Source: Roseiflexaceae bacterium
Lineage (GTDB): Bacteria > Chloroflexota > Chloroflexia > Chloroflexales > Roseiflexaceae
DNA: 64,000 bases
Assembly: GCA_947474225.1 (NCBI GenBank)
Contig: CANJHS010000006.1
Coordinates: forward strand, 1 to 64,000
Direction: 5' to 3'
Both the position numbers and the translations under genes were made by a program. The notes beneath the pieces are model-generated. The model did no database searches, was not told the origin of the DNA, and was given only the letters and a program-made list of their open reading frames with translations. Below are positions 1 through 64,000 of this stretch, piece after piece (position 1 is the stretch's first letter; every line of letters begins with the position of its first letter).

Positions 1-603
1 CACATCTCGGCCGTGGGCTTCGACCTCTACTCGCGCTTGCTCGAGCAAGCCGTGCGCGCCATGAAGTTCCGCTTCGATACGACCCAACTCCAACCCAGCG
101 AAGACGCCCAGGCAGCCCCCGCGCCACACAAACGTATCAAAGTCGACGAGAAAGTGCTGGTCACCCCGCTCGTCACCGTCGACCTGCCCCTCAACGCCTT
201 CTTGCCCGTCGATTATATACCTGACGACCAGGTGCGCTTGTCGACCTATCAACACTTAGCCGAGGCACAGACCATCGTCGCCGTCAAGGGGCTGCGTGCC
301 ATGTTACGCGACCGCTTCGGCAAACCACCCGAGCCGGTCGAACACCTGCTCACCTGGCTGCACATCAAATCTCTGGCACTGCAAGCAGGCGTCCCCTCCG
401 TGGTCGCATCCGAGCAGGAGTACATCATCAAACTCCCCGACGGGCACGACGAGCTACGCACGCGCCTCGCGCGCCGCTTCATCCGCGAGCGCCACATCAA
501 AATCGGTCCCCAGTTCGTACGCATCGCCCGCTATCAAGCCGGGGATGCCTGGCTTGAGCACATCGTCGCCGTCCTCGAATGCCTCCAACCCATTCCTGTA
601 TAG
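1..603 (+). CDS. mfd: Transcription-repair coupling factor Mfd, C-terminal fragment (5' end outside window)
   Basis: Frame open from base 1 (HISAVGFDLYSRLLEQAV...), typical TRCF C-terminal domain. Confidence 0.85.
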   Translation, partial: HISAVGFDLYSRLLEQAVRAMKFRFDTTQLQPSEDAQAAPAPHKRIKVDEKVLVTPLVTVDLPLNAFLPVDYIPDDQVRLSTYQHLAEAQTIVAVKGLRAMLRDRFGKPPEPVEHLLTWLHIKSLALQAGVPSVVASEQEYIIKLPDGHDELRTRLARRFIRERHIKIGPQFVRIARYQAGDAWLEHIVAVLECLQPIPV

Positions 604-629
604 GCCATCACCAGAGAAAGAACATCCAC

Positions 630-1604
630 ATGATTCGCACCGTCTACGTCACCGATGCCACCTATGCCCACCACGACCACGAACGCGCCGCACTTGCAGA
701 CTATGACTGCACGTTCACCGTACGCCAGTGCAAAACCGCTGCCGACGTCATCGCCCAATGCGCCGACGCCGAGGCGCTCCTCAACCAATATGCCCCGTTG
801 ACGCGCGAGGTCTTTGCCGCGCTCCCCAATCTCAAAATGGTCGTGCGCTATGGCGTCGGCTACGACAGTGTCGACGTCGCGGCTGCCACAGAACACGGCG
901 TGATGGTGGTCAATGTCCCCGACTACGGCGTCCAAGAGGTCGCCGATCATACCCTGGCGATGCTGTTGGGCATCGTGCGCAAAATCCCACAGACCGTTGC
1001 GTCGGTCAACAGCGGCGTCTGGAACGACAACCTCTTTCACCCCATCCTGGGATTGGCCGACAAAACCGTTGGTCTGCTCGGTTTCGGCAACATCGCCCGC
1101 GAAGTCAACAAGCGCGTCCAAGCTTTCAACATGCGTGTGCTTGCCTACGATCCATTCGTTGCAGCAGATGTCTTTGGCCACCATCAGGTCACCCAAGGGA
1201 GCTGGCAAGACGTGCTCAGCCAATCCGACATCGTCTGCATTCATTTACCGCTGAACGCCGACACAAAACACTTCATCAACGCCGAGCGACTAGCTCTCAT
1301 GAAGCCAACCAGCTATCTGGTCAACACCGCCCGCGGCGGCATCGTCGACGCCCAAGCCCTCGCCGATGCGCTCACCGCACATCGGATCGCCGGCGCCGCC
1401 CTCGACGTGCTCGAACACGAGCCCATGCCGGCCGTGCACCCTCTCCGCGGCGTCGACAACTGCATCATTACCTGCCATATCGCCTGGTATTCCGAGGCAT
1501 CATTGATCCGCCTGCAGCACTATGCAGGCATCGAGATAGCCCGCGTCTGCGCCGGAGGGCAACCAAAGCACGTTGTTAATGCCGGCCAGCTGCGTGCGAA
1601 ATAG
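630..1604 (+). CDS. D-isomer-specific 2-hydroxyacid dehydrogenase (C-terminal binding protein-like)
   Basis: GLLGFGNIAREVNKRVQAF NAD-binding motif, NTARGGIVD, DVLEHEP; start set to MIRTVYVTD rather than the ORF-track M at 579. Confidence 0.88.
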   Translation: MIRTVYVTDATYAHHDHERAALADYDCTFTVRQCKTAADVIAQCADAEALLNQYAPLTREVFAALPNLKMVVRYGVGYDSVDVAAATEHGVMVVNVPDYGVQEVADHTLAMLLGIVRKIPQTVASVNSGVWNDNLFHPILGLADKTVGLLGFGNIAREVNKRVQAFNMRVLAYDPFVAADVFGHHQVTQGSWQDVLSQSDIVCIHLPLNADTKHFINAERLALMKPTSYLVNTARGGIVDAQALADALTAHRIAGAALDVLEHEPMPAVHPLRGVDNCIITCHIAWYSEASLIRLQHYAGIEIARVCAGGQPKHVVNAGQLRAK

Positions 1605-1643
1605 TACGATGAATTATTGAGTGGGGCTTATTGCAAAAATCTT

Positions 1644-1679
1644 TTCGAGCGGGGCTTATTGCAATAAGCCCCGCTCGAA
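1644..1679. repeat. 36-bp perfect palindrome, bidirectional terminator/REP-like
   Basis: TTCGAGCGGGGCTTATTGCAATAAGCCCCGCTCGAA equals its own reverse complement; partial copy GAGTGGGGCTTATTGCAAAAA at 1619-1640. Confidence 0.9.
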
Positions 1680-1733
1680 TTTCTTTATCGAATCATAAAA
1701 CCCGCTCGGATTCAATGCCCACGCCAATGAGCA

Positions 1734-2366
1734 TCACTGCCCGCCAAACACGTACGACGTATACGCAATCGCCTCGCGCACCATGTAGACCCATTCTTCG
1801 ATCGGCCGCGTCGATATCGGCGACGTCTGCGTCGGCGATGCAAACGCATCAAACCCCAAATCATGCGCCATCTTGAGCGACCGCAACATATGGAACGGAT
1901 CGCTCACCAACAGCACACGCTTGAGCCGCAACGGGGCCGCCAGCTGTGCCGCACCCTGCAAGCTTTGCAGCGTCGAGCGCCCTTCCCGTTCCAACAAAAT
2001 ATTCGCCGCTGGCACACCGTTTTCGATCAAGAAGCGCGCGCCTGCATCTGCTTCGGACAGATTGTCGCCGGTGCCGGTGCCACCGGTCACAATAATATAG
2101 TTCACCTGTTTTTTCAAAAAAAGATCGAGCGCATGCGCCAAGCGCGCCGTCAGCACCGGCGACGGCGACCCGGCCCACACCGCTGCCCCCAGCACAATCG
2201 CCGCATCCGCAGGTTGTGTCTCGTCGACGCCACTCTGCACCTTCACCAAATATACCAACCCTGCCAAACACATCCCCACCACCACCACCAGCCACACTAC
2301 CGCCTTGACGATGGTAACCAGCAGCGATTGTTTGGGTCGTGCAATCAAATAATTCGCGTCACTCAT
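1734..2366 (-). CDS. YdcF/ElyC family (DUF218) membrane-anchored protein
   Basis: N-terminal TM, DAAIVLGAAVW, VTGGTGTGDNLSEADAG, LVSDPFHMLR. Confidence 0.85.
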   Translation of the reverse strand: MSDANYLIARPKQSLLVTIVKAVVWLVVVVGMCLAGLVYLVKVQSGVDETQPADAAIVLGAAVWAGSPSPVLTARLAHALDLFLKKQVNYIIVTGGTGTGDNLSEADAGARFLIENGVPAANILLEREGRSTLQSLQGAAQLAAPLRLKRVLLVSDPFHMLRSLKMAHDLGFDAFASPTQTSPISTRPIEEWVYMVREAIAYTSYVFGGQ

Positions 2367-2420
2367 GATTTTTCTCGTATGATGATATGCATATTATAGC
2401 GGTACCACAAAGGCCATCAC

Positions 2421-2750
2421 ATGCACCTCACCTTGCCACCGCGCCAATGGCGCATCCCCATCCTGTTTGCCCTTGCACTCATTGCAGCGGCGTATCTGCG
2501 CATCCCGACGTCCGTTCGTGTCGTCATCTTTGTCGCCATCGCCATTGCCCAAGCCGTCGAACTGTGGCGCAGCCTCTTTTCCAGCAATCGGCCCGGCAAC
2601 GTCACCTATTGGCGCGGCGTCCGCTACGAGACCAAGCGGCAATCTTCCCTCACTGCCGACGATCTACGCGCCCACGTCATTCCCATCCTGGTGCTTGTCA
2701 GTTCCCTGCTGATCGCAGGTGCACTCGGCTTTCGGAGCATCGGTCTGTAG
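2421..2750 (+). CDS. Small membrane protein with two or more TM segments, unknown function
   Basis: 109 aa, hydrophobic segments at both ends, intact ORF. Confidence 0.6.
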   Translation: MHLTLPPRQWRIPILFALALIAAAYLRIPTSVRVVIFVAIAIAQAVELWRSLFSSNRPGNVTYWRGVRYETKRQSSLTADDLRAHVIPILVLVSSLLIAGALGFRSIGL

Positions 2751-2760
2751 CATGAGAAAG

Positions 2761-2791
2761 CGCCACCGTCGTGCGTTGCACGACGGTGGCG
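2761..2791. terminator. Hairpin between convergent genes
   Basis: CGCCACCGTCGTGC-GTT-GCACGACGGTGGCG, perfect 14-bp stem. Confidence 0.8.
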
Positions 2792-2817
2792 TTGCGTTCG
2801 TCTGGATTGCCCCGTGC

Positions 2818-4008
2818 TTACAGGCGTTTATGGTCCTGCGCGTGCCGGGTCGCATATGCAAAAGCGGCGCGACAGGCCGGCACCCGTGCCTCCCAGCTTT
2901 CTCGGCTGGCGCCCGCAACGGCAGCCTGGCGCATCGACTGGAGCCGGTCCGCATCCTGCAACAACTCAATCACCGCGTCGGCATAGGATTCTGCATCATC
3001 TGGTGCCACCAACAACCCGTTTTGGCCATGTTGGACAAACTGGCGCATCTCGCCCACGTCATGCCCGACCACGACAATGCCTGCCCCCAACAATTCGAGC
3101 AATTTGGCCGAGCACCGGGCCCGATTAATCAAACTATCTCGGACCGGTACCAAGGCGACCGAGGCCGAGGCCAGCACGGGCGTTATCGCAGCCGGCTCCA
3201 ACCAGCCATGCATGGTCACCTGATCGGCGATGCCTGCTTCCGCGAGCAACGCCGCAAACGCACGCTCTTCGCCGTGTTCACCCGTGCCGATGACATCGAG
3301 TCGACACGCCGGCAACGCCGCACAAATCCGCGCCACCACCGGTACCAGCTGCGCCACGTCGAACTCCCAAAACCGGGTATACAACACCATGCGCTGGCCA
3401 TCGGCAGGTATCGGCTCGACTACCGCGCTCCCCACGTCTGCCGCATTGGGCAGATACCAGACTGCATCGGGATGACACCCATCGGCCCAACACAAACTCT
3501 GCAAGGTCCTGCTCGCCACCGTCACCGCTGCAGCAGCCCGTGGCAACGTGCGCTCCTGCCAGGCAAACAACCACTTGGCCAGCATCGGGTAGGGCAATTC
3601 GTCGTTCCACCCGCCGGTACCCTCACGATCATCGCAGTCGACCACCAGCGGGATCTGTGGCTGCAGCAATTGCAACCATTGTGCTGCCAACCCTGCATGA
3701 CCTTTTGGCTTAAACAGGTAGACGATTTCAGGCGTACTTGCCTGCACCGCTCGCAGCAACACCCACGCCTGCTGGATGACCCCAACCAAGCCCGGCAGTG
3801 TCGCACGCGCCGTGTGCGTGACGCTTACCCCGTCTACGACAACGGTCGTACCGGCGTCCTGCGGATTGTGAATAGGCGGAGCAATAATCTGCACCCGCAG
3901 CCCCTCGCGCGTCAATGCCTTGGCGAGGGGGAGCATCCGGGCTAAAAGCGTACCCTTCGGCCGAATGCCGAAGGGCGCTATCATGGTGATGCGTTGTGCG
4001 TCCATCAC
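2818..4008 (-). CDS. Glycosyltransferase family 4/1
   Basis: 396 aa; MIAPFGIRPKGTLLARMLPLAKAL..., PVRDSLINRARCSAKLLELLGAGI; GT-B fold pattern. Confidence 0.8.
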   Translation of the reverse strand: MMDAQRITMIAPFGIRPKGTLLARMLPLAKALTREGLRVQIIAPPIHNPQDAGTTVVVDGVSVTHTARATLPGLVGVIQQAWVLLRAVQASTPEIVYLFKPKGHAGLAAQWLQLLQPQIPLVVDCDDREGTGGWNDELPYPMLAKWLFAWQERTLPRAAAAVTVASRTLQSLCWADGCHPDAVWYLPNAADVGSAVVEPIPADGQRMVLYTRFWEFDVAQLVPVVARICAALPACRLDVIGTGEHGEERAFAALLAEAGIADQVTMHGWLEPAAITPVLASASVALVPVRDSLINRARCSAKLLELLGAGIVVVGHDVGEMRQFVQHGQNGLLVAPDDAESYADAVIELLQDADRLQSMRQAAVAGASRESWEARVPACRAAFAYATRHAQDHKRL

Positions 4009-4013
4009 TCTCC

Positions 4014-4958
4014 TTAGAGGCGTGAACGTGGGTCGAGGGCGTCACGCAACCCGTCACCCATGAAGTTGATACTCAACACCGTGACGAAAATCAACGCAGC
4101 AGGAATCAACGACAAGTGCCACGCAGTCTGCAAAAACTGACTGCCGTCGGTGACCAGACGTCCCCATGTTGGGGTGTCCGGTGGGAATCCAATACCCAAG
4201 AACGACAGCGTCGATTCACTCAAAATGGCATTGCCGATCTCGAGTGTCGCGGCAACAATGACCGGGCTCATGGCGTTCGGCAAAATGTGTTTGAACATGA
4301 TGCCCGATTGCTTGACACCGACACAAATTGCTGCTTCGACAAATTCTTTTTGCTTCAGCGAGATGAACTGTGCGCGGACCACCCGGGCGGTCTGCATCCA
4401 CGCCAGAATACCCACCATGACCACAACGATGACAAAGATGCCTAGCTCGAGACCGAGCTTCGCAGTCACCGAATCTCTGAATAAGTAGACCGTCAGCAAC
4501 AACAACGGCAACGTCGGCAACGACAAAAACAAATTGGTGATGAATGTCAGTACTTCATCGGTATAGCCACCGAGGTAGCCCGACACCGCGCCAATCAACG
4601 TGCCCAACGAGACTGCAATCAACATCGCCGCAAAACCGACCGACATCGAAATACGGCCACCATAGATCGCACGTGCAAACTGGTCACGACCGAGATCATC
4701 CGTGCCAAATGGGTGTGCCCATATCGGTGGGCTCAGAATCGTCGCAAAGTCGAGCTCCTCGCGGTTCAACGTCCACAGCGATGGTCCGACCAACACGCCT
4801 ATCGTAATAAATGCAATCACAATCGTCCCGAAAATGGCCAATCGATGCCGTTTGTAGCGGCGCCATGCATCACCCCAGAGGGTGCGCGTTTTTTTGTTGG
4901 CTAATTCGACGATGTCGTTGGCTACTGTATCTGCAGGGTTTGCTACCATAGGAGTCAC
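4014..4958 (-). CDS. ABC transporter permease, OppC/DppC type
   Basis: HPFGTDDLGRDQFARAIYGGRISMSVG; EAAICVGVKQSGIMFKHILPNAMSP. Confidence 0.92.
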   Translation of the reverse strand: MTPMVANPADTVANDIVELANKKTRTLWGDAWRRYKRHRLAIFGTIVIAFITIGVLVGPSLWTLNREELDFATILSPPIWAHPFGTDDLGRDQFARAIYGGRISMSVGFAAMLIAVSLGTLIGAVSGYLGGYTDEVLTFITNLFLSLPTLPLLLLTVYLFRDSVTAKLGLELGIFVIVVVMVGILAWMQTARVVRAQFISLKQKEFVEAAICVGVKQSGIMFKHILPNAMSPVIVAATLEIGNAILSESTLSFLGIGFPPDTPTWGRLVTDGSQFLQTAWHLSLIPAALIFVTVLSINFMGDGLRDALDPRSRL

Positions 4959-4976
4959 CTTCCGCGTATTCAGTGC

Positions 4977-5936
4977 TTAGTTGTATTTGACGCGCGGATC
5001 AAAGACACCATACATGATGTCGGCAATCACATTGAATATAACCACCAGGATCGAGAAGATGAACGACAGCGCCATCACCACCGGGGTGTCGGAGCTTTGA
5101 ATCGAGGTAACCAAGAGCTGCCCCAATCCATTCACCCGGAACAGATTTTCGGTGATAATTGCACCGGCGAAAATTCCTGGTATGCCCAACGCAACCAACG
5201 TAATCACCGGGATGATGCTGTTGACAACGACGTGACGGACAATCACCGCCGTGTCATTCAATCCCTTGGCACGCGCCGTCCGCACATAATCGAGGGGTAA
5301 ATTATCAAGCATCGATGATCGCATAAAACGGGTGAGAGATGCGGTTTGTTGAACAACCAGCACCAACACCGGTAGCACCATCTGATTAATTGCATGTTTA
5401 AACGTCGCAAAATCCTTTATCTCGAGCGTCGTACTATACACAATCGGGAACCATTTGAAATGGATCGCGAAAATCAGCATAAACGAAAGCCCCGTAAAGA
5501 ACGACGGTAATGCTCCACCAATAAACGACAGAAATGTCGCGAGTTGGTCGAAAAACGTATACTGCTTGACTGCCGATATTACCCCAATCGGGATTGCAAT
5601 CAAAATAGCAATCAAGTACGAAATGCCCACTACCTGGAGTGTCTGGGGAATACGCTGCATCACAATGTTGATGACTGGTGACTTCGAAGAAAACGAATAT
5701 CCCCACTCACCCTGGGTCATTGATGATGCCCATTTGTAATATCGGACATACCAAGGCTTGTCCAAACCAAACTGCTCGCGAATCCGGTTGCGCGTGGATG
5801 CAGGAATTGCCGGGTTCAGCGCAAATTGCGCTAACGGGTCACCAGGTGCCAATGCCAAAACGGCAAAAATCAACACGCTAATAAGCAACAGCGTGGGGAA
5901 GGCAACAAGTATCTTACGAATGATGTATTGGGTCAT
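4977..5936 (-). CDS. ABC transporter permease, OppB/DppB type
   Basis: MTQYIIRKILVAFPTLLLISVLIF; DYVRTARAKGLNDTAVIVRHVVVNSIIPVITL. Confidence 0.92.
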   Translation of the reverse strand: MTQYIIRKILVAFPTLLLISVLIFAVLALAPGDPLAQFALNPAIPASTRNRIREQFGLDKPWYVRYYKWASSMTQGEWGYSFSSKSPVINIVMQRIPQTLQVVGISYLIAILIAIPIGVISAVKQYTFFDQLATFLSFIGGALPSFFTGLSFMLIFAIHFKWFPIVYSTTLEIKDFATFKHAINQMVLPVLVLVVQQTASLTRFMRSSMLDNLPLDYVRTARAKGLNDTAVIVRHVVVNSIIPVITLVALGIPGIFAGAIITENLFRVNGLGQLLVTSIQSSDTPVVMALSFIFSILVVIFNVIADIMYGVFDPRVKYN

Positions 5937-5991
5937 GGAGTGACCTCCACGGTGTTCAAAGAGGAAAGGGGGGAATTGCGGAGGTGTAAGA

Positions 5992-6022
5992 AATGGAGGT
6001 TGGGACTAGCCCAACCTCCATT
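5992..6022 (-). terminator. Intercistronic hairpin between substrate-binding-protein and permease genes
   Basis: AATGGAGGTTGGG-ACTAG-CCCAACCTCCATT, 13-bp perfect stem. Confidence 0.75.
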
Positions 6023-6033
6023 CGTGGGGGAGC

Positions 6034-7857
6034 TTACTTGTGCCAGGAATCGATGTTCCACAAGCCCGAGTCAAACGTGTTGTACGTTGGGCCAGTCAAA
6101 CCATTGATGATGGCGTTTGGCGTGCGGCGGTTGACCAACGGAATAACTGCATTGTCGCTGACAAGCAAGTCATTCAACTGGATTGCCAATGCCGTGCGCT
6201 TTGCGGTGTCAAATTCGGCCTTGTACTGAGCAAACAAAGCATCATAGTCCTTGTTGCAGTAACGTCCGTCATTGCCACCGTTCCACTTGTTCTCGGCGGA
6301 GTTGACTTTACCACAGGTCCAACCTTCGAGGTATGCCTGTGAGTCGACGCCGTCTGGACCATTGGTGTACATCTGAATGTCGACATACATCTTGTTCAAG
6401 GTGTCGTCGATACCAACATCACCGGAGAAGAACACACCAGCATCGACAGCCTTCAGGCTGACGGCAATGCCGAGCTCTGCAAGGTTGCTCTTGATGATGG
6501 CCTGCTCGCCTTGGCGAAGGGTGTTGATTGAAGTCTGGAAGTACAGAGTCAATGGCTTGCCATCAGCACCGGCGCGTACGCCGTCTTTTTCTGGGAAGCC
6601 GGCTTCGTCCATCAACTTCTTGGCGCCTTCGATGTCGCGGTCACACTTGGTGTTCTTGCTGTTGACAGCTTCTGGAACAACCAAGATGTTGCAGTTTGCA
6701 ACGCCGGTAGGACCATACAGGTTCTCGACAATTGCAGCACGATCGATGGCCATGTTGATTGCCTGACGAACCTTCGGGTTGGTCAAGAATGGATGTGGCT
6801 GGTCTGGCTCTGAACGCTTCTTGCCCAATGCAGCATCTGGGTTCGAGAAGTTGACGACGATACGCTCGACGCCGAACGAACCACCTGCGATTGGCTGACA
6901 CTTACCACCGGCCAAAATTGGCTCGAGGGCAGCCTTCGGTACCTGAAGATTCCATGCGTAGTCTGCTTCGCCGGTCTGACAAACAGCGTTACCAGCGGTC
7001 GTGGCATCGCCACCACCCTTGATTTCGACGGTGTCGAAGGCGGTCTTGTCTGCGCCACGGTATGCTGGGTTCTTCACGTAGGTAACGGTGTCACCTGGCT
7101 TGAATTCCTTCAGCATGTATGCGTTGGTGCCGATTGGTGCCAAATTGGCAGCCTGACAAGCAGCATCGGTCAAAGCCTTTTCACCGATACAATTTTCAAA
7201 CTGCTTCTTCTGCAAAACCATACCCGAGAAGCCGACGAACGAACCGTATGGGTTCGGGGTTGGCGTAATCCAGGTAATGGTAACCGTGTTGGCATCAACA
7301 GCCGTGATGTCTTTGATGGTGTTGTAGTTCGACACGGTGGTGGCGGCGGTCTTCGGGTCGGAAGCGTACTTCCAGGTGAAGATGACGTCGTCAGCCGTGA
7401 AGTCAGAACCATCTGACCACTTGACACCCTTTTTGAGCTTCCAAGTAACGCTCGTGCCGTCCTTAGCGACGCCACCGTTTTCGATCGTTGGAATCTCTTC
7501 TGCCAGGTATGCAACCAATTCGTCATTCTGGTTGTAGTGAGCGAATGGCTCGAGAATGACGGTTGCTGCGTCGAAGTCCTTGGTGCCCGAAGACACGTGT
7601 GGGTTCAACACGGTTGGTGCCTGCCAGTAGAGAATCTTCAGACTCTTTGGGTCGCCTGCAGGAGCAGCTGGCTCTGCAGTTGGCTCTGGGACTGCGGTTG
7701 CCTCAGGAGCTGCCGTTGGCTCAGCTGCTGGGGCTTCTGCGGCCGCGGTTGGCTCTGCAGCTGGGGCAGCAGCGCCGCCACAAGCCACGAGCAACGGAAG
7801 CAACAATGCTGCTGCCAACAAGGCAGCTGCGCGCTTCCATGACGAAATCGTTCGCAT
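6034..7857 (-). CDS. ABC transporter substrate-binding lipoprotein, family 5 (OppA-like)
   Basis: LLPLLVACGG lipobox, AAPAAEPTAA linker, SBP_bac_5-like body (TWKLKKGVKWSDGSDFTADDVIFTW). Confidence 0.93.
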   Translation of the reverse strand: MRTISSWKRAAALLAAALLLPLLVACGGAAAPAAEPTAAAEAPAAEPTAAPEATAVPEPTAEPAAPAGDPKSLKILYWQAPTVLNPHVSSGTKDFDAATVILEPFAHYNQNDELVAYLAEEIPTIENGGVAKDGTSVTWKLKKGVKWSDGSDFTADDVIFTWKYASDPKTAATTVSNYNTIKDITAVDANTVTITWITPTPNPYGSFVGFSGMVLQKKQFENCIGEKALTDAACQAANLAPIGTNAYMLKEFKPGDTVTYVKNPAYRGADKTAFDTVEIKGGGDATTAGNAVCQTGEADYAWNLQVPKAALEPILAGGKCQPIAGGSFGVERIVVNFSNPDAALGKKRSEPDQPHPFLTNPKVRQAINMAIDRAAIVENLYGPTGVANCNILVVPEAVNSKNTKCDRDIEGAKKLMDEAGFPEKDGVRAGADGKPLTLYFQTSINTLRQGEQAIIKSNLAELGIAVSLKAVDAGVFFSGDVGIDDTLNKMYVDIQMYTNGPDGVDSQAYLEGWTCGKVNSAENKWNGGNDGRYCNKDYDALFAQYKAEFDTAKRTALAIQLNDLLVSDNAVIPLVNRRTPNAIINGLTGPTYNTFDSGLWNIDSWHK

Positions 7858-9129
7858 GTGTTCTGATCCTTTCGAAGAGAACGGAAAATCTTCACAACCC
7901 TCCTACAGACAGGCTTCCACCTGTGTATGAAGATTGCATGAAATGATTCTAGTGGATTTATCAAGGTTCGTCAATCGTATATTCTGCTGTTTTCGTATCG
8001 TAATGCACAAATCTCAACATTTTCTATCATCTGCAGTGCGAATGACACTTTAATAGTCAACAAAGAAACTCATATAACTCGTGTTAATTGTATTATGACA
8101 ATTCACTATTACCTCTCCGTTCGTCGCATGGCATGCATTTTCCTGACAGAGAATGAGATTTTCCGCTGCAGAGAGAAATCAATTGACATGCCAAAACAGA
8201 CGGGAGAAGTCACTCAGTGACTCCTCCCGCAACAACGCACCTGCGAGTAATAATCCACTATTCGTGTCTGCGCGCTCACAAACCCGATTATCATCGAGAT
8301 AAATTGTTCCGCCTTTGAACTTGCAAGCCTGAAATACGATAGTTTGTGAGATTCCCGCTTCTCCTGACATATCGAACGTCACAATGACTCTGACCGTGCT
8401 GTTACACCTCTCGAAACTTCTTCGTACATCGTTCGTACTTCAGCGCCAATGGACTATCCCCAGACTACACTCATTTCTTTCGCACTGCCAATCCAGACTG
8501 CACCTACGTACAACAACGTGGCTTCCTCAGTATCGAATTCTACGAAGCCGCCGTTCCCAGGTGGTATGGTGCATCCAAAAAAGGCGATTGTTGGCGCGAT
8601 GGTCAGTGTTGTATGCGAACGATAACTCCGCACCCGTCAACGTCAAAGGAGCGGTTGAGTTTCGCGGCTCCGTGCACATCAATGTACTTGAGCACGTCGT
8701 GCGTATCGTCAGAATGCTTTTTTGGCGTACGTATTGGTAGTGGTTGTAACGCGTGCAACTATTCTCGATTCGCCAGAACCATGCTGTAACGCAAAAATCT
8801 GCCCACCGAAAATCAAAAAACCTTCTACGCTATCGTGTGCTGGAAAACGACGAACGTGTCTCTTGTTGAGCTGAACCTACGAAACGGGACTCTCTTGATG
8901 TAGTCACTCCCCCGAACATTTTGCAAGATAGCGATTGTCCGGATCCATGCACGAATCGTTGCCGACATCTCGGTCAAGACTGCCGCACCACGCGATGCGT
9001 TGAGTCCGTCAAGTACCGCTATCCTTGCAATCAGAGCAACAAATTCATCTCACATCATCACAGATTAATTTAACTTTTTGGCGTACACATTACGCTATAG
9101 TGCAATAAATTTACCCGCAAAACTGGTGC

Positions 9130-11325
9130 TCACGCCTGTTGAGGGTTGGTCAGTGGGTCTTGATGCATCACAAAAATATCATCTGGGAGATACCATAGAA
9201 TCAATGTAAATCCAATAATCCAGCGGTAATTTTCACCGGTTTCGGTAAATGTCGTAATCAAAATCATCCCCAAAATAGACACTGCGTACCAAAAAGAAAC
9301 ATACTTTGGCTGACGAAACCATTGTGTCCAAGAGTGCAGACGAATTTTGCGCAAACTGCTTACCACGATAGAGAGTTGGAGCACCATACCGCTAAAGTAG
9401 ATACTCGTAAAAATCCCCGAGATGATTGGGTGAATCGGGTCTTCTGCGGTACGTGTAATAAATAGGTTATTTTGGATTAATCTCCCCATCGTCGGTGCAA
9501 TTAGTTCAGGATTTGTTTGCAGTTGTACAAAAAATGCATTGAGTAATCGTTGACTATTGATTTGATGTATTGCCGTGTTGATATTGGGCCATAACCCGTG
9601 ACTGAGTGGGGGGGCTTCAGGTAATAACGGGACATCGGGACAGGGCCATGCATGACAAATATTAAATCCTGCATGATTTGTCCAATTTAATTGCCCTAAT
9701 ACGAATATATGATTCGCATGCCAAATAACTAACACGGTCAATGGTGCAAAAAAATACAACACCCGTTGCCAGCCGTGGTTTTTGTAGATGTGGTACGCAC
9801 CAAGTACTGCAAATAACGGTACAAATAGCATCGTAAATGGTCGCATCATATCGAAACACATCAATACCACCCCAAGCATAAATGCCCGTATGGGAGTGAA
9901 TTGTAGACGTACCAACAACTGAAAAAACATCACAAAAAAGAAACTAGTTAAAACGTCGTACATGAAAAAATTGAGGCGGCCTTTAATAAGTATCACCATA
10001 ATACACAAACATATGCTGCTGATAATTCGGATAGTGCGTTGGTGTGGCATAGCCACACTTGACCGCACCGCGAGCATCAGACATACACCAATTGCGATAC
10101 GTGGCAAACATAATTCGTAAAGCATTTTTAATACGGGTGAGTGATAAATCGCATATTCAGTAATGAACAAAATAGGCGGTATTGCAATCCGCATATGTGT
10201 CAAGATTGCCCAAACCTCTGACCATTGATGGATGGCAGCAATATTGAGGGTGTTAGACCACCCTGTAGCATTCCAAAATCCAGAAATGCTTTGTAGTCCT
10301 GTTACGATGAACAAAACCATGCCCCACCAAAGCCCGTCGCGGATGACCGGTGATGACTCGAGCCATATCAAGAGTTGAGCGGTCACCACAAGACAAAACC
10401 ACCATAGATATGGTTGATACACATGTGGCATCTCTTGTATGTAGTATGGTGGAATCGCTATATCCCAGTCATAACCATTCTGCCATTGCATGATGGCAAT
10501 CCGTACAAGAGGAATACCAATGAGCAATCCAAGGAATACCAACCGCCAAAACCGTGGCGCAATATGTGGGCGGAGCAGATACACGGTGAATACGATTCCA
10601 CCCAATATATAGATCATTTCGCCACTCACAACGCGAAATTGCGTCCAGATCCCGATAGTAATCAGTGTGAGTACCAACGTCCATTGGAGTTTTTGGGGTT
10701 GGTGTATCAGTGCAAGATTTGCCATTATCAACCCACCAACCAATCCAATTGCACACAGGATAACGAGAATCGATGCATCCCAGAACCCCACGCTACTGCG
10801 TAGTTCTCGCGATGCTTTAGAGAGCGCAAAGGTAATTGGGCGGGATTCGTCGGTTGTCGCTACAAAATTCGTCGTACTACTGATGTCTAGGGACGTTTGT
10901 TGGCATTGCACCCATTTGATGCGGTGTGGTCGATCATCAAAAGTAACATGCACACCATTAATTGACATCGTAGCCAGACTGTTTGCAGGGGCAAACACCA
11001 GCAATGTCGTAATTTGATGATTGCGACAATTCCCAGGGATCAGATCGCTCCACTGTGTCTGGAATCGAATATGGCTGTTTTTGGAACTCCAAAGATATTG
11101 GACGTCAGCGGTGCTATTGGGGGTTGTGCGTTGCTCTGGTCGCCAAAATCCCACAAATGCATACTCATCGGTAAAATCATATTCCGGGTAGTGTGTATGG
11201 AATAATTGCCATGCCACAACGATAATCACAAACATACCGAAGACAAAAGCGATATTTTGACGCTGGGTTGTAGCAAATACGATCATTCGCTGAACTACTG
11301 ATTTTTCACGCTCATGCTCAATCAT
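9130..11325 (-). CDS. Large multi-TM membrane protein of unknown function
   Basis: 731 aa intact ORF with many TM segments and an N-terminal extracytoplasmic segment after the first TM; no family recognised. Confidence 0.75.
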   Translation of the reverse strand: MIEHEREKSVVQRMIVFATTQRQNIAFVFGMFVIIVVAWQLFHTHYPEYDFTDEYAFVGFWRPEQRTTPNSTADVQYLWSSKNSHIRFQTQWSDLIPGNCRNHQITTLLVFAPANSLATMSINGVHVTFDDRPHRIKWVQCQQTSLDISSTTNFVATTDESRPITFALSKASRELRSSVGFWDASILVILCAIGLVGGLIMANLALIHQPQKLQWTLVLTLITIGIWTQFRVVSGEMIYILGGIVFTVYLLRPHIAPRFWRLVFLGLLIGIPLVRIAIMQWQNGYDWDIAIPPYYIQEMPHVYQPYLWWFCLVVTAQLLIWLESSPVIRDGLWWGMVLFIVTGLQSISGFWNATGWSNTLNIAAIHQWSEVWAILTHMRIAIPPILFITEYAIYHSPVLKMLYELCLPRIAIGVCLMLAVRSSVAMPHQRTIRIISSICLCIMVILIKGRLNFFMYDVLTSFFFVMFFQLLVRLQFTPIRAFMLGVVLMCFDMMRPFTMLFVPLFAVLGAYHIYKNHGWQRVLYFFAPLTVLVIWHANHIFVLGQLNWTNHAGFNICHAWPCPDVPLLPEAPPLSHGLWPNINTAIHQINSQRLLNAFFVQLQTNPELIAPTMGRLIQNNLFITRTAEDPIHPIISGIFTSIYFSGMVLQLSIVVSSLRKIRLHSWTQWFRQPKYVSFWYAVSILGMILITTFTETGENYRWIIGFTLILWYLPDDIFVMHQDPLTNPQQA

Positions 11326-11678
11326 TTTATGACCAGTACATGTTACAAAGCGAACGCACTACCTACTCAATCTCAACACTACCTTGCGTTGGCACGCAAA
11401 AAACAGATATGAGTGGAAACAATTCATTACACCTAGTCAATGACATATTATATATTAATTTAAGTGAAGATATCAAACGCCGCATGTTACTGTCATTCCT
11501 TAGCAATCGAGTACTACAGTGAATCCTCGCATCTGATGAATGTGCCAGACAGTATGTGATTACACAATGCTTTTGGCACGAAGCACTGATAGGAGGATGA
11601 CGCCTCAAATCTGTTGCGTGCGTTGTACGAATCAAACGGAGTCAGAAGCACGAAGTGAACATACCAGCAGAGGGTATA

Positions 11679-13181
11679 ATGCAGCAATCAATAGAGCGAA
11701 AGAACATCCTGATGCAATATTCTGGTGAACTCATCCGTGCCCTCCAGAACGTCGTCGGGGAACGTGGCGTCGTCATGGGCGAAGCAGCCTTGCTGACCTA
11801 CGAAGCCGATGGCTGTGTGATGGACCTGCACGCTCCAAATATCGTCGTTTTACCCCAAACGAGTGAACAGACTGCTGCCGTCGTCAAAATCGCCCACCAC
11901 GCACGCATACCGGTCGTCGCCCGCGGCGCCGGTACGGGCTTGTCCGGCGGCGCGACCCCCATCCACGGCGGCATCGTCATCGCCATGACGCGCATGGATC
12001 AGGTACTCGAGGTCGACGCCCTCAACCGGCGCGTACGCGTGCAGCCCGGGGTCATCAACTGGGAGTTGTCGCAACAACTGGCACCGCACGGCTATGCCTT
12101 TATGCCAGACCCGTCGTCGCAAAAAGCCTGCACTCTGGGCGGCAACATCGCCAACAACAGCGGTGGACCACACTGCCTCAAATACGGCATGACCACCAAC
12201 CACATCTTGGCGCTCCGCACCGTACTGCCCAACGGCGACCTCATCTGGACCGGCAATGGTCGCATCGACACGGTCGGGTATGACTTGGCCGGGGTGATGA
12301 CGGGCTCGGAGGGGATGTTCGGAATCGTCACCGAGGCCTGGGTGCGCATGACCCGTCTGCCCGAGGCGTTGCGCGTCGTGCTGGCCTTGTTCCCCGACAT
12401 CCCCTCTGCATCACAAACGGTCTCGACCATCATTGCCCGCGGGATTTTGCCGGCTGCCCTCGAGATGATGGACAAGCTGGCCATCAAAGCCGTCAACGGC
12501 ATGTACAAACTGGGACTGCCCGACAGTGCCGGCTCGGCCCTACTCATCGAAGTGGACGGTGTCAACGATGGCCTCGACGAACTGCTGGCACAAGTAGTCA
12601 GTATCTGCCGTGAACACGGCGCAATTGAGGTTCGCCCCGCTACAACGGCTGCCGAGCAGGCGCAGGTCTGGGCCGCTCGCAAAAACGCCTTTGGCGCAAT
12701 GGGCCGCTTGTCACCGAGTTATTACTTGGTTGACACGGTGGTGCCACGGACCAAACTGCCGGCGATTCTGGCGCACGTGGGTGATGTCGCCAAGGATTTC
12801 ACGCTGCCTATCGCCAACGTCTTCCACGCCGGTGACGGCAATCTGCACCCGTTGATTTTGTTTGACCGGCGCGACAAACAGCAACTCGAGCGCGCCTTGG
12901 GCGCCGCCACCGAAATCCTGAAGGAATCGGTCCGTCTCGGTGGCGTGGTCAGTGGCGAGCACGGGATTGGCGTCGAAAAACGCGACTATATGGACATCTT
13001 GTTCACCACGGCAGACCTCGCTGCGATGGCGGGGTTGCGCAAGTCGTTCGATCCGTTGGATTTGTTCAACCCCGGCAAAGTCTTCCCGGCGCGCACCGGC
13101 TGCGGCGAGCTCGCCGAATTACGCCAGAACGCCATAGCTGCCAACGAGATAACAGCCCTGCCCAGCGGCACATGGATCTAG
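11679..13181 (+). CDS. FAD-linked oxidase, glycolate oxidase subunit GlcD-like
   Basis: VARGAGTGLSGGATPIHGGIVIAMTRM, SQKACTLGGNIANNSGGPHCLKYGMT, SGEHGIGVEK. Confidence 0.92.
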   Translation: MQQSIERKNILMQYSGELIRALQNVVGERGVVMGEAALLTYEADGCVMDLHAPNIVVLPQTSEQTAAVVKIAHHARIPVVARGAGTGLSGGATPIHGGIVIAMTRMDQVLEVDALNRRVRVQPGVINWELSQQLAPHGYAFMPDPSSQKACTLGGNIANNSGGPHCLKYGMTTNHILALRTVLPNGDLIWTGNGRIDTVGYDLAGVMTGSEGMFGIVTEAWVRMTRLPEALRVVLALFPDIPSASQTVSTIIARGILPAALEMMDKLAIKAVNGMYKLGLPDSAGSALLIEVDGVNDGLDELLAQVVSICREHGAIEVRPATTAAEQAQVWAARKNAFGAMGRLSPSYYLVDTVVPRTKLPAILAHVGDVAKDFTLPIANVFHAGDGNLHPLILFDRRDKQQLERALGAATEILKESVRLGGVVSGEHGIGVEKRDYMDILFTTADLAAMAGLRKSFDPLDLFNPGKVFPARTGCGELAELRQNAIAANEITALPSGTWI

Positions 13182-13191
13182 GAGGCGTGCG

Positions 13192-14445
13192 ATGTCTGAT
13201 GCAACACCGTCCTTCTTCACCGATACTGCCAGCCGTACGTCCCACACCATCCATGGGGTGGTGCCGGAACGAGTCGCAATTCCCACCAGCCAGGCCGCTG
13301 TAGCAACGGTGATGCACCACGCAGCCCAGCAGGGCTGGACGGTGGTGCCGTGGGGTGGCGGGACCCACCAACTCATCGGTGCACCGCCGACACGGGTCGA
13401 TCTTGTGGTGTCGACCGCTGCGTTGACGACGGTGCTCCAGCACGAACCCAATGATTTGACCATATCGGTCGAAGCGGGGATGACCGCCGGCGCGCTCCGT
13501 GCATATCTGGCGACGCACGGCCAGATGATCCCCATCGATCCTGCATTGCCCGATCAGACCACCATTGGTGGCATGATTGCAACTGCCGCTGATGGTCCGC
13601 GGCGGGCGCAGTACGGGTTGCTACGCGACATGATCATCGGCATCCATGTGGTCGAGGTCAATGGTCAGCCATCGCGGGCGGGTGGTATGGTCGTCAAAAA
13701 CGTCAGCGGCTTCGACATGATGAAGCTCTATCACGGCAGCTACGGCACGTTGGCGCTCATCACCGCAGCGAACTTCAAACTCATCCCTATTCCTCCGGCG
13801 CGTGGCAGCGTGCTCATCGGTTGTCCAAACCTCACCGACGCATTGACGATTGTTGACACGCTGATGCAGTCACAGTTGACCCCGGTTGCCTGTGAATTGC
13901 TCGACGCGACCATCGGTCGCCAGGTGGGTATCGACGCTGCATGGACCGTGGCAGTGGGCAGTGAAGGACCAGAACCATCCGTCGAACGCCACATCCGCGA
14001 TGCGACGGCCCTCGCCAGCACGATCGCTGCGACCGTCGATGTGCGCCGGATGACAGTACACGATCAGCTGTGGCGCACAATTGCAGACGCGAGTGCGGCG
14101 AGCCCCATGGCCGATGGTGATGTGCTGTTGCGCTGGGCGACCATACCGGCGTTGGTTGGCGACGTCCTCGCGCGGATTGCAGCTGCGGGCACGCGTATCG
14201 GCGGCGCACCAGTCATCCACGTGCGGGCAAGCACAGGCTGCGGCTATGTGTGCCTGAAGGGGCTTGATACTGCAGAAAAAGATGCATGGATTGATGCCTT
14301 GCCCGAAGTGATTGCCGTTGCCACCACAGACAACACCCTGGCACGCTATTGGCATGCGCCGGCGGGCGGGGCTGATGTGATGCAGCGCATCAAGGCGGAG
14401 TTTGACCCGCAGGGACGGTTGAATCCGGGGCGGTTTGTGGTCTAA
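13192..14445 (+). CDS. FAD-binding oxidase, GlcE-like
   Basis: FAD-binding type-2 domain (VPWGGGTHQLIG, GGMVVKNVSGFDMMKL), C-terminal FDPQGRLNPGRF; adjacent to GlcD. Confidence 0.88.
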   Translation: MSDATPSFFTDTASRTSHTIHGVVPERVAIPTSQAAVATVMHHAAQQGWTVVPWGGGTHQLIGAPPTRVDLVVSTAALTTVLQHEPNDLTISVEAGMTAGALRAYLATHGQMIPIDPALPDQTTIGGMIATAADGPRRAQYGLLRDMIIGIHVVEVNGQPSRAGGMVVKNVSGFDMMKLYHGSYGTLALITAANFKLIPIPPARGSVLIGCPNLTDALTIVDTLMQSQLTPVACELLDATIGRQVGIDAAWTVAVGSEGPEPSVERHIRDATALASTIAATVDVRRMTVHDQLWRTIADASAASPMADGDVLLRWATIPALVGDVLARIAAAGTRIGGAPVIHVRASTGCGYVCLKGLDTAEKDAWIDALPEVIAVATTDNTLARYWHAPAGGADVMQRIKAEFDPQGRLNPGRFVV

Positions 14446-14456
14446 GGACACCGCTG

Positions 14457-14490
14457 AAAGCCCTGCTCATCGTTTGAGCAGGGCTTTTTT
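14457..14490 (+). terminator. Rho-independent terminator after the GlcE-like gene
   Basis: AAAGCCCTGCTCA-TCGTT-TGAGCAGGGCTTTTTT. Confidence 0.9.
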
Positions 14491-14534
14491 GCATGGTGAT
14501 GTATCGGGGTAGTGCCATACAATGTAGCGGCGAG

Positions 14535-14601
14535 ATTTTCCGTCACCCACCGGCAATCCAGTGGCACCGCAGAGCTGTGCGCGAGACACAAAAAAACCGC
14601 G
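14535..14601. repeat. Copy 1 of a 67-bp direct repeat (two-hairpin element)
   Basis: ATTTTCCGTCACCCACCGGCAATCCAGTGGCACCGCAGAGCTGTGCGCGAG...ACAAAAAAACCGCG; 65/67 identical to 15920-15986. Confidence 0.92.
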
Positions 14602-14682
14602 CATAGGATTGGAATAATTCACCGGGAAACGGAATATCATCTCAAAGAGAGGGTTTTCTCGAGTCAAAGCAATTCACAAGAA

Positions 14683-14710
14683 AACCCCCGACTGCAATAC
14701 AGTCGGGGGT
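14683..14710 (-). terminator. Terminator of the minus-strand secreted protein gene
   Basis: ACCCCCGACTG-CAATA-CAGTCGGGGGT flanked by AAAA (U-tract on the minus strand). Confidence 0.85.
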
Positions 14711-14720
14711 GAGAACGACA

Positions 14721-15779
14721 CTAACGATAATTATCCTGGATTGAAACTATGTATGGTCCTACGAAGTCAGGTGTATTTTTGTAGCCCAATACAACAAGAC
14801 TGTTCTCACGCACCTCGACATTGCGCCATACCACCGCGTTGTTAAGACGAATATCGACTATTTTTTTGTTATCAAATATAGGAATCGTAAAGGCCCACAC
14901 AGACCCACTATTCGCCTGAACAGAGTTGTTTGTTTTGGTATCAACAAAGCTCAACCAACGTTCCGATCCTGCCGAAGCTATTTCGATGCTAGTAATGTTA
15001 GTCCCGAGATCGAATCGTATGAAGTTATGCATTTCGCCAGTTTGCACAGGATCATTTGTCACTGGTGCACCTGCAGCAGCTGGAGCATTGCCGCCGAGGT
15101 ACTGATTCCCCAACAAACCGAGCAACACGCGATATGGCTCGGGTTTGTCTTCGTGCAACTCAAACCGAGCTCGTTCGAAAATTTGCACGATGCGTGGTGT
15201 GCCTTCCAGCGTCGTGGTGAATCGATACGACAATGGCAATCCAAATAACGCAAGACTCTCAGCCTCGGCGAAGCCCGGCTTGCCATCAAGCTGTAAGCCA
15301 TGCGACTTCCAGTATGTAAGAAATTCATTGCAGACAAATTGTTGTGTCTGTTCGAACCATTTACAACTACTTGAATCCTTTAATAACCCACCCTCGCTGA
15401 ATGACTCAGTGTTGAAATCAATCTTCCCAATAACATCAGAAGTCTCTGCATTGAAAACCGACATCATATTGAGTGCACCAAGCCGACCCAACAATACATC
15501 GTACGGTGCGGCATTCTCTGGATGCAGTTCGAGGCGATTCCGTTCGAAATTCTGTGCTTGGAATGTTTTACCTTCGATGACCATTGGACCTTGGGCTGAC
15601 TTGGGGAAGCCAAAGACTGGAAGACCACCATTGTTTTCCCAATACTGACGAATACGTCCACTGATACAGAATCCTGTTTCGCCAAAACAGCGCTCCCCAT
15701 TAGCCGCATGTGCGTGCCGACTCGGAGCAATGCCGGTCAACAACAATGCCACGAGCAAAATTGCGAGAAATTTCTTCAT
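14721..15779 (-). CDS. Secreted protein with two internal repeats typical of Chloroflexota ('R-x-YW-x-NGG-L-x-FG-P' type)
   Basis: Signal peptide MKKFLAILLVALLLTGIAPSRHAHA; ISGRIRQYWENNGGLPVFGFP...ELHPENAAPYDVLLGRLG repeated as FLTYWKSHGLQL...LFGLPLS...ELHEDKPEPYRVLLGLLG. Confidence 0.8.
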   Translation of the reverse strand: MKKFLAILLVALLLTGIAPSRHAHAANGERCFGETGFCISGRIRQYWENNGGLPVFGFPKSAQGPMVIEGKTFQAQNFERNRLELHPENAAPYDVLLGRLGALNMMSVFNAETSDVIGKIDFNTESFSEGGLLKDSSSCKWFEQTQQFVCNEFLTYWKSHGLQLDGKPGFAEAESLALFGLPLSYRFTTTLEGTPRIVQIFERARFELHEDKPEPYRVLLGLLGNQYLGGNAPAAAGAPVTNDPVQTGEMHNFIRFDLGTNITSIEIASAGSERWLSFVDTKTNNSVQANSGSVWAFTIPIFDNKKIVDIRLNNAVVWRNVEVRENSLVVLGYKNTPDFVGPYIVSIQDNYR

Positions 15780-15919
15780 TTTGTCCCCTTTCATGGTACC
15801 TCTATTAAAACATAAATACGCATTACGTTAATAATGAAAAGTCACAGTTTGATTTCATTTTTGCAACCGAGTGCTCCAACATCTCCCGTCAACAGCTGAT
15901 AATCCTCTTTTGCCCCTCA

Positions 15920-15986
15920 ATTTTCCGTCACCCACCGGCAATCCAGTGGCACCGCAGAGCTGTGCGCGAGGAACAAAAAAACCGCG
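15920..15986. repeat. Copy 2 of the 67-bp direct repeat
   Basis: See 14535-14601. Confidence 0.92.
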
Positions 15987-16006
15987 GGGCGACAGTGTCG
16001 CCCCGC
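15984..16006 (-). terminator. Terminator for the DUF1761-like gene
   Basis: GCGGGGCGACAGTGTCGCCCCGC preceded on + by AAAAAAA (U-tract on the minus strand). Confidence 0.8.
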
Positions 16007-16025
16007 AGCAGACTGTTGGGGTTTT

Positions 16026-16451
16026 CTATGCAAAAAACGACAGAATGACTCCGAACAAGATGAAGTTGAGCAGGTGATTGCCGATCTCGATGCCCCAGAC
16101 ATACAACGGGTGCCCAGCAAACAGCTTATTGACCAGGTATGTCGGCATCACAAAGGCGAGCCAAAAGACAATCCCAGCTTGCGCGCCGATGGCCCAGGTG
16201 TACCCCTCTGGATGCAAGGCATGCAGCACCACCGACATCATCAGCGCCTGCACAAAGCAGCCGACAAAGGTCAGCCCAAAGACCATACCCATGTTTTGTC
16301 CGCCGCCGGGGACTTGCGCACCGGTTTTGCCGATGCCGGTCCACCAGATGGGGAAGAAGGTTTTGGGGCCGAACCAGAGTGACCCGCTGACGATTGCAGC
16401 GACCATACAGATGAGGACGCCCAACCAGGGAATGGCAGTAAAATCGAACAT
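16026..16451 (-). CDS. DUF1761-like integral membrane protein
   Basis: MFDFTAIPWLGVLICMVAAIVSGSLWFGPKTFFPIWWTGIGK. Confidence 0.75.
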   Translation of the reverse strand: MFDFTAIPWLGVLICMVAAIVSGSLWFGPKTFFPIWWTGIGKTGAQVPGGGQNMGMVFGLTFVGCFVQALMMSVVLHALHPEGYTWAIGAQAGIVFWLAFVMPTYLVNKLFAGHPLYVWGIEIGNHLLNFILFGVILSFFA

Positions 16452-16570
16452 TTTGACTCCTCTTGCGTACAAATTTCGTGCCATTTTAACGCTACAAGTG
16501 ATGGAGCGTCAATCGCCGTGTCGGTAGGTATGCTACTATTTACCTCGCAATATATCATTTGGAGATGCAA

Positions 16571-16978
16571 ATGGCCATCAAAATGTTTGTGAATGTGCCG
16601 ATCCGCACGCTATCTGAGTCGGTACGCTTTTGGGGTGCATTGGGGTTCGCGTTCAATCCGCAGTTCACCAGCGAGACGACGACCTGCATGATTGTCAGCG
16701 AAGACAATTATGTCATGTTGCTCGAAGACGCGGACTTTCGCGGTTTCACCGACCGTGCGATTGCTGATCCCAAGACCAGCATCGAGGCAATCGTCGCACT
16801 GGCACTCGAATCCCGCGAGGCTGTCGACACCATGATGACCCAGGTGTTGGCCAATGGCGGTAGCGAATATGCCGAAGCGCGTGATATGGGCTTTATGTAC
16901 CAGCGAGCGTTCGTCGATATCGACGGCCACCACTGGGAACCGTTCTGGATGAACCCAGATTATGTGCATGCGGAATGA
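16571..16978 (+). CDS. VOC/glyoxalase-family protein
   Basis: KMFVNVPIRTLSESVRFWGALGFAFNPQF, DIDGHHWEPFWMNP; GGAG SD upstream of ATG 16571. Confidence 0.88.
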   Translation: MAIKMFVNVPIRTLSESVRFWGALGFAFNPQFTSETTTCMIVSEDNYVMLLEDADFRGFTDRAIADPKTSIEAIVALALESREAVDTMMTQVLANGGSEYAEARDMGFMYQRAFVDIDGHHWEPFWMNPDYVHAE

Positions 16979-16996
16979 TGAATTGAGGCATACACC

Positions 16997-17032
16997 AGCA
17001 CGCGCCGGGAGCATCGCTCACCGGCGTGTGCT
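16997..17032 (+). terminator. Rho-independent terminator after the VOC gene
   Basis: AGCACGCGCCGGGA...TCACCGGCGTGTGCT followed by TTCTTTTT. Confidence 0.8.
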
Positions 17033-17107
17033 TTCTTTTTCTCTCGCGCATCCCGTGCTCTGAAATATCTGAGTACTCAACCAAAGAAACTGATACCTGA
17101 TACCGCT

Positions 17108-17773
17108 TCAGCGTGTAGGAGTGACGAATCCACTCTCGGTTGGTCGAGGCGTATTCGTGGCTACTGTTGGTCGAGGCGTGTTTGGCACTTCGGTGGCAGT
17201 AGAAGGAACTACCGTCGATGTTGGCGGATCTACTGGCTTGTTATACGGTTTGCTGGTGGCATTCGGTTCTTCGGTTGCGGTCGGTACGTCTGTTGGAACC
17301 AACGTGTCTGCTGGGAGAACCGTGCTGGTATCGGTCGGCAGCGCAGTGGCGGAATCGGCAGGAACTGCCACGGCACTTTCGGACGGTGGATTTGTGCGTG
17401 TCGGTGGGATTTTGGTTAGCACGAGAGTCATAGATGGCACGGGAGTAATTATTGGTGCGGTGGTGAGCGTGGCAGGGATGGTGTTCGTCGAGGCACGTGT
17501 CGGAATATTCGTCTTTGTCGGGGTTGCTGTGCTTGGATTTGCCGTTTCTGTAAGGGCTGCTGATGTTGCAAATTCTGCAGCTTGCGTTACAGTCAAATAA
17601 TAATCATATTCAGTTTTAACGATACATTTTCCATCCATAAGATACACGTTTGTAAATCCTGCGCATTTCAGTTCGCCGTCCTTTCCTATTAGCGGGGTAT
17701 CGCTTGTACCATTGAATGAACACGAGATGAACAGCATAGTTATCCATAGAAGGAGCAGAAATCTCGTTCGCAT
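17108..17773 (-). CDS. Putative lipoprotein with long Pro/Thr/Ser-rich tail
   Basis: MRTRFLLLLWITMLFISCSF lipobox-like start, tail ...NTPRPTVATNTPRPTES. Confidence 0.7.
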   Translation of the reverse strand: MRTRFLLLLWITMLFISCSFNGTSDTPLIGKDGELKCAGFTNVYLMDGKCIVKTEYDYYLTVTQAAEFATSAALTETANPSTATPTKTNIPTRASTNTIPATLTTAPIITPVPSMTLVLTKIPPTRTNPPSESAVAVPADSATALPTDTSTVLPADTLVPTDVPTATEEPNATSKPYNKPVDPPTSTVVPSTATEVPNTPRPTVATNTPRPTESGFVTPTR

Positions 17774-18003
17774 ACGAACCTCAAATAGCTTGCAACGATC
17801 ATCACGCAATCTCATTACGCCCTACTTGCAAAATTTTCATCAAAGTGATTTGAGTAATATACAAAATATATCACATTTTTACATTTTGCGAACTGGATTC
17901 TCTCTTAAAGAAACAATCTTTGCCAGCAAAGTACACTGCTTGAGGAACAAATACCCCACGATGGGAGCAGAGCTCTCCAGCGTGGGGTGCGCACAAAATA
18001 CAT

Positions 18004-18066
18004 TTACTATCTACTCGCTGTTCACTACTCGCTACTATCTACTAGCTACTAACTACTCATTACTCA
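18004..18066. repeat. Heptamer tandem array (CTACTNN)~9 overlapping the prfB stop codon
   Basis: ttactat ctactcg ctgttca ctactcg ctactat ctactag ctactaa ctactca ttactca. Confidence 0.85.
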
Positions 18067-19164
18067 TTATCCCGTCCCACATTCCAGCGCAAATACGCAT
18101 CGATGAACGGATCGAGATCGCCGTCCAGCACGCCTTGGACATTCGAGGTCTCGTGATCAGTACGGTGGTCTTTGACCAGGGTGTACGGGTGCAGGTAGAA
18201 GCTGCGCATTTGGCTGCCGAAATCGGCCTTCTGGAAAGCGCCCTTCAGGCGATCACGCTCTTCGCGCTGGCGCACCAGTTCGCGCTCGAGCAAGCGCCCA
18301 CGCAGCACCTTCATGGCGGTTTCTTTGTTTTGGATCTGCGAGCGTTCGTTCTGGCAGGTGACAACGATCTGCTCGGGCGTGCCCGGTTTGTAGGTCAGGC
18401 GCACCGCCGAGTCGGTTGTGTTGACGCCTTGGCCGCCATGGCCACCGGCGCGATAGACGTCGACGCGGATGTCTTCGGGCTTGAGGCTGACCTCCGGCGC
18501 ATCGTCGACTTCGGGCAGCACTTCGATCAGCGCAAACGACGTCTGGCGCGTATTGGCCGAGTTGAAGGGTGAGAGACGGATCAGCCGATGGACGCCGGCT
18601 TCGGCTTTGCAGAGGCCATAGGCGTAGTCACCGCGGATTTCGAGGGTGGCGCTTTTGATACCGGCTTCTTCGCCCATGGTCTGATCGACGAGGTGGCAGG
18701 TGAAGTTCCTTTTTTCGGCCCAGCGGGTGTAGGTGCGCAACAGCATCTCGGCCCAGTCGGCGGCGTCGGTACCGCCCATGCCGGCTTTGATGGATAGGAA
18801 TGCGTCGCGGTCGTCGTAGGGCCCGCTGAGCAAGACTTCGATTTCGAGTGCGTCGATGAGGGAGAGCAATGCGGCGTATTCGCTGTCGACTTCTGCAGCG
18901 AGCGAATCGTCGCCCAGTTCGGCGAATTCTGCGGTGGATTGCAGTCGTGCATCGACAGACGACCAGCGATTCAATTCGTTTTTGATGCGCGTCATGCGCT
19001 GCATCACCTGTTGGGCGTTGGTGGGGTTGTTCCAAATGTCGGGATCGGCAGCCTGCTGTTCGAGGGCGTCGAGCTGAATTTGTTTTGTTGCGAGGTCAAA
19101 GCCGCCCACGGACGCCGTCAAAGCGTTGCCGTAGGGTCTCCACTTCTGCGAGGGTAATAGCCAT
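18060..19164 (-). CDS. prfB: Peptide chain release factor 2 with programmed +1 frameshift
   Basis: Zero frame MAITLAEVETLRQRFDGVRGRL-TGA (19096-19098), slippery CTT-TGA-C, +1 frame continues FDLATKQIQLDALEQQAADPDIW...; GGQGVNTTDSAVRLTY release-factor motif. Confidence 0.95.
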
Positions 19165-19206
19165 GAGCTGTTCCTTTCGATATCGTGTTCATTATAGAGA
19201 AATTGA

Positions 19207-19232
19207 GCGGGGCTTATTGCAATAAGCCCCGC
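19207..19232. repeat. 26-bp perfect palindrome of the GGGGCTTNTTGCAANAAGCCCC family
   Basis: GCGGGGCTTATTGCAATAAGCCCCGC. Confidence 0.88.
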
Positions 19233-19342
19233 CCCATAGCCCCAGCCTGCCCCCGGAACGGGGGGCATGCCGTGGGGCTATGGGTATGCCCCCGGTACGG
19301 GGGGCAGGCCGTGGGGCTATGGGCATGCCGTGGGGCTATGGT
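19233..19342. repeat. GC-rich nested tandem/inverted repeat block upstream of prfB
   Basis: Repeated unit TGCCCCCGGtACGGGGGGCAgGCCGTGGGGCTATGGG, with GCCGTGGGGCTATGG present 3 times. Confidence 0.85.
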
Positions 19343-19348
19343 TCGACC

Positions 19349-20362
19349 TTAGACCGAGTGCAATACCCCAGCCAGGGCATTGATGCGGGGCATCAGGGAT
19401 GCGAAGTTTTCGAGGGTCAGTGATTGTGGTCCATCCGAGGTGGCTTTATCAGGATCGGGGTGAACTTCGATCATCAGACCATCGGCACCAGCGGCGAGGC
19501 CAGCCAGCGCCAACGGTGCGACCAAGTACCATTTGCCGGTGCCGTGCGATGGGTCGACGATGATGGGCAGATGGGTGCGCTTTTTGCCCAGTGCAACGGC
19601 ATTGAGGTCCATCGTGTTGCGGGTAGCCGTCTCAAACGTACGAATGCCGCGCTCGCACAAAATCACGTTGTGATTGCCCTGGTTCATGATGTACTCAGCC
19701 GACAACATCCATTCTTCGAAGGTGGCAGACAGACCGCGCTTGAGCAAAACCGGTCGATGCGAACGACCCACTTCCTCCAGCAATTGATAGTTTTGCATGT
19801 TGCGCGCACCGATTTGCAGGAGGTCGGCGTATTCGCCGACCAGGGCCACATCGGTCGGGGTCATCACCTCGGTGACGATGGGCAAGCCGGTCTCGGCGCG
19901 GGCTTTGGCCATCAGTTTGAGGGCTTCTTCGCCCATACCGCGGAAGCTATAGGGCGACGATCGGGGTTTGAACGCCCCACCGCGCAACATATGTGCACCG
20001 GCTTTTTTGATGGCATGGGCCACCGTCATAATCTGTGTCTCGGATTCGACGGCACAGGGACCGGCCATGACGACCGCAGAGCCACCGCCCACCATGACAC
20101 CACCGACGTCGACAATCGTGTCGCGTGGGTGGAATTCACGGGTGGCCAGTTTGTACGGGCGCGAGATACGCACCACTTCGCGCACGCCCGACATACTCTC
20201 GAGCATCTCTTGCAGTTGCGGTGGAATGGGGGTACCGACGATGCCGATGATGTTTTGCGATTCACCGACGGTGACACTGCCGCGTAGCTTGAATCCTTCG
20301 ACACGCGCCAACACGGCGTCGAGATCAGCTTTGGTAGCACCGTTTTGCATAATGACGACCAT
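19349..20362 (-). CDS. aroF: 3-deoxy-7-phosphoheptulonate synthase (AroF/AroA-type with N-terminal ferredoxin-like domain)
   Basis: [55 protein letters not shown]. Confidence 0.95.
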
Positions 20363-20407
20363 AAAAAGCTCCTTTACCGGTCCGTCCCTGCGGACCGAAT
20401 TAACAGA

Positions 20408-20776
20408 TTATTTGGCGAGGTCAGGACGCAACACCGTTGCGCCGCCGAGGTAGATATGCTTGACGTCCGCCTGTGCTTTGCTCGTATTCCAATGCAGAAT
20501 CAAGCGGATGCACATCGGCAACGCACCAGGAACGGTCATCTCGTGCGCGTTCATCAACGCGGTATCGGTGAAGCCGATTTTGCGCGCTGCCACTGCCGGG
20601 AACTCGGCATACAGGTCGGTCGTCGTCGTAAACCAGATGCTGGCGACGTCCGCAGGGACAATCCCGTTGGCAGTGATAACCGCCTGGAGCAGCGTTGTGG
20701 TCGCCTCGATGATGGCTTCACGGGTATTGCTCGCACAAGTAATTGCACCACGGACTCCGCGACAGGCTATCGTCAT
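20408..20776 (-). CDS. aroH: Chorismate mutase, AroH class
   Basis: CRGVRGAITCASNTREAIIEATTTLLQ, DLYAEFPAVAARKIGFTDTALM, KHIYLGGATVLRPDL. Confidence 0.95.
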   Translation of the reverse strand: MTIACRGVRGAITCASNTREAIIEATTTLLQAVITANGIVPADVASIWFTTTTDLYAEFPAVAARKIGFTDTALMNAHEMTVPGALPMCIRLILHWNTSKAQADVKHIYLGGATVLRPDLAK

Positions 20777-20799
20777 TGATTGCTCCTCTATACAACAAA

Positions 20800-20828
20800 A
20801 CCGGCGGGAGGTTGTGCCTCTCGCCGGT
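20800..20828 (-). promoter_or_regulatory. Leader hairpin followed by U-tract just upstream of aroH (possible attenuator or upstream terminator)
   Basis: Minus-strand RNA ACCGGCGAGAGG-CACAA-CCUCCCGCCGGU followed by UUUGUUGU, ending about 20 nt before the aroH ATG; conserved in the duplicated copy at 23283-23311. Confidence 0.55.
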
Positions 20829-21030
20829 CATATACACGTTTGTTCGTGTCAGTTCATGGCGAAACAGCCGGACTCAGTTGTGAGCCGGTAAAATAATAGC
20901 CATAATAGGTTGTCGTCTGCATTGGGTGCATCAACTGCCTCGATTACTGATGCGTGCATGATACGACGAAATCAGGCACCCGTCAAATGGTTTGCAATTC
21001 ACTACCCGCTATGCTACGATAAAGTCGTTC

Positions 21031-21107
21031 GGGCGTTTAGCTCAGTTGGTTAGAGCGCATCCTTCACACGGATGAGGTCGGTGGTTCGAGCCCACTATCG
21101 CCCACCA
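21031..21107 (+). tRNA. tRNA-Val(CAC), CCA encoded
   Basis: GGGCGTTTAGCTCAGTTGGTTAGAGCGCATCCTTCACACGGATGAGGTCGGTGGTTCGAGCCCACTATCGCCCACCA; anticodon loop TTCACAC. Confidence 0.95.
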
Positions 21108-21112
21108 TTTCC

Positions 21113-21137
21113 CCCTGGCTGTCAGTGACAGTCAGGG
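21113..21137 (+). terminator. Terminator after tRNA-Val copy 1
   Basis: CCCTGGCTGTCA-G-TGACAGTCAGGG followed by TGTTTTT. Confidence 0.85.
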
Positions 21138-21478
21138 TGTTTTTGTGTCAACTGCGCTACAATTCATGCACTGCCTTATTCGGGCATATGCACAACTGCA
21201 TGTTTCAATGATTGCACAGACGCGAGAGCGGGAACTCCCATGGGCCGAGATTCGTCTCTTAGACGTTCGTACCAGCTTTTCCTTACGTGTATGTCTCACA
21301 AGATTCACCACGCACAGGCGGAACGGCTACTGTTCATGGAAACGAATACCACGCCATGCGTGCGGACCCATTCCCCTCAATGATTCCTTCGATGAGCTCA
21401 GGATCATTTTCTTGCATGCAGTCAACGTACCTACCCACCCGGCAGCGTCGCACATGCAAATCACAAAAGAAGTACCAG

Positions 21479-22870
21479 ATGCGCAATAAACACGTGACCC
21501 GCCGTTCTTTTTTGCAGCTCAGCACCATGAGCATCGTCCTTGCAAGTTGCGCAGCAGCAGCAACCAGCGCACCACAGGTGCATCTCAAAGGTGCAGCCGC
21601 AAGCGTGGATGTCATCGTCATTGGCGCGGGGATAGCTGGATTAGCAGCAGCCCGCGACCTTGTGGCAGGCGGCAAATCGGTACGCATCCTCGAAGCACGT
21701 GACACGGTCGGTGGCAGGATTCGCACCAATCGAAGCTGGGGCAAGCCCGTTGAGCTCGGTGCACAATGGATCGAAACAGCCACCGGCAATCCGCTTGTCT
21801 CCCTCGCCAAAAGCGCCGGCGTGACAACGACTGCTGATCCCGAAAACGGCAACGAACGCTACATCGACACTCAAACCCCCGAGCAACTCAGTGGGACCGC
21901 GATTGATGACCTCTACACGCTCGCCGATGATATCATCAGCGCGGCCATCGATAGTGCCGGCGGCACCGACAAATCCCTCCGCGCCGCAATCAATCAGGTC
22001 CCTGCATACAAAAGCCTCAATGCAGCACAGAAACGTCGTATCGAAAGTATGTTTGCGCAGGTGATTGACGACGACGACGCCGTCGAAGCAGAGCTCCTCT
22101 CGCTGAACAACTATGACGAAGGTATCGACGCCTACCGGGGCGGCAATCTCTTTGTCAATAACGGCTACGAGGGTATCCCGCAATATATGGCGAAAAATCT
22201 GACCATTGAATACAACATCAGCGTAAATCGTATCGCCACCGACGCAACCGGGGTGACGGTCAGCGCCGGATCGAAAACATGGCGTGCCGGTGCAGTCGTC
22301 GTAACCGTACCATTAGGCATCCTCAAAGCAAACACCATCACCTTCAGTCCTGCGTTGCCTGCAGCGTACACGGCAGCCATCGGCAAACTTGCGATGGGGG
22401 TGCTCGACAAATGTATCCTCAAATACGACACGGCATTCTGGGGGACGAGTGCCGACACCTTCACTATCGTGGGCACAGACCCGCACGAGTTTTATCAATT
22501 TATCCCGCTCAACAAAGCGGTAGGACTACCCGCACTGGTCGCCTTCAATGCAGGCAGCCGAGCCCGCGCACTCGAGGCTAAATCGGACGCACAACTCCAG
22601 ACGCAGATGGCCACCATTATAAACAAAGCCTTTGGCGTCAACAAAACCCCGACAGGGATTATTGCGACACGCTGGGGACGTGATCCCTACGCCCTCGGTT
22701 CGTATTCGTACATCCCCGTCGGCGGATCAATCCAAGCCCGCCGCACGCTGGCAACACCGGTCAATACTCGCCTGGTCTTTGCCGGAGAAGCCTACACGGA
22801 ATCCGACGCATCGACCGTCCACGGTGCCTATAACAGTGGCAAAGCCGCAGCCAAAGCACTGTTACGGTAA
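21479..22870 (+). CDS. FAD-dependent amine oxidase (monoamine oxidase-like), Tat-type lipoprotein signal
   Basis: MRNKHVTRRSFLQLSTMSIVLASC; VDVIVIGAGIAGLAAARDLVAGGKSVRILEARDTVGGRIRT; VFAGEAYTESDASTVHGAYNSG. Confidence 0.92.
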   Translation: MRNKHVTRRSFLQLSTMSIVLASCAAAATSAPQVHLKGAAASVDVIVIGAGIAGLAAARDLVAGGKSVRILEARDTVGGRIRTNRSWGKPVELGAQWIETATGNPLVSLAKSAGVTTTADPENGNERYIDTQTPEQLSGTAIDDLYTLADDIISAAIDSAGGTDKSLRAAINQVPAYKSLNAAQKRRIESMFAQVIDDDDAVEAELLSLNNYDEGIDAYRGGNLFVNNGYEGIPQYMAKNLTIEYNISVNRIATDATGVTVSAGSKTWRAGAVVVTVPLGILKANTITFSPALPAAYTAAIGKLAMGVLDKCILKYDTAFWGTSADTFTIVGTDPHEFYQFIPLNKAVGLPALVAFNAGSRARALEAKSDAQLQTQMATIINKAFGVNKTPTGIIATRWGRDPYALGSYSYIPVGGSIQARRTLATPVNTRLVFAGEAYTESDASTVHGAYNSGKAAAKALLR

Positions 22871-22938
22871 TGCGTGTCACGGTATTGCGTCGAACCCCAG
22901 GGTGGACTACTCTCGTGCTCTAGGCGAAAGGTTGAACT

Positions 22939-23006
22939 ATGTATTTATCCCCAAAATTTGATGCTGCGCTCACCTACGCCACGCATATCCATGCCCATCA
23001 ACAACG
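22939..23006 (+). pseudogene. 5' fragment of HD-domain hydrolase gene (duplication junction)
   Basis: MYLSPKFDAALTYATHIHAHQQR matches MYLSPLFDTALTYATHIHAHQQR at 25916, then switches to aroH antisense sequence. Confidence 0.9.
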
Positions 23007-23259
23007 CACCAGGAACGGTCATCTCGTGGGCGTTCATCAACGCGGTGTCGGTAAAACCGATTTTGCGCGCTGCCACTGCCGGAAACTCGGCATACAGGTC
23101 GGTCGTCGTCGTAAACCAAATGCTGGCTACGTCCGCAGGGACAATCCCGTTGGCAGTGATAACCGCCTGGAGCAACGTTGTGGTCGCCTCGATGATGGCT
23201 TCACGGGTGTTGCTCGTACAGGTAATTGCACCACGGACTCCGCGACAGGCTATCGTCAT
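22945..23259 (-). pseudogene. Truncated, C-terminally chimeric aroH copy
   Basis: MTIACRGVRGAITCTSNTREAI...NAHEMTVPGAL identical to aroH apart from one residue, then unrelated tail; lacks KHIYLxxAxxLRPD. Confidence 0.9.
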
Positions 23260-23515
23260 TGATTGCTCCTCTGTACAACAAAACCGGCGGGAGGTTGTGC
23301 CTCTCGCCGGTCAGATACACGTTCGTTCGTGTCAGTTCATGGCGAAACAGCCGGACTCAATTGTGAGCCGGTAAAGTAATAGCCATAATAGGTTGTCGTC
23401 TGCATATGGTGCATCAAACGCCCCTCGTCCACTGATGCGTGAAGTGTACGACGAAAATCCCCACCCGTCAAATGGTTTGTAATTCACCAAGCGCAATGCT
23501 ACTATCTACGTGTTA

Positions 23516-23592
23516 GGGCGTTTAGCTCAGTTGGTTAGAGCGCATCCTTCACACGGATGAGGTCGGTGGTTCGAGCCCACTATCGCCCACCA
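23516..23592 (+). tRNA. tRNA-Val(CAC), second identical copy
   Basis: Sequence identical to 21031-21107. Confidence 0.95.
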
Positions 23593-23724
23593 TTCCCACC
23601 ATGTACACGCCGAGAATGCTCCCGAGATGTACGAGGGCTTGCGTATCAAACGCGATGAGTTCTTGGCTGTCACCATGCACTGGTAGGCCACCACGCAGCG
23701 CACTGTCAACAGAGAGGCGAACCC

Positions 23725-24471
23725 ATGCAGGGATTTGATCCAGCAACGAGTTTTGGGGCCACGGTGGCGGCACAATATGACGATCACCCGCGCGGTGACG
23801 AAGCCGCCGCCGTGCAGTTTTTGTATGACATTGCCTCGACCAAAACCGCCCTCGAGTTCGCCATTGGCACTGGGCGCATCGCTTTGCCGCTGGCCGCGCG
23901 TGGTATGCAGGTCGATGGCATCGAGCTGTCACCACAGATGATTGAGCGCTTGCGCGCCAAAGAGGGCGATGCGCACCTGCACGTCGTGTGTGGCGACATG
24001 AACACCGTCAACACTGGGCGACAGTACGGGCTGGTCTACCTCGTCTACAACACCATCTTTAATTTGCTCACAGTTGATGATCAAATCAACTGCTTTGTCA
24101 ATGCTGCGCGGCATCTCGACGACGACGGCGTATTTGTCGTTGAGACCGCCTTGCCGCACACATGGATGCCCAGCGGCACATCCGATTATGTGCACGCCGA
24201 GCAGGTCAATCTTGATTCAGTGATGTTCGATGTGGCCAAGTATGACCCTGTGACGCAGCTCCTGGCCGAAAATCACGTGCGCATCGCCGCGACGGGCATC
24301 AGCATGACACCCATTGTGAGCCGATTGATTACGCCCGGCGAAATGGACCTTATGGCGCGCATCGCTGGACTGCAATTAGTGCAGCGTTTTGCCAATTGGC
24401 AACGCACGCCGTTCGATGCCCAGAGCACGGCGCATGTGTCAGTTTATGCGCGACAGTCACCGGCGACGTAG
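23725..24471 (+). CDS. Class I SAM-dependent methyltransferase
   Basis: ALEFAIGTGRIALPLAARGMQVDGIELSPQMIERLRAK. Confidence 0.9.
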   Translation: MQGFDPATSFGATVAAQYDDHPRGDEAAAVQFLYDIASTKTALEFAIGTGRIALPLAARGMQVDGIELSPQMIERLRAKEGDAHLHVVCGDMNTVNTGRQYGLVYLVYNTIFNLLTVDDQINCFVNAARHLDDDGVFVVETALPHTWMPSGTSDYVHAEQVNLDSVMFDVAKYDPVTQLLAENHVRIAATGISMTPIVSRLITPGEMDLMARIAGLQLVQRFANWQRTPFDAQSTAHVSVYARQSPAT

Positions 24472-24549
24472 GATGTGGTCGGGGAGCGGCAGAAAATCTC
24501 GCCGCGTCATCTCTTTCAATACAAAAACAAACAACAAAAGGGATCTATC

Positions 24550-25018
24550 ATGCAACGAATTGTGGTGATTAGCGGAGCTGGCAGTGGGATTGGCGCAGCG
24601 ACCGCAGTGCGCTTTGCCGCCCAAGGCGATACCGTCATCTTGCTGGGGCGGCGCCCAGATGCACTCAACGACGTGACACAGCAGTGTGACGGGCAAGCCG
24701 TAACTATCCCGTGCGATGTCAGCAACACCGAGGATGTCGCCCGGGCAGTTGCCCAGGTACAGGCCCATTCCGCCACATCGATGTACTGGTCAGTGCGGCC
24801 GGTACCAATCTGCCCGATCGTGCCGTGTCACAACTTACGCCGGCATCGTGGCAGATGATGATTGATATCAACATGACCGGGGCATTCTATCTGATTAGCC
24901 AAGCCATCCCGCTCTTGCGCACCGCCAAAGGCGTGATCATTGCGATTGGCTCGACATCGGTACCACGCCCGAGTAGTCTCGGCGGTGCCTCCTATAATGC
25001 AGCCAAAAGCGGCGTGTC
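24550..25018 (+). pseudogene. Short-chain dehydrogenase remnant (frameshifted and truncated)
   Basis: MQRIVVISGAGSGIGAATAVRFAAQG...; frame change near 24765 (to HIDVLVSAAGTN...DINMTGAFYLISQA...SYNAAKSG), then fusion to amine oxidase sequence. Confidence 0.88.
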
Positions 25019-25845
25019 GAAAGTATGCTGGCCCAACTTATCGACGACGACGATGCCGTCGAAGCAGAGCTCCTGTCGCTCAACAACTACGACGAGGGTA
25101 TCGATGCCTACCGCGGCGGTAACCTGTTTGTCAATAATGGCTATGTAGGTATTCCGCAGTTTTTGGCGAAAACGCTGACCATTGAGTACAACATCAATGT
25201 CACGCGGATCGCCACCGACAGCACTGGCGTGACGGTTACTGCTGGCACCAAAACATGGCGTGCAGGTGCAGTCGTCGTGACGGTCCCCCTCGGCATCCTC
25301 AAAGCCAACCGCATCACCTTTAGCCCTGCGTTGCCCGCTGCCTACACCAACGCTATCAAACAGCTCGCGATGGGCGTGCTCAACAAGTGCGTGCTGCGCT
25401 ACGACACGGCGTTTTGGGGCACTGCGACCGATACATTCACCATCGCGGGTAGTGACCCGCACGAGTTTTATCAATTCATCCCCCTCAACAAACCCGTCGG
25501 CATCCCTGCACTCGTAGCGTTCAACGCTGGGAGTCGTGCCCGGGCCCTCGAGACCAAAAGCGATGCGCAGCTCCAGCCCAGATGGCAGCACTGGTCAATA
25601 AGGCATTCGGTGTCACCAAAACGCCGAGCGCTATCATCGCGACGCGCTGGGGACTCGACCCCCACAGCCTCGGGGCGTACTCGTACATCCCTGTCGGCGG
25701 TTCGATCCAGGCACGCCGTACGTTGGGGACTCCCGTCAACGCGCGCTTGGTTTTTGCGGGTGAAGCATACACCGAGCGCGATGCTTCAACCGTGCACGGC
25801 GCTTACAACAGCGGCAAAGCAGCCGCCAAAGCACTGCTCCGCTGA
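25019..25845 (+). pseudogene. Amine oxidase C-terminal half (truncated copy with internal frameshift)
   Basis: MLAQLIDDDDAVEAELLSLNNYDEGIDAYRGGNLF... parallel to 22049-22870; about 1-nt deletion near 25577 moves the frame to MAALVNKAFGVTKTP...AAAKALLR. Confidence 0.92.
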
Positions 25846-25915
25846 GTTCCGCAGATCGTATTGCGTCACACACCACAGTGGACTACACTCGGTGTATACG
25901 ACGAAAGGATGTTCC

Positions 25916-26488
25916 ATGTACTTGTCACCACTGTTCGATACTGCGCTCACCTATGCGACCCACATCCATGCCCATCAACAGCGCAAATCGACCGAAATCC
26001 CGTACATCACACATTTGCTCGGGGTGCTGAGCATTGCGCTCGAGTACGGTGCGACCGAAGAGGAAGCCATCGGTGCGCTCCTCCATGACGCAGGCGAAGA
26101 CGCAGGTGGCGAAGGTCGCATCGCCGATATCCGTTTGCGCTTCGGTCCTGCGGTGGCAGACATCGTCGCTGGCTGTAGCGACACGCTCGCAGAACACAAA
26201 CCCGATTGGCGCACCCGCAAAGAAGCCTACATCGCACATCTGAGCCATACCACACCGTCGATTCGCTTCGTGTCGTCTGCAGACAAACTCCACAATGCAC
26301 GTGCAATTCTGCGTGATCACTACCGAATTGGCGATGCCGTTTTTCTGCGATTTTCTGCTCCAAAACACGACACCATGTGGTATTACCGGTCATTGACCAA
26401 TGCCTTCAAACAGGCACAACCCCAGGGTGGCGCAGCGGAGCTGGTCGAAGAACTCGAGCGTACCGTAACCCTTCTCGAACAACGATAA
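25916..26488 (+). CDS. HD-domain (RelA/SpoT hydrolase-like) phosphohydrolase
   Basis: HIHAHQQRKSTEIPYITHLLGVLSIALEYGATEEEAIGALLHDAGEDAGG, SADKLHNARAI; intact full-length copy. Confidence 0.9.
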   Translation: MYLSPLFDTALTYATHIHAHQQRKSTEIPYITHLLGVLSIALEYGATEEEAIGALLHDAGEDAGGEGRIADIRLRFGPAVADIVAGCSDTLAEHKPDWRTRKEAYIAHLSHTTPSIRFVSSADKLHNARAILRDHYRIGDAVFLRFSAPKHDTMWYYRSLTNAFKQAQPQGGAAELVEELERTVTLLEQR

Positions 26489-26516
26489 TGCCCATGGACG
26501 CAGGTCCATGGGCATT
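26487..26516 (+). terminator. Terminator after the HD gene
   Basis: AATGCCCATGGAC-GCAG-GTCCATGGGCATT. Confidence 0.75.
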
Positions 26517-26612
26517 CCGGGTCGACTTTGCGCATGGTAAGATTCTGTATGGTCGATGCGTTCGACGCCCGGCGTCAGTGGTGACGCAGGATCCTCACAG
26601 TGGAGGTGACAC

Positions 26613-27653
26613 ATGAGTGTGAGTAAGATTCCCATGCGTGTCGTGCCCGGCTATTATTCGAGCACCTCGGGCATTCAAATTGCCATTCAGACCGGTGCAG
26701 ATGCGAGCGACGAAGATCTGCAGTTCTTCCAGCAGCTCGGTGTCGAATGGGCGATGGTGCAGATTAATCAGCCCGAGAAGCACACCCTCACCTTCTACAA
26801 AGAGCTCGTCGCCCGCTTTGCGACATTCGGGATGAAGATCTACCGCATCACCAACTTGGGTGTGCACAATTCGCCCGAAATGACGCTCAACCTCCCTGGC
26901 CGTGACGCCAAAATCGAAGAATTCAAGCGCTTCATCAGCAACCTCGGTGCCGCCGGCATCAAATACAACACCTACGCCCACATGGGCAATGGTATTTGGA
27001 CCACAGGCCATGTGCCCGGACGTGGCGGCATGAGCTCGCGTATGCTCGACATCACCAATGCCAAGGGCTATTGGGATGGCAAGGTATACGAAGGCGACCT
27101 CACCCATGGCCGGCTCTATAGCGAAGACGAATTGTGGGAAAACTACTCCTACATGATTCGCAAAATCTCTCCGGTGGCCGAGGACGCCGGCGTCTACATC
27201 GGTATTCATCCCGATGACCCACCAGTCTATGCACTCGGTGGCATCCCACGCTGTATGTTCGGCAACTTCGAAGGCTACAAAAAAGCCATGGAAATCGCCA
27301 ACAGCCCCAACATCGGCGTCTGTTTGTGTATCGGCTGTTGGTTGGAGGGCGGCGAAATCGGGATGGGGAATACCGTCACGGATGCGATTCGCCATTTTGC
27401 CGGCAAAAACCAACTCTTCAAAGTCCACTTCCGCAATGTCACCAATGCCATGCCTGAGCCATGGGTCGAGACCCTCATCGACAACGGCTACCAAAACATG
27501 TACGACGTGATGAAAACACTGCGTGACGTGAACTTCGACGGGTGTATCATCCCAGATCACATCCCTGCCTTCGTCGGTGGCCCCAAGGTCGGTACCGCCT
27601 ACTCAATCGCCTACATGCGCGCATTGATTCAAGCTGCCAACCAGGAACACTAA
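26613..27653 (+). CDS. Mannonate dehydratase (UxuA)-family protein, paralog 1
   Basis: VYIGIHPDDPP, LCIGCWLEGG, FKVHFRNV, IIPDHIPAFVGG. Confidence 0.85.
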   Translation: MSVSKIPMRVVPGYYSSTSGIQIAIQTGADASDEDLQFFQQLGVEWAMVQINQPEKHTLTFYKELVARFATFGMKIYRITNLGVHNSPEMTLNLPGRDAKIEEFKRFISNLGAAGIKYNTYAHMGNGIWTTGHVPGRGGMSSRMLDITNAKGYWDGKVYEGDLTHGRLYSEDELWENYSYMIRKISPVAEDAGVYIGIHPDDPPVYALGGIPRCMFGNFEGYKKAMEIANSPNIGVCLCIGCWLEGGEIGMGNTVTDAIRHFAGKNQLFKVHFRNVTNAMPEPWVETLIDNGYQNMYDVMKTLRDVNFDGCIIPDHIPAFVGGPKVGTAYSIAYMRALIQAANQEH

Positions 27654-27657
27654 GGAA

Positions 27658-27699
27658 GAAATCAGAAGTCAGAAATCAGAAGTCAGAAGTCAGAAAACT
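27658..27699. repeat. Heptamer tandem array (GAAGTCA)~6 starting 5 nt after the UxuA-like stop
   Basis: gaaatca gaagtca gaaatca gaagtca gaagtca gaaaact. Confidence 0.88.
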
Positions 27700-27717
27700 G
27701 ATATCACAACGATACAT

Positions 27718-27744
27718 CCCTGCAGAAGCGTTGCTTCTGCAGGG
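27718..27744 (+). terminator. Rho-independent terminator
   Basis: CCCTGCAGAAGC-GTT-GCTTCTGCAGGG followed by ATTCTTTTC. Confidence 0.85.
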
Positions 27745-27770
27745 ATTCTTTTCGAGTGACTTGCTCATGT

Positions 27771-27806
27771 ATCGAGTGGGGCTTTTTGCAAAAAGCCCCA
27801 CTCGAT
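27771..27806. repeat. 36-bp perfect palindrome, covarying variant of 1644-1679
   Basis: ATCGAGTGGGGCTTTTTGCAAAAAGCCCCACTCGAT. Confidence 0.9.
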
Positions 27807-27823
27807 CTTGACACCGAAACCTA

Positions 27824-27860
27824 CCTGTAACCTGTAACCTGTAACCTGTAACCTGTAACC
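27824..27860. repeat. Heptamer tandem array (CCTGTAA)5 adjacent to the ManD/RspA stop
   Basis: Five exact CCTGTAA units plus CC, 2 nt from the stop codon at 27863-27865. Confidence 0.95.
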
Positions 27861-27862
27861 TC

Positions 27863-29119
27863 TTACGGGGTCCAGATGGTGCCGTCTGGCCAGCGTGACT
27901 GGGTCCATTCGACGACTTTGTTTTCGGCGGGGTACTTGGCTGCTTTGACTTCGTCAAAGTCGACACCCCAACCTGGCTTGTCGTTGACATACACATAGCC
28001 GCCATGGACTTCTGGGCAGCCAGGGAAGACTTCGTACAAGTTCGGTCCGAAGTGGATGACTTCTTGGATACCGAAGTTGCGGCTCGACAAATCGAGATGC
28101 ACATTGGCTGCATGGCCGATTGGCGAGACGTCGCCAGGACCATGCCACGCAGTACGCACGCCGAAGGCCTCGGCGAAGGCAGCCAGCTTGCGGGCTGGGG
28201 TCACGCCACCGATGGCCGATACATGCGAGCGGATGTAGTCGATGAGCTGTTCGCTAATCAACGTCTTCCACTCGGCCGCGTTCACGTGCAATTCGCCCAT
28301 GGCGATGGGGGTTGCACACTGCTCACGGATGCGACGGAACCACTCGAGTTGGTCCGGTGCCAGTGGGTCTTCCAAGAAGAACAAGCGATACGGCTCGACG
28401 GCTTTGGCCATACGCACAGCATCAATTGGTGCAATACGCTCGTGGATGTCATGGAGCAGGAACAAATCAAAGCCAATTTTTGAGCGGATATAGTCGAACA
28501 TGCCCGGAATCGAACGGGCATAGACATCGGGCTGGTAATACGCGCCTGGGAAGGTTTTGTCCAGGTTGTCCATGCTGCGCATCCGATGGGTTGCTTGTGG
28601 TGCATCCTTGGATGGGACCGCGTTGCCGTTGTTGATATCTTGGACGCGGCCGCCGTAGCCGCCCATCTGACAGCGCACTGCCAACGCGCCGCCTTCTTTG
28701 TACTTGAGGACGTTGTCGAGCACTTCTTGGGGGTCACGGCCGTCGGCATGCCGATAGACCATTGCGCCTTCGCGGCACTTACCACCCCAGAGTTGATAGA
28801 CTGGCATGTTGGCGATTTTGCCCTTGATGTCCCACAATGCCATATCGACGCCGCTGACGGCGTTGTTCAGCACGGGGCCGTTGCGCCAGTAGGAATTGAC
28901 CATCATCATCTGCCACATGTCTTCGCTGTTGCGGGGATCACGGCCGATGAGTAATGGCTCGAGGTAATCCTCGACTGCCTTGACCACCAAGGTGGCCCGT
29001 TGGGTGAAGGTGGCACAGCCGTAGCCGACCAATCCATCCTGGTCTGTTTCGACCTTGACGACGACGATTCCGATGCCATCGGGTGCCGTCAAAAATGCTT
29101 TCACGCGTGTGATTTTCAT
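27863..29119 (-). CDS. Enolase-superfamily mannonate dehydratase / RspA-like
   Basis: ALWDIKGKIANMPVYQLWGGKCR, DLFLLHDIHERIAPIDAVRMAKAVEPYRLFFLEDPLAPDQ, RTAWHGPGDVSPIGHAANVHLDL. Confidence 0.9.
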   Translation of the reverse strand: MKITRVKAFLTAPDGIGIVVVKVETDQDGLVGYGCATFTQRATLVVKAVEDYLEPLLIGRDPRNSEDMWQMMMVNSYWRNGPVLNNAVSGVDMALWDIKGKIANMPVYQLWGGKCREGAMVYRHADGRDPQEVLDNVLKYKEGGALAVRCQMGGYGGRVQDINNGNAVPSKDAPQATHRMRSMDNLDKTFPGAYYQPDVYARSIPGMFDYIRSKIGFDLFLLHDIHERIAPIDAVRMAKAVEPYRLFFLEDPLAPDQLEWFRRIREQCATPIAMGELHVNAAEWKTLISEQLIDYIRSHVSAIGGVTPARKLAAFAEAFGVRTAWHGPGDVSPIGHAANVHLDLSSRNFGIQEVIHFGPNLYEVFPGCPEVHGGYVYVNDKPGWGVDFDEVKAAKYPAENKVVEWTQSRWPDGTIWTP

Positions 29120-29159
29120 CTGTACATGTTCCTGTTGTGTGAGGAATCCTCCTCACAAA

Positions 29160-30464
29160 TTAACTCCAGAGTCGATCCCAGCTGCCTGCACTGTCCCATT
29201 CGGGGGTTGGATCAAAGAAGCCGCTGCCCTTGACCATGTGCTCTTTGACGACATCGAGGTTGACCTCAAAGCCCAACCCCGGGGTCTTGGGGACATCGAT
29301 GTAGCCGTTTTGGATGACCGGCCCGGGTCGCCCGGGGATGGTAATGAAGTCGCTCCAGAATGGCTCTTCGGAGAAGTGATGCTCGAGGGCGATGAAGTTT
29401 TCGGTGGCTGCTGCGCAATGCACACTGGCCATCGTGCTGATGGGGGTGCCTGCCATGTGCATTGCCATCGAGATGCCACGTTCGGCCGCATAATCGCCGA
29501 TGCGCTTGGTCTCCATGATGCCGCCGCTGGTAGCCATGTCAGGGTGGATGATGTTGACACCACGGGCATCGATGAGCGGTTTGAATCCATCCAATGCGTA
29601 GATGTCTTCGCCGGTGCAGACGGGAGTGTGTAATTCGCGTTCGAGTTGGACCCACTGGTCGGTGAACTGCCAGGGCACCAAATCCTCCAGCCATGCCAAA
29701 TTGTATGGCTCGAGGGCTTTGCCGAGGCGAATGCAGTCATCCACGCCGATGTGTCCGAAGTGGTCAGCGGCGATGGGGACTTCGTAGCCGACCGTGGCGC
29801 GCACCTGGGCAACGTATTCGACAATCATGTCGAGGCCCTTGGGCGTGATGCGCACATGCGTGAACGGATGCTGCAACGTATGCAGATTGAGCATTTTGTC
29901 GAAGTGGGTCTGATCACCAGTTGGCAACATCCCAGCCGGGTAGGTCAGTGCACCGGGGACGCCGATCAACGGTTGGATGCCGACGTCCATTTTGAGCATC
30001 GTGTAGCCCCACGAGATGCGTTCCTGGAGCTGCTTGCCCATCGATACACCATCGGGTTCGTTGGGGGTGTCGCAGTACATCCGCACGCGATCGCGGTACT
30101 GGCCACCGGCCAAGGCGTACGCAGGTACGCCATAGGCTTTGCCAGCGAGGTCCATCAAGGCCATTTCGACGCCTGATACTCCGCCGCCTTGGCGACCGTG
30201 ATGCCCGAATTGCTTGATTTTGCGGAACAAGCGGTCGACATTGCAGGGATTTTCACCCAATAAGCGACTCTTGAGCATCAGCGCATATTTGGCAGAAGCC
30301 AAGTCACGGACTTCGCCCCAGCCACTGATACCCTGATTGGTATCGATGCGGATGATGCTGAATGTCCAGTGGTCCCAGCCGACGGTGGCAATGCGCATGT
30401 CGGTGATTTTGAGGTCGCTCGGGTTCGATGAGCGCCGGATGTTATCTTCGGGACGATTGCTCAT
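29160..30464 (-). CDS. Enolase-superfamily (mandelate racemase/muconate lactonizing) dehydratase
   Basis: ALMDLAGKAYGVPAYALAGG, PIAADHFGHIGVDDCIRLGKALEPYNLAWLEDLVPW, ISMAMHMAGTPISTMASVHCAAATENF. Confidence 0.88.
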   Translation of the reverse strand: MSNRPEDNIRRSSNPSDLKITDMRIATVGWDHWTFSIIRIDTNQGISGWGEVRDLASAKYALMLKSRLLGENPCNVDRLFRKIKQFGHHGRQGGGVSGVEMALMDLAGKAYGVPAYALAGGQYRDRVRMYCDTPNEPDGVSMGKQLQERISWGYTMLKMDVGIQPLIGVPGALTYPAGMLPTGDQTHFDKMLNLHTLQHPFTHVRITPKGLDMIVEYVAQVRATVGYEVPIAADHFGHIGVDDCIRLGKALEPYNLAWLEDLVPWQFTDQWVQLERELHTPVCTGEDIYALDGFKPLIDARGVNIIHPDMATSGGIMETKRIGDYAAERGISMAMHMAGTPISTMASVHCAAATENFIALEHHFSEEPFWSDFITIPGRPGPVIQNGYIDVPKTPGLGFEVNLDVVKEHMVKGSGFFDPTPEWDSAGSWDRLWS

Positions 30465-31288
30465 TTTTTGTTGGCTTTCTTCCATGCAGTGTAGTCAGCT
30501 TCGATGTCTTCGCGCCAGGTTTGCACGTCGATTTCACCGCTGGTGTATTTGCCTTCGCCGATGCGCATTTTGCCGAATTCGTCACGCACGCGGGTATTTT
30601 CGGACTCTTCGACCACTTCTTTGACCAGGTGTGGTGGGATGACGATGATACCGGTTGCGGTGCCCAAAATGACATCGCCTGGCAACACGGTCATGCCGTC
30701 GATACGGACCGGGATGTTGATGCCCGAGAGGGTCACATCGGCGATGGCCGTCGGATCAAAACCACGCACATAGAAGTTGACATCGTTCAACTCGACCAAA
30801 CCTGCCAGGTCACGGACGCCACCGTCGATGACGGCGCCGGCATGGGTACGCTTGGCTACGGCGGTGCCCAGATTGTCGCCGACCAGAGTGCCGTCTTTGA
30901 CTTTACCAAAGAGGTCACAGACCATCACGTCGTTGCGCTCGAGTTGTTCGATAATCCACGAGTTCTGGCCACCGATTTTGCCACGGCCTGCGGCGATACC
31001 GGAGTCCTGGATGGCTTTGTGGAAGTCTGGGCGGTGTGGCACAAAGGCTGCAGTGACGGCGCGACCGACGGTCACTTTGCCGGGGTGCGTCTCTTTCCAA
31101 TTGCCAGCAAACTGCAAGTTGAAGCCATGGCGGCGCAGGGTGCCCCAGGCTTCTTCGGTGGTGACCAGCTTCATGCGCTCGATCAAATCGTCCGGCACTT
31201 TGGGACGGCCATCGGCAAAACGCTCGAATGGGTTGTCTGCGGTCAGGGCGATCATCGCTTCGCGGGTCGGTTGTACATGCCACGTCAT
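30461..31288 (-). CDS. RraA-family (HMG/CHA aldolase-like) protein
   Basis: VGDNLGTAVAKRTHAGAVIDGGVRDLAGL; PGDVILGTATGIIVIPPHLVKEVVE. Confidence 0.88.
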   Translation of the reverse strand: MTWHVQPTREAMIALTADNPFERFADGRPKVPDDLIERMKLVTTEEAWGTLRRHGFNLQFAGNWKETHPGKVTVGRAVTAAFVPHRPDFHKAIQDSGIAAGRGKIGGQNSWIIEQLERNDVMVCDLFGKVKDGTLVGDNLGTAVAKRTHAGAVIDGGVRDLAGLVELNDVNFYVRGFDPTAIADVTLSGINIPVRIDGMTVLPGDVILGTATGIIVIPPHLVKEVVEESENTRVRDEFGKMRIGEGKYTSGEIDVQTWREDIEADYTAWKKANKK

Positions 31289-31323
31289 TGGGGGTACCCT
31301 TTCAATAAAAAAACACGCAGAAA

Positions 31324-32145
31324 TCAATGCGTCCAGCCCAAAAGCCGAAACGCCTTGCTGCAGTCATACACACCTTGCTGCCCGCTGATTGGTTGCGTCA
31401 CGGGGACCTTGGGCCACCATTGCGCTATCAAATCGGGCGTGGATTCGGCCATCACCGTCGTCGGCGACACGATATAAAACGCTTCGTGACCGACATATGG
31501 TGCATCCAAAATCGCCAAGCACGCGCGGGCAGCAGATTCTGCCAGCGTATATGCCCAGAGCTGTTTGGCATTTGAATCAGAATTTTTGTTGGCATGGGTC
31601 TGCGCCATTTCGAGATTGGCAACGACCCAGTGGAATCGCAAAGAAGCTATCGTCATGTCTTCATAACGACGCGCCAGCGCATCCCCTTGGATTTCGCAGA
31701 TCCACTTCGACAAGCTATATGGGTCTTCGCTGTATGTCGGATGTAATTCCGTCAACGGCAAAAACTCATACGTCGGCCAACGACTATATACCGCGCCGAT
31801 TGCATTGATACTCGAGGCTTGCACAACCCGCTTGATGCCCACTTTGGCAGCAGCCAACAATGCGTTGTAACTGCTGGTGACATTGTTGTTGTGCACCACA
31901 TGCTCGGGGTACCCACCGGGGGCTGGGATAGCCGCCAAGTGAATCAAGACATCGAAACCGTCGATTGCATCGTGGAAGGACTGATAGTCCGACAACTCTG
32001 CGTTGACATACTCTACCCCTGCCGGGATTGACCCTTCTGGAGCTTGTACACGGTCGATATTGCGTACGCTGTGCCCCATGGCGATAGCCTTTGCAATCAC
32101 GTGCTTCCCTACACTCCCACTCCCACCAGTGACTGCGATACGCAT
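31324..32145 (-). CDS. NAD(P)-dependent epimerase/dehydratase (extended SDR; uronate dehydrogenase-like)
   Basis: MRIAVTGGSGSVGKHVIAKAIAMGHSVRNIDR, DVLIHLAAIPAP, YSLSKWICE. Confidence 0.88.
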   Translation of the reverse strand: MRIAVTGGSGSVGKHVIAKAIAMGHSVRNIDRVQAPEGSIPAGVEYVNAELSDYQSFHDAIDGFDVLIHLAAIPAPGGYPEHVVHNNNVTSSYNALLAAAKVGIKRVVQASSINAIGAVYSRWPTYEFLPLTELHPTYSEDPYSLSKWICEIQGDALARRYEDMTIASLRFHWVVANLEMAQTHANKNSDSNAKQLWAYTLAESAARACLAILDAPYVGHEAFYIVSPTTVMAESTPDLIAQWWPKVPVTQPISGQQGVYDCSKAFRLLGWTH

Positions 32146-32216
32146 GTCTGCTCCGTCTGTGCTCCAGCGATGAGCCTACATTCTACCGAGATGCATGCGC
32201 GTACCGAAGCGATTGG

Positions 32217-33200
32217 TTAGTTGCCTTTTTGACCCCAGACGACTTCACGCAGACCACGAATGTAGCCGATGGCGTACAAACGGCCGAATGCGGAATAGCC
32301 GGCGTTTTCGTTGCTGTCACCTGCAACCGTTGGTACGTGGTCCGGCCGCAAAACTCCATTGAAATTGATTTCTTTGTATGCCTGCATGCATGCAGCCATG
32401 TCTGTTTTGCCGGCGTCGTGCCACGATTCTTCGAACTTGTCTTTGTTGCCGATGACATCACGGAAGTGGACAAAGAAAATCTTGTTCTGCTTGCCGAACT
32501 TCCGAATCGCCGCAGGCAAATCGTCCGTCATCAACGTGAAGTTGCCTTGGCACATGGTGATGCCGTTGACGGGGCTCGGAATCATGTCGATGAGGCGCTG
32601 GTAGTTATCGACGGTGCGCATGATACGTCCCACGCCGCGGATGGGTGAACGGGGTGGATCATCGGGATGCATGGCCAATTTGACACCGGCTTTTTCGGCG
32701 ACAGGGACAATCCGCTTCATGAAGTACTCAAGGTTTGTCCAGAGCTCTTCTTCGCTGATTGGTCCCAATTCGGTGTTGGGGGCATCGGCCATCAGGCTAT
32801 GATCGTAGCTGGTCACCACGCTGCCACCGCGTGAAGGCGTGGTGGTAGCGGTACGCATCCAGTTAAAGTCGGTCATCCATTCGTAGCACCAGACGGGAAT
32901 CTTAAGACGGCCCATGTTTTCGATGAGCGCACAGGCAACGTCAATTTCGGCATCACGACCGGGCAAGCCACGCTTCGCGAGGTTGAGCGGTGGGCGTGCT
33001 TCGATGACTTCGAGCTTGAATCCGCCGTCTTCGTATTTCTGCTTCATGCGGAGCAATGGCAGATAGTCACATGCGTTGTCGGTACCATTCATCGGATCGC
33101 CATACGGCAACCCACCTACTGCAAAATCGACACCACACTGCTTCGAGAGAGTCCACAACATCGACGGTGTGGGCGGCAAAAACTCCGCAATCTTGATCAC
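32217..33200 (-). CDS. Mannonate dehydratase (UxuA)-family protein, paralog 2
   Basis: VKLAMHPDDPPRSPIRGVGRIMRTVDNYQRL, MCQGNFTL, FFVHFRDV, LRPDHVP; likely GTG start at 33200. Confidence 0.88.
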   Translation of the reverse strand: MIKIAEFLPPTPSMLWTLSKQCGVDFAVGGLPYGDPMNGTDNACDYLPLLRMKQKYEDGGFKLEVIEARPPLNLAKRGLPGRDAEIDVACALIENMGRLKIPVWCYEWMTDFNWMRTATTTPSRGGSVVTSYDHSLMADAPNTELGPISEEELWTNLEYFMKRIVPVAEKAGVKLAMHPDDPPRSPIRGVGRIMRTVDNYQRLIDMIPSPVNGITMCQGNFTLMTDDLPAAIRKFGKQNKIFFVHFRDVIGNKDKFEESWHDAGKTDMAACMQAYKEINFNGVLRPDHVPTVAGDSNENAGYSAFGRLYAIGYIRGLREVVWGQKGN

Positions 33201-33201
33201 G

Positions 33202-34176
33202 TTAGGCTCCTTTTGTCTGTGCATCGATACGCACCCGAACCTGCCAGCGCCGTTGCTGACCCGGGGCAAGTGTGGCATATGTGTCTGTTTTTGTATATGC
33301 ATCCGACAACGGGTCATAGACCCCTATTGCCGGCTCGATCCCCATGTTGTAATACGGCGTCCCGCCGTCTGCCGACCAGGCCCCCGCGTTGAACCAGATG
33401 GCCAACTGCGGGATCTCGCGGACATTCCATTCCATTGCCATGGCGCCATCATGTGCACGCAATTCAACCCATCCACGCGGCAGTACGTCGCTATACAGTT
33501 TTACACCGTAACCGCTTGTGCGTTCTGGCAAAACCCGTAAATCGAGTGTTATATCGCTGGTAGGGTGAATCGCGTCTGCAGGTTCACTCATGAGGGTACC
33601 GCTCGCATCCTGACGAAAGAACACCGTTCCTTCTGGCGTATTGACCGCCATACCAGGTTCAATTGCCATCAACGGATGCGCACACCAAATCCAATGCAAC
33701 GGGGCATTCCCGCGGTTGGTGACACAGTAATCGAGCGTCAGCTGTGCGCTATCGTCGATCCGTAATCGACGTTCAAAGGTGTATGGCAGGTTGATACCTT
33801 GCCAGGACGTCGCAATGACAATCGCCGTACCTTCTTGTATGAGTTGGGTCTGCGGTGTCTGGCACCACAGCTCACCATGGTCTGCCAAAAATGCGCCCAG
33901 CCAAGGGTCTGCGGGATATTGACATGCGCCCACCGTGGGGAAGCATTCGTCCCAGCCACCGGTATCTGCGGTCGAAACATAGTTGGCGGTCGAAGGCACA
34001 ACGGCATACGCCATGCGCGGGTGTCGCCACAGCCATTCTCGCTTGGTACGGACATCAGAAATACTCGATATTTTGCCGCCCAAACCAGGCATGTATTCAC
34101 AGCGCAGAAAACTATTTTGGATGCTGATTCGTTCAAAGCCATCTGTGCCGACTGTTTTCAGAGCGGTAGGGTTCAT
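33202..34176 (-). CDS. Aldose 1-epimerase/galactose-mutarotase-like protein
   Basis: MPGLGGKISSISDVRTKREWLWRHP, DHGELWCQT, WCAHPLMAIEPG. Confidence 0.75.
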   Translation of the reverse strand: MNPTALKTVGTDGFERISIQNSFLRCEYMPGLGGKISSISDVRTKREWLWRHPRMAYAVVPSTANYVSTADTGGWDECFPTVGACQYPADPWLGAFLADHGELWCQTPQTQLIQEGTAIVIATSWQGINLPYTFERRLRIDDSAQLTLDYCVTNRGNAPLHWIWCAHPLMAIEPGMAVNTPEGTVFFRQDASGTLMSEPADAIHPTSDITLDLRVLPERTSGYGVKLYSDVLPRGWVELRAHDGAMAMEWNVREIPQLAIWFNAGAWSADGGTPYYNMGIEPAIGVYDPLSDAYTKTDTYATLAPGQQRRWQVRVRIDAQTKGA

Positions 34177-35018
34177 GATGTCCCCATAACATCGATGTCG
34201 TCAAAGATAATCTTGGTGAAGCGTTCGGGGATATGATTGTCGTTTGAGCCTACTTTGCCCCAACTCCAAGCTGCCGGTTGTGATACCACCTGACCCGAGA
34301 GTTCGAGTTTTTGGAAGCGACCAAAGAAAATCCGCCACTCGTCGCCTGCCTTTGGGGGCAGGGAGCGGCCGTTGGCGAGATGCTTCATCCCCGCCCAGGG
34401 GAACGCAAGTTCGACGCGCCAACCGCGGTCGATAACTGCGGGGTTATTGATTTCGCCATCGACGTAGACCGCAGTTTGGAGACCGGGCAAATCGTAATGC
34501 CGGTAGGCCCAGCGTAATCCACGGGGATGAGTCCCCTTCCAAAAATGCTGGGCGGTGCGATCGTGATTACCACCAAACAGGATGGCACTGTGGTCGTGGA
34601 CGTCGAATTCTGGGGTATCCCAGACGCCGCCCTTCTTCCACGCGTCTTGCCACACAAAAAAGACTTCATAGATGGTACCGAGCGCGTTTATTTCGAACTC
34701 ATAGTACGCATCCCCGCCGTCGATAAAGACTTCGACGTCGTTCTCCAAAAAAACGAGGCCATCGCGTGTCGCTTGTGTGGCAGCCACTTGTGGCTCTTCC
34801 ACCCAAAATCCGACATACAATGCCTCATCATCCCAGACCGCAGCGGACCGTGTATCGTAGATACCGGGGGCACCACTAATCATGTCGACAAAACGTGGGG
34901 ACTGTTCGGCGCGCTCCCAAACGGGGCACGCCAGCGTGCCATTCAACGCAGGTTTGCGCGAAGTACGGCGACAGCGGTACGACAACTGATCACTCGGCGA
35001 CCACTCACTGACGACCAT
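34173..35018 (-). CDS. CBM9-like carbohydrate-binding domain protein
   Basis: AAVWDDEALYVGFWVEEPQV...LENDVEVFIDGGDAYYEFEINALGTIYEVFF. Confidence 0.85.
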   Translation of the reverse strand: MVVSEWSPSDQLSYRCRRTSRKPALNGTLACPVWERAEQSPRFVDMISGAPGIYDTRSAAVWDDEALYVGFWVEEPQVAATQATRDGLVFLENDVEVFIDGGDAYYEFEINALGTIYEVFFVWQDAWKKGGVWDTPEFDVHDHSAILFGGNHDRTAQHFWKGTHPRGLRWAYRHYDLPGLQTAVYVDGEINNPAVIDRGWRVELAFPWAGMKHLANGRSLPPKAGDEWRIFFGRFQKLELSGQVVSQPAAWSWGKVGSNDNHIPERFTKIIFDDIDVMGTS

Positions 35019-35101
35019 GTCAATGTCCGTTCATTACATCAGGGCGCACTCCAGCGGTACAAATTTACCACTGCATGGGTGCGCCCTGAGCGAGTACCGT
35101 A

Positions 35102-36118
35102 TTAGACCGGCAAAACGTCGGTCAATTGGACTGCCGGCAGAACCGGTTTTGTCGAATGGAGTACACACGACGCCACTTGAGTCGGACCAACACGATACAG
35201 CGGCGGGACGCCAACTGCACACGCGTCAATAGCATGCGGGCAACGACCCATGAAGCGACAACCCTTGGCGCCTTTGTCACTGCCATCGGCTTCTTTGACC
35301 ATCATGCCATCGCTCCCCCAGCGTCGATCCAGGTCTGGCCACGGAATCGAATCGATGAGGAGTTTGGTATATGGATGTTCAGGCTTCTGGATGACGGTCT
35401 CGACATCGCCGGCTTCCATCACGCCACCCTTGTAGAGCACCACAATCGAGTTTGCGACGTGGTAGGCCGTGGTCAAGTCATGGGTGATGTAGACAATCGA
35501 CACACCGTGATCGCGGTGCAATCCACGCAACGACTCGAGGATGTTGGCGCGCAACGAAGCGTCCACCATCGATACCGGTTCGTCGGCGACGAGCACCTTT
35601 GGTTTGAGCAACAAGGCACGGGCAACGTTGATACGTTGGCGTTGACCACCAGACAGCTGATGGGGGAATCGGCCGAGGATGTCTTCGGGGCGGAGCCCGA
35701 CCGAGGACAAGGCTTCTTCCATCTTGTTGCGTGCATCGGCCTTTGATTTGGCCAATTTGAAGCGTTCAATCGGCACGGTCAACAAATGGTCAACGGTATA
35801 AAACGGATTAAACACCGCAAACGGATCTTGGAACACTGCCTGCACTTCACGACGGAAGGTCATGCGTTCTTCACCGCGCAGGTTTTTGATGTTGGTACCG
35901 CGGTACAAAATTTGGCCCTTGGAGGGTTCGATAAAGCCAAGCAACAACATTGCCAGGGTGGTTTTGCCACTCCCGGACTCGCCGGCAACGGTCATGATGG
36001 TCGGCGAATCTTCGTCGAGCACCATCGAAAAATCCTGCAACGCAGTCGTCCCTGCTTCAGCGAAGTAGCCGCGTGTGTAGGTTTTGGTGACGTTACGAAA
36101 CTCGAGCAAATGCGCCAC
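35102..36118 (-). CDS. ABC transporter ATP-binding protein, OppF/DppF type
   Basis: GESGSGKTTLAMLLLG, LSGGQRQRINVARALLLKPKVLVADEP. Confidence 0.93.
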   Translation of the reverse strand: MAHLLEFRNVTKTYTRGYFAEAGTTALQDFSMVLDEDSPTIMTVAGESGSGKTTLAMLLLGFIEPSKGQILYRGTNIKNLRGEERMTFRREVQAVFQDPFAVFNPFYTVDHLLTVPIERFKLAKSKADARNKMEEALSSVGLRPEDILGRFPHQLSGGQRQRINVARALLLKPKVLVADEPVSMVDASLRANILESLRGLHRDHGVSIVYITHDLTTAYHVANSIVVLYKGGVMEAGDVETVIQKPEHPYTKLLIDSIPWPDLDRRWGSDGMMVKEADGSDKGAKGCRFMGRCPHAIDACAVGVPPLYRVGPTQVASCVLHSTKPVLPAVQLTDVLPV

Positions 36119-36120
36119 GT

Positions 36121-37083
36121 TTATGCCCCTTCCGTATAGAGATGGCAGGCAACCAAACGCCCGCTGTGATCTTTCACCTCAGGAACAATGGTTTTGCAGC
36201 TCTCCATCGCCTGCGTGCAGCGTGGATGGAATGCACACCCCGACGGGATGCGCAACAGCGACGGTGCCAAACCAGGGATGCCCGAGAAGACGCCTTTATT
36301 CTTGAGATTTGGCAGACTCTTGATGAGTGCCTGGGCATACGGGTGCATGGGTGACGTAAACATATCACGTACCGCGCTGACTTCGGTCAAACGACCGGCA
36401 TACATAACGGCGACTTTGTCCACAAACTGAGCCATCAAACCCATGTCGTGCCCGATAAGGATGACGGCAGTGCCGATTTCCTTTTGGACGCGATCAATGG
36501 TCTCCATGACTTGGCGCTGTGTCACCACGTCGAGTGCGCTGGTCGGCTCGTCGGCGATGATGACTTTGGGCTTGAGGAGGATGCCGATTGCGATACAGAC
36601 ACGTTGCTTCATCCCGCCCGAAAGCTCATGAGGGTACATGTCAAAAACATTGCGTTTGAGGTCAACGGATTCGAGCGAGTCTTTGGCGCGCTGAATCATT
36701 GCCTCCTTCGGCATGTCGGGAACGTGTGCATGGATTGCATCCATCATCTGTGCGCCGATACGCAAGACGGGATTGAGCGAGTTCATGGCACCTTGTGGGA
36801 TGTAGGCGATACGACTGAGGCGCGCCAAGCGCATCTCTTCGTCGGTGAGCTTCATCAAATCGACACCATCGATGTCGACGCTTCCGCTTTCGATCCGACC
36901 CGGAGCCTTGATCATGCGCATCATGGCCAGTGCCATGGTGCTCTTGCCTGAGCCAGATTCACCGACCAAGCCCAGCTTTTCGCCGGCCTGTAGGTCGAGA
37001 TTGACTCGATTCAACGCGGTCGCGCGACCGAGATCGGTGTAATACGAAACCTGGAGGTCGCGTACCTGCAAAATTGCTGACAT
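36121..37083 (-). CDS. ABC transporter ATP-binding protein, OppD/DppD type
   Basis: GESGSGKSTMALAMM, LSGGMKQRVCIAIGILLKPKVIIADEPTSALDV. Confidence 0.93.
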   Translation of the reverse strand: MSAILQVRDLQVSYYTDLGRATALNRVNLDLQAGEKLGLVGESGSGKSTMALAMMRMIKAPGRIESGSVDIDGVDLMKLTDEEMRLARLSRIAYIPQGAMNSLNPVLRIGAQMMDAIHAHVPDMPKEAMIQRAKDSLESVDLKRNVFDMYPHELSGGMKQRVCIAIGILLKPKVIIADEPTSALDVVTQRQVMETIDRVQKEIGTAVILIGHDMGLMAQFVDKVAVMYAGRLTEVSAVRDMFTSPMHPYAQALIKSLPNLKNKGVFSGIPGLAPSLLRIPSGCAFHPRCTQAMESCKTIVPEVKDHSGRLVACHLYTEGA

Positions 37084-37086
37084 TGC

Positions 37087-38016
37087 TTACTCCGTTTTCC
37101 GAATACGTGGATTGGCCAACTCGTCCATACCCATGTTTATAAGCGCCAGCGAGCTGAGGATCAACACCATTGCCAATGCTGGCCAGATCGGCCACCACCA
37201 CCAACCGTTAAAGAATGCACCTTGTGATTGCGCACCCCAAATGAGGTTGCCCAAGAGCGGCTCACGCAATGGTCCAAGACCTACGATTGCCAAGTAGAAC
37301 GACGAGAAGACGCCGTTAAAAACTTGACTAACAAATGCTGCCGCGATGAAAGGCAACAGATTAGGCATGATTTCGCCGAAGATAATTCCGGCATTCCCAA
37401 CACCCGACAATTTTGCTACCGATACGAACTGACGTTCCTTCATCGAGAGGACTTGCGAGCGGATGACCAACGTCGGTCCCATCCATGCCAACATGACGAC
37501 GATGCCTGCCATCGTATAAATGGTCACATCGCGCTTATCGAGAGACGACGCGATGATGATTTGAATCATGAAGACAGGAATTGGAGTCAAAATCTGACAG
37601 ATACCTTTGACGATGGTGTCGAATAACCCGCCGAAATAGGCTGACGTGAAGCCCAAGATGACGCCGATGAGGGTACCAGCGGCACCAGCCAAAACGCCGA
37701 TGAGCGCGGTCTGCCACAGTCCACGGACCATTGCAGCGTACATATCACGACCAAAGAAGTCGCTGCCGAGCGGCAACTTGCCCGGCCAGTTTTCCATCCC
37801 AAAATCCAAGATTCCTGGTGGCTGTTTGGAACGCACGGACAATGGGAAGGCATGCTTGGGATCAACGATATACAACCCGGTCAACGTGAACAAAATCAAA
37901 AACAAGAGAATCAAAAGCCCGACCAACAAGCTCTTGTTGCGGCGCAAATAGCCGCGTATGAGCTTCCAACGACTGGGTTGGATGGGTGGAGCATAGGGCG
38001 AAGTCAACGTTGTCAT
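37087..38016 (-). CDS. ABC transporter permease, OppC/DppC type
   Basis: LPLGSDFFGRDMYAAMVRGLWQTALIGVLAG. Confidence 0.9.
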   Translation of the reverse strand: MTTLTSPYAPPIQPSRWKLIRGYLRRNKSLLVGLLILLFLILFTLTGLYIVDPKHAFPLSVRSKQPPGILDFGMENWPGKLPLGSDFFGRDMYAAMVRGLWQTALIGVLAGAAGTLIGVILGFTSAYFGGLFDTIVKGICQILTPIPVFMIQIIIASSLDKRDVTIYTMAGIVVMLAWMGPTLVIRSQVLSMKERQFVSVAKLSGVGNAGIIFGEIMPNLLPFIAAAFVSQVFNGVFSSFYLAIVGLGPLREPLLGNLIWGAQSQGAFFNGWWWWPIWPALAMVLILSSLALINMGMDELANPRIRKTE

Positions 38017-38024
38017 CTGTGCTC

Positions 38025-39023
38025 CTAATCTTGCTTAATGCGTGGATCAAGCAGTGGGTACAAGAACTCGACGAGCACCATCAAGGTAGCCACTGACATG
38101 GTAATGAACAACACAATGCCATAAATCACCAAAAAGTCATTGGACTGAATTGCTTGACTCAGCTTGCTCCCGAGTCCAGGCAATGCATACAAGCCTTCTA
38201 CGACGGCACCGGAGGTAATGATGCTACCCAGTGCCAACGCAAACCCAGTCACCTGTGGCAACAGCGCATTGCGTAGGTAGTAATCGCGGAAGATTGTACC
38301 GCCCTGCAAACCTTTGTGTTCTGCAAAGTTGACGTAGTCTTCGCCTTGAATGGTGACGCCCATGCCACGCATAGATAACACCCAGCCACCGACCGAACCG
38401 AGAATCAGCGACACCGCCGGCAGAATTTGGTGCCAGCATACGTCAAGGAAGAAGCTGAATGACCAGTCTGGAGCGATACCGGTGGAATATGCTTGCCCGA
38501 GAGGGAATAATTTCAACTTAAATGCCAAGAGGAAGAGCAAGAAGATTGCCAACAACACCGGTGGAATGCCCATAAAGAGGACAAACGGTGTCGCAATCGA
38601 GCGCAACCAACTCGGGGACTTGGGCCATGCTGCAACTGCTCCGAGGAGATTCCCGAGGATGAATGACAAAATGGACGACACAAACAACAACGCGATGGTC
38701 CAGGGGAGCGAATCAGTGATGATTTCCATCACAGTTTTGGGGAAGCGATTGAGCGAAACGCCCAAATCGAGGGTAGCTACACTGCCGATGTAGTCGGTGT
38801 ATTGTTCGAGCAATGGTTTGTCGAGGCCGAACTTCTTATTGTACGACGCAACGACTTTCTCGAGATCGCCAGCCGAGAACCCACCAGTGCGGGCCAATTC
38901 GGCGAAGCGCTCGCGGATTGGATTGCGGTCTGACATACGTGGGATGAAGAACGTGATCGTAGACGCAGCCCAAATGACCATAATCAAGAAGCTTAAACGC
39001 CGCAGGATTAGACGAATTCTCAC
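38025..39023 (-). CDS. ABC transporter permease, OppB/DppB type (GTG start)
   Basis: VRIRLILRRLSFLIMVIWAASTITFFIPRM; AAGGAG SD upstream of GTG 39023. Confidence 0.9.
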   Translation of the reverse strand: MRIRLILRRLSFLIMVIWAASTITFFIPRMSDRNPIRERFAELARTGGFSAGDLEKVVASYNKKFGLDKPLLEQYTDYIGSVATLDLGVSLNRFPKTVMEIITDSLPWTIALLFVSSILSFILGNLLGAVAAWPKSPSWLRSIATPFVLFMGIPPVLLAIFLLFLLAFKLKLFPLGQAYSTGIAPDWSFSFFLDVCWHQILPAVSLILGSVGGWVLSMRGMGVTIQGEDYVNFAEHKGLQGGTIFRDYYLRNALLPQVTGFALALGSIITSGAVVEGLYALPGLGSKLSQAIQSNDFLVIYGIVLFITMSVATLMVLVEFLYPLLDPRIKQD

Positions 39024-39129
39024 AGTACTCTCCTTGGCTATAGCCAGTGGATAGACAACGCCCTCGTTGTGGCGAGTACTCTCCGTTTGCGTTTTCGAGG
39101 GAAGGTGTTTGAAAGGAGGGGGATGGAAA

Positions 39130-39157
39130 CCGTCCGGCATCTTTCGATGCCGGACGG
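39130..39157 (-). terminator. Intercistronic hairpin between substrate-binding-protein and permease genes
   Basis: CCGTCCGGCAT-CTTTCG-ATGCCGGACGG. Confidence 0.75.
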
Positions 39158-39170
39158 ACGACGGGACTGA

Positions 39171-41018
39171 TTACTTGCCGGCCTTTTTCAGGTTGGCAAC
39201 GACCAGTGGTGACGTCTGTGCCCAGAAGGCACCGTTCACACCACCAGCGACGTTGTCAGCTGTTGGCCAGTTGACCCAGTACGTCTGGTTGTACGGAATG
39301 CGGTGGAGCCACTGGATGACTGGGATGTCGATCTGGTCCTTCCAGTAGATTTCCATTGCTTGCGTTGCCAACTCGGTGAACTTAGGATCTGCGGAACCCA
39401 AAGGTGCCATCTCGTCCAAAATCTTGTCGTAGTCAGCATTGATGTAGCGGGAGAAGCGGTTGCCGCCCGAGGTGGTACCGATAGCTGCGCTGTAGCGGCT
39501 GTGGAACAGCTGCAAAGCGGCTTCTGGGTCACCCAAGGAAGCGCCGTGTCCGAACATGTACAAGCCTTCTTTGCCGTCTGCCATGTTCTGATATGCGTCT
39601 GCACCGAAGTTGACGTCAGCATCAAAACCAGCAGTCTTGAGCATTTCAACCAACACCGGAACGATGTCGCTGTGAATGCCTTCGAAGCCGTTGATGACTG
39701 CATTGACGGTCTTGCCGTCTTTTTCCCAGAGCATGTCGGCGTTCTTGGCGAAGCCGGCTTCGGTCATCAACTTCTCGGACTCGGCGAGGTCGAACTTGCG
39801 TGGCTGATACTTCTCAACCAGAGCCTTGACACCTGCGGTGTCAACGAACTTCTGCAAGCCTGGGTACAGTGGGAATGGGTAGATGGTGGTGACTTTGGCG
39901 CCTTCGTAGATGATCTCATCGATCTTGTCGCGGTCAACTGCAAGGCTCATTGCACGGCGAACGCGAACGTCGCTGTACGGTGCGATTTGGGTGTTCATCC
40001 ACAAGCTGTTTGGCCACCAGTCGAGGTATCCGTATGGTGGCTTGTTGCCGGTGTGGGTGGTTACCTTGTCGTTCTGCTTCAAGATGTTGCCGATGACCGA
40101 TGAGCGCATGTCCAGGGTTGCGTCGTACTCGTTGTTAACAACTTTCTGAGCGACCACGTCCATGTTCTGACCGACCGTACCACCGATGTTGGTGATAACA
40201 ACACGCTTGACTTCTGGAGCGCCGATGCGGCCAGCCGCAACAGCCCACCAGTCGGAGCGCAGGTCCATGATCTTCTGGTTTTCGTCCCAGAGAACGACGC
40301 TGTACCCGCCGGAGTGTGGCATGTCGAGGCCGCCAGCGAATTCGTTGACGTCCTTCTGGCCAGCCAACACGTGCTCAGGCACAATCGGAATACCGGTGTC
40401 GAACTTCAACATCAGTACTTCGAAGGCGAAGCGAGGGGCTGGGATCTTGAAGGTCACTACGGCCGTCAGATCGTCCACTGCCTTGACTTCTTTGACGTAC
40501 TGGTCGAACTGTGCATGGTATGCAAGCTTTTCGTTCTTCATCTGGCCTTCGAAGGTGAACACAACGTCCTTGGAAGTAACAGCTACGCCGTCGCTCCACT
40601 TGGCATCCTTGTTCATCTTGATGGTCAACTCGGTGAAGTCTGGCTTGGTGTACTCCATGCTGTCTGCCAACCAAGGAACTTCCTTGTCAGCAAAGATGGC
40701 ATAGTAGGACAATGGTTCCCACATCAGAGCGTTACCGTTCTGGTGGGTGTAGCCTACGGATGCCCATGGATTCGTCACGCCTGGGTTGGCAATCGACCAT
40801 GCCAAGTTCAGGGTGTCTTCGCGAGCAACTTCGGCCAAACCATTTGCAGGAGCGGCTGGCTCTGCAGTTGGCTCAGCTGGTGCTGCGGTGGCCTCTGCAG
40901 GAGCTTCTTCAGCTGGTGCTGCGGTTGGCTCTGCTGCTGGGGCTGCGGCGCCACCACATGCAACGACCAAGAAGGCCATTACGAGCAGTGAAGCCAGGGC
41001 TTTGAAGCGGAACTTCAT
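39171..41018 (-). CDS. ABC transporter substrate-binding lipoprotein, family 5
   Basis: MKFRFKALASLLVMAFLVVACGGAAAPAAEPTAAPAEE linker; DAKWSDGVAVTSKDVVFTFEG. Confidence 0.93.
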   Translation of the reverse strand: MKFRFKALASLLVMAFLVVACGGAAAPAAEPTAAPAEEAPAEATAAPAEPTAEPAAPANGLAEVAREDTLNLAWSIANPGVTNPWASVGYTHQNGNALMWEPLSYYAIFADKEVPWLADSMEYTKPDFTELTIKMNKDAKWSDGVAVTSKDVVFTFEGQMKNEKLAYHAQFDQYVKEVKAVDDLTAVVTFKIPAPRFAFEVLMLKFDTGIPIVPEHVLAGQKDVNEFAGGLDMPHSGGYSVVLWDENQKIMDLRSDWWAVAAGRIGAPEVKRVVITNIGGTVGQNMDVVAQKVVNNEYDATLDMRSSVIGNILKQNDKVTTHTGNKPPYGYLDWWPNSLWMNTQIAPYSDVRVRRAMSLAVDRDKIDEIIYEGAKVTTIYPFPLYPGLQKFVDTAGVKALVEKYQPRKFDLAESEKLMTEAGFAKNADMLWEKDGKTVNAVINGFEGIHSDIVPVLVEMLKTAGFDADVNFGADAYQNMADGKEGLYMFGHGASLGDPEAALQLFHSRYSAAIGTTSGGNRFSRYINADYDKILDEMAPLGSADPKFTELATQAMEIYWKDQIDIPVIQWLHRIPYNQTYWVNWPTADNVAGGVNGAFWAQTSPLVVANLKKAGK

Positions 41019-41270
41019 TTTCTGTCTCCTTCGACAATCATCTACGTCGCTCTCCCCCCGTTCACTGCACACCCGGTTTCACCTCGCGGTGGACCTGATA
41101 GCGCATTGACAGAAGGATGATTTGACTTTTTTATTCTACCCGTCATCATATCTGTTGTCAATTGTGAGTTTGTTGCGTTCATACGCATCAGCGTTCATCA
41201 ATTTCATAAACCACAAAGCACAAATGCTGCAACTCATCTAATGAGTTGCAGCGCCTCACCAATCATCCTA

Positions 41271-41681
41271 TTAGAGCGCATCATGATGGCGTAAAAGACC
41301 GCGTGCTGCATAGACTTCAGCCGCTTCACGCACCATCGCCGCACAGATTGGCGCTTGGAAGTGCTGTTCGAGCCGACGAGACAGCGCATCGAGTTCTTCG
41401 CGGCTCGCACGACCGGGTCGGAGGATGTTGTACATCTCAATAATTTCGGTCCGGGGCACGACGGTTAACTCCGCAGCGCGCGCAAAGTTTTGCGCCAACT
41501 GCGCATACCCCGCAGCTTTGGCGATATCGGCTTGGGCAAGCAATGCACTGCGGTGGACTTGCAGATCGTCGATTGTCAGTGATCCATCCAGCGCAGCGTC
41601 GAGGGTGACATCGCGCAACGCACGCCCGCTCGCAGCCTGGAGAGAATCTGCTTCGTTGTCATATAAAGGATATGTTGGCAT
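41271..41681 (-). CDS. B12-dependent propanediol/glycerol dehydratase small subunit (PduE/DhaE-like)
   Basis: YPLYDNEADSLQAASGRALRDVTLDAALDGSLTIDDLQVHRSALLAQADIAKAAGYAQLAQNFARAAELTVVPRTEIIEMYNILRPGRAS. Confidence 0.92.
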   Translation of the reverse strand: MPTYPLYDNEADSLQAASGRALRDVTLDAALDGSLTIDDLQVHRSALLAQADIAKAAGYAQLAQNFARAAELTVVPRTEIIEMYNILRPGRASREELDALSRRLEQHFQAPICAAMVREAAEVYAARGLLRHHDAL

Positions 41682-41683
41682 GT

Positions 41684-43918
41684 CTACACCTCTGGTTCCC
41701 AATCGAAGCGCAACGCTTCGGGAGGCAAATCGCGGATTTCTTCACTCTCACGACGGTGCAACAAGGCAGTTTTGACAATCAAGCGCAGCCGAGCCCAGTT
41801 ATCGACCGTTACCGGCACCGGCGTGGTCATTTTGCCGGCTGCATAGCGCGCCGCATTGCGACCCATGGCACGATAGGTGTCGAGTGTCATGCTGGGTGAT
41901 TGCGAAAAGAGCTCGAGATTATTGAGTCGCGCCAAATCGACTCGGTGAATAATCGACGTACCACGTGATTGGATGCCGATAGAGACACCCGAACCACTCA
42001 ATTTTGCTCCCACGTGGCCAATCTCGGCGCAGTCCGATGAGCGCCAGATCCGGACGATGCGGCCGATGAGACCTTCTTCGGCAATTCCGGTCAGTACCGC
42101 TTTGAGGACTTCCTCATGATTGAGTCCACCGATTGTTTTGGTCATAATGCGCCCAAAGGCAGGACCGATGGCAACCACCACCTCGGTGCTCCCACCGCGC
42201 TTGGCATTGCCGTACCCGGCCAGACTTTCGAGTGGTGAACCAAGTCTGTCCGCGATGAAATCACGCGGGGATTTGGCTTGATGGATGTGGGATATTTCGT
42301 GCCACCGGGCACCTTCGACGCGATATCCGGTGCCGGGACCGGTGTAATCATTGGGCTGATTGATGGCACTCTGGACCACAAAATCGCGGCCGAATATCGC
42401 CGCCGGCTGCAGATAATCGCCAGCAATGCGTTGACGACCCATGGTAAGCAGATGCTCTGCCACGTCAGTAAATCCGCGCCGCGCCAGAGCTGCTACCACG
42501 TCGACCATGCTACGATCGCCTGCCAAAAACGCATCTGCGGCGACGAGATCGGGGACAATATCGCGCGTAGGCATGTCGTCGCTCGAATATGCTTGGACTG
42601 CGGCTTCGACCTCGTGATCGCCAATATCGGGGAAGCCAAGTTCGGCGTAGACTGCCTGTATGGCTTGGGCACCGCGCCGACGAATTGCTTCCGCTTCGGC
42701 TTCGGTTATCGATCGCGTACCGCCGTCAATTTGCATGTCGCGCTGCAAAACGGCATAGTCATCGAGGTCATCGGCATCGAAGTTGCCGCCACCAAACATG
42801 TTGTCTTTGCGCGGTACGGCGCTATACCCCGAGAAGATAAAGTCCGTACCAGGGATAAATTGCAACATCAATTTGGCTGACTTGCGGATCGCCGAATGCG
42901 ATGCAAGGGCGTCATTCCCAGATGCCACTTCGAGTCCCAGCATCGATGCCATCAGATTTTCGGCGAGCACAGCCCGCACCCCACCCGGCAATGATTCGGG
43001 CAACGCGATGCACGAAATAGAGCCGTTTTGGACCCCTTGACTGCCCGCTCCACGGGTAACACACAAACAGCGCGCTTCGAGATAGAGCATCGATCGTTGT
43101 TCGGCACTACCCATTAATGCCTCAGAACCCGTCCCCGAGGTGAAGCGGACCTTGACCCCGCGCGATGCATAGGCCGATGCCAAAAACGCTTTGGACCACG
43201 GCGAGTCATCTCCATCGACGAAGGCTTGCTCGGTCCCGTACACCGAAAGTGTCTCGGCGTAGGTAGTCAACCCCTTCATGGCGATCCGCAAACCGAGCGA
43301 TTCTTCGACGGCGCATTGCGTCATAACCCCGCCGCGGCCAGTTTGCGCCCCGACCAGAATCGCCAGTGCGTTAAACGGGGCAGACCGGGCCACGCCGACG
43401 GTTGTCTCGAGCTCGGCGAAGCCGCGCAGGGCTGCTTCGGCTGCATCTGCTGCTAATAGCGCCGGATTTTCGCGGCGATTCGTGACGTGGGCCTGATTTG
43501 CTGGGATGCGGCGCACCCGCATTTTGGCAAGCCCATTCATCATCTCGAGGACATTCATGTGGCGCATGATGTCGACGAGTTTGGCTGGGGTACACCCAGC
43601 AGCCAGGCGTAACAGCACAGCACGCGGGATGTTGATGTCGGCCAACATGTGCGCAATGGTCAACGAATCCAGCGCCATCACTTCGGGCGCGACGAGAAGG
43701 TCGATGCCATGTCGCGCGATGTAGCAATCAAGGGTATCAAAGTCGGCTTCTGCTCGGCCATCGAGTTCGACAACGCGACCGTTTTCGATACGCAGGGATG
43801 GGTGTGGATCGTATGGGCTATCAGCCACCATCAGACCGGCTTCGGGCCATGATTCGACAAATGTTTCGCGGTTGATGTCGCGTTCTTCGAGGGCTCGGAA
43901 TCGTTTCAGGTTACTCAC
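41684..43918 (-). CDS. B12-dependent propanediol/glycerol dehydratase, fused large + medium subunits
   Basis: PduC-like 1-~555 (SNLKRFRALEERDINRETFVESWPEAGLMVADSPYDPHPSLRI..., DYTGPGTGYRVEGARW) continuing in frame into PduD-like STEVVVAIGPAFGRIMTKTIGGLNHEEVLKAVLTGIAEEGL...HVGAKLSGSGVSIGIQSRGTSIIHR; GTG start 43918. Confidence 0.95.
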   Translation of the reverse strand: MSNLKRFRALEERDINRETFVESWPEAGLMVADSPYDPHPSLRIENGRVVELDGRAEADFDTLDCYIARHGIDLLVAPEVMALDSLTIAHMLADINIPRAVLLRLAAGCTPAKLVDIMRHMNVLEMMNGLAKMRVRRIPANQAHVTNRRENPALLAADAAEAALRGFAELETTVGVARSAPFNALAILVGAQTGRGGVMTQCAVEESLGLRIAMKGLTTYAETLSVYGTEQAFVDGDDSPWSKAFLASAYASRGVKVRFTSGTGSEALMGSAEQRSMLYLEARCLCVTRGAGSQGVQNGSISCIALPESLPGGVRAVLAENLMASMLGLEVASGNDALASHSAIRKSAKLMLQFIPGTDFIFSGYSAVPRKDNMFGGGNFDADDLDDYAVLQRDMQIDGGTRSITEAEAEAIRRRGAQAIQAVYAELGFPDIGDHEVEAAVQAYSSDDMPTRDIVPDLVAADAFLAGDRSMVDVVAALARRGFTDVAEHLLTMGRQRIAGDYLQPAAIFGRDFVVQSAINQPNDYTGPGTGYRVEGARWHEISHIHQAKSPRDFIADRLGSPLESLAGYGNAKRGGSTEVVVAIGPAFGRIMTKTIGGLNHEEVLKAVLTGIAEEGLIGRIVRIWRSSDCAEIGHVGAKLSGSGVSIGIQSRGTSIIHRVDLARLNNLELFSQSPSMTLDTYRAMGRNAARYAAGKMTTPVPVTVDNWARLRLIVKTALLHRRESEEIRDLPPEALRFDWEPEV

Positions 43919-43951
43919 TGTGATTCTCCGTTCTACCTGCAAAACGAATCG

Positions 43952-44176
43952 CTACACAACGCTGTGTGGCGGTTCACCACTCGTAGCGCGGATACAAAGC
44001 GGGGCATGAATAACTGCGGTGATAGGCATCATAGCCGGTACTCTGAGGCGATTGACCATCACATTGATACCAGGCTTACCGCTCAACACCATCGACACCA
44101 TCGCACCAGAGACAAGCGAACAGGCAACGTCATCGATTGTGACACGGGGCTTGGTATTGGAGGTTTCTACCTTCAT
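43952..44176 (-). CDS. Small conserved-looking ORF upstream of diol dehydratase, unknown function
   Basis: 74 aa MKVETSNTKPRVTIDDVACSLVSGAMVSMVLSG..., fills the gap between the dehydratase and the regulator on the same strand; no clear SD. Confidence 0.4.
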   Translation of the reverse strand: MKVETSNTKPRVTIDDVACSLVSGAMVSMVLSGKPGINVMVNRLRVPAMMPITAVIHAPLCIRATSGEPPHSVV

Positions 44177-44240
44177 AAAAAACGATGACGGAACAAATCC
44201 AGTGGATACCTATTATATACCTGTATTACACGCTATCACT

Positions 44241-47200
44241 CTAGGCTGGAATGAGGAACTGGTCGCTTTCATCAGCAGAATTCGTACGACTTCGATACTC
44301 ACGGGGTGTCATCCCCATCTCGCTGCGGAAGACTTTACTGAAGTACCCAGGGTCATCAAATCCAACCGAGATAGCAATGTCCGTAATACTATCGTCACTC
44401 GCCAACAAGGCATGACAGGCTTTAGCAACACGATACCGTGCCAAATACGTCCACGGCGTTACCCCGAGTTCGTTTTGGAATACTTGCGTCAAATAACTTT
44501 CGCTGACGCCGGCTTCAGCTGCAATCCGCTCACGGCTGAGCCGTTCGGCGTATTTTTTTTGCATATATGCGAGTGCGTGACGTGCAGCAGTGCTCAAATG
44601 GGGCGTATTGGCAAGCCCACTGCCGATTATTTGTCGGAGCAGTTCTGTCATCCCTTGGGATGTGTTGCCCACTTTGGGTCGTAGCACGGTTTGCGGGTAT
44701 TGGAGTTTTTGCACTTCAGCCCGTGTCAACACCTTCCCGCTCAACACCACGACGGGCACACGCTCGTAGTCTGGTTGACTGCGAATCCAATCCAACGTCA
44801 TAAAGCCATCTTGGATGGGCATCACCAAATCGAGGATGAACATGGTCGGTGCAGGTACGCCGTTGAGCGTATCACCCAGCTGACTGCCATCGAGACATGA
44901 GGTCAGCAGTGCATTGGGTAACGCACGCACGATAATTTCGCGGTACAAGTCGTGTAATCGCTTGTCGTCATCGATGATCACAATGTGCGGTCGCGTTCCA
45001 GGTGGCTGCGTTGCAACAATCGCCAATGCGTCAGTGAATTGAGCCGTACGGAACGGTTTTTGCACAATCGACAGTGTGTCACGCCGGTGGGCTTTGTCAT
45101 AAACAAAAAACGACACCCGAGACAGTACAGGATCACTATGTATGTGACGAAGTACAACCTCTTCTTCGCGAAATGGTGTGCTCGTATCCCATACCACAGC
45201 GATCGGAGAAAAACTATCGACCATATCTGCAGCAGCAGCAACGCTGGGAATATGCGCTACCGTTGCTGCGGTCCGCTGCGCCATGCATTGGACAGCAGGA
45301 GGAATCACTCCTTCGTCCCCGAGTATGGCAATGGCCGGTCGGAGATTGGGGTTGTGTGGCGGAGCAATATCCCCTTCTAGGCTGCGTACGGGCAAATAGA
45401 GATGAAAGGTACTGCCTTTTTCAATTGCACTTTCGACCGTCAAGATACCGCGATGCAATGCAACCAAACGGCGCGCAATCGCCAAACCCAATCCAACCCC
45501 GGAGTGCGGTGTATCGATGCCTTCGATGGTGACAAACGGCTCAAAGATTGTTTCTTGCTGGGCAGGCGCGATGCCGACGCCAGTATCTTTGACCCAGATA
45601 TGCACATAGGGTGGTTCAGGCAGAGCGCCGAGTGTAATAGAGCCACGTGCGGTAAATTTGGCGGCATTCCCCAACAGATTAAACAGAATTTGACGCATAC
45701 GCGTGGGGTCTACGTGGACTAACGGCAACGGTTCAGGGATGACTGACTGCCAGGATACACCGGGTTTGTCCAAGGTGTTCATCAGCTCGGTGAACGAAGA
45801 CTCAAGAATCGTCTCAAGGTCGGTCTGCTCTGGGAACAACACGAGTTCATCAATCTCGGCACGGGATAAGTCGAGTAAATCATTGATGAGTAGCACGAGG
45901 TGCTCCGCACTCCTCTGAATGGTGATGATGTCGCCACGGACCTCGTCACCGATGGCGATACCATGTGGTTGCGGGTCGGTAATCAAGAGTTGGCTATACC
46001 CCAGGATGATGTGCAGCGGTGTGCGTAATTCATGACTGACATTCGCTAGTAGACGCGTTTTGAGACTATCCGCTTGCTCGGCGACGTATTGTGCATGGCG
46101 TGCTGCCTGGAACAAATCGATGTTTTGGAGTGCGATACCGATTTGGTTGGCAACCAGCTGTAACCCATCAATTTCGCCACGAACGTGTGCGAGTAAGGTT
46201 GTGTTCTGCAAATCCAGCAGCCCAGTAACGGTGTCATTGAAGCGCACTGGCAGAACGATCCGTGTGCGTGTATTGGGATTATGGGCACTCTGTGCGAAGC
46301 GCATGCTGCTGTGCGTATCAGGAATATAAATCGCTCGCTCTTCGGCCAACGCAGCGGCCAGCGGTGTCCCGCGCAGTTGGACGTTTGATGTAGTATTGCT
46401 CATCAAATTCCCATCGCCATCAAAGCGCCAGATGGTAACCGAATCATATCCATAGTACTCACGCACGAGAGCGGAGACAGCGGTGATCAGAGCGTCGTGT
46501 TCGAAGATAGAACCAACCTGCTGGGTAATGGCCAAGCTCGTCTCGAGCTGACGAACGCGCTCGTACTCTCGTTGACGATTGACACCCATCAGGCGTGTTG
46601 GCAATTCTGCGAGCGAAATGAGCTTTTCTAGGGCAACTTCACCGACATTACGTGCATCGATGAGGCGCCGCTGCGGATCATAACTGTCTGGCAACATTCG
46701 CGTTTTAATACCCTGCAGGGCGAGTCGGAGCATGTCGTCTGCGAAGGAATCGAGCATCGTCTCGATCGTAACATCCATCCGTCCACGACTAATATCTGCC
46801 AATGCGAGCGGATCACCGTTGATTCCACAAACGAGTGGACGCGTGCGATCTGGGAACGCGTGGCTGAGGGAATCACGGCCACCGAGTGCCAACGAATCTG
46901 ACAACCCGACCACCGCATCGACGTGGTCATCGGAATGTTTCGTCAACCACTCGGCTACCGCCTGATATCCATCTTCATACTGCCATTCACACGAGATATG
47001 GATGACGTTAACCTGCGGCATGCCGGCAAAGGCAGCGCTAATCCCAGCGAGCCGAGACAACCCCATCTCGTCAAATCCACCGACTACCAGCACGGTAGCT
47101 GCGTCAGGCAATTTGCCATGTAGCCAGATGCCAATATCGTAGGCAGCATCATAGAGGCCACGGCGCGAGGTATACAGCGAACTCTTTACCGCACTTTCGG

Positions 47201-47477
47201 AGGCATCAATGACAGGAATGGCGCTCGAACGTAGTAACGACAGCAACGACGCATCAATAGAATTGCAGATAAGTGCATGGACCTGTTGCACACGAAGCTC
47301 TTCGTAGATTTGGGCGACATTACTGACCTCCCGCAATCCTTCGGATGCAGTGGTAAGGGTCAAAATTTCACAATGCATCGATTGTGCTTGGCGCAACAGT
47401 GCCTCGCGTACTTGTACCCAATACGGGTCAGGTACGCCAATCTGAAGTGCTATGCGATATCGTAGTTCGCTCGTCAA
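44241..47477 (-). CDS. Soluble hybrid sensor: periplasmic-binding-protein-like domain + GAF + histidine kinase + receiver(s) + AraC-type HTH
   Basis: LacI-type sugar-binding N-terminus without TM/signal; LKTRLLANVSHELRTPLHIILGYSQLL (HisKA); GLGLAIARRLVALHRG (HATPase); HIVIIDDDKRL...FILDLVMPIQDGF (REC); AraC HTH AGVSESYLTQVFQNELG...DIAISVGFDDPGYFSKVFRSEMGMTPREYR. Confidence 0.93.
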   Translation of the reverse strand: MTSELRYRIALQIGVPDPYWVQVREALLRQAQSMHCEILTLTTASEGLREVSNVAQIYEELRVQQVHALICNSIDASLLSLLRSSAIPVIDASESAVKSSLYTSRRGLYDAAYDIGIWLHGKLPDAATVLVVGGFDEMGLSRLAGISAAFAGMPQVNVIHISCEWQYEDGYQAVAEWLTKHSDDHVDAVVGLSDSLALGGRDSLSHAFPDRTRPLVCGINGDPLALADISRGRMDVTIETMLDSFADDMLRLALQGIKTRMLPDSYDPQRRLIDARNVGEVALEKLISLAELPTRLMGVNRQREYERVRQLETSLAITQQVGSIFEHDALITAVSALVREYYGYDSVTIWRFDGDGNLMSNTTSNVQLRGTPLAAALAEERAIYIPDTHSSMRFAQSAHNPNTRTRIVLPVRFNDTVTGLLDLQNTTLLAHVRGEIDGLQLVANQIGIALQNIDLFQAARHAQYVAEQADSLKTRLLANVSHELRTPLHIILGYSQLLITDPQPHGIAIGDEVRGDIITIQRSAEHLVLLINDLLDLSRAEIDELVLFPEQTDLETILESSFTELMNTLDKPGVSWQSVIPEPLPLVHVDPTRMRQILFNLLGNAAKFTARGSITLGALPEPPYVHIWVKDTGVGIAPAQQETIFEPFVTIEGIDTPHSGVGLGLAIARRLVALHRGILTVESAIEKGSTFHLYLPVRSLEGDIAPPHNPNLRPAIAILGDEGVIPPAVQCMAQRTAATVAHIPSVAAAADMVDSFSPIAVVWDTSTPFREEEVVLRHIHSDPVLSRVSFFVYDKAHRRDTLSIVQKPFRTAQFTDALAIVATQPPGTRPHIVIIDDDKRLHDLYREIIVRALPNALLTSCLDGSQLGDTLNGVPAPTMFILDLVMPIQDGFMTLDWIRSQPDYERVPVVVLSGKVLTRAEVQKLQYPQTVLRPKVGNTSQGMTELLRQIIGSGLANTPHLSTAARHALAYMQKKYAERLSRERIAAEAGVSESYLTQVFQNELGVTPWTYLARYRVAKACHALLASDDSITDIAISVGFDDPGYFSKVFRSEMGMTPREYRSRTNSADESDQFLIPA

Positions 47478-47643
47478 ACAATCCGTCCCTCTGGTGCAGA
47501 TGGGTGCTCTATTGCAATCTTCATTCTGCGAACAAATGCAAATATAAATACCGAATTTTGTTGGTTATTCCTAGTTTTGTATCGAATCTTCCAAGTCGAA
47601 CGAGCAGCTATCGCTTAGCATATCAAAGAATGATGATAAAGGT

Positions 47644-48009
47644 GTGCACATGTCACCGCGAAGCAGCGTTTTGTTGATAATCGAGCACGATCTCAGTGTT
47701 CGGCAACTCTACAGCCGCACACTCCGCGAGCCATACATACTCATCGAGGCACAAAATGCGGCGGAATGCGTACACGCATTTGCAAACCACGACATTGGTA
47801 CGGTCATTATCGAACCGCATCGACCAGATGGATTCGGCGATGCATTGATGCAACTCGTCCGTACACACTGCACGCCCAGCAACATTCCAATTATTGTTTG
47901 CAGTGTGCTTGACGCGAGCCTCGATCCGCAACACAATGGTTTGTACAAACATCTCGTCAAACCCGTCGCCCCCGAGCGACTCCGTGCCGAGATGCAACGA
48001 ATTATTTAG
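47644..48009 (+). CDS. Stand-alone receiver-like protein with Glu at the expected phospho-Asp position
   Basis: VLLIIEHDLSVRQLYSRTL...GTVIIEPHRPDGFGDALMQLV...LVKPVAPERLRAEM. Confidence 0.75.
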   Translation: MHMSPRSSVLLIIEHDLSVRQLYSRTLREPYILIEAQNAAECVHAFANHDIGTVIIEPHRPDGFGDALMQLVRTHCTPSNIPIIVCSVLDASLDPQHNGLYKHLVKPVAPERLRAEMQRII

Positions 48010-48064
48010 GAATTCACGCAATAGACGGTCCGCACGACTTTCATTGACAGCAAGGGAGCGTCAA

Positions 48065-48961
48065 ATGACTATCCGAACCGGGGCGCAAACCGCACGACGA
48101 AACGAAATAACCTGGGCATTGTTGTTCATCTTACCGAGCATCATTGGGTTTTTGGCGTTTTTTGCCATACCTTCGGTGCGCGGTCTCTTGATGAGCTTCA
48201 CCAATTGGGATTTGCTCCGGCCAGCAAAATTCACTGGCATAGCAAATTACATCAAGCTGCTCAGCGACAAAGAATTCTTGCATGCATTGCGCGTCACTGC
48301 GTACTATGTGGTCCTGAATATCCCGCTCCAAACCGTTATCGCCCTCGGCATGGCAGTCATGCTCGATCGCTTTACCAAATCAACGGCAATCCGCGGGATT
48401 CTCATTCTGCCGTGGCTTTTACCCAATATCATTGTGGCGTTACTATGGCTGTGGATGCTCGACCCGACGCTCGGATTTATCAACCAAGTGATTATGTCAT
48501 TGGGATTTGAGCGACAACCATTCCTCGGCTCGGTCACACAAGCAATGCCAACAATCGCCGCAATCAATATCTGGCGCCATGCCGGCTACACGGCGATTCT
48601 CTTATTTGCTGGTCTGCAAAACATCCCCAAGGACGTCTACGAGGCTGCTGCCATTGACGGCGCAGACGAACGTCAGATGTTCATGGGGATTACGTTGCCG
48701 TTGTTACGCCCAGTGCTGATCTTTGTCCTGGTGACATCACTGATTGGGTCATTCCAGATTTTCGACACTATCGTGATTACTACCAAGGGTGGCCCAGTAG
48801 ATGCGACCCGCGTTGTCTATTGGTACATCTACGAATATGCGTTTGTGCGCTTCAAGATGGGCTATGCTGCGACGATTTCGGTAGCGTTGTTCTTAATTTT
48901 GATTACGATAACCATCATCCAGATGCGCTATTTCAACGCTGACTCATCAGACCTTGATTAA
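48065..48961 (+). CDS. CUT1 sugar ABC transporter permease (MalF/UgpA type)
   Basis: ITWALLFILPSIIGFLAFFAIP, YEAAAIDGADERQMFMGITLPLLRPV. Confidence 0.92.
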   Translation: MTIRTGAQTARRNEITWALLFILPSIIGFLAFFAIPSVRGLLMSFTNWDLLRPAKFTGIANYIKLLSDKEFLHALRVTAYYVVLNIPLQTVIALGMAVMLDRFTKSTAIRGILILPWLLPNIIVALLWLWMLDPTLGFINQVIMSLGFERQPFLGSVTQAMPTIAAINIWRHAGYTAILLFAGLQNIPKDVYEAAAIDGADERQMFMGITLPLLRPVLIFVLVTSLIGSFQIFDTIVITTKGGPVDATRVVYWYIYEYAFVRFKMGYAATISVALFLILITITIIQMRYFNADSSDLD

Positions 48962-48983
48962 TCAACGACGGAGGAGGAGCACA

Positions 48984-49886
48984 ATGACGACACTCAAAAA
49001 GACCAAAGCGGGAATTTCAACCCGTCAGATATTTGCCTGGATTGTATTGGGAATGATTGTCTTGGTCACACTGTTCCCCGTATGGTGGGTGGTGCGGACA
49101 GGATTTTCGAGCAAACAAGAAATATACGTCGATACCTTCAACCTGCTGCCAGTCGGCCCAACACTGAACAACTTCAAGCGCGTCTTGGGGATGTTCAGCT
49201 CCGAAGAGGCTGTGGCACAGGGTGGCACCGCAGGTGCGATGAACTTCTGGATGGACCTCAAAAATTCGTTGGTGGTATCGACGACGACGATTTTGGGCCA
49301 AACGTTCTTTAGCGCGATGGCAGCATATGCGTTTGCCCGGCTCAAATTTCGCTTTCGCGACCAAGTATTTTTTCTCTACCTGACGGCCATGATGATTCCT
49401 GGTGTGGTGACATTGGTCCCCAACTACATCTTGATGGCGCGAGAATTACAGTGGATGAATACCTACCGCGGGATTATTGCGCCCTCATTCCTGATGACCC
49501 CATTCGCCGTATTCTTCTTGCGGCAGTTCTTTTTGAGCATCAATCATGAGCTCGAAGAGGCCGCCAAATTAGACGGTGCGAGTATACCGCTCATCTTTGT
49601 GCGGGTAATTCTGCCGATGAGTGTGCCGGCTTTGAGTACGTTGGCAATTTTGCAGTTCTTGGGCAATTGGAACGACTACTTGTGGCCGTTCTTGATTGGC
49701 AAAGGCGCAGACATGCGGACGCTGACGGTGGGGTTGGCAGTCTTTCAATCACAGACCCCTCAAGGGGCACCTGACTGGGGTGGGTTGATGGCGGGGACGA
49801 CCTTGAGTCTCATCCCGACGATTCTCATCTTCTTGTTTTTTGGGAGACGGGCCGTCAACGCAATCCAGTTCACTGGGTTCCGCTAA
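48984..49886 (+). CDS. CUT1 sugar ABC transporter permease (MalG/UgpE type)
   Basis: LEEAAKLDGASIPLIFVRVILPMSVPALSTLAILQFLGNWNDYLWPF. Confidence 0.92.
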   Translation: MTTLKKTKAGISTRQIFAWIVLGMIVLVTLFPVWWVVRTGFSSKQEIYVDTFNLLPVGPTLNNFKRVLGMFSSEEAVAQGGTAGAMNFWMDLKNSLVVSTTTILGQTFFSAMAAYAFARLKFRFRDQVFFLYLTAMMIPGVVTLVPNYILMARELQWMNTYRGIIAPSFLMTPFAVFFLRQFFLSINHELEEAAKLDGASIPLIFVRVILPMSVPALSTLAILQFLGNWNDYLWPFLIGKGADMRTLTVGLAVFQSQTPQGAPDWGGLMAGTTLSLIPTILIFLFFGRRAVNAIQFTGFR

Positions 49887-49953
49887 GTATTGGCACCAAC
49901 GATGCACAAGCATCGGGATGCATAGATTTCCATTTTTTGAAGAGGAGAGTTCA

Positions 49954-51378
49954 ATGCGTTTACGTTTCAACGCACTGGCAATCGCTCTGGTGATGGTCAG
50001 CAGTATGCTCATTGCAGCATGTGGCGCCAAAGCACCAGCAGCAGAGCCAACGGCAGCAGCAGACGTTGCCGCCGAAGCAACCGCAGCACCAGCCGAAGAG
50101 CCAACCGCAGCAGTCGCAGCATCCGCTGACGCAGTCACCATCCGCTACGGATTGTGGGACGGCAACCAGCAGCCAGCATACGAAGCCTGTGCAGCTGCCT
50201 TCACCAAGACCAACCCAAACATCACTGTGAAGGTTGAGCAGGCAGGTTGGGGCGACTACTGGACCTCCGTTCAGACCGGTATGGTCGGCGGCACGGCTCC
50301 TGACGTCTTCACCAACCACTTGGCCAAGTACCCAGAATTCGCAGCCAAGGAACAGCTTGTCGACATCCAGCCGTTCGTCGAGCGTGATGGCGTTGACATG
50401 AAGCAGTACCTGCCAGGCCTGGCCGACCTTTGGGGTCGTGACGGCAAGCGGTATGGTCTGCCAAAAGACTGGGACACCGTCTCGGTTGTCTACAACAAAG
50501 ACATGATGGACAAAGCCGGCGTGACCGTTGAAGAACTCAACAACGCTGACTGGAATGCCAAAGACGGCGGTTCGTTCGGCCAGATCATCAAGAAGTTGAC
50601 GATCGACTCAGCCGGCAAGAATGCCCTCGACGCAGGCTTCGACAAGAGCAAAGTCGTCCAGTACGGCTTCGTTGGCGGCGGTAGCGGCGGCGCATACGGT
50701 CAAACCCAGTGGAGCCATTGGGCCGTTTCGAACGGCTTCAAGTTCAACGACGGTTTGTATGCAACCAAGTACTTCTACGACGATCCAAAGTTGGCCGAAA
50801 CCATGCAGTGGTATGCCGATTTGAATCTTGTCGAAGGCGTAGCCCCAACCTTGGCCGACGTCAAGAGCCTCGGCGCAACTGCTCTCTTCACCGCAGGTAA
50901 GGCAGCATTGACCACCGACGGTTCATGGATGATTGGTTCATATGTGAAGGACGCCAAGTTCGTCACCGGCTTTGCACGTTTGCCAAAGGGCCCAGAAGGC
51001 CGCAAGTCCATGTTCAATGGTCTTGCTGACTCCATCTGGGTTGGTTCCAAGCACCAGGAAGAATCCTGGCAGTGGATGAAGTTCGCTGCATCCCCAGCCT
51101 GTGCAAACATCGTCGGCAGCTACGGCGTGGTCTTCCCGGCCATCCAGAGCGGCGTCGATGCAGCCCTCAAGGCATACGGCGATCGTAAGGTCGACGTTTC
51201 CGCCTTCACGGCTCAGGCAACCGAGGCCAATGGTACGTTCTTGTTCCCAGTAACCGACCACGCGTCGGAAATTGGACCGATCATGGACGCCACCATGGAC
51301 AGCATCATGCTCGGCGAAAAGCCAGCAGCCGATGCCCTCAAGGCAGCCAACGACGAAGTCAACGCACTGTTCCAGTAA
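49954..51378 (+). CDS. Sugar ABC transporter substrate-binding lipoprotein, family 1
   Basis: MRLRFNALAIALVMVSSMLIAACGAKAPAAEPTAA; VTIRYGLWDGNQQPAYEACAAAFTKTNPNITVKVEQ. Confidence 0.93.
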   Translation: MRLRFNALAIALVMVSSMLIAACGAKAPAAEPTAAADVAAEATAAPAEEPTAAVAASADAVTIRYGLWDGNQQPAYEACAAAFTKTNPNITVKVEQAGWGDYWTSVQTGMVGGTAPDVFTNHLAKYPEFAAKEQLVDIQPFVERDGVDMKQYLPGLADLWGRDGKRYGLPKDWDTVSVVYNKDMMDKAGVTVEELNNADWNAKDGGSFGQIIKKLTIDSAGKNALDAGFDKSKVVQYGFVGGGSGGAYGQTQWSHWAVSNGFKFNDGLYATKYFYDDPKLAETMQWYADLNLVEGVAPTLADVKSLGATALFTAGKAALTTDGSWMIGSYVKDAKFVTGFARLPKGPEGRKSMFNGLADSIWVGSKHQEESWQWMKFAASPACANIVGSYGVVFPAIQSGVDAALKAYGDRKVDVSAFTAQATEANGTFLFPVTDHASEIGPIMDATMDSIMLGEKPAADALKAANDEVNALFQ

Positions 51379-51390
51379 GCGTTCTCTTCA

Positions 51391-51421
51391 CAGGCGGTCG
51401 GGGGAAATCCCCGACCGCCTG
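51391..51421 (+). terminator. Terminator after the sugar substrate-binding protein
   Basis: CAGGCGGTCGGGG-GAAAT-CCCCGACCGCCTG followed by TTCT. Confidence 0.8.
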
Positions 51422-51452
51422 TTCTATACCCACACCACAAAAGACCACAACC

Positions 51453-53105
51453 ATGAATCGTACGCAGCTCTACATCCCACTGATTGCCCTCTTCACCAGC
51501 GCTTGCAGCGCCGCTACACCGGCGATCGTTTGGTCGGGCAATACCATTCCCATAACGAGCCACGTCACCCCGTATGCACAATCAATACCGTGCAGCGATA
51601 CCTTCTCTCCACATCCCCTCACACACACCACTCGCGTTCCCGTGCCTGTACACCTCTTTGCCAGTAATGGATCAGGTGTTGCTGCTGGTGATGTCAATGC
51701 CGATGGTCTACCGGACCTGGTATTGGCCAATATCGCCGGTGAGACAACCCTGGCAATCAACACTGGTGCTTTTACCTTCAAAGAATTACCGCTTGACCTG
51801 CCCAATACCCGGGCTGTCCAAATTGTCGATGTCGATGGCGACGGTCATCCCGACATCAGTGCGACACACCAGGGTGCAGGAATCAGCCTCCTCCTCAACA
51901 ACAATACGCCCGAGCAACCATCATTCAGCCGCGCCCAAGTCACCTTTGGGAATGTACGCGCCTACAGTATGCTCTGGCATGATTTCAATGGCGACCAGCG
52001 CCTCGATGTGGTCACCGGCTCGTACGACGCAGAAGCACCGCGCGGCGGCAGCCAATCGCTTTTTGATGGACAAGCAAATGGCGTCTTTCTCTTTACCCAA
52101 AACGCCGACGGCAAATTCACCCCCACACGCCTGTCAGATCACGCCAATGCATTGTCGATTACTGCAATCGACATCGACGGGGATGGCAGCGACGACATTG
52201 TCGTGGGCAATGACTTTGATACGCACGACATGGTCTGGCTCAAACACGGCAAGGACTGGGTCGAGACGCAGCCGTTCGAATCAACCCCCCACAGCACCAT
52301 GAGCTATGATGTGGCCGATATGAATCGCGACGGTGCACCCGACGTGCTCGCTGCCGACATGAATCCATACGATACGGGTGTCGAAACGCTCGCCAAATGG
52401 CTCCCCGTTACCAGTCGCATGACGCAGTACCACCCCGCCGATGACCCGCAATTAATGGAGAATGCAATTCTCCAACGGGGCACAGACAACCGCTGGTACA
52501 ACATCAGTCGTACGGTTGCAGCTACATCAACCGGTTGGAGTTGGTCGACCCGCTTCGGTGATCTCGATAATGATGGCTTCCTCGACATTTATGCGGTCAA
52601 CGGCATGATTGCAACTGAGCTCTTTCCATTCCTCCCCGATGCTGCCCTCGTCGAGCATAATCAAGCATTGCGCTTCGATGGGACGCGCTACCAGCCCGCA
52701 CCACAATGGCACCTCGATGCCACTGAATCGGGCCGGGGGATGGTAATGACCGACCTCAATGGCGATGGCAAACTCGATATTGTCGTCAATAATCTGCAGG
52801 CGCCGAGTATGCTGTATGAAAATGAATTGTGCGCCGGTAATTCGTTAACGGTGACACTGCATCAGTTGGGGCCGAATCCCGAAGCCATCGGCGCACAGCT
52901 CCGCTTGGTGACCAGCACAGCGACACGCTGGGGAGCAATCACCACTACCCGCGGCTATCTCTCGGGGGATGTCGCAGCAGTACACTTCGGTTTGGGTGCA
53001 GGGATTCCCTCTGCACTCGACATCCGCTGGCCCGATGGTACGCTTTCTCACCTAGTAACCCCACCGACATCCGGACATCTACTCATCGAACGAGGTGCAC
53101 CATGA
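51453..53105 (+). CDS. FG-GAP/VCBS repeat lipoprotein with C-terminal ASPIC/UnbV domain
   Basis: Seven DxNxDGxxD-type motifs (DVNADGLPDLV, DVDGDGHPDIS, DFNGDQRLDVV, DIDGDGSDDIV, DMNRDGAPDVL, DLDNDGFLDIY, DLNGDGKLDIV); LDIRWPDGTLSHL end; LFTSACS lipobox. Confidence 0.88.
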   Translation: MNRTQLYIPLIALFTSACSAATPAIVWSGNTIPITSHVTPYAQSIPCSDTFSPHPLTHTTRVPVPVHLFASNGSGVAAGDVNADGLPDLVLANIAGETTLAINTGAFTFKELPLDLPNTRAVQIVDVDGDGHPDISATHQGAGISLLLNNNTPEQPSFSRAQVTFGNVRAYSMLWHDFNGDQRLDVVTGSYDAEAPRGGSQSLFDGQANGVFLFTQNADGKFTPTRLSDHANALSITAIDIDGDGSDDIVVGNDFDTHDMVWLKHGKDWVETQPFESTPHSTMSYDVADMNRDGAPDVLAADMNPYDTGVETLAKWLPVTSRMTQYHPADDPQLMENAILQRGTDNRWYNISRTVAATSTGWSWSTRFGDLDNDGFLDIYAVNGMIATELFPFLPDAALVEHNQALRFDGTRYQPAPQWHLDATESGRGMVMTDLNGDGKLDIVVNNLQAPSMLYENELCAGNSLTVTLHQLGPNPEAIGAQLRLVTSTATRWGAITTTRGYLSGDVAAVHFGLGAGIPSALDIRWPDGTLSHLVTPPTSGHLLIERGAP

Positions 53106-53872
53106 CAACGCACAGCATGCCTCTGAGCGCATCTCCTCAGCCAGCATCGGTGCTTGGATATATGATTCCACTGCAACGACGCGTAGCAATCGCCATTGGC
53201 GGAGTGGCCCTTGCGATGGGAATTCTGGGGCTTTCTATTGGTCAACCGATGTGGCGGGCGGCCCTCCCGGGGACATTTTTGTTCAGCGGTGCGGTCATCA
53301 TCCGTTGGTACTACGACCGCAGTCAATATGGCCAACTCATCGCCCTAATGGTCGCATTGTTGACCTTCCAGGGTGGGCACGGAGTCGAACATCTGACGCA
53401 GTGGGTACAATATCATCTGTTGGGATATACGGCACGTGCATCGAGCGGACTGATTTCGGCAGCGAATTCCGAGTGGGTACATTTTCTCTGGAACTGGGGC
53501 GTGCTCTTGGTTATGCTGCGCATCTACTGGTTAGGTCTACGCAATCCGTGGGCCTATCTGATGCTGTTTTGGACCATCGCACACACCAGTGAGCACACCT
53601 ACCTGTTTGTCCGTCATCTCGAAGTCCTGCAAATGCTGCGTGCATACGGCGAACCAACCATCACCGCCCAAGGCTTGCCAGGTATCTTTGGGAACGACGG
53701 CTGGCTGGCCCGCAGTCCTGCGACCGCAGGTACGTGGGTCTGCACCTTCCCCGGGTTGACCACGGCAACCCGTCTTGATGTCCACTTTTGGTGGAATGTC
53801 GGCGAGACCATCCTCCTGATGATCGCCGCATACACACACATACATCGCTCCCCGCAGCGCACCGCGCGCTGA
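53102..53872 (+). CDS. Polytopic membrane protein translationally coupled to the FG-GAP protein
   Basis: ATG overlaps the upstream stop by 4 nt; several TM segments with membrane His residues (GGHGVEHLTQW, WVHFLWNWG, HTSEHTY). Confidence 0.7.
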   Translation: MTTHSMPLSASPQPASVLGYMIPLQRRVAIAIGGVALAMGILGLSIGQPMWRAALPGTFLFSGAVIIRWYYDRSQYGQLIALMVALLTFQGGHGVEHLTQWVQYHLLGYTARASSGLISAANSEWVHFLWNWGVLLVMLRIYWLGLRNPWAYLMLFWTIAHTSEHTYLFVRHLEVLQMLRAYGEPTITAQGLPGIFGNDGWLARSPATAGTWVCTFPGLTTATRLDVHFWWNVGETILLMIAAYTHIHRSPQRTAR

Positions 53873-53904
53873 GGTCACGTTCTCACAGAAAGGAACACCG
53901 CCCC

Positions 53905-55203
53905 ATGGCAATCATCACACTTCTCGGTGCAGGCAGCACTGTCTTCGCAAAAAACTTGCTGGGAGACATCCTCTCGTTCCCCGAACTCGCCAACAGCGAG
54001 ATTCGCCTCTTCGACATTGATCCCGAACGCCTCAAGACCTCCGAAGTCGTGGCAAACAAGGTCGCCCAAGCCCTTGGTGCCAAGCCCAAAATCGTCACCA
54101 CCACAGACCGCAAAAAAGCCTTGGAAAACGCCGATTACTCTATCGCCATGTTCCAAGTGGGTGGCTACAAACCATCGACCCTCATCGACTTCGACATACC
54201 AAAGAAGTACGGTTTGCGCCAGACCATCGCCGACACCCTCGGCATTGGCGGCATTATGCGCGGCCTGCGCACCATCCCGGTCATGCTCGACATGTGCCGT
54301 GATATGGAAGAAGTCGCCGGCGACATCACCTTCCTCAATTACGTCAATCCGATGGCAATGAACTGCTGGGCCATGTCCCGTGCCACCACCATCAAAACCG
54401 TCGGCCTGTGTCACTCCGTCCAAGGCACCGCAGAACAACTCGCCGATGACATCGGTGTCAACATCAACGACATCAATTACATCGCAGCCGGCATCAACCA
54501 CATGGCCTTTTACCTCAAGTTCGAAAAAGACGGCAAAGACCTCTACCCCGCCATCCAGAAGGTCCTCAACGAGAAGCGTGCCCCCGATTGGAATCTCGTA
54601 CGCTACGAAATTTTCAAGCGCTTTGGCTTCTTTGTCACCGAATCGTCCGAACACTTCGCGGAATACACACCGTGGTTCATCAAACGCGACCGACCAGAAC
54701 TCATCGAGGAGTTCAACATTCCCATCGACGAGTACATTCGCCGCTGCGAAAACCAAATCGCCGGCTGGCATCAGCTCCGTGAAGACCTCATCACCAATGA
54801 CCTGCCCCTCGAAGTCAACCGCAGTCACGAATACGGTTCACTCATCATCCATAGCATGGAAACAGGCCAGCCACGGGTTGTCTATGGCAATGTTCCCAAC
54901 CGAGGTTTGATCAATAACCTGCCCGAAGGATGCTGCGTCGAAGTACCTGTTTTGGTCGACAAAAGCGGATTGCAGCCTACCAAAATCGGCAACTTACCAC
55001 CACACCTGGCTGCCATGATGCAGACCAACATCAACGTGCAGGCAATGACCGTCGAGGCTGCCCTCACCGGCAAACGTGAACACGTCTACCACGCAGCCGC
55101 CTTCGACCCACACACCGCTGCTGAATTGTCACTCGACCAGATCTGGAATCTGTGCGATGACCTGCTCGCAGCCCACGGCACTATGATTCCTACACTCAAG
55201 TAG
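53905..55203 (+). CDS. Glycoside hydrolase family 4 (alpha-galactosidase/glucosidase type)
   Basis: MAIITLLGAGSTVFAKNLLGDIL, ADTLGIGGIMRGLRTIPVMLD, NYVNPMAMNCWAM, GLCHSVQGT, AGINHMAFYL. Confidence 0.92.
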   Translation: MAIITLLGAGSTVFAKNLLGDILSFPELANSEIRLFDIDPERLKTSEVVANKVAQALGAKPKIVTTTDRKKALENADYSIAMFQVGGYKPSTLIDFDIPKKYGLRQTIADTLGIGGIMRGLRTIPVMLDMCRDMEEVAGDITFLNYVNPMAMNCWAMSRATTIKTVGLCHSVQGTAEQLADDIGVNINDINYIAAGINHMAFYLKFEKDGKDLYPAIQKVLNEKRAPDWNLVRYEIFKRFGFFVTESSEHFAEYTPWFIKRDRPELIEEFNIPIDEYIRRCENQIAGWHQLREDLITNDLPLEVNRSHEYGSLIIHSMETGQPRVVYGNVPNRGLINNLPEGCCVEVPVLVDKSGLQPTKIGNLPPHLAAMMQTNINVQAMTVEAALTGKREHVYHAAAFDPHTAAELSLDQIWNLCDDLLAAHGTMIPTLK

Positions 55204-55214
55204 GCAATCAGAGC

Positions 55215-55252
55215 AAAACGGGAGGGACGTATCGAATACGCCCTCCCGTTTT
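55215..55252 (+). terminator. Terminator after the GH4 gene
   Basis: AAAACGGGAGGGACGTA-TCGAA-TACGCCCTCCCGTTTT. Confidence 0.85.
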
Positions 55253-55320
55253 CGTATGTAGATCGTATGATTTGTCTCGTCCACAACGACACCGCAATTG
55301 ACCAATGTCTGACAAAAACG

Positions 55321-56020
55321 CTATCGCGTCCCCAATCCACCCGAAATAATCGACACAATCACACGGCTACCATCAGCCGGGTCGAGCTTCCAAAAAACAT
55401 AATACCCAAGGCCAGTGCTGGTTTCATAGGCAAAGATGGGATCATCTATAGCCAGCCCCAACGATTTCGTCCCAATAGTTCTGAGGCTATCGCTGACCGT
55501 GCCAGTGTATACACTAATCTGCGAATACACGTTATCAGCAGCACAGATGGGGCCCAAAACATCAACACCCGTGCCGACTGCGGCTAGACTTGCTTGATCG
55601 CCGTTGTAGAGATCACCATGAAACTGCAAAAATTTACACATTGTCGGCAAATCACTCAGCCCACTGGTAATGGTGGAATCATAATAGCCTTCACGCGTTG
55701 CTTCGGCGGAGTACTCCATCATGACCGTATTTGGTAGCACGTCCATGCCAGGGTATTTGGACTGAATATCAGTAATGCTTTCGCATCCACGGATCAACGG
55801 AGTCCCGCTTGCATCCACTGCAGATTCATCCGGACAGGTAAACGGCGTCTGTACAGGGACTTCAAGCACTGCAGCGGCAGTCTGAGGAGCATTCTCGGCA
55901 ACGTCGGTCGCCACAGGCTCTTGTGGAGGTACCGCAGGTTCAGACACCGTGCTCACACTCGCTACACGCAACAACAAAAAAAACGGCGAACAATACCCCG
56001 ACGATATTCGTCATGACTCG
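55321..56020 (-). pseudogene. Secreted protein gene with signal-peptide frameshift at a T8 tract (mutant, phase-variable, or sequencing artefact)
   Basis: Frame A MRRVMTNIVGVLFAVFFVVACSECEHGV*; one base fewer in the T8 tract gives ...VLFAVFLLLRVASVSTVSEPAVPPQEP... in frame with the 218-aa ORF. Confidence 0.65.
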
Positions 56021-56346
56021 ACGCATGTGACACACTCTTTCGTAGTGAACTAAAGAACTGTTGATTGCACGTTGGCACGCAGTACGAACGTATCCCTTCG
56101 CAAGACTCCTGTGGTTGTTGGAAAGAACATGCATCATCCAATACTGCCCGATCAAACGAGCGTGTGTCAGTGTATGCTTGATGATTTCTCCGTTACCTCA
56201 TGCCAAAGCGATTATTATTTACATTCCGTTTGCAATATTCACAATTATACCAGGAGAAATTATGAATGGTATACGCTCGACAACACGAAGAATCAATCAG
56301 CAGTGTCCAACATGCAATTATTGCCTACTATACTGCATCCTTCATC

Positions 56347-56555
56347 TGCCCCCACACCTGGCCGCTGTAATGCGGACCACCATCACCGTCAAATCGATGA
56401 ACGTCGAAGCAGCCCTGACCGGCAAACGCGAACACGTCTACCAGGCTGCCGCATTCGACCCCCACACCGCTGTTGAATCGTCACTCGACCAGATCTGGAA
56501 TCTGTGTGATGACCTGCTCGCAGCCCATGGAAATATGATTCCTACACTCAAGTAG
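56347..56555 (+). pseudogene. Remnant of a second GH4 gene (C-terminal ~68 codons)
   Basis: PPHLAAVMRTTITVKSMNVEAALTGKREHVYQAAAFDPHTAVESSLDQIWNLCDDLLAAHGNMIPTLK* parallels the C-terminus of the GH4 at 53905-55203. Confidence 0.92.
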
Positions 56556-56586
56556 GCATTTTGATTCCTACCACCACTCCATGTAG

Positions 56587-56621
56587 AACGACCCAGGCAC
56601 AACGTGATGCGCCTGGTTCGT
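56587..56621 (+). terminator. Hairpin terminator after the GH4 remnant
   Basis: AACGACCCAGGCAC-AACGTGAT-GCGCCTGGTTCGTT followed by TTTT. Confidence 0.75.
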
Positions 56622-56714
56622 TTTTTGTTCGTGATTCCACGATTCTTTGTACAATGGATATCCAATCGACCAAAACGGGTACGCACACAACGTATGCCAT
56701 GACAGAGGAGTCAC

Positions 56715-57542
56715 ATGAACGCATGGTTTTTTGTGTGTGCAATCGGTGCATCATTCGGCTTTGGCGTCGGTGATTTCTTTGGTGGGCGGGCCAGTTCCAA
56801 AATTCCCGTTGTCCACGTCCTCGTCATCAGCGAACTCTTCGGCGCGCTGATGTTTTGGTTACTCGCACAGTACACACAAGAAGCAGATTTACCAACCAAT
56901 TTGGTAGGATTGGCGGTGCTTACCGGTGTCACTGGTGCCGTCGGACTGGCAGCACTCTACAACGGCATCGCCCGCGGCCATACTGCAGTGACTGCACCCG
57001 TTGCTGCTGCATTGTCTGCCATCATTCCGGTCTGTTACGGCATTACCACCACCGGGTTCCCATCCACGATGGCAATCATCGGCATGACGGTTGGCATTGT
57101 TGCCATTGTGCTCAACTCACTGTCTGGCAAAACAACCGGCTATCAAGGGCTCTGGCAAGGGTTGGCAGCAGGTGTGACCTTCGGGATATTTTTGATTCTG
57201 CTGAAGTTCCTGGGCGGCAACGGCGTGTTTGCACCCTTGGCGGTGATGCGCGCAGGTGCGCTGGTGGTCACCATTCCATGGTTGCTGATACGGCGCGGTG
57301 GCATTCCCAGTGCGGCAGGTGTCGGTCTCGCGATGGCCGCAGGTGCATTTGATTTGAGTGCGAATGCGGCATATATGATTTCTACCCAACTGGGTCGGCT
57401 CGATATCGCTAGTGTGCTTGCGTCGCTCTATCCAGCGGTAACGGTATTGTTGGCGTTTTTCGTCAACCGCGAACCGATTAATACCCTGCAACGTGTCGGC
57501 CTCGTGACTACCCTCATTGCAACCGCACTGATAGCACTCTAA
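56715..57542 (+). CDS. EamA/DMT-family transporter
   Basis: Ten hydrophobic segments, two repeated halves; DIASVLASLYPAVTVLLAFFVNREPI. Confidence 0.88.
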   Translation: MNAWFFVCAIGASFGFGVGDFFGGRASSKIPVVHVLVISELFGALMFWLLAQYTQEADLPTNLVGLAVLTGVTGAVGLAALYNGIARGHTAVTAPVAAALSAIIPVCYGITTTGFPSTMAIIGMTVGIVAIVLNSLSGKTTGYQGLWQGLAAGVTFGIFLILLKFLGGNGVFAPLAVMRAGALVVTIPWLLIRRGGIPSAAGVGLAMAAGAFDLSANAAYMISTQLGRLDIASVLASLYPAVTVLLAFFVNREPINTLQRVGLVTTLIATALIAL

Positions 57543-57582
57543 AGATCTTTCAGAAGTTACAAACCACTCACCAAAAAAAGCA

Positions 57583-57601
57583 AGCGGGGCTACGCCCCGC
57601 T
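57583..57601. terminator. Short GC-rich hairpin between convergent genes
   Basis: AGCGGGGC-TAC-GCCCCGCT. Confidence 0.7.
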
Positions 57602-57652
57602 CTATTAGGTCTTTGATGTTCAGAAGGCGGACGACATTTCCTCTCGCCTCCG

Positions 57653-57694
57653 ATAACTAATAACTAATAACTGATCACTAATACCTACCTACTC
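57653..57694. repeat. Degenerate heptamer array (ATAACTA-type) running through the stop codon of the VIT-VWA gene
   Basis: ataacta ataacta ataactg atcacta ataccta cctactc. Confidence 0.82.
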
Positions 57695-59835
57695 ATTATC
57701 TTCATTCCGCCGAGTAATGCAGCGGGAATCGCAGCTACCGCGTTGCCTGGTAATCCGGGCCACTTGGCACCGAGGACGCAGATGACCAATGCCAGCACAA
57801 TCTGCTGCTCAGGATAGCCGGTGATTGCCCGACACGCGTCGATGATGTCAACCTCCAAGCCCACTGCATGCAACTGCGCAAACGACCACAATGCCACGTC
57901 AGGGTGCTGCTTCAGGAGCTCTTGGAGCTGGGCAGCCAATCGATGCGGAGGTACCTGCGACGGTGCTGAGCGACGCGACGCCGCTGCACCCGTGGATTCC
58001 AACATGGGCGCATAGTCTGGAGACGACATGATCATCGATAGATCCTCTACTTCCATCTCTGCTGCACGAGAATACACCCGCTGCCGTGCGTTGCGCGGCA
58101 TTGCCCGTGGCATGGACTGCGGCATCGACGCGTACAGGATGTACTCTTCTCTGCCGCCATGCCAGTCCTCGGCCATCTGCTGCTGGACTTTGACTGTGAT
58201 TGGATTGCCAATGACTTTTGCATCTGCTTCGTGCACTGCAATTGCCACCAGTGCGGTCTCTTCGGTCACCAATTGATGCGTCACCGCCCAGTCGATACGA
58301 AACTGACCCGCCAAATTGGTGAGATGCGTCGCTGCCACCGTCCGGCTGAAGTCGGCAATTAGTGATTCAGGCACCACTACCGTCGCCAATGGATAGGGGG
58401 CGCCATCTACCACCAACGTCTGCTCGGTCGCTCTGTCCATCGCGCCAGTCAACAGCTGATGCATGCCACGATATTGCGGCACGGTCCCACTCTGCCATGC
58501 ACGGACTGCTCCGCCGCAGTGCAATTCGGACTGTGCGACCGGAATTGCACGAATACGCAGTGCCACGCGCATTATGGCCGCATCAATTTGCTCATTGGGA
58601 GTAACTGACTCGCAGAAACCACCCGTCGCGGTTGCCAGTTTGCGTAAGTCACTGTCTGCCGGCGTATGCCCAATGACCAGCGGATAGACCGCGTGGCCGA
58701 GCTTACTCAGTTTGGTCGCAACCGCTGCAATGCCATAGGCCTCTCCGTCGGTCAACAAAATAACCACACATGGTTTGTCATTCGTCGGCATCTCGAGGAC
58801 ATATGTCAGGGCTGATACCGTCTCGGTCCCGCCCAAATCTGCATCGATGCTCTTGACCCAGTCGTGCATCTGCCGGCGCACTGTCGGTCCCACCGTCATC
58901 AATCCGGGTGTTACATCGACCACCTCTGATCCAAAGCGGGTCACGGCGATCGAGTCGCCATCACGCAACAGTGACAGCAACCGCGTCACTGCACTGCGGG
59001 CTTGCACGATCGAGGTACCACCCATCGAACCCGAGCAATCGACGAGCAATTTGACATGCATTGGCTCATCGACGTTGCCCGTCAACGCGGGGATCTGCAC
59101 AAAGCTTGCATACCACTGCTGTCCCGCATGCAATCCCTGCACACTGGCACGATAGTCTGTATATCCGTTCACCAACATGACCACGTCACGGTCCATCGTC
59201 GCACCTTCGATGCGCACGAAGGTACTCCCCTCGCGCTCTTCTAGCTGTGCGATATGGCTCGGCACCGACACGTGTCCTACAGCCACCCCATGGAGCTGGG
59301 CACTGTAGCTGAACGGATAGACCGCAGCCAAGCCCGTCTCGGGCGCATCTTCACGGCTCAATCCCGATGCAGCAGCATTGCCATATCGTGGCGCAATCGT
59401 CGTCGGAACTGCAATCCGCAATGTGCCATCATTCGGCACCAACAATTCACTGCTCTGGACCGTCACCACGACGGATTCGCCGCCACCGAGATTACCGATG
59501 TTTGCGGTGTACATCCCACCGCTGTGGGTCACCAACAGTGCCGTGTCACCGTCCTCGACAGCCTTTTGCTTCTTGGCACGGGCATCAGGCAATGGGTGTA
59601 CCTGCCCTGCGAACCGCTTCCCACGAACTACAAACGATATCCCCAACAATGTCGACGCTGCCGGCATGGGGAACGTATAACGTACCTCCAACACATCATC
59701 CGTTGGATTCTGATACGTCTGCGTCGTCTCCATCGAGACATACATTCCCACAACATCAACGGTTACGGCAACGGACTGCAACACTACCAACGCACCGTTC
59801 TTCACTTCCATCCGGGCATGTTCGAGTTCTCGCAT
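57685..59835 (-). CDS. VIT domain + von Willebrand factor A domain protein
   Basis: N-terminal VIT (QTYQNPTDDVLEVRYTFPMPAASTLLGISFVVRGKRFAGQV), MIDAS DCSGSMGGTS; SD AGAGGAA upstream of ATG 59835; no signal peptide. Confidence 0.9.
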   Translation of the reverse strand: MRELEHARMEVKNGALVVLQSVAVTVDVVGMYVSMETTQTYQNPTDDVLEVRYTFPMPAASTLLGISFVVRGKRFAGQVHPLPDARAKKQKAVEDGDTALLVTHSGGMYTANIGNLGGGESVVVTVQSSELLVPNDGTLRIAVPTTIAPRYGNAAASGLSREDAPETGLAAVYPFSYSAQLHGVAVGHVSVPSHIAQLEEREGSTFVRIEGATMDRDVVMLVNGYTDYRASVQGLHAGQQWYASFVQIPALTGNVDEPMHVKLLVDCSGSMGGTSIVQARSAVTRLLSLLRDGDSIAVTRFGSEVVDVTPGLMTVGPTVRRQMHDWVKSIDADLGGTETVSALTYVLEMPTNDKPCVVILLTDGEAYGIAAVATKLSKLGHAVYPLVIGHTPADSDLRKLATATGGFCESVTPNEQIDAAIMRVALRIRAIPVAQSELHCGGAVRAWQSGTVPQYRGMHQLLTGAMDRATEQTLVVDGAPYPLATVVVPESLIADFSRTVAATHLTNLAGQFRIDWAVTHQLVTEETALVAIAVHEADAKVIGNPITVKVQQQMAEDWHGGREEYILYASMPQSMPRAMPRNARQRVYSRAAEMEVEDLSMIMSSPDYAPMLESTGAAASRRSAPSQVPPHRLAAQLQELLKQHPDVALWSFAQLHAVGLEVDIIDACRAITGYPEQQIVLALVICVLGAKWPGLPGNAVAAIPAALLGGMKIMSR

Positions 59836-60381
59836 CGTGTTCCTCTTTTCCTCTGATGGTGTATTCATACCACTATTACGTGTTTGTGTCAATACACGTA
59901 TTTGTCTGGCCGCGTCGGAACTTGTGCACAAGTCAATGACAAACCGTGGAACACGCACTGATATGCGATATCACTCTCGTAGGGAAGCCAAATCCAAGAC
60001 GTTGTTCGGGATATTTTTAGTAAGACGTTGAAAAAACACGTTTCTGTTTCTTTTAAATGACACCACTCTTCAACGGCAACGCTTTGTATTGCATGATGCT
60101 CGCACCGCTGCTGAGCCGCACCAGATCATAGCCCATGGACCGAGGTGCATGGGAATGGAGGATTTCACGCAAGTGTGCAATAGTGCAATATTCCACAGTG
60201 ATTTTCAATTGTTGTCACATCTTGAGAAAGCCGGCCCCTCCAGGCCCGGACCGATCCGACACCTCCTGCACGCATACGCAACAGCTGCAGTGACCACGCG
60301 TCGTCAGGAAGCCACGAGCACGCCGGCGCATGCCACCTACCGCATATGCCCCAACTCCCCCCTCTGCGCCCCCTCTGCTTA

Positions 60382-60415
60382 GCGAGTCCCGCACGGAGTA
60401 CCGTGCGGGACTCGC
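60382..60415. terminator. Long perfect hairpin downstream of terC (no obvious U-tract)
   Basis: GCGAGTCCCGCACGG-AGTA-CCGTGCGGGACTCGC. Confidence 0.65.
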
Positions 60416-60434
60416 TCTCATACCCGTTGCATAT

Positions 60435-61421
60435 TTAGGCCTGGGCGCTCCGGGCTGCATCACGCCGATTGACCAACCACGACGCCAGCACAGCAACGAC
60501 CAACGTCAGCACAATCACCCCCAACGACCACTCCACGGGGATGTGCAGTTTGTCACCCAAAAGATAATAGGTTGCATCGGGGAACAACATTTTGATGCCC
60601 ACAAACGTCAGAATGAACGCCAACGCCGGCTTGAGATAGCGCACCGACCCCATCGCACCTGCCATGACAAAGTACAACGAACGCAACCCCAGTATGGCAA
60701 AGACATTCGATGTGTAGACGATGAACGGGTCTTTTGTCACCGCAAAAATAGCCGGGATCGAATCTACCGCAAAGATTACATCACTCACTTCGACGACCAA
60801 CAATACCGCCAACAACGGTGTCGCCATGAGGACTCCACGCTGCGTCACAAAAAACTTCTGCCCCTCATACCCTTCAGTCACCGGGAAGATGCGCCGCAAC
60901 AGCTTCACCACGCTATGCTGCGTCGGGTCTGCTTCGTGTACGCCAGCGGTCACCATCCGGATGCCCGTGTAAATAAGGAATCCACCAAAGATCCAGATAA
61001 TCCAGTGGAACTGCGCCAACAACGCCGCACCTGCGGCAATCATCACGCCACGCAGGACCAATGCCCCCAACACCCCCCAAAAGAGCACGCGATGCTGGTA
61101 CGCTGCCGGTACTGCAAATGAACCGAATATCAGCACAAACACAAAGACATTGTCAATACTCAGCGATTTTTCTATCAGATAGCCGGTCAAAAACGCCAAC
61201 GCGGCTTCGCTGTTGGTATAGGTACTCGCCGGCCAGAGCTGCTCCCAATACAGATAGATGCCGGCATTAAACACCAACGCCAACCCAATCCAGGCGACGC
61301 TCCACCACGTCGCTTCTTTCACACTCACGGCGTGGGCGTGCCGGTGGAATACCCCCAAGTCCAAGGCTAACATACCCAAGACAAAGACATTGAAGGCAAC
61401 CCATATCCACGTCGTATCCAT
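60435..61421 (-). CDS. TerC/Alx-family integral membrane protein
   Basis: EKSLSIDNVFVFVLIFGSFAVPAAYQHRVLFWG, EVSDVIFAVDSIPAIFAVTKDPFIVYTSNVFAILGLRSLYF. Confidence 0.93.
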   Translation of the reverse strand: MDTTWIWVAFNVFVLGMLALDLGVFHRHAHAVSVKEATWWSVAWIGLALVFNAGIYLYWEQLWPASTYTNSEAALAFLTGYLIEKSLSIDNVFVFVLIFGSFAVPAAYQHRVLFWGVLGALVLRGVMIAAGAALLAQFHWIIWIFGGFLIYTGIRMVTAGVHEADPTQHSVVKLLRRIFPVTEGYEGQKFFVTQRGVLMATPLLAVLLVVEVSDVIFAVDSIPAIFAVTKDPFIVYTSNVFAILGLRSLYFVMAGAMGSVRYLKPALAFILTFVGIKMLFPDATYYLLGDKLHIPVEWSLGVIVLTLVVAVLASWLVNRRDAARSAQA

Positions 61422-61707
61422 CCCACCCTCCGCTTTTTATTTCTCGTATTCCGAGTATTTTTATTAAACGCAGTTAAAACGGATTTAGTTGCATCAATGT
61501 ATCAGGTATGTGATTTTTGAACATTTCCACCCAGTTGGATGTGCGGGCGCGGCGGTCTTTGATTTGCGGGCGAGGCCGTCATGCCCCGCGAAGCGGGGTA
61601 CCTCGCCCCCAGGGGTCTTTGCAGGACAGGAGTCGGCCATGTGCGACGTATACGTCGCCCGTCGAATCAATTTCATACACTTTGCGGGGCGTGGTGGGTG
61701 AATTGTT

Positions 61708-61734
61708 GGCGGGGCTTTGTGCAAAAGCCCCGCC
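61708..61734. repeat. GGGGCTTT...AAAGCCCC hairpin, looser relative of the 36-bp palindrome family
   Basis: GGCGGGGCTTT-GTGCA-AAAGCCCCGCC. Confidence 0.75.
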
Positions 61735-61747
61735 ATGAGAATTACTC

Positions 61748-62989
61748 CTATTCCGCCCATCGTTTGGCAAGGGCAATCATCACGTCGCTGCCGCGTTCCA
61801 TGTCTTGGACGGTGACCCATTCCAGCGGTCCGTGGGCGTTGTGCCCACCGGTAAAGACATTGGGTGTAAGTAAGCCGCGTTCGGTCAGGCGCGAGCCATC
61901 TGTCCCACCCCGTACCGGTTCGTCATATGACTGCACGCCCACGTCGGCGCAGGCCGCACGGAGTTTCTCCATAATTTCGGGACGGTCGCGCAACCAGTAG
62001 CCCATGTTGCGGTACGAGGAGCTTATCGTACAATGCACCTCGGCCGTAGGGTAGCCGGCTTGTAGGGCGGCACAAATGAGGCGTAGCATTTCACCTTTGG
62101 CTGCGAGTTTTTCGTTATCGTGATCGCGAATGATAAAGCGCACCGTGGCACTCGCGGTCGAGCCCTCAATGCCGGTGGGATGGATAAATCCGACCCTGCC
62201 CGTCGTGCTCTCGGGGGCCGAGAATTCACGTGGCAGCATGCTCAGCAACTTACCGGCAAGATGGACGGCATTGACCATGCCATAGCCATGAGCGGTACCA
62301 GGGTGGGTCGACACGCCGGTTATTTCGACGACTGCGCCATCTGCCGAGAACGTCTCCCAGCTGACTTCACCGACCGCACCACCGTCGAAGGTATAGGCAG
62401 CCACTGCCCCCAATTGGGCGATATCCAGATGGTCGACGCCATGGCCGATTTCTTCGTCGGGATTGAAGCAAATCCGAATCGGGCCGTGTGCAATGCTCTT
62501 GTCAGCGAGCAATCGTGCAGCAGCGGTCATGATAATCGCGATACCGGCTTTGTCGTCGGCGCCGAGCAGGGTCAAGCCAGAGGCAGTAATCAGATCCTTG
62601 CCCACCGCCGTCAAAATGTCGGCGTACATAGGATTTTTGGGATCGATGACCTGTCGTGGATCGTCCGGCAGCACAATGGTTCGTCCGTCATAGTTGGCAT
62701 GCACGATGGGCTTGACGTTTTCGCCGCTATAGTCCGGTGCAGTGTCGACGTGGGCGAGGAATGCGACAACAGGCTTTTGCTCGAACCCTGGTGTGGCCGG
62801 TATGGTTGCCATTACATAGCCATGGTCGGTTATCACGACGTCGTGTGCACCGAGTTCGGTCAATTCGGTCTTGAGGAGGCGCAACAAATCCCACTGCCGC
62901 ACGGTCGATGGGTAGGTCTTGGATGAGGGGTCACTGGTGGTGTAGATTTTGACATAGCGCAAGAAGCGATCACGCAGTTTGCTCGGCAT
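61748..62989 (-). CDS. pepT: Peptidase T (tripeptide aminopeptidase)
   Basis: VAFLAHVDTAPDYSGENVKPIVH, GADDKAGIAIIMTA, CFNPDEEIGHGVDH, RGGTDGSRLTERGLLTPNVFTGGHNAHGPLEW. Confidence 0.95.
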   Translation of the reverse strand: MPSKLRDRFLRYVKIYTTSDPSSKTYPSTVRQWDLLRLLKTELTELGAHDVVITDHGYVMATIPATPGFEQKPVVAFLAHVDTAPDYSGENVKPIVHANYDGRTIVLPDDPRQVIDPKNPMYADILTAVGKDLITASGLTLLGADDKAGIAIIMTAAARLLADKSIAHGPIRICFNPDEEIGHGVDHLDIAQLGAVAAYTFDGGAVGEVSWETFSADGAVVEITGVSTHPGTAHGYGMVNAVHLAGKLLSMLPREFSAPESTTGRVGFIHPTGIEGSTASATVRFIIRDHDNEKLAAKGEMLRLICAALQAGYPTAEVHCTISSSYRNMGYWLRDRPEIMEKLRAACADVGVQSYDEPVRGGTDGSRLTERGLLTPNVFTGGHNAHGPLEWVTVQDMERGSDVMIALAKRWAE

Positions 62990-63089
62990 TGGGGTGTTCC
63001 TTTCGGCAATACAGTGGCGTCATTATACCTGTGATGCTTGGGTGAGTCGGATTGTATAATGGTGCTACACCACAGACAAGGGGCAGCGT

Positions 63090-64000
63090 GTGTATCGCTT
63101 TCGATTGCTTTCGACATATCCCGCTCGCAGTTTATTTTGGCTTTCTACTGCGCTCCTCATCGCAACTGGCAGTGGCCACTTTTATGCCAGCGACGAAGAA
63201 AAAATGTTTGCCACGACACTCCGTCTGTGGCAAGCAATCCACGCCCTTTTTGAACCCAGCATCGTCGTCGATCGGCCGATTCTGAGCGTCTATGGTCCCA
63301 TGCAATCCCTCATCGCCCTGCTTACCTTGCCCATGGGTACCCTGTTGAGCGCGGTCGGCCCAGCCGAAATGCATGCATGGCTCGTGCGCATACCTGCAAC
63401 GTGGGGGAACGCCCTGATCGTCGCCGCGGTGGGGACCCTGGTAGGCTGGCTTGTCAGCCAACACAGCCGCCGCCCGTTGATTGGCGTGGCAGTGGCACTT
63501 ACCTATATATATGCGACACCCGCATTGAAATACGCGGGGAGCTTTTATTCCGAGCCCGATGCCTCGCTCTGGTTGCTCTGCGCTGCATTGCCGGTATTGT
63601 TGGCAGCGACCGACACCAAACTATCAGGCCGGCGCATCGTACTGAGTGGATTTGCCTGCTTGCCGGCGATTCTCTCCAAAATCGCAGTTGCGCCTGCATT
63701 GGCCGTCATCGCGTTGTGTGTGGGATTGAGCTGTCTCGAGCGCCGTGACTGGCAGACATTGGTGCGTTGGGCTGCTGGTGCGACACTGGCGCTGGTGGTT
63801 TTCCTTACCTACAATCTGCTGGCTCGTGGTGGGTTAATGAGCTCTGGATACAGCGCGAATCAAAGCGGCTATGCCATCAAGTGGGCCTATATCTGGACAG
63901 GATTGTTGGGGCAGTTTTTCAGTAGCGGCAAAAGTATCTTCCTCTATGCGCCGCTGCTGGTGCTGTGGCCGGTGGGCGTCTGGATGCTCCGCCGTGACCT
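63090..64000 (+). CDS. Polytopic membrane glycosyltransferase-like protein (GT39/PMT-like), 3' end outside window
   Basis: GTG start, open to the window end: VYRFRLLSTYPARSLFWLSTALLIATGSGHFYASDEEKMFATTLRLWQ...; DEE motif after the first TM; absent from the ORF track because it runs off the end. Confidence 0.7.
   Translation, partial: MYRFRLLSTYPARSLFWLSTALLIATGSGHFYASDEEKMFATTLRLWQAIHALFEPSIVVDRPILSVYGPMQSLIALLTLPMGTLLSAVGPAEMHAWLVRIPATWGNALIVAAVGTLVGWLVSQHSRRPLIGVAVALTYIYATPALKYAGSFYSEPDASLWLLCAALPVLLAATDTKLSGRRIVLSGFACLPAILSKIAVAPALAVIALCVGLSCLERRDWQTLVRWAAGATLALVVFLTYNLLARGGLMSSGYSANQSGYAIKWAYIWTGLLGQFFSSGKSIFLYAPLLVLWPVGVWMLRRD

Follow-up and report, generated by a model that had tools for sequence, protein, structure and literature searches.

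E. coli XylR joins a LacI/periplasmic-binding-protein (PBP)-like ligand domain to an AraC DNA-binding domain. A larger arrangement is found in Bacteroides, where the hybrid two-component system BT1754 is a membrane-spanning sensor of periplasmic fructose (PMC3404733). Among receivers that have lost the acceptor Asp, Glu is the commonest substitution (26%) (PMC4395418), and according to a review the role of such receivers is little known outside plants (PMC12632262). The locus described here lies in a window of 64,000 nucleotides (the whole stretch that was analysed) from a Roseiflexaceae (Chloroflexota) genome. It encodes a regulator that, as judged from its sequence, is architecturally a cytosolic counterpart of the Bacteroides hybrid two-component systems. 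As in BT1754, a PBP-like sugar sensor, a kinase, a receiver and an AraC output stand in one chain beside a carbohydrate locus. Unlike the Bacteroides systems, the regulator has no transmembrane (TM) helix, so the membrane-spanning character of that group is missing; it also has a GAF domain and an additional pseudo-receiver (REC1), and most of its relatives are accompanied by a further receiver, REC3. Like XylR, it combines a cytosolic PBP-like sensor with an AraC output, and it resembles XylR with a kinase inserted. XylR contains no GAF domain, kinase or receivers, whereas the regulator has an intact HisKA/HATPase core, which is kept even in relatives without receivers. REC1 follows the catalytic domain and precedes the true receiver, a placement that recalls the hybrid kinase ShkA of Caulobacter (PMC7010744), but the DDR motif was not found in the REC1-REC2 linker (ATQPPGTRPH) of the regulator, and here the output domain is fused. 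A literature search for soluble PBP-kinase-AraC proteins found none, which does not by itself prove their absence.

The regulator and its domains are the following:
44241..47477, minus strand, soluble sensor kinase/AraC regulator of 1078 aa (ORF, Pfam domains and hydropathy)
46638..47477, minus strand, type I PBP-like ligand domain, residues 1-280 (Pfam PF13407 and PDB profile matches)
46128..46496, minus strand, GAF domain, residues 328-450 (Pfam)
45855..46061, minus strand, HisKA/DHp domain with H482, residues 473-541 (Pfam and motif reading)
45384..45710, minus strand, HATPase domain, residues 590-698 (Pfam and motif reading)
45000..45338, minus strand, REC1 pseudo-receiver, residues 714-826 (family alignment, receiver matches in homologs and low-confidence model fold matches)
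44643..44993, minus strand, REC2 receiver, residues 829-945, with D836/D837, D883 and Lys (Pfam and alignment)
44286..44525, minus strand, AraC-type HTH domain, residues 985-1064 (Pfam)

The multidomain ORF of the original prediction was borne out by ORF and Pfam mapping. It starts with TTG, with GAGGG just 5' of it. Peripla_BP_4 matched residues 17-238 with 40 bits (cut-off 35.1), and the GAF, HisKA, HATPase_c and HTH_18 matches, which span the residues listed above, all exceed their Pfam cut-offs. The PDB profile matches of the ligand domain were ribose/monosaccharide-binding proteins (E 2e-22), and 2x7x, which we take to be BT1754, was among them. No TM helix or signal peptide was predicted in the regulator, whose maximal 19-residue hydropathy was 1.27 compared with 2.45 in the permease next to it; the binding-protein fold opens with a strand that starts at about residue 9. 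In some relatives hydropathy peaks reached 1.9, but these correspond to strands and helices of the receiver domains and not to the interval between ligand domain and kinase. The absence of a signal peptide and TM segment, as originally proposed, was thus confirmed, and since no TM helix separates the ligand domain from GAF, the proposal of cytosolic sensing is supported. The kinase motifs are complete (H482 and the N, G1 and G2 boxes), and by sequence the phospho-His, the ATP-binding boxes and the receiver acceptor Asp of a hybrid kinase are all intact; no loss of catalytic motifs speaks against a single polypeptide that holds the entire signalling chain. The sequence therefore supports a predicted cytosolic sensor with the complete chain in a single protein. 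The structure predictions had low confidence and were given no weight in these conclusions, and the AlphaFold model of the ligand domain (pLDDT 47, four-row alignment) was left out.

REC2 is the canonical receiver that had been predicted: its acidic residues, acceptor Asp and Lys are present in all aligned members, and its Response_reg match (832-916, 27 bits) is slightly below the Pfam cut-off of 30.2. For REC1, the description as a receiver-like segment without the acidic pocket holds for the acidic pair, which is degenerate in the window protein and lost across the family; it does not hold for the acceptor position, where D764 lies within the very motif quoted, VVWDTS, and is conserved in 28/29 family members. 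The KP Lys of REC1 is usually retained as well. Homologs show two Pfam receiver stretches, consistent with a receiver relationship of REC1, and a REC1 structure model (pLDDT 63) gave receiver-type fold matches exclusively, at E 0.003 or worse.

The window protein is not unique. Full-length homologs were found in eight further genomes of its genus (53-73% identity) and in other genera and another class (36-40%), and homologs of 1067-1087 aa are spread across the phylum Chloroflexota. A second group of 1107-1256 aa, with Peripla_BP_3 sensors and no GAF match, shares the kinase-REC1-REC2-AraC body, and the architecture is thus a recurrent one in Chloroflexota. By sensor-plus-GAF profile scores it was detected in 6 of 400 genomes of the phylum, 23 of 396 in the class of G239 and 14 of 82 in the order, these sets being overlapping. 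The sequences all come from genome assemblies or MAGs, of which some are fragmentary, and the regulators of L061, L160 and L179 are frame-broken.

The original prediction placed the regulator between a diol dehydratase and a divergent CUT1 transporter. These neighbours are correct, but the gene for REC3 intervenes before the transporter, on the following side of the locus:
47568..47595, plus strand, candidate AraC operator, two half-sites 21 bp apart (TTCCTA...TTCCAAG) (cross-species matrix)
47616..47621, plus strand, -10-like box TAGCAT, 20 nt after the operator (spacing comparison)
47650..48009, plus strand, REC3, stand-alone receiver of 119 aa with acceptor Asp replaced by Glu (codon 47812-47814) (Pfam and alignment of copies)
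48060..48961, plus strand, CUT1 permease 1, predicted regulon
48954..49886, plus strand, CUT1 permease 2, predicted regulon
49840..51378, plus strand, CUT1 substrate-binding protein, predicted regulon
53905..55203, plus strand, GH4 alpha-galactosidase-family enzyme, predicted regulon (NF011657, 683 bits, cut-off 486)

REC3 matches Response_reg with 30.3 bits and adjoins the regulator in most relatives, both within the genus and in distant genomes. The transporter 3' of it is either CUT1 or an unrelated Opp-type system, so the association of REC3 is with the regulator rather than with any single transporter. In G015 it lies 8.7 kb from the regulator, ahead of Opp genes; in G007 an ORF resembling an insertion sequence stands between them. 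Glu occupies the acceptor position in 29 of 30 copies, and dN was well under dS wherever measurable. Like the Asp-less receivers (PMC4395418) and pseudo-receivers (PMC12632262), whose usual residue profile it matches, REC3 retains the first acidic residue, Ser/Thr and Lys and has mostly lost the second acidic residue; unlike them, it is a stand-alone protein linked, through its gene position and a common promoter, with a single soluble kinase-regulator. As a defined partner, it could serve to probe what Asp-less receivers do. REC3 was not found in one related clade with a CUT2-type transporter, nor in four receiver-less loci. The sole copy with an acceptor Asp is that of G771 (L177), a single case in which Asn replaces the Asp of REC1, so that the acceptor looks as though it had been exchanged between REC1 and REC3. 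Stand-alone receivers with an operator-like site upstream also occur near two Peripla_BP_3-type relatives (L065:13642-14097 and L070:4357-4809).

The region at 47.5-48.1 kb had been proposed as DNA bound by the regulator. It does contain the candidate operator, but it also encodes REC3. The tandem half-site upstream of REC3 reads about TTnTGTCCAAGA, with a spacing of 21 bp, and TANNNT follows exactly 20 nt beyond the half-site in all ten loci tested, while any other offset occurs in at most one locus. A matrix was built from the sites of the first loci and then applied to 26 new loci, the predicted place being immediately past the regulator or immediately ahead of REC3, on the same strand as the regulator. 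The top match fell there in 22 of the 26, compared with about 0.7 (0.68) expected (P about 2e-32 assuming independent loci, which in fact share ancestry). The evidence for the operator is cross-species, and self-matching of the repeat in the window alone gave p 0.08. The operator is also present at loci without REC3 and at those with receiver-less or His-less regulators. Its layout in the sequence, with direct half-sites separated by about two helical turns next to a core promoter, is that of AraC-type activators, and the proximal half-site next to the -10 box suggests an activator overlapping the -35 region. The genome holds one perfect copy, with two other places matching with two mismatches. 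Because the operator is single, the target would be REC3, the CUT1 transporter and probably GH4, which together form the predicted regulon, and not the diol dehydratase.

We consider it reasonably probable that the regulator is a soluble local activator of REC3, CUT1 and GH4 that acts by phosphotransfer to REC2. The domains, catalytic residues, lack of TM helices, operator, linkage and Asp-to-Glu replacement in REC3 are supported by sequence evidence; from here we infer the identity of the ligand, the direction of regulation, the reach of the operon to GH4, the path of phosphotransfer and the action of REC3. Cytoplasmic galactose or an alpha-galactoside, most likely, would be bound by the binding-protein-like domain, and the GAF/linker region would relay the change to the kinase dimer. 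H482 would be autophosphorylated and pass the phosphoryl group to D883 of REC2, a step that the pseudo-receiver REC1 perhaps gates. The AraC domains would then bind the 21-bp-spaced half-sites by the -10 box upstream of REC3 and turn on REC3, the CUT1 transporter and the GH4 enzyme. REC3, a product of the same promoter that could not be phosphorylated on Asp, may dock on the kinase/REC domains as a feedback partner. The regulator holds the whole chain in a protein that is compact, soluble and purifiable, and it comes with a predicted class of ligand, a precise candidate operator and a companion protein; sensing, phosphotransfer and DNA binding could thus be studied in one tube.

The kinase core might instead serve mainly as a dimer switch: the ligand would alter AraC spacing directly and phosphotransfer would play a secondary part, with REC3 docked constitutively on the DHp domain. 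The relatives that bear on this reading are twelve proteins that lack both REC1 and REC2 and retain the kinase core. In a tree of the sensor domains receiver loss amounts to three changes, and the starred branches alone are compatible with one origin; the receiver-less G005 clusters with a long form (support 92/90), and receiver-less forms probably arose more than once. Most of these separately placed forms retain the operator and the galactoside genes. The phospho-His is replaced by Glu or Gln on separate branches in four of the twelve, compared with none of 24 long forms (Fisher p 0.008, uncorrected for phylogeny). Since receiver-less and partly His-less relatives keep the operator, phosphotransfer may not control DNA binding, and at least in these relatives the kinase core may signal to AraC without it. 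REC3 is missing in three of the four His-less short forms and in one that contains His; seven short forms retain His and REC3 with Glu, no Asp receiver having been found adjacent, so that REC3 keeps its Asp-to-Glu replacement even as the only remaining receiver. This pattern suggests that REC3 goes with the kinase core. A rule drawn from G005, under which loss of the internal receivers always entails loss of REC3, was rejected, as eight further receiver-less loci keep it. On the other side, the window protein and all other long forms with HisKA covered keep His, and they keep the Asp and Lys of REC2, so phosphotransfer appears to be under selection in long forms. We regard the dimer switch as unlikely for the regulator itself and retain activation by phosphotransfer to REC2. 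A bolder extension, which we put forward tentatively and with some doubt, is that a non-phosphorylatable REC3, encoded by the first gene of the target operon, controls a soluble kinase-AraC regulator in trans, and that the lineage series sheds receivers, then the phospho-His and then REC3 with the operator fixed, so that a two-component chain would become a one-component switch. Relatives without receivers, and those also without the His, have the same operator and form a natural series in which to ask when phosphotransfer can be dispensed with.

Both the target and the ligand could also be read differently. The main targets could be the diol dehydratase and the Opp transporter at 35-44 kb on the other side of the regulator, which are adjacent and are linked to it throughout the genus wherever the contig extends far enough. 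This linkage was not seen outside the genus, whereas linkage to transporter and galactosidase persists, and one relative has its own LacI gene between regulator and dehydratase (L055:11576-12598), which is absent in the window. The matrix also found no site at 43.9-44.2 kb, where binding had been suggested; an operator at the dehydratase was rejected, the best remaining match in the window scoring 8.0 compared with 36.4. We consider this target very improbable. Regarding the ligand, a CUT1 or Opp transporter is linked with GH4, GH36, GalT, GalK or GalE across classes. GH4 follows the operator site in the window genus, in G015, and in G239 together with several genomes of its class; GH36 melibiase, GalT and GalK follow it in G001 and others, and in L162 a GalE-like epimerase does (identified from its sequence start). 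The genome of the window also encodes GalK and GalT families at other places. Because of these linked genes, our best guess for the ligand is galactose or an alpha-galactoside. The uronates, rhamnose/fucose and propanediol originally suggested find no support, the conserved neighbours being alpha-galactosidases and Leloir-pathway genes. A galacturonide, another oligosaccharide or a metabolic intermediate seems a somewhat unlikely ligand. It is favoured by the multi-specific nature of family GH4, the structures nearest to the window enzyme including a galacturonidase and glucosidases, and by the full-length clade without REC3 (L154, L157, L165, L167, L168 and L170). This clade stands beside a CUT2-like transporter, a type assigned from gene order and ORF starts, with no galactosidase found there; it may sense something else, and the operator is the top match in four of its six members (L157, L167, L168 and L170). 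The recurrence of melibiase and of GalT, GalK and GalE at linked loci argues against it and for galactose or an alpha-galactoside.

Several neighbouring genes deserve mention in their own right. In the subclade to which the window belongs, an FG-GAP/UnbV_ASPIC protein and a Pfam-less protein (51453-53105 and 53102-53872, plus strand) separate the transporter from GH4. On the other side of the regulator, the large and medium subunits of the diol dehydratase are fused in a genus-conserved ORF of 752 aa (41684-43942, minus strand; NF011979 at 11-561 and NF011616 at 572-737). Farther away, two adjoining enolase-superfamily (MR_MLE) enzymes are encoded at 27863-30485 on the minus strand.
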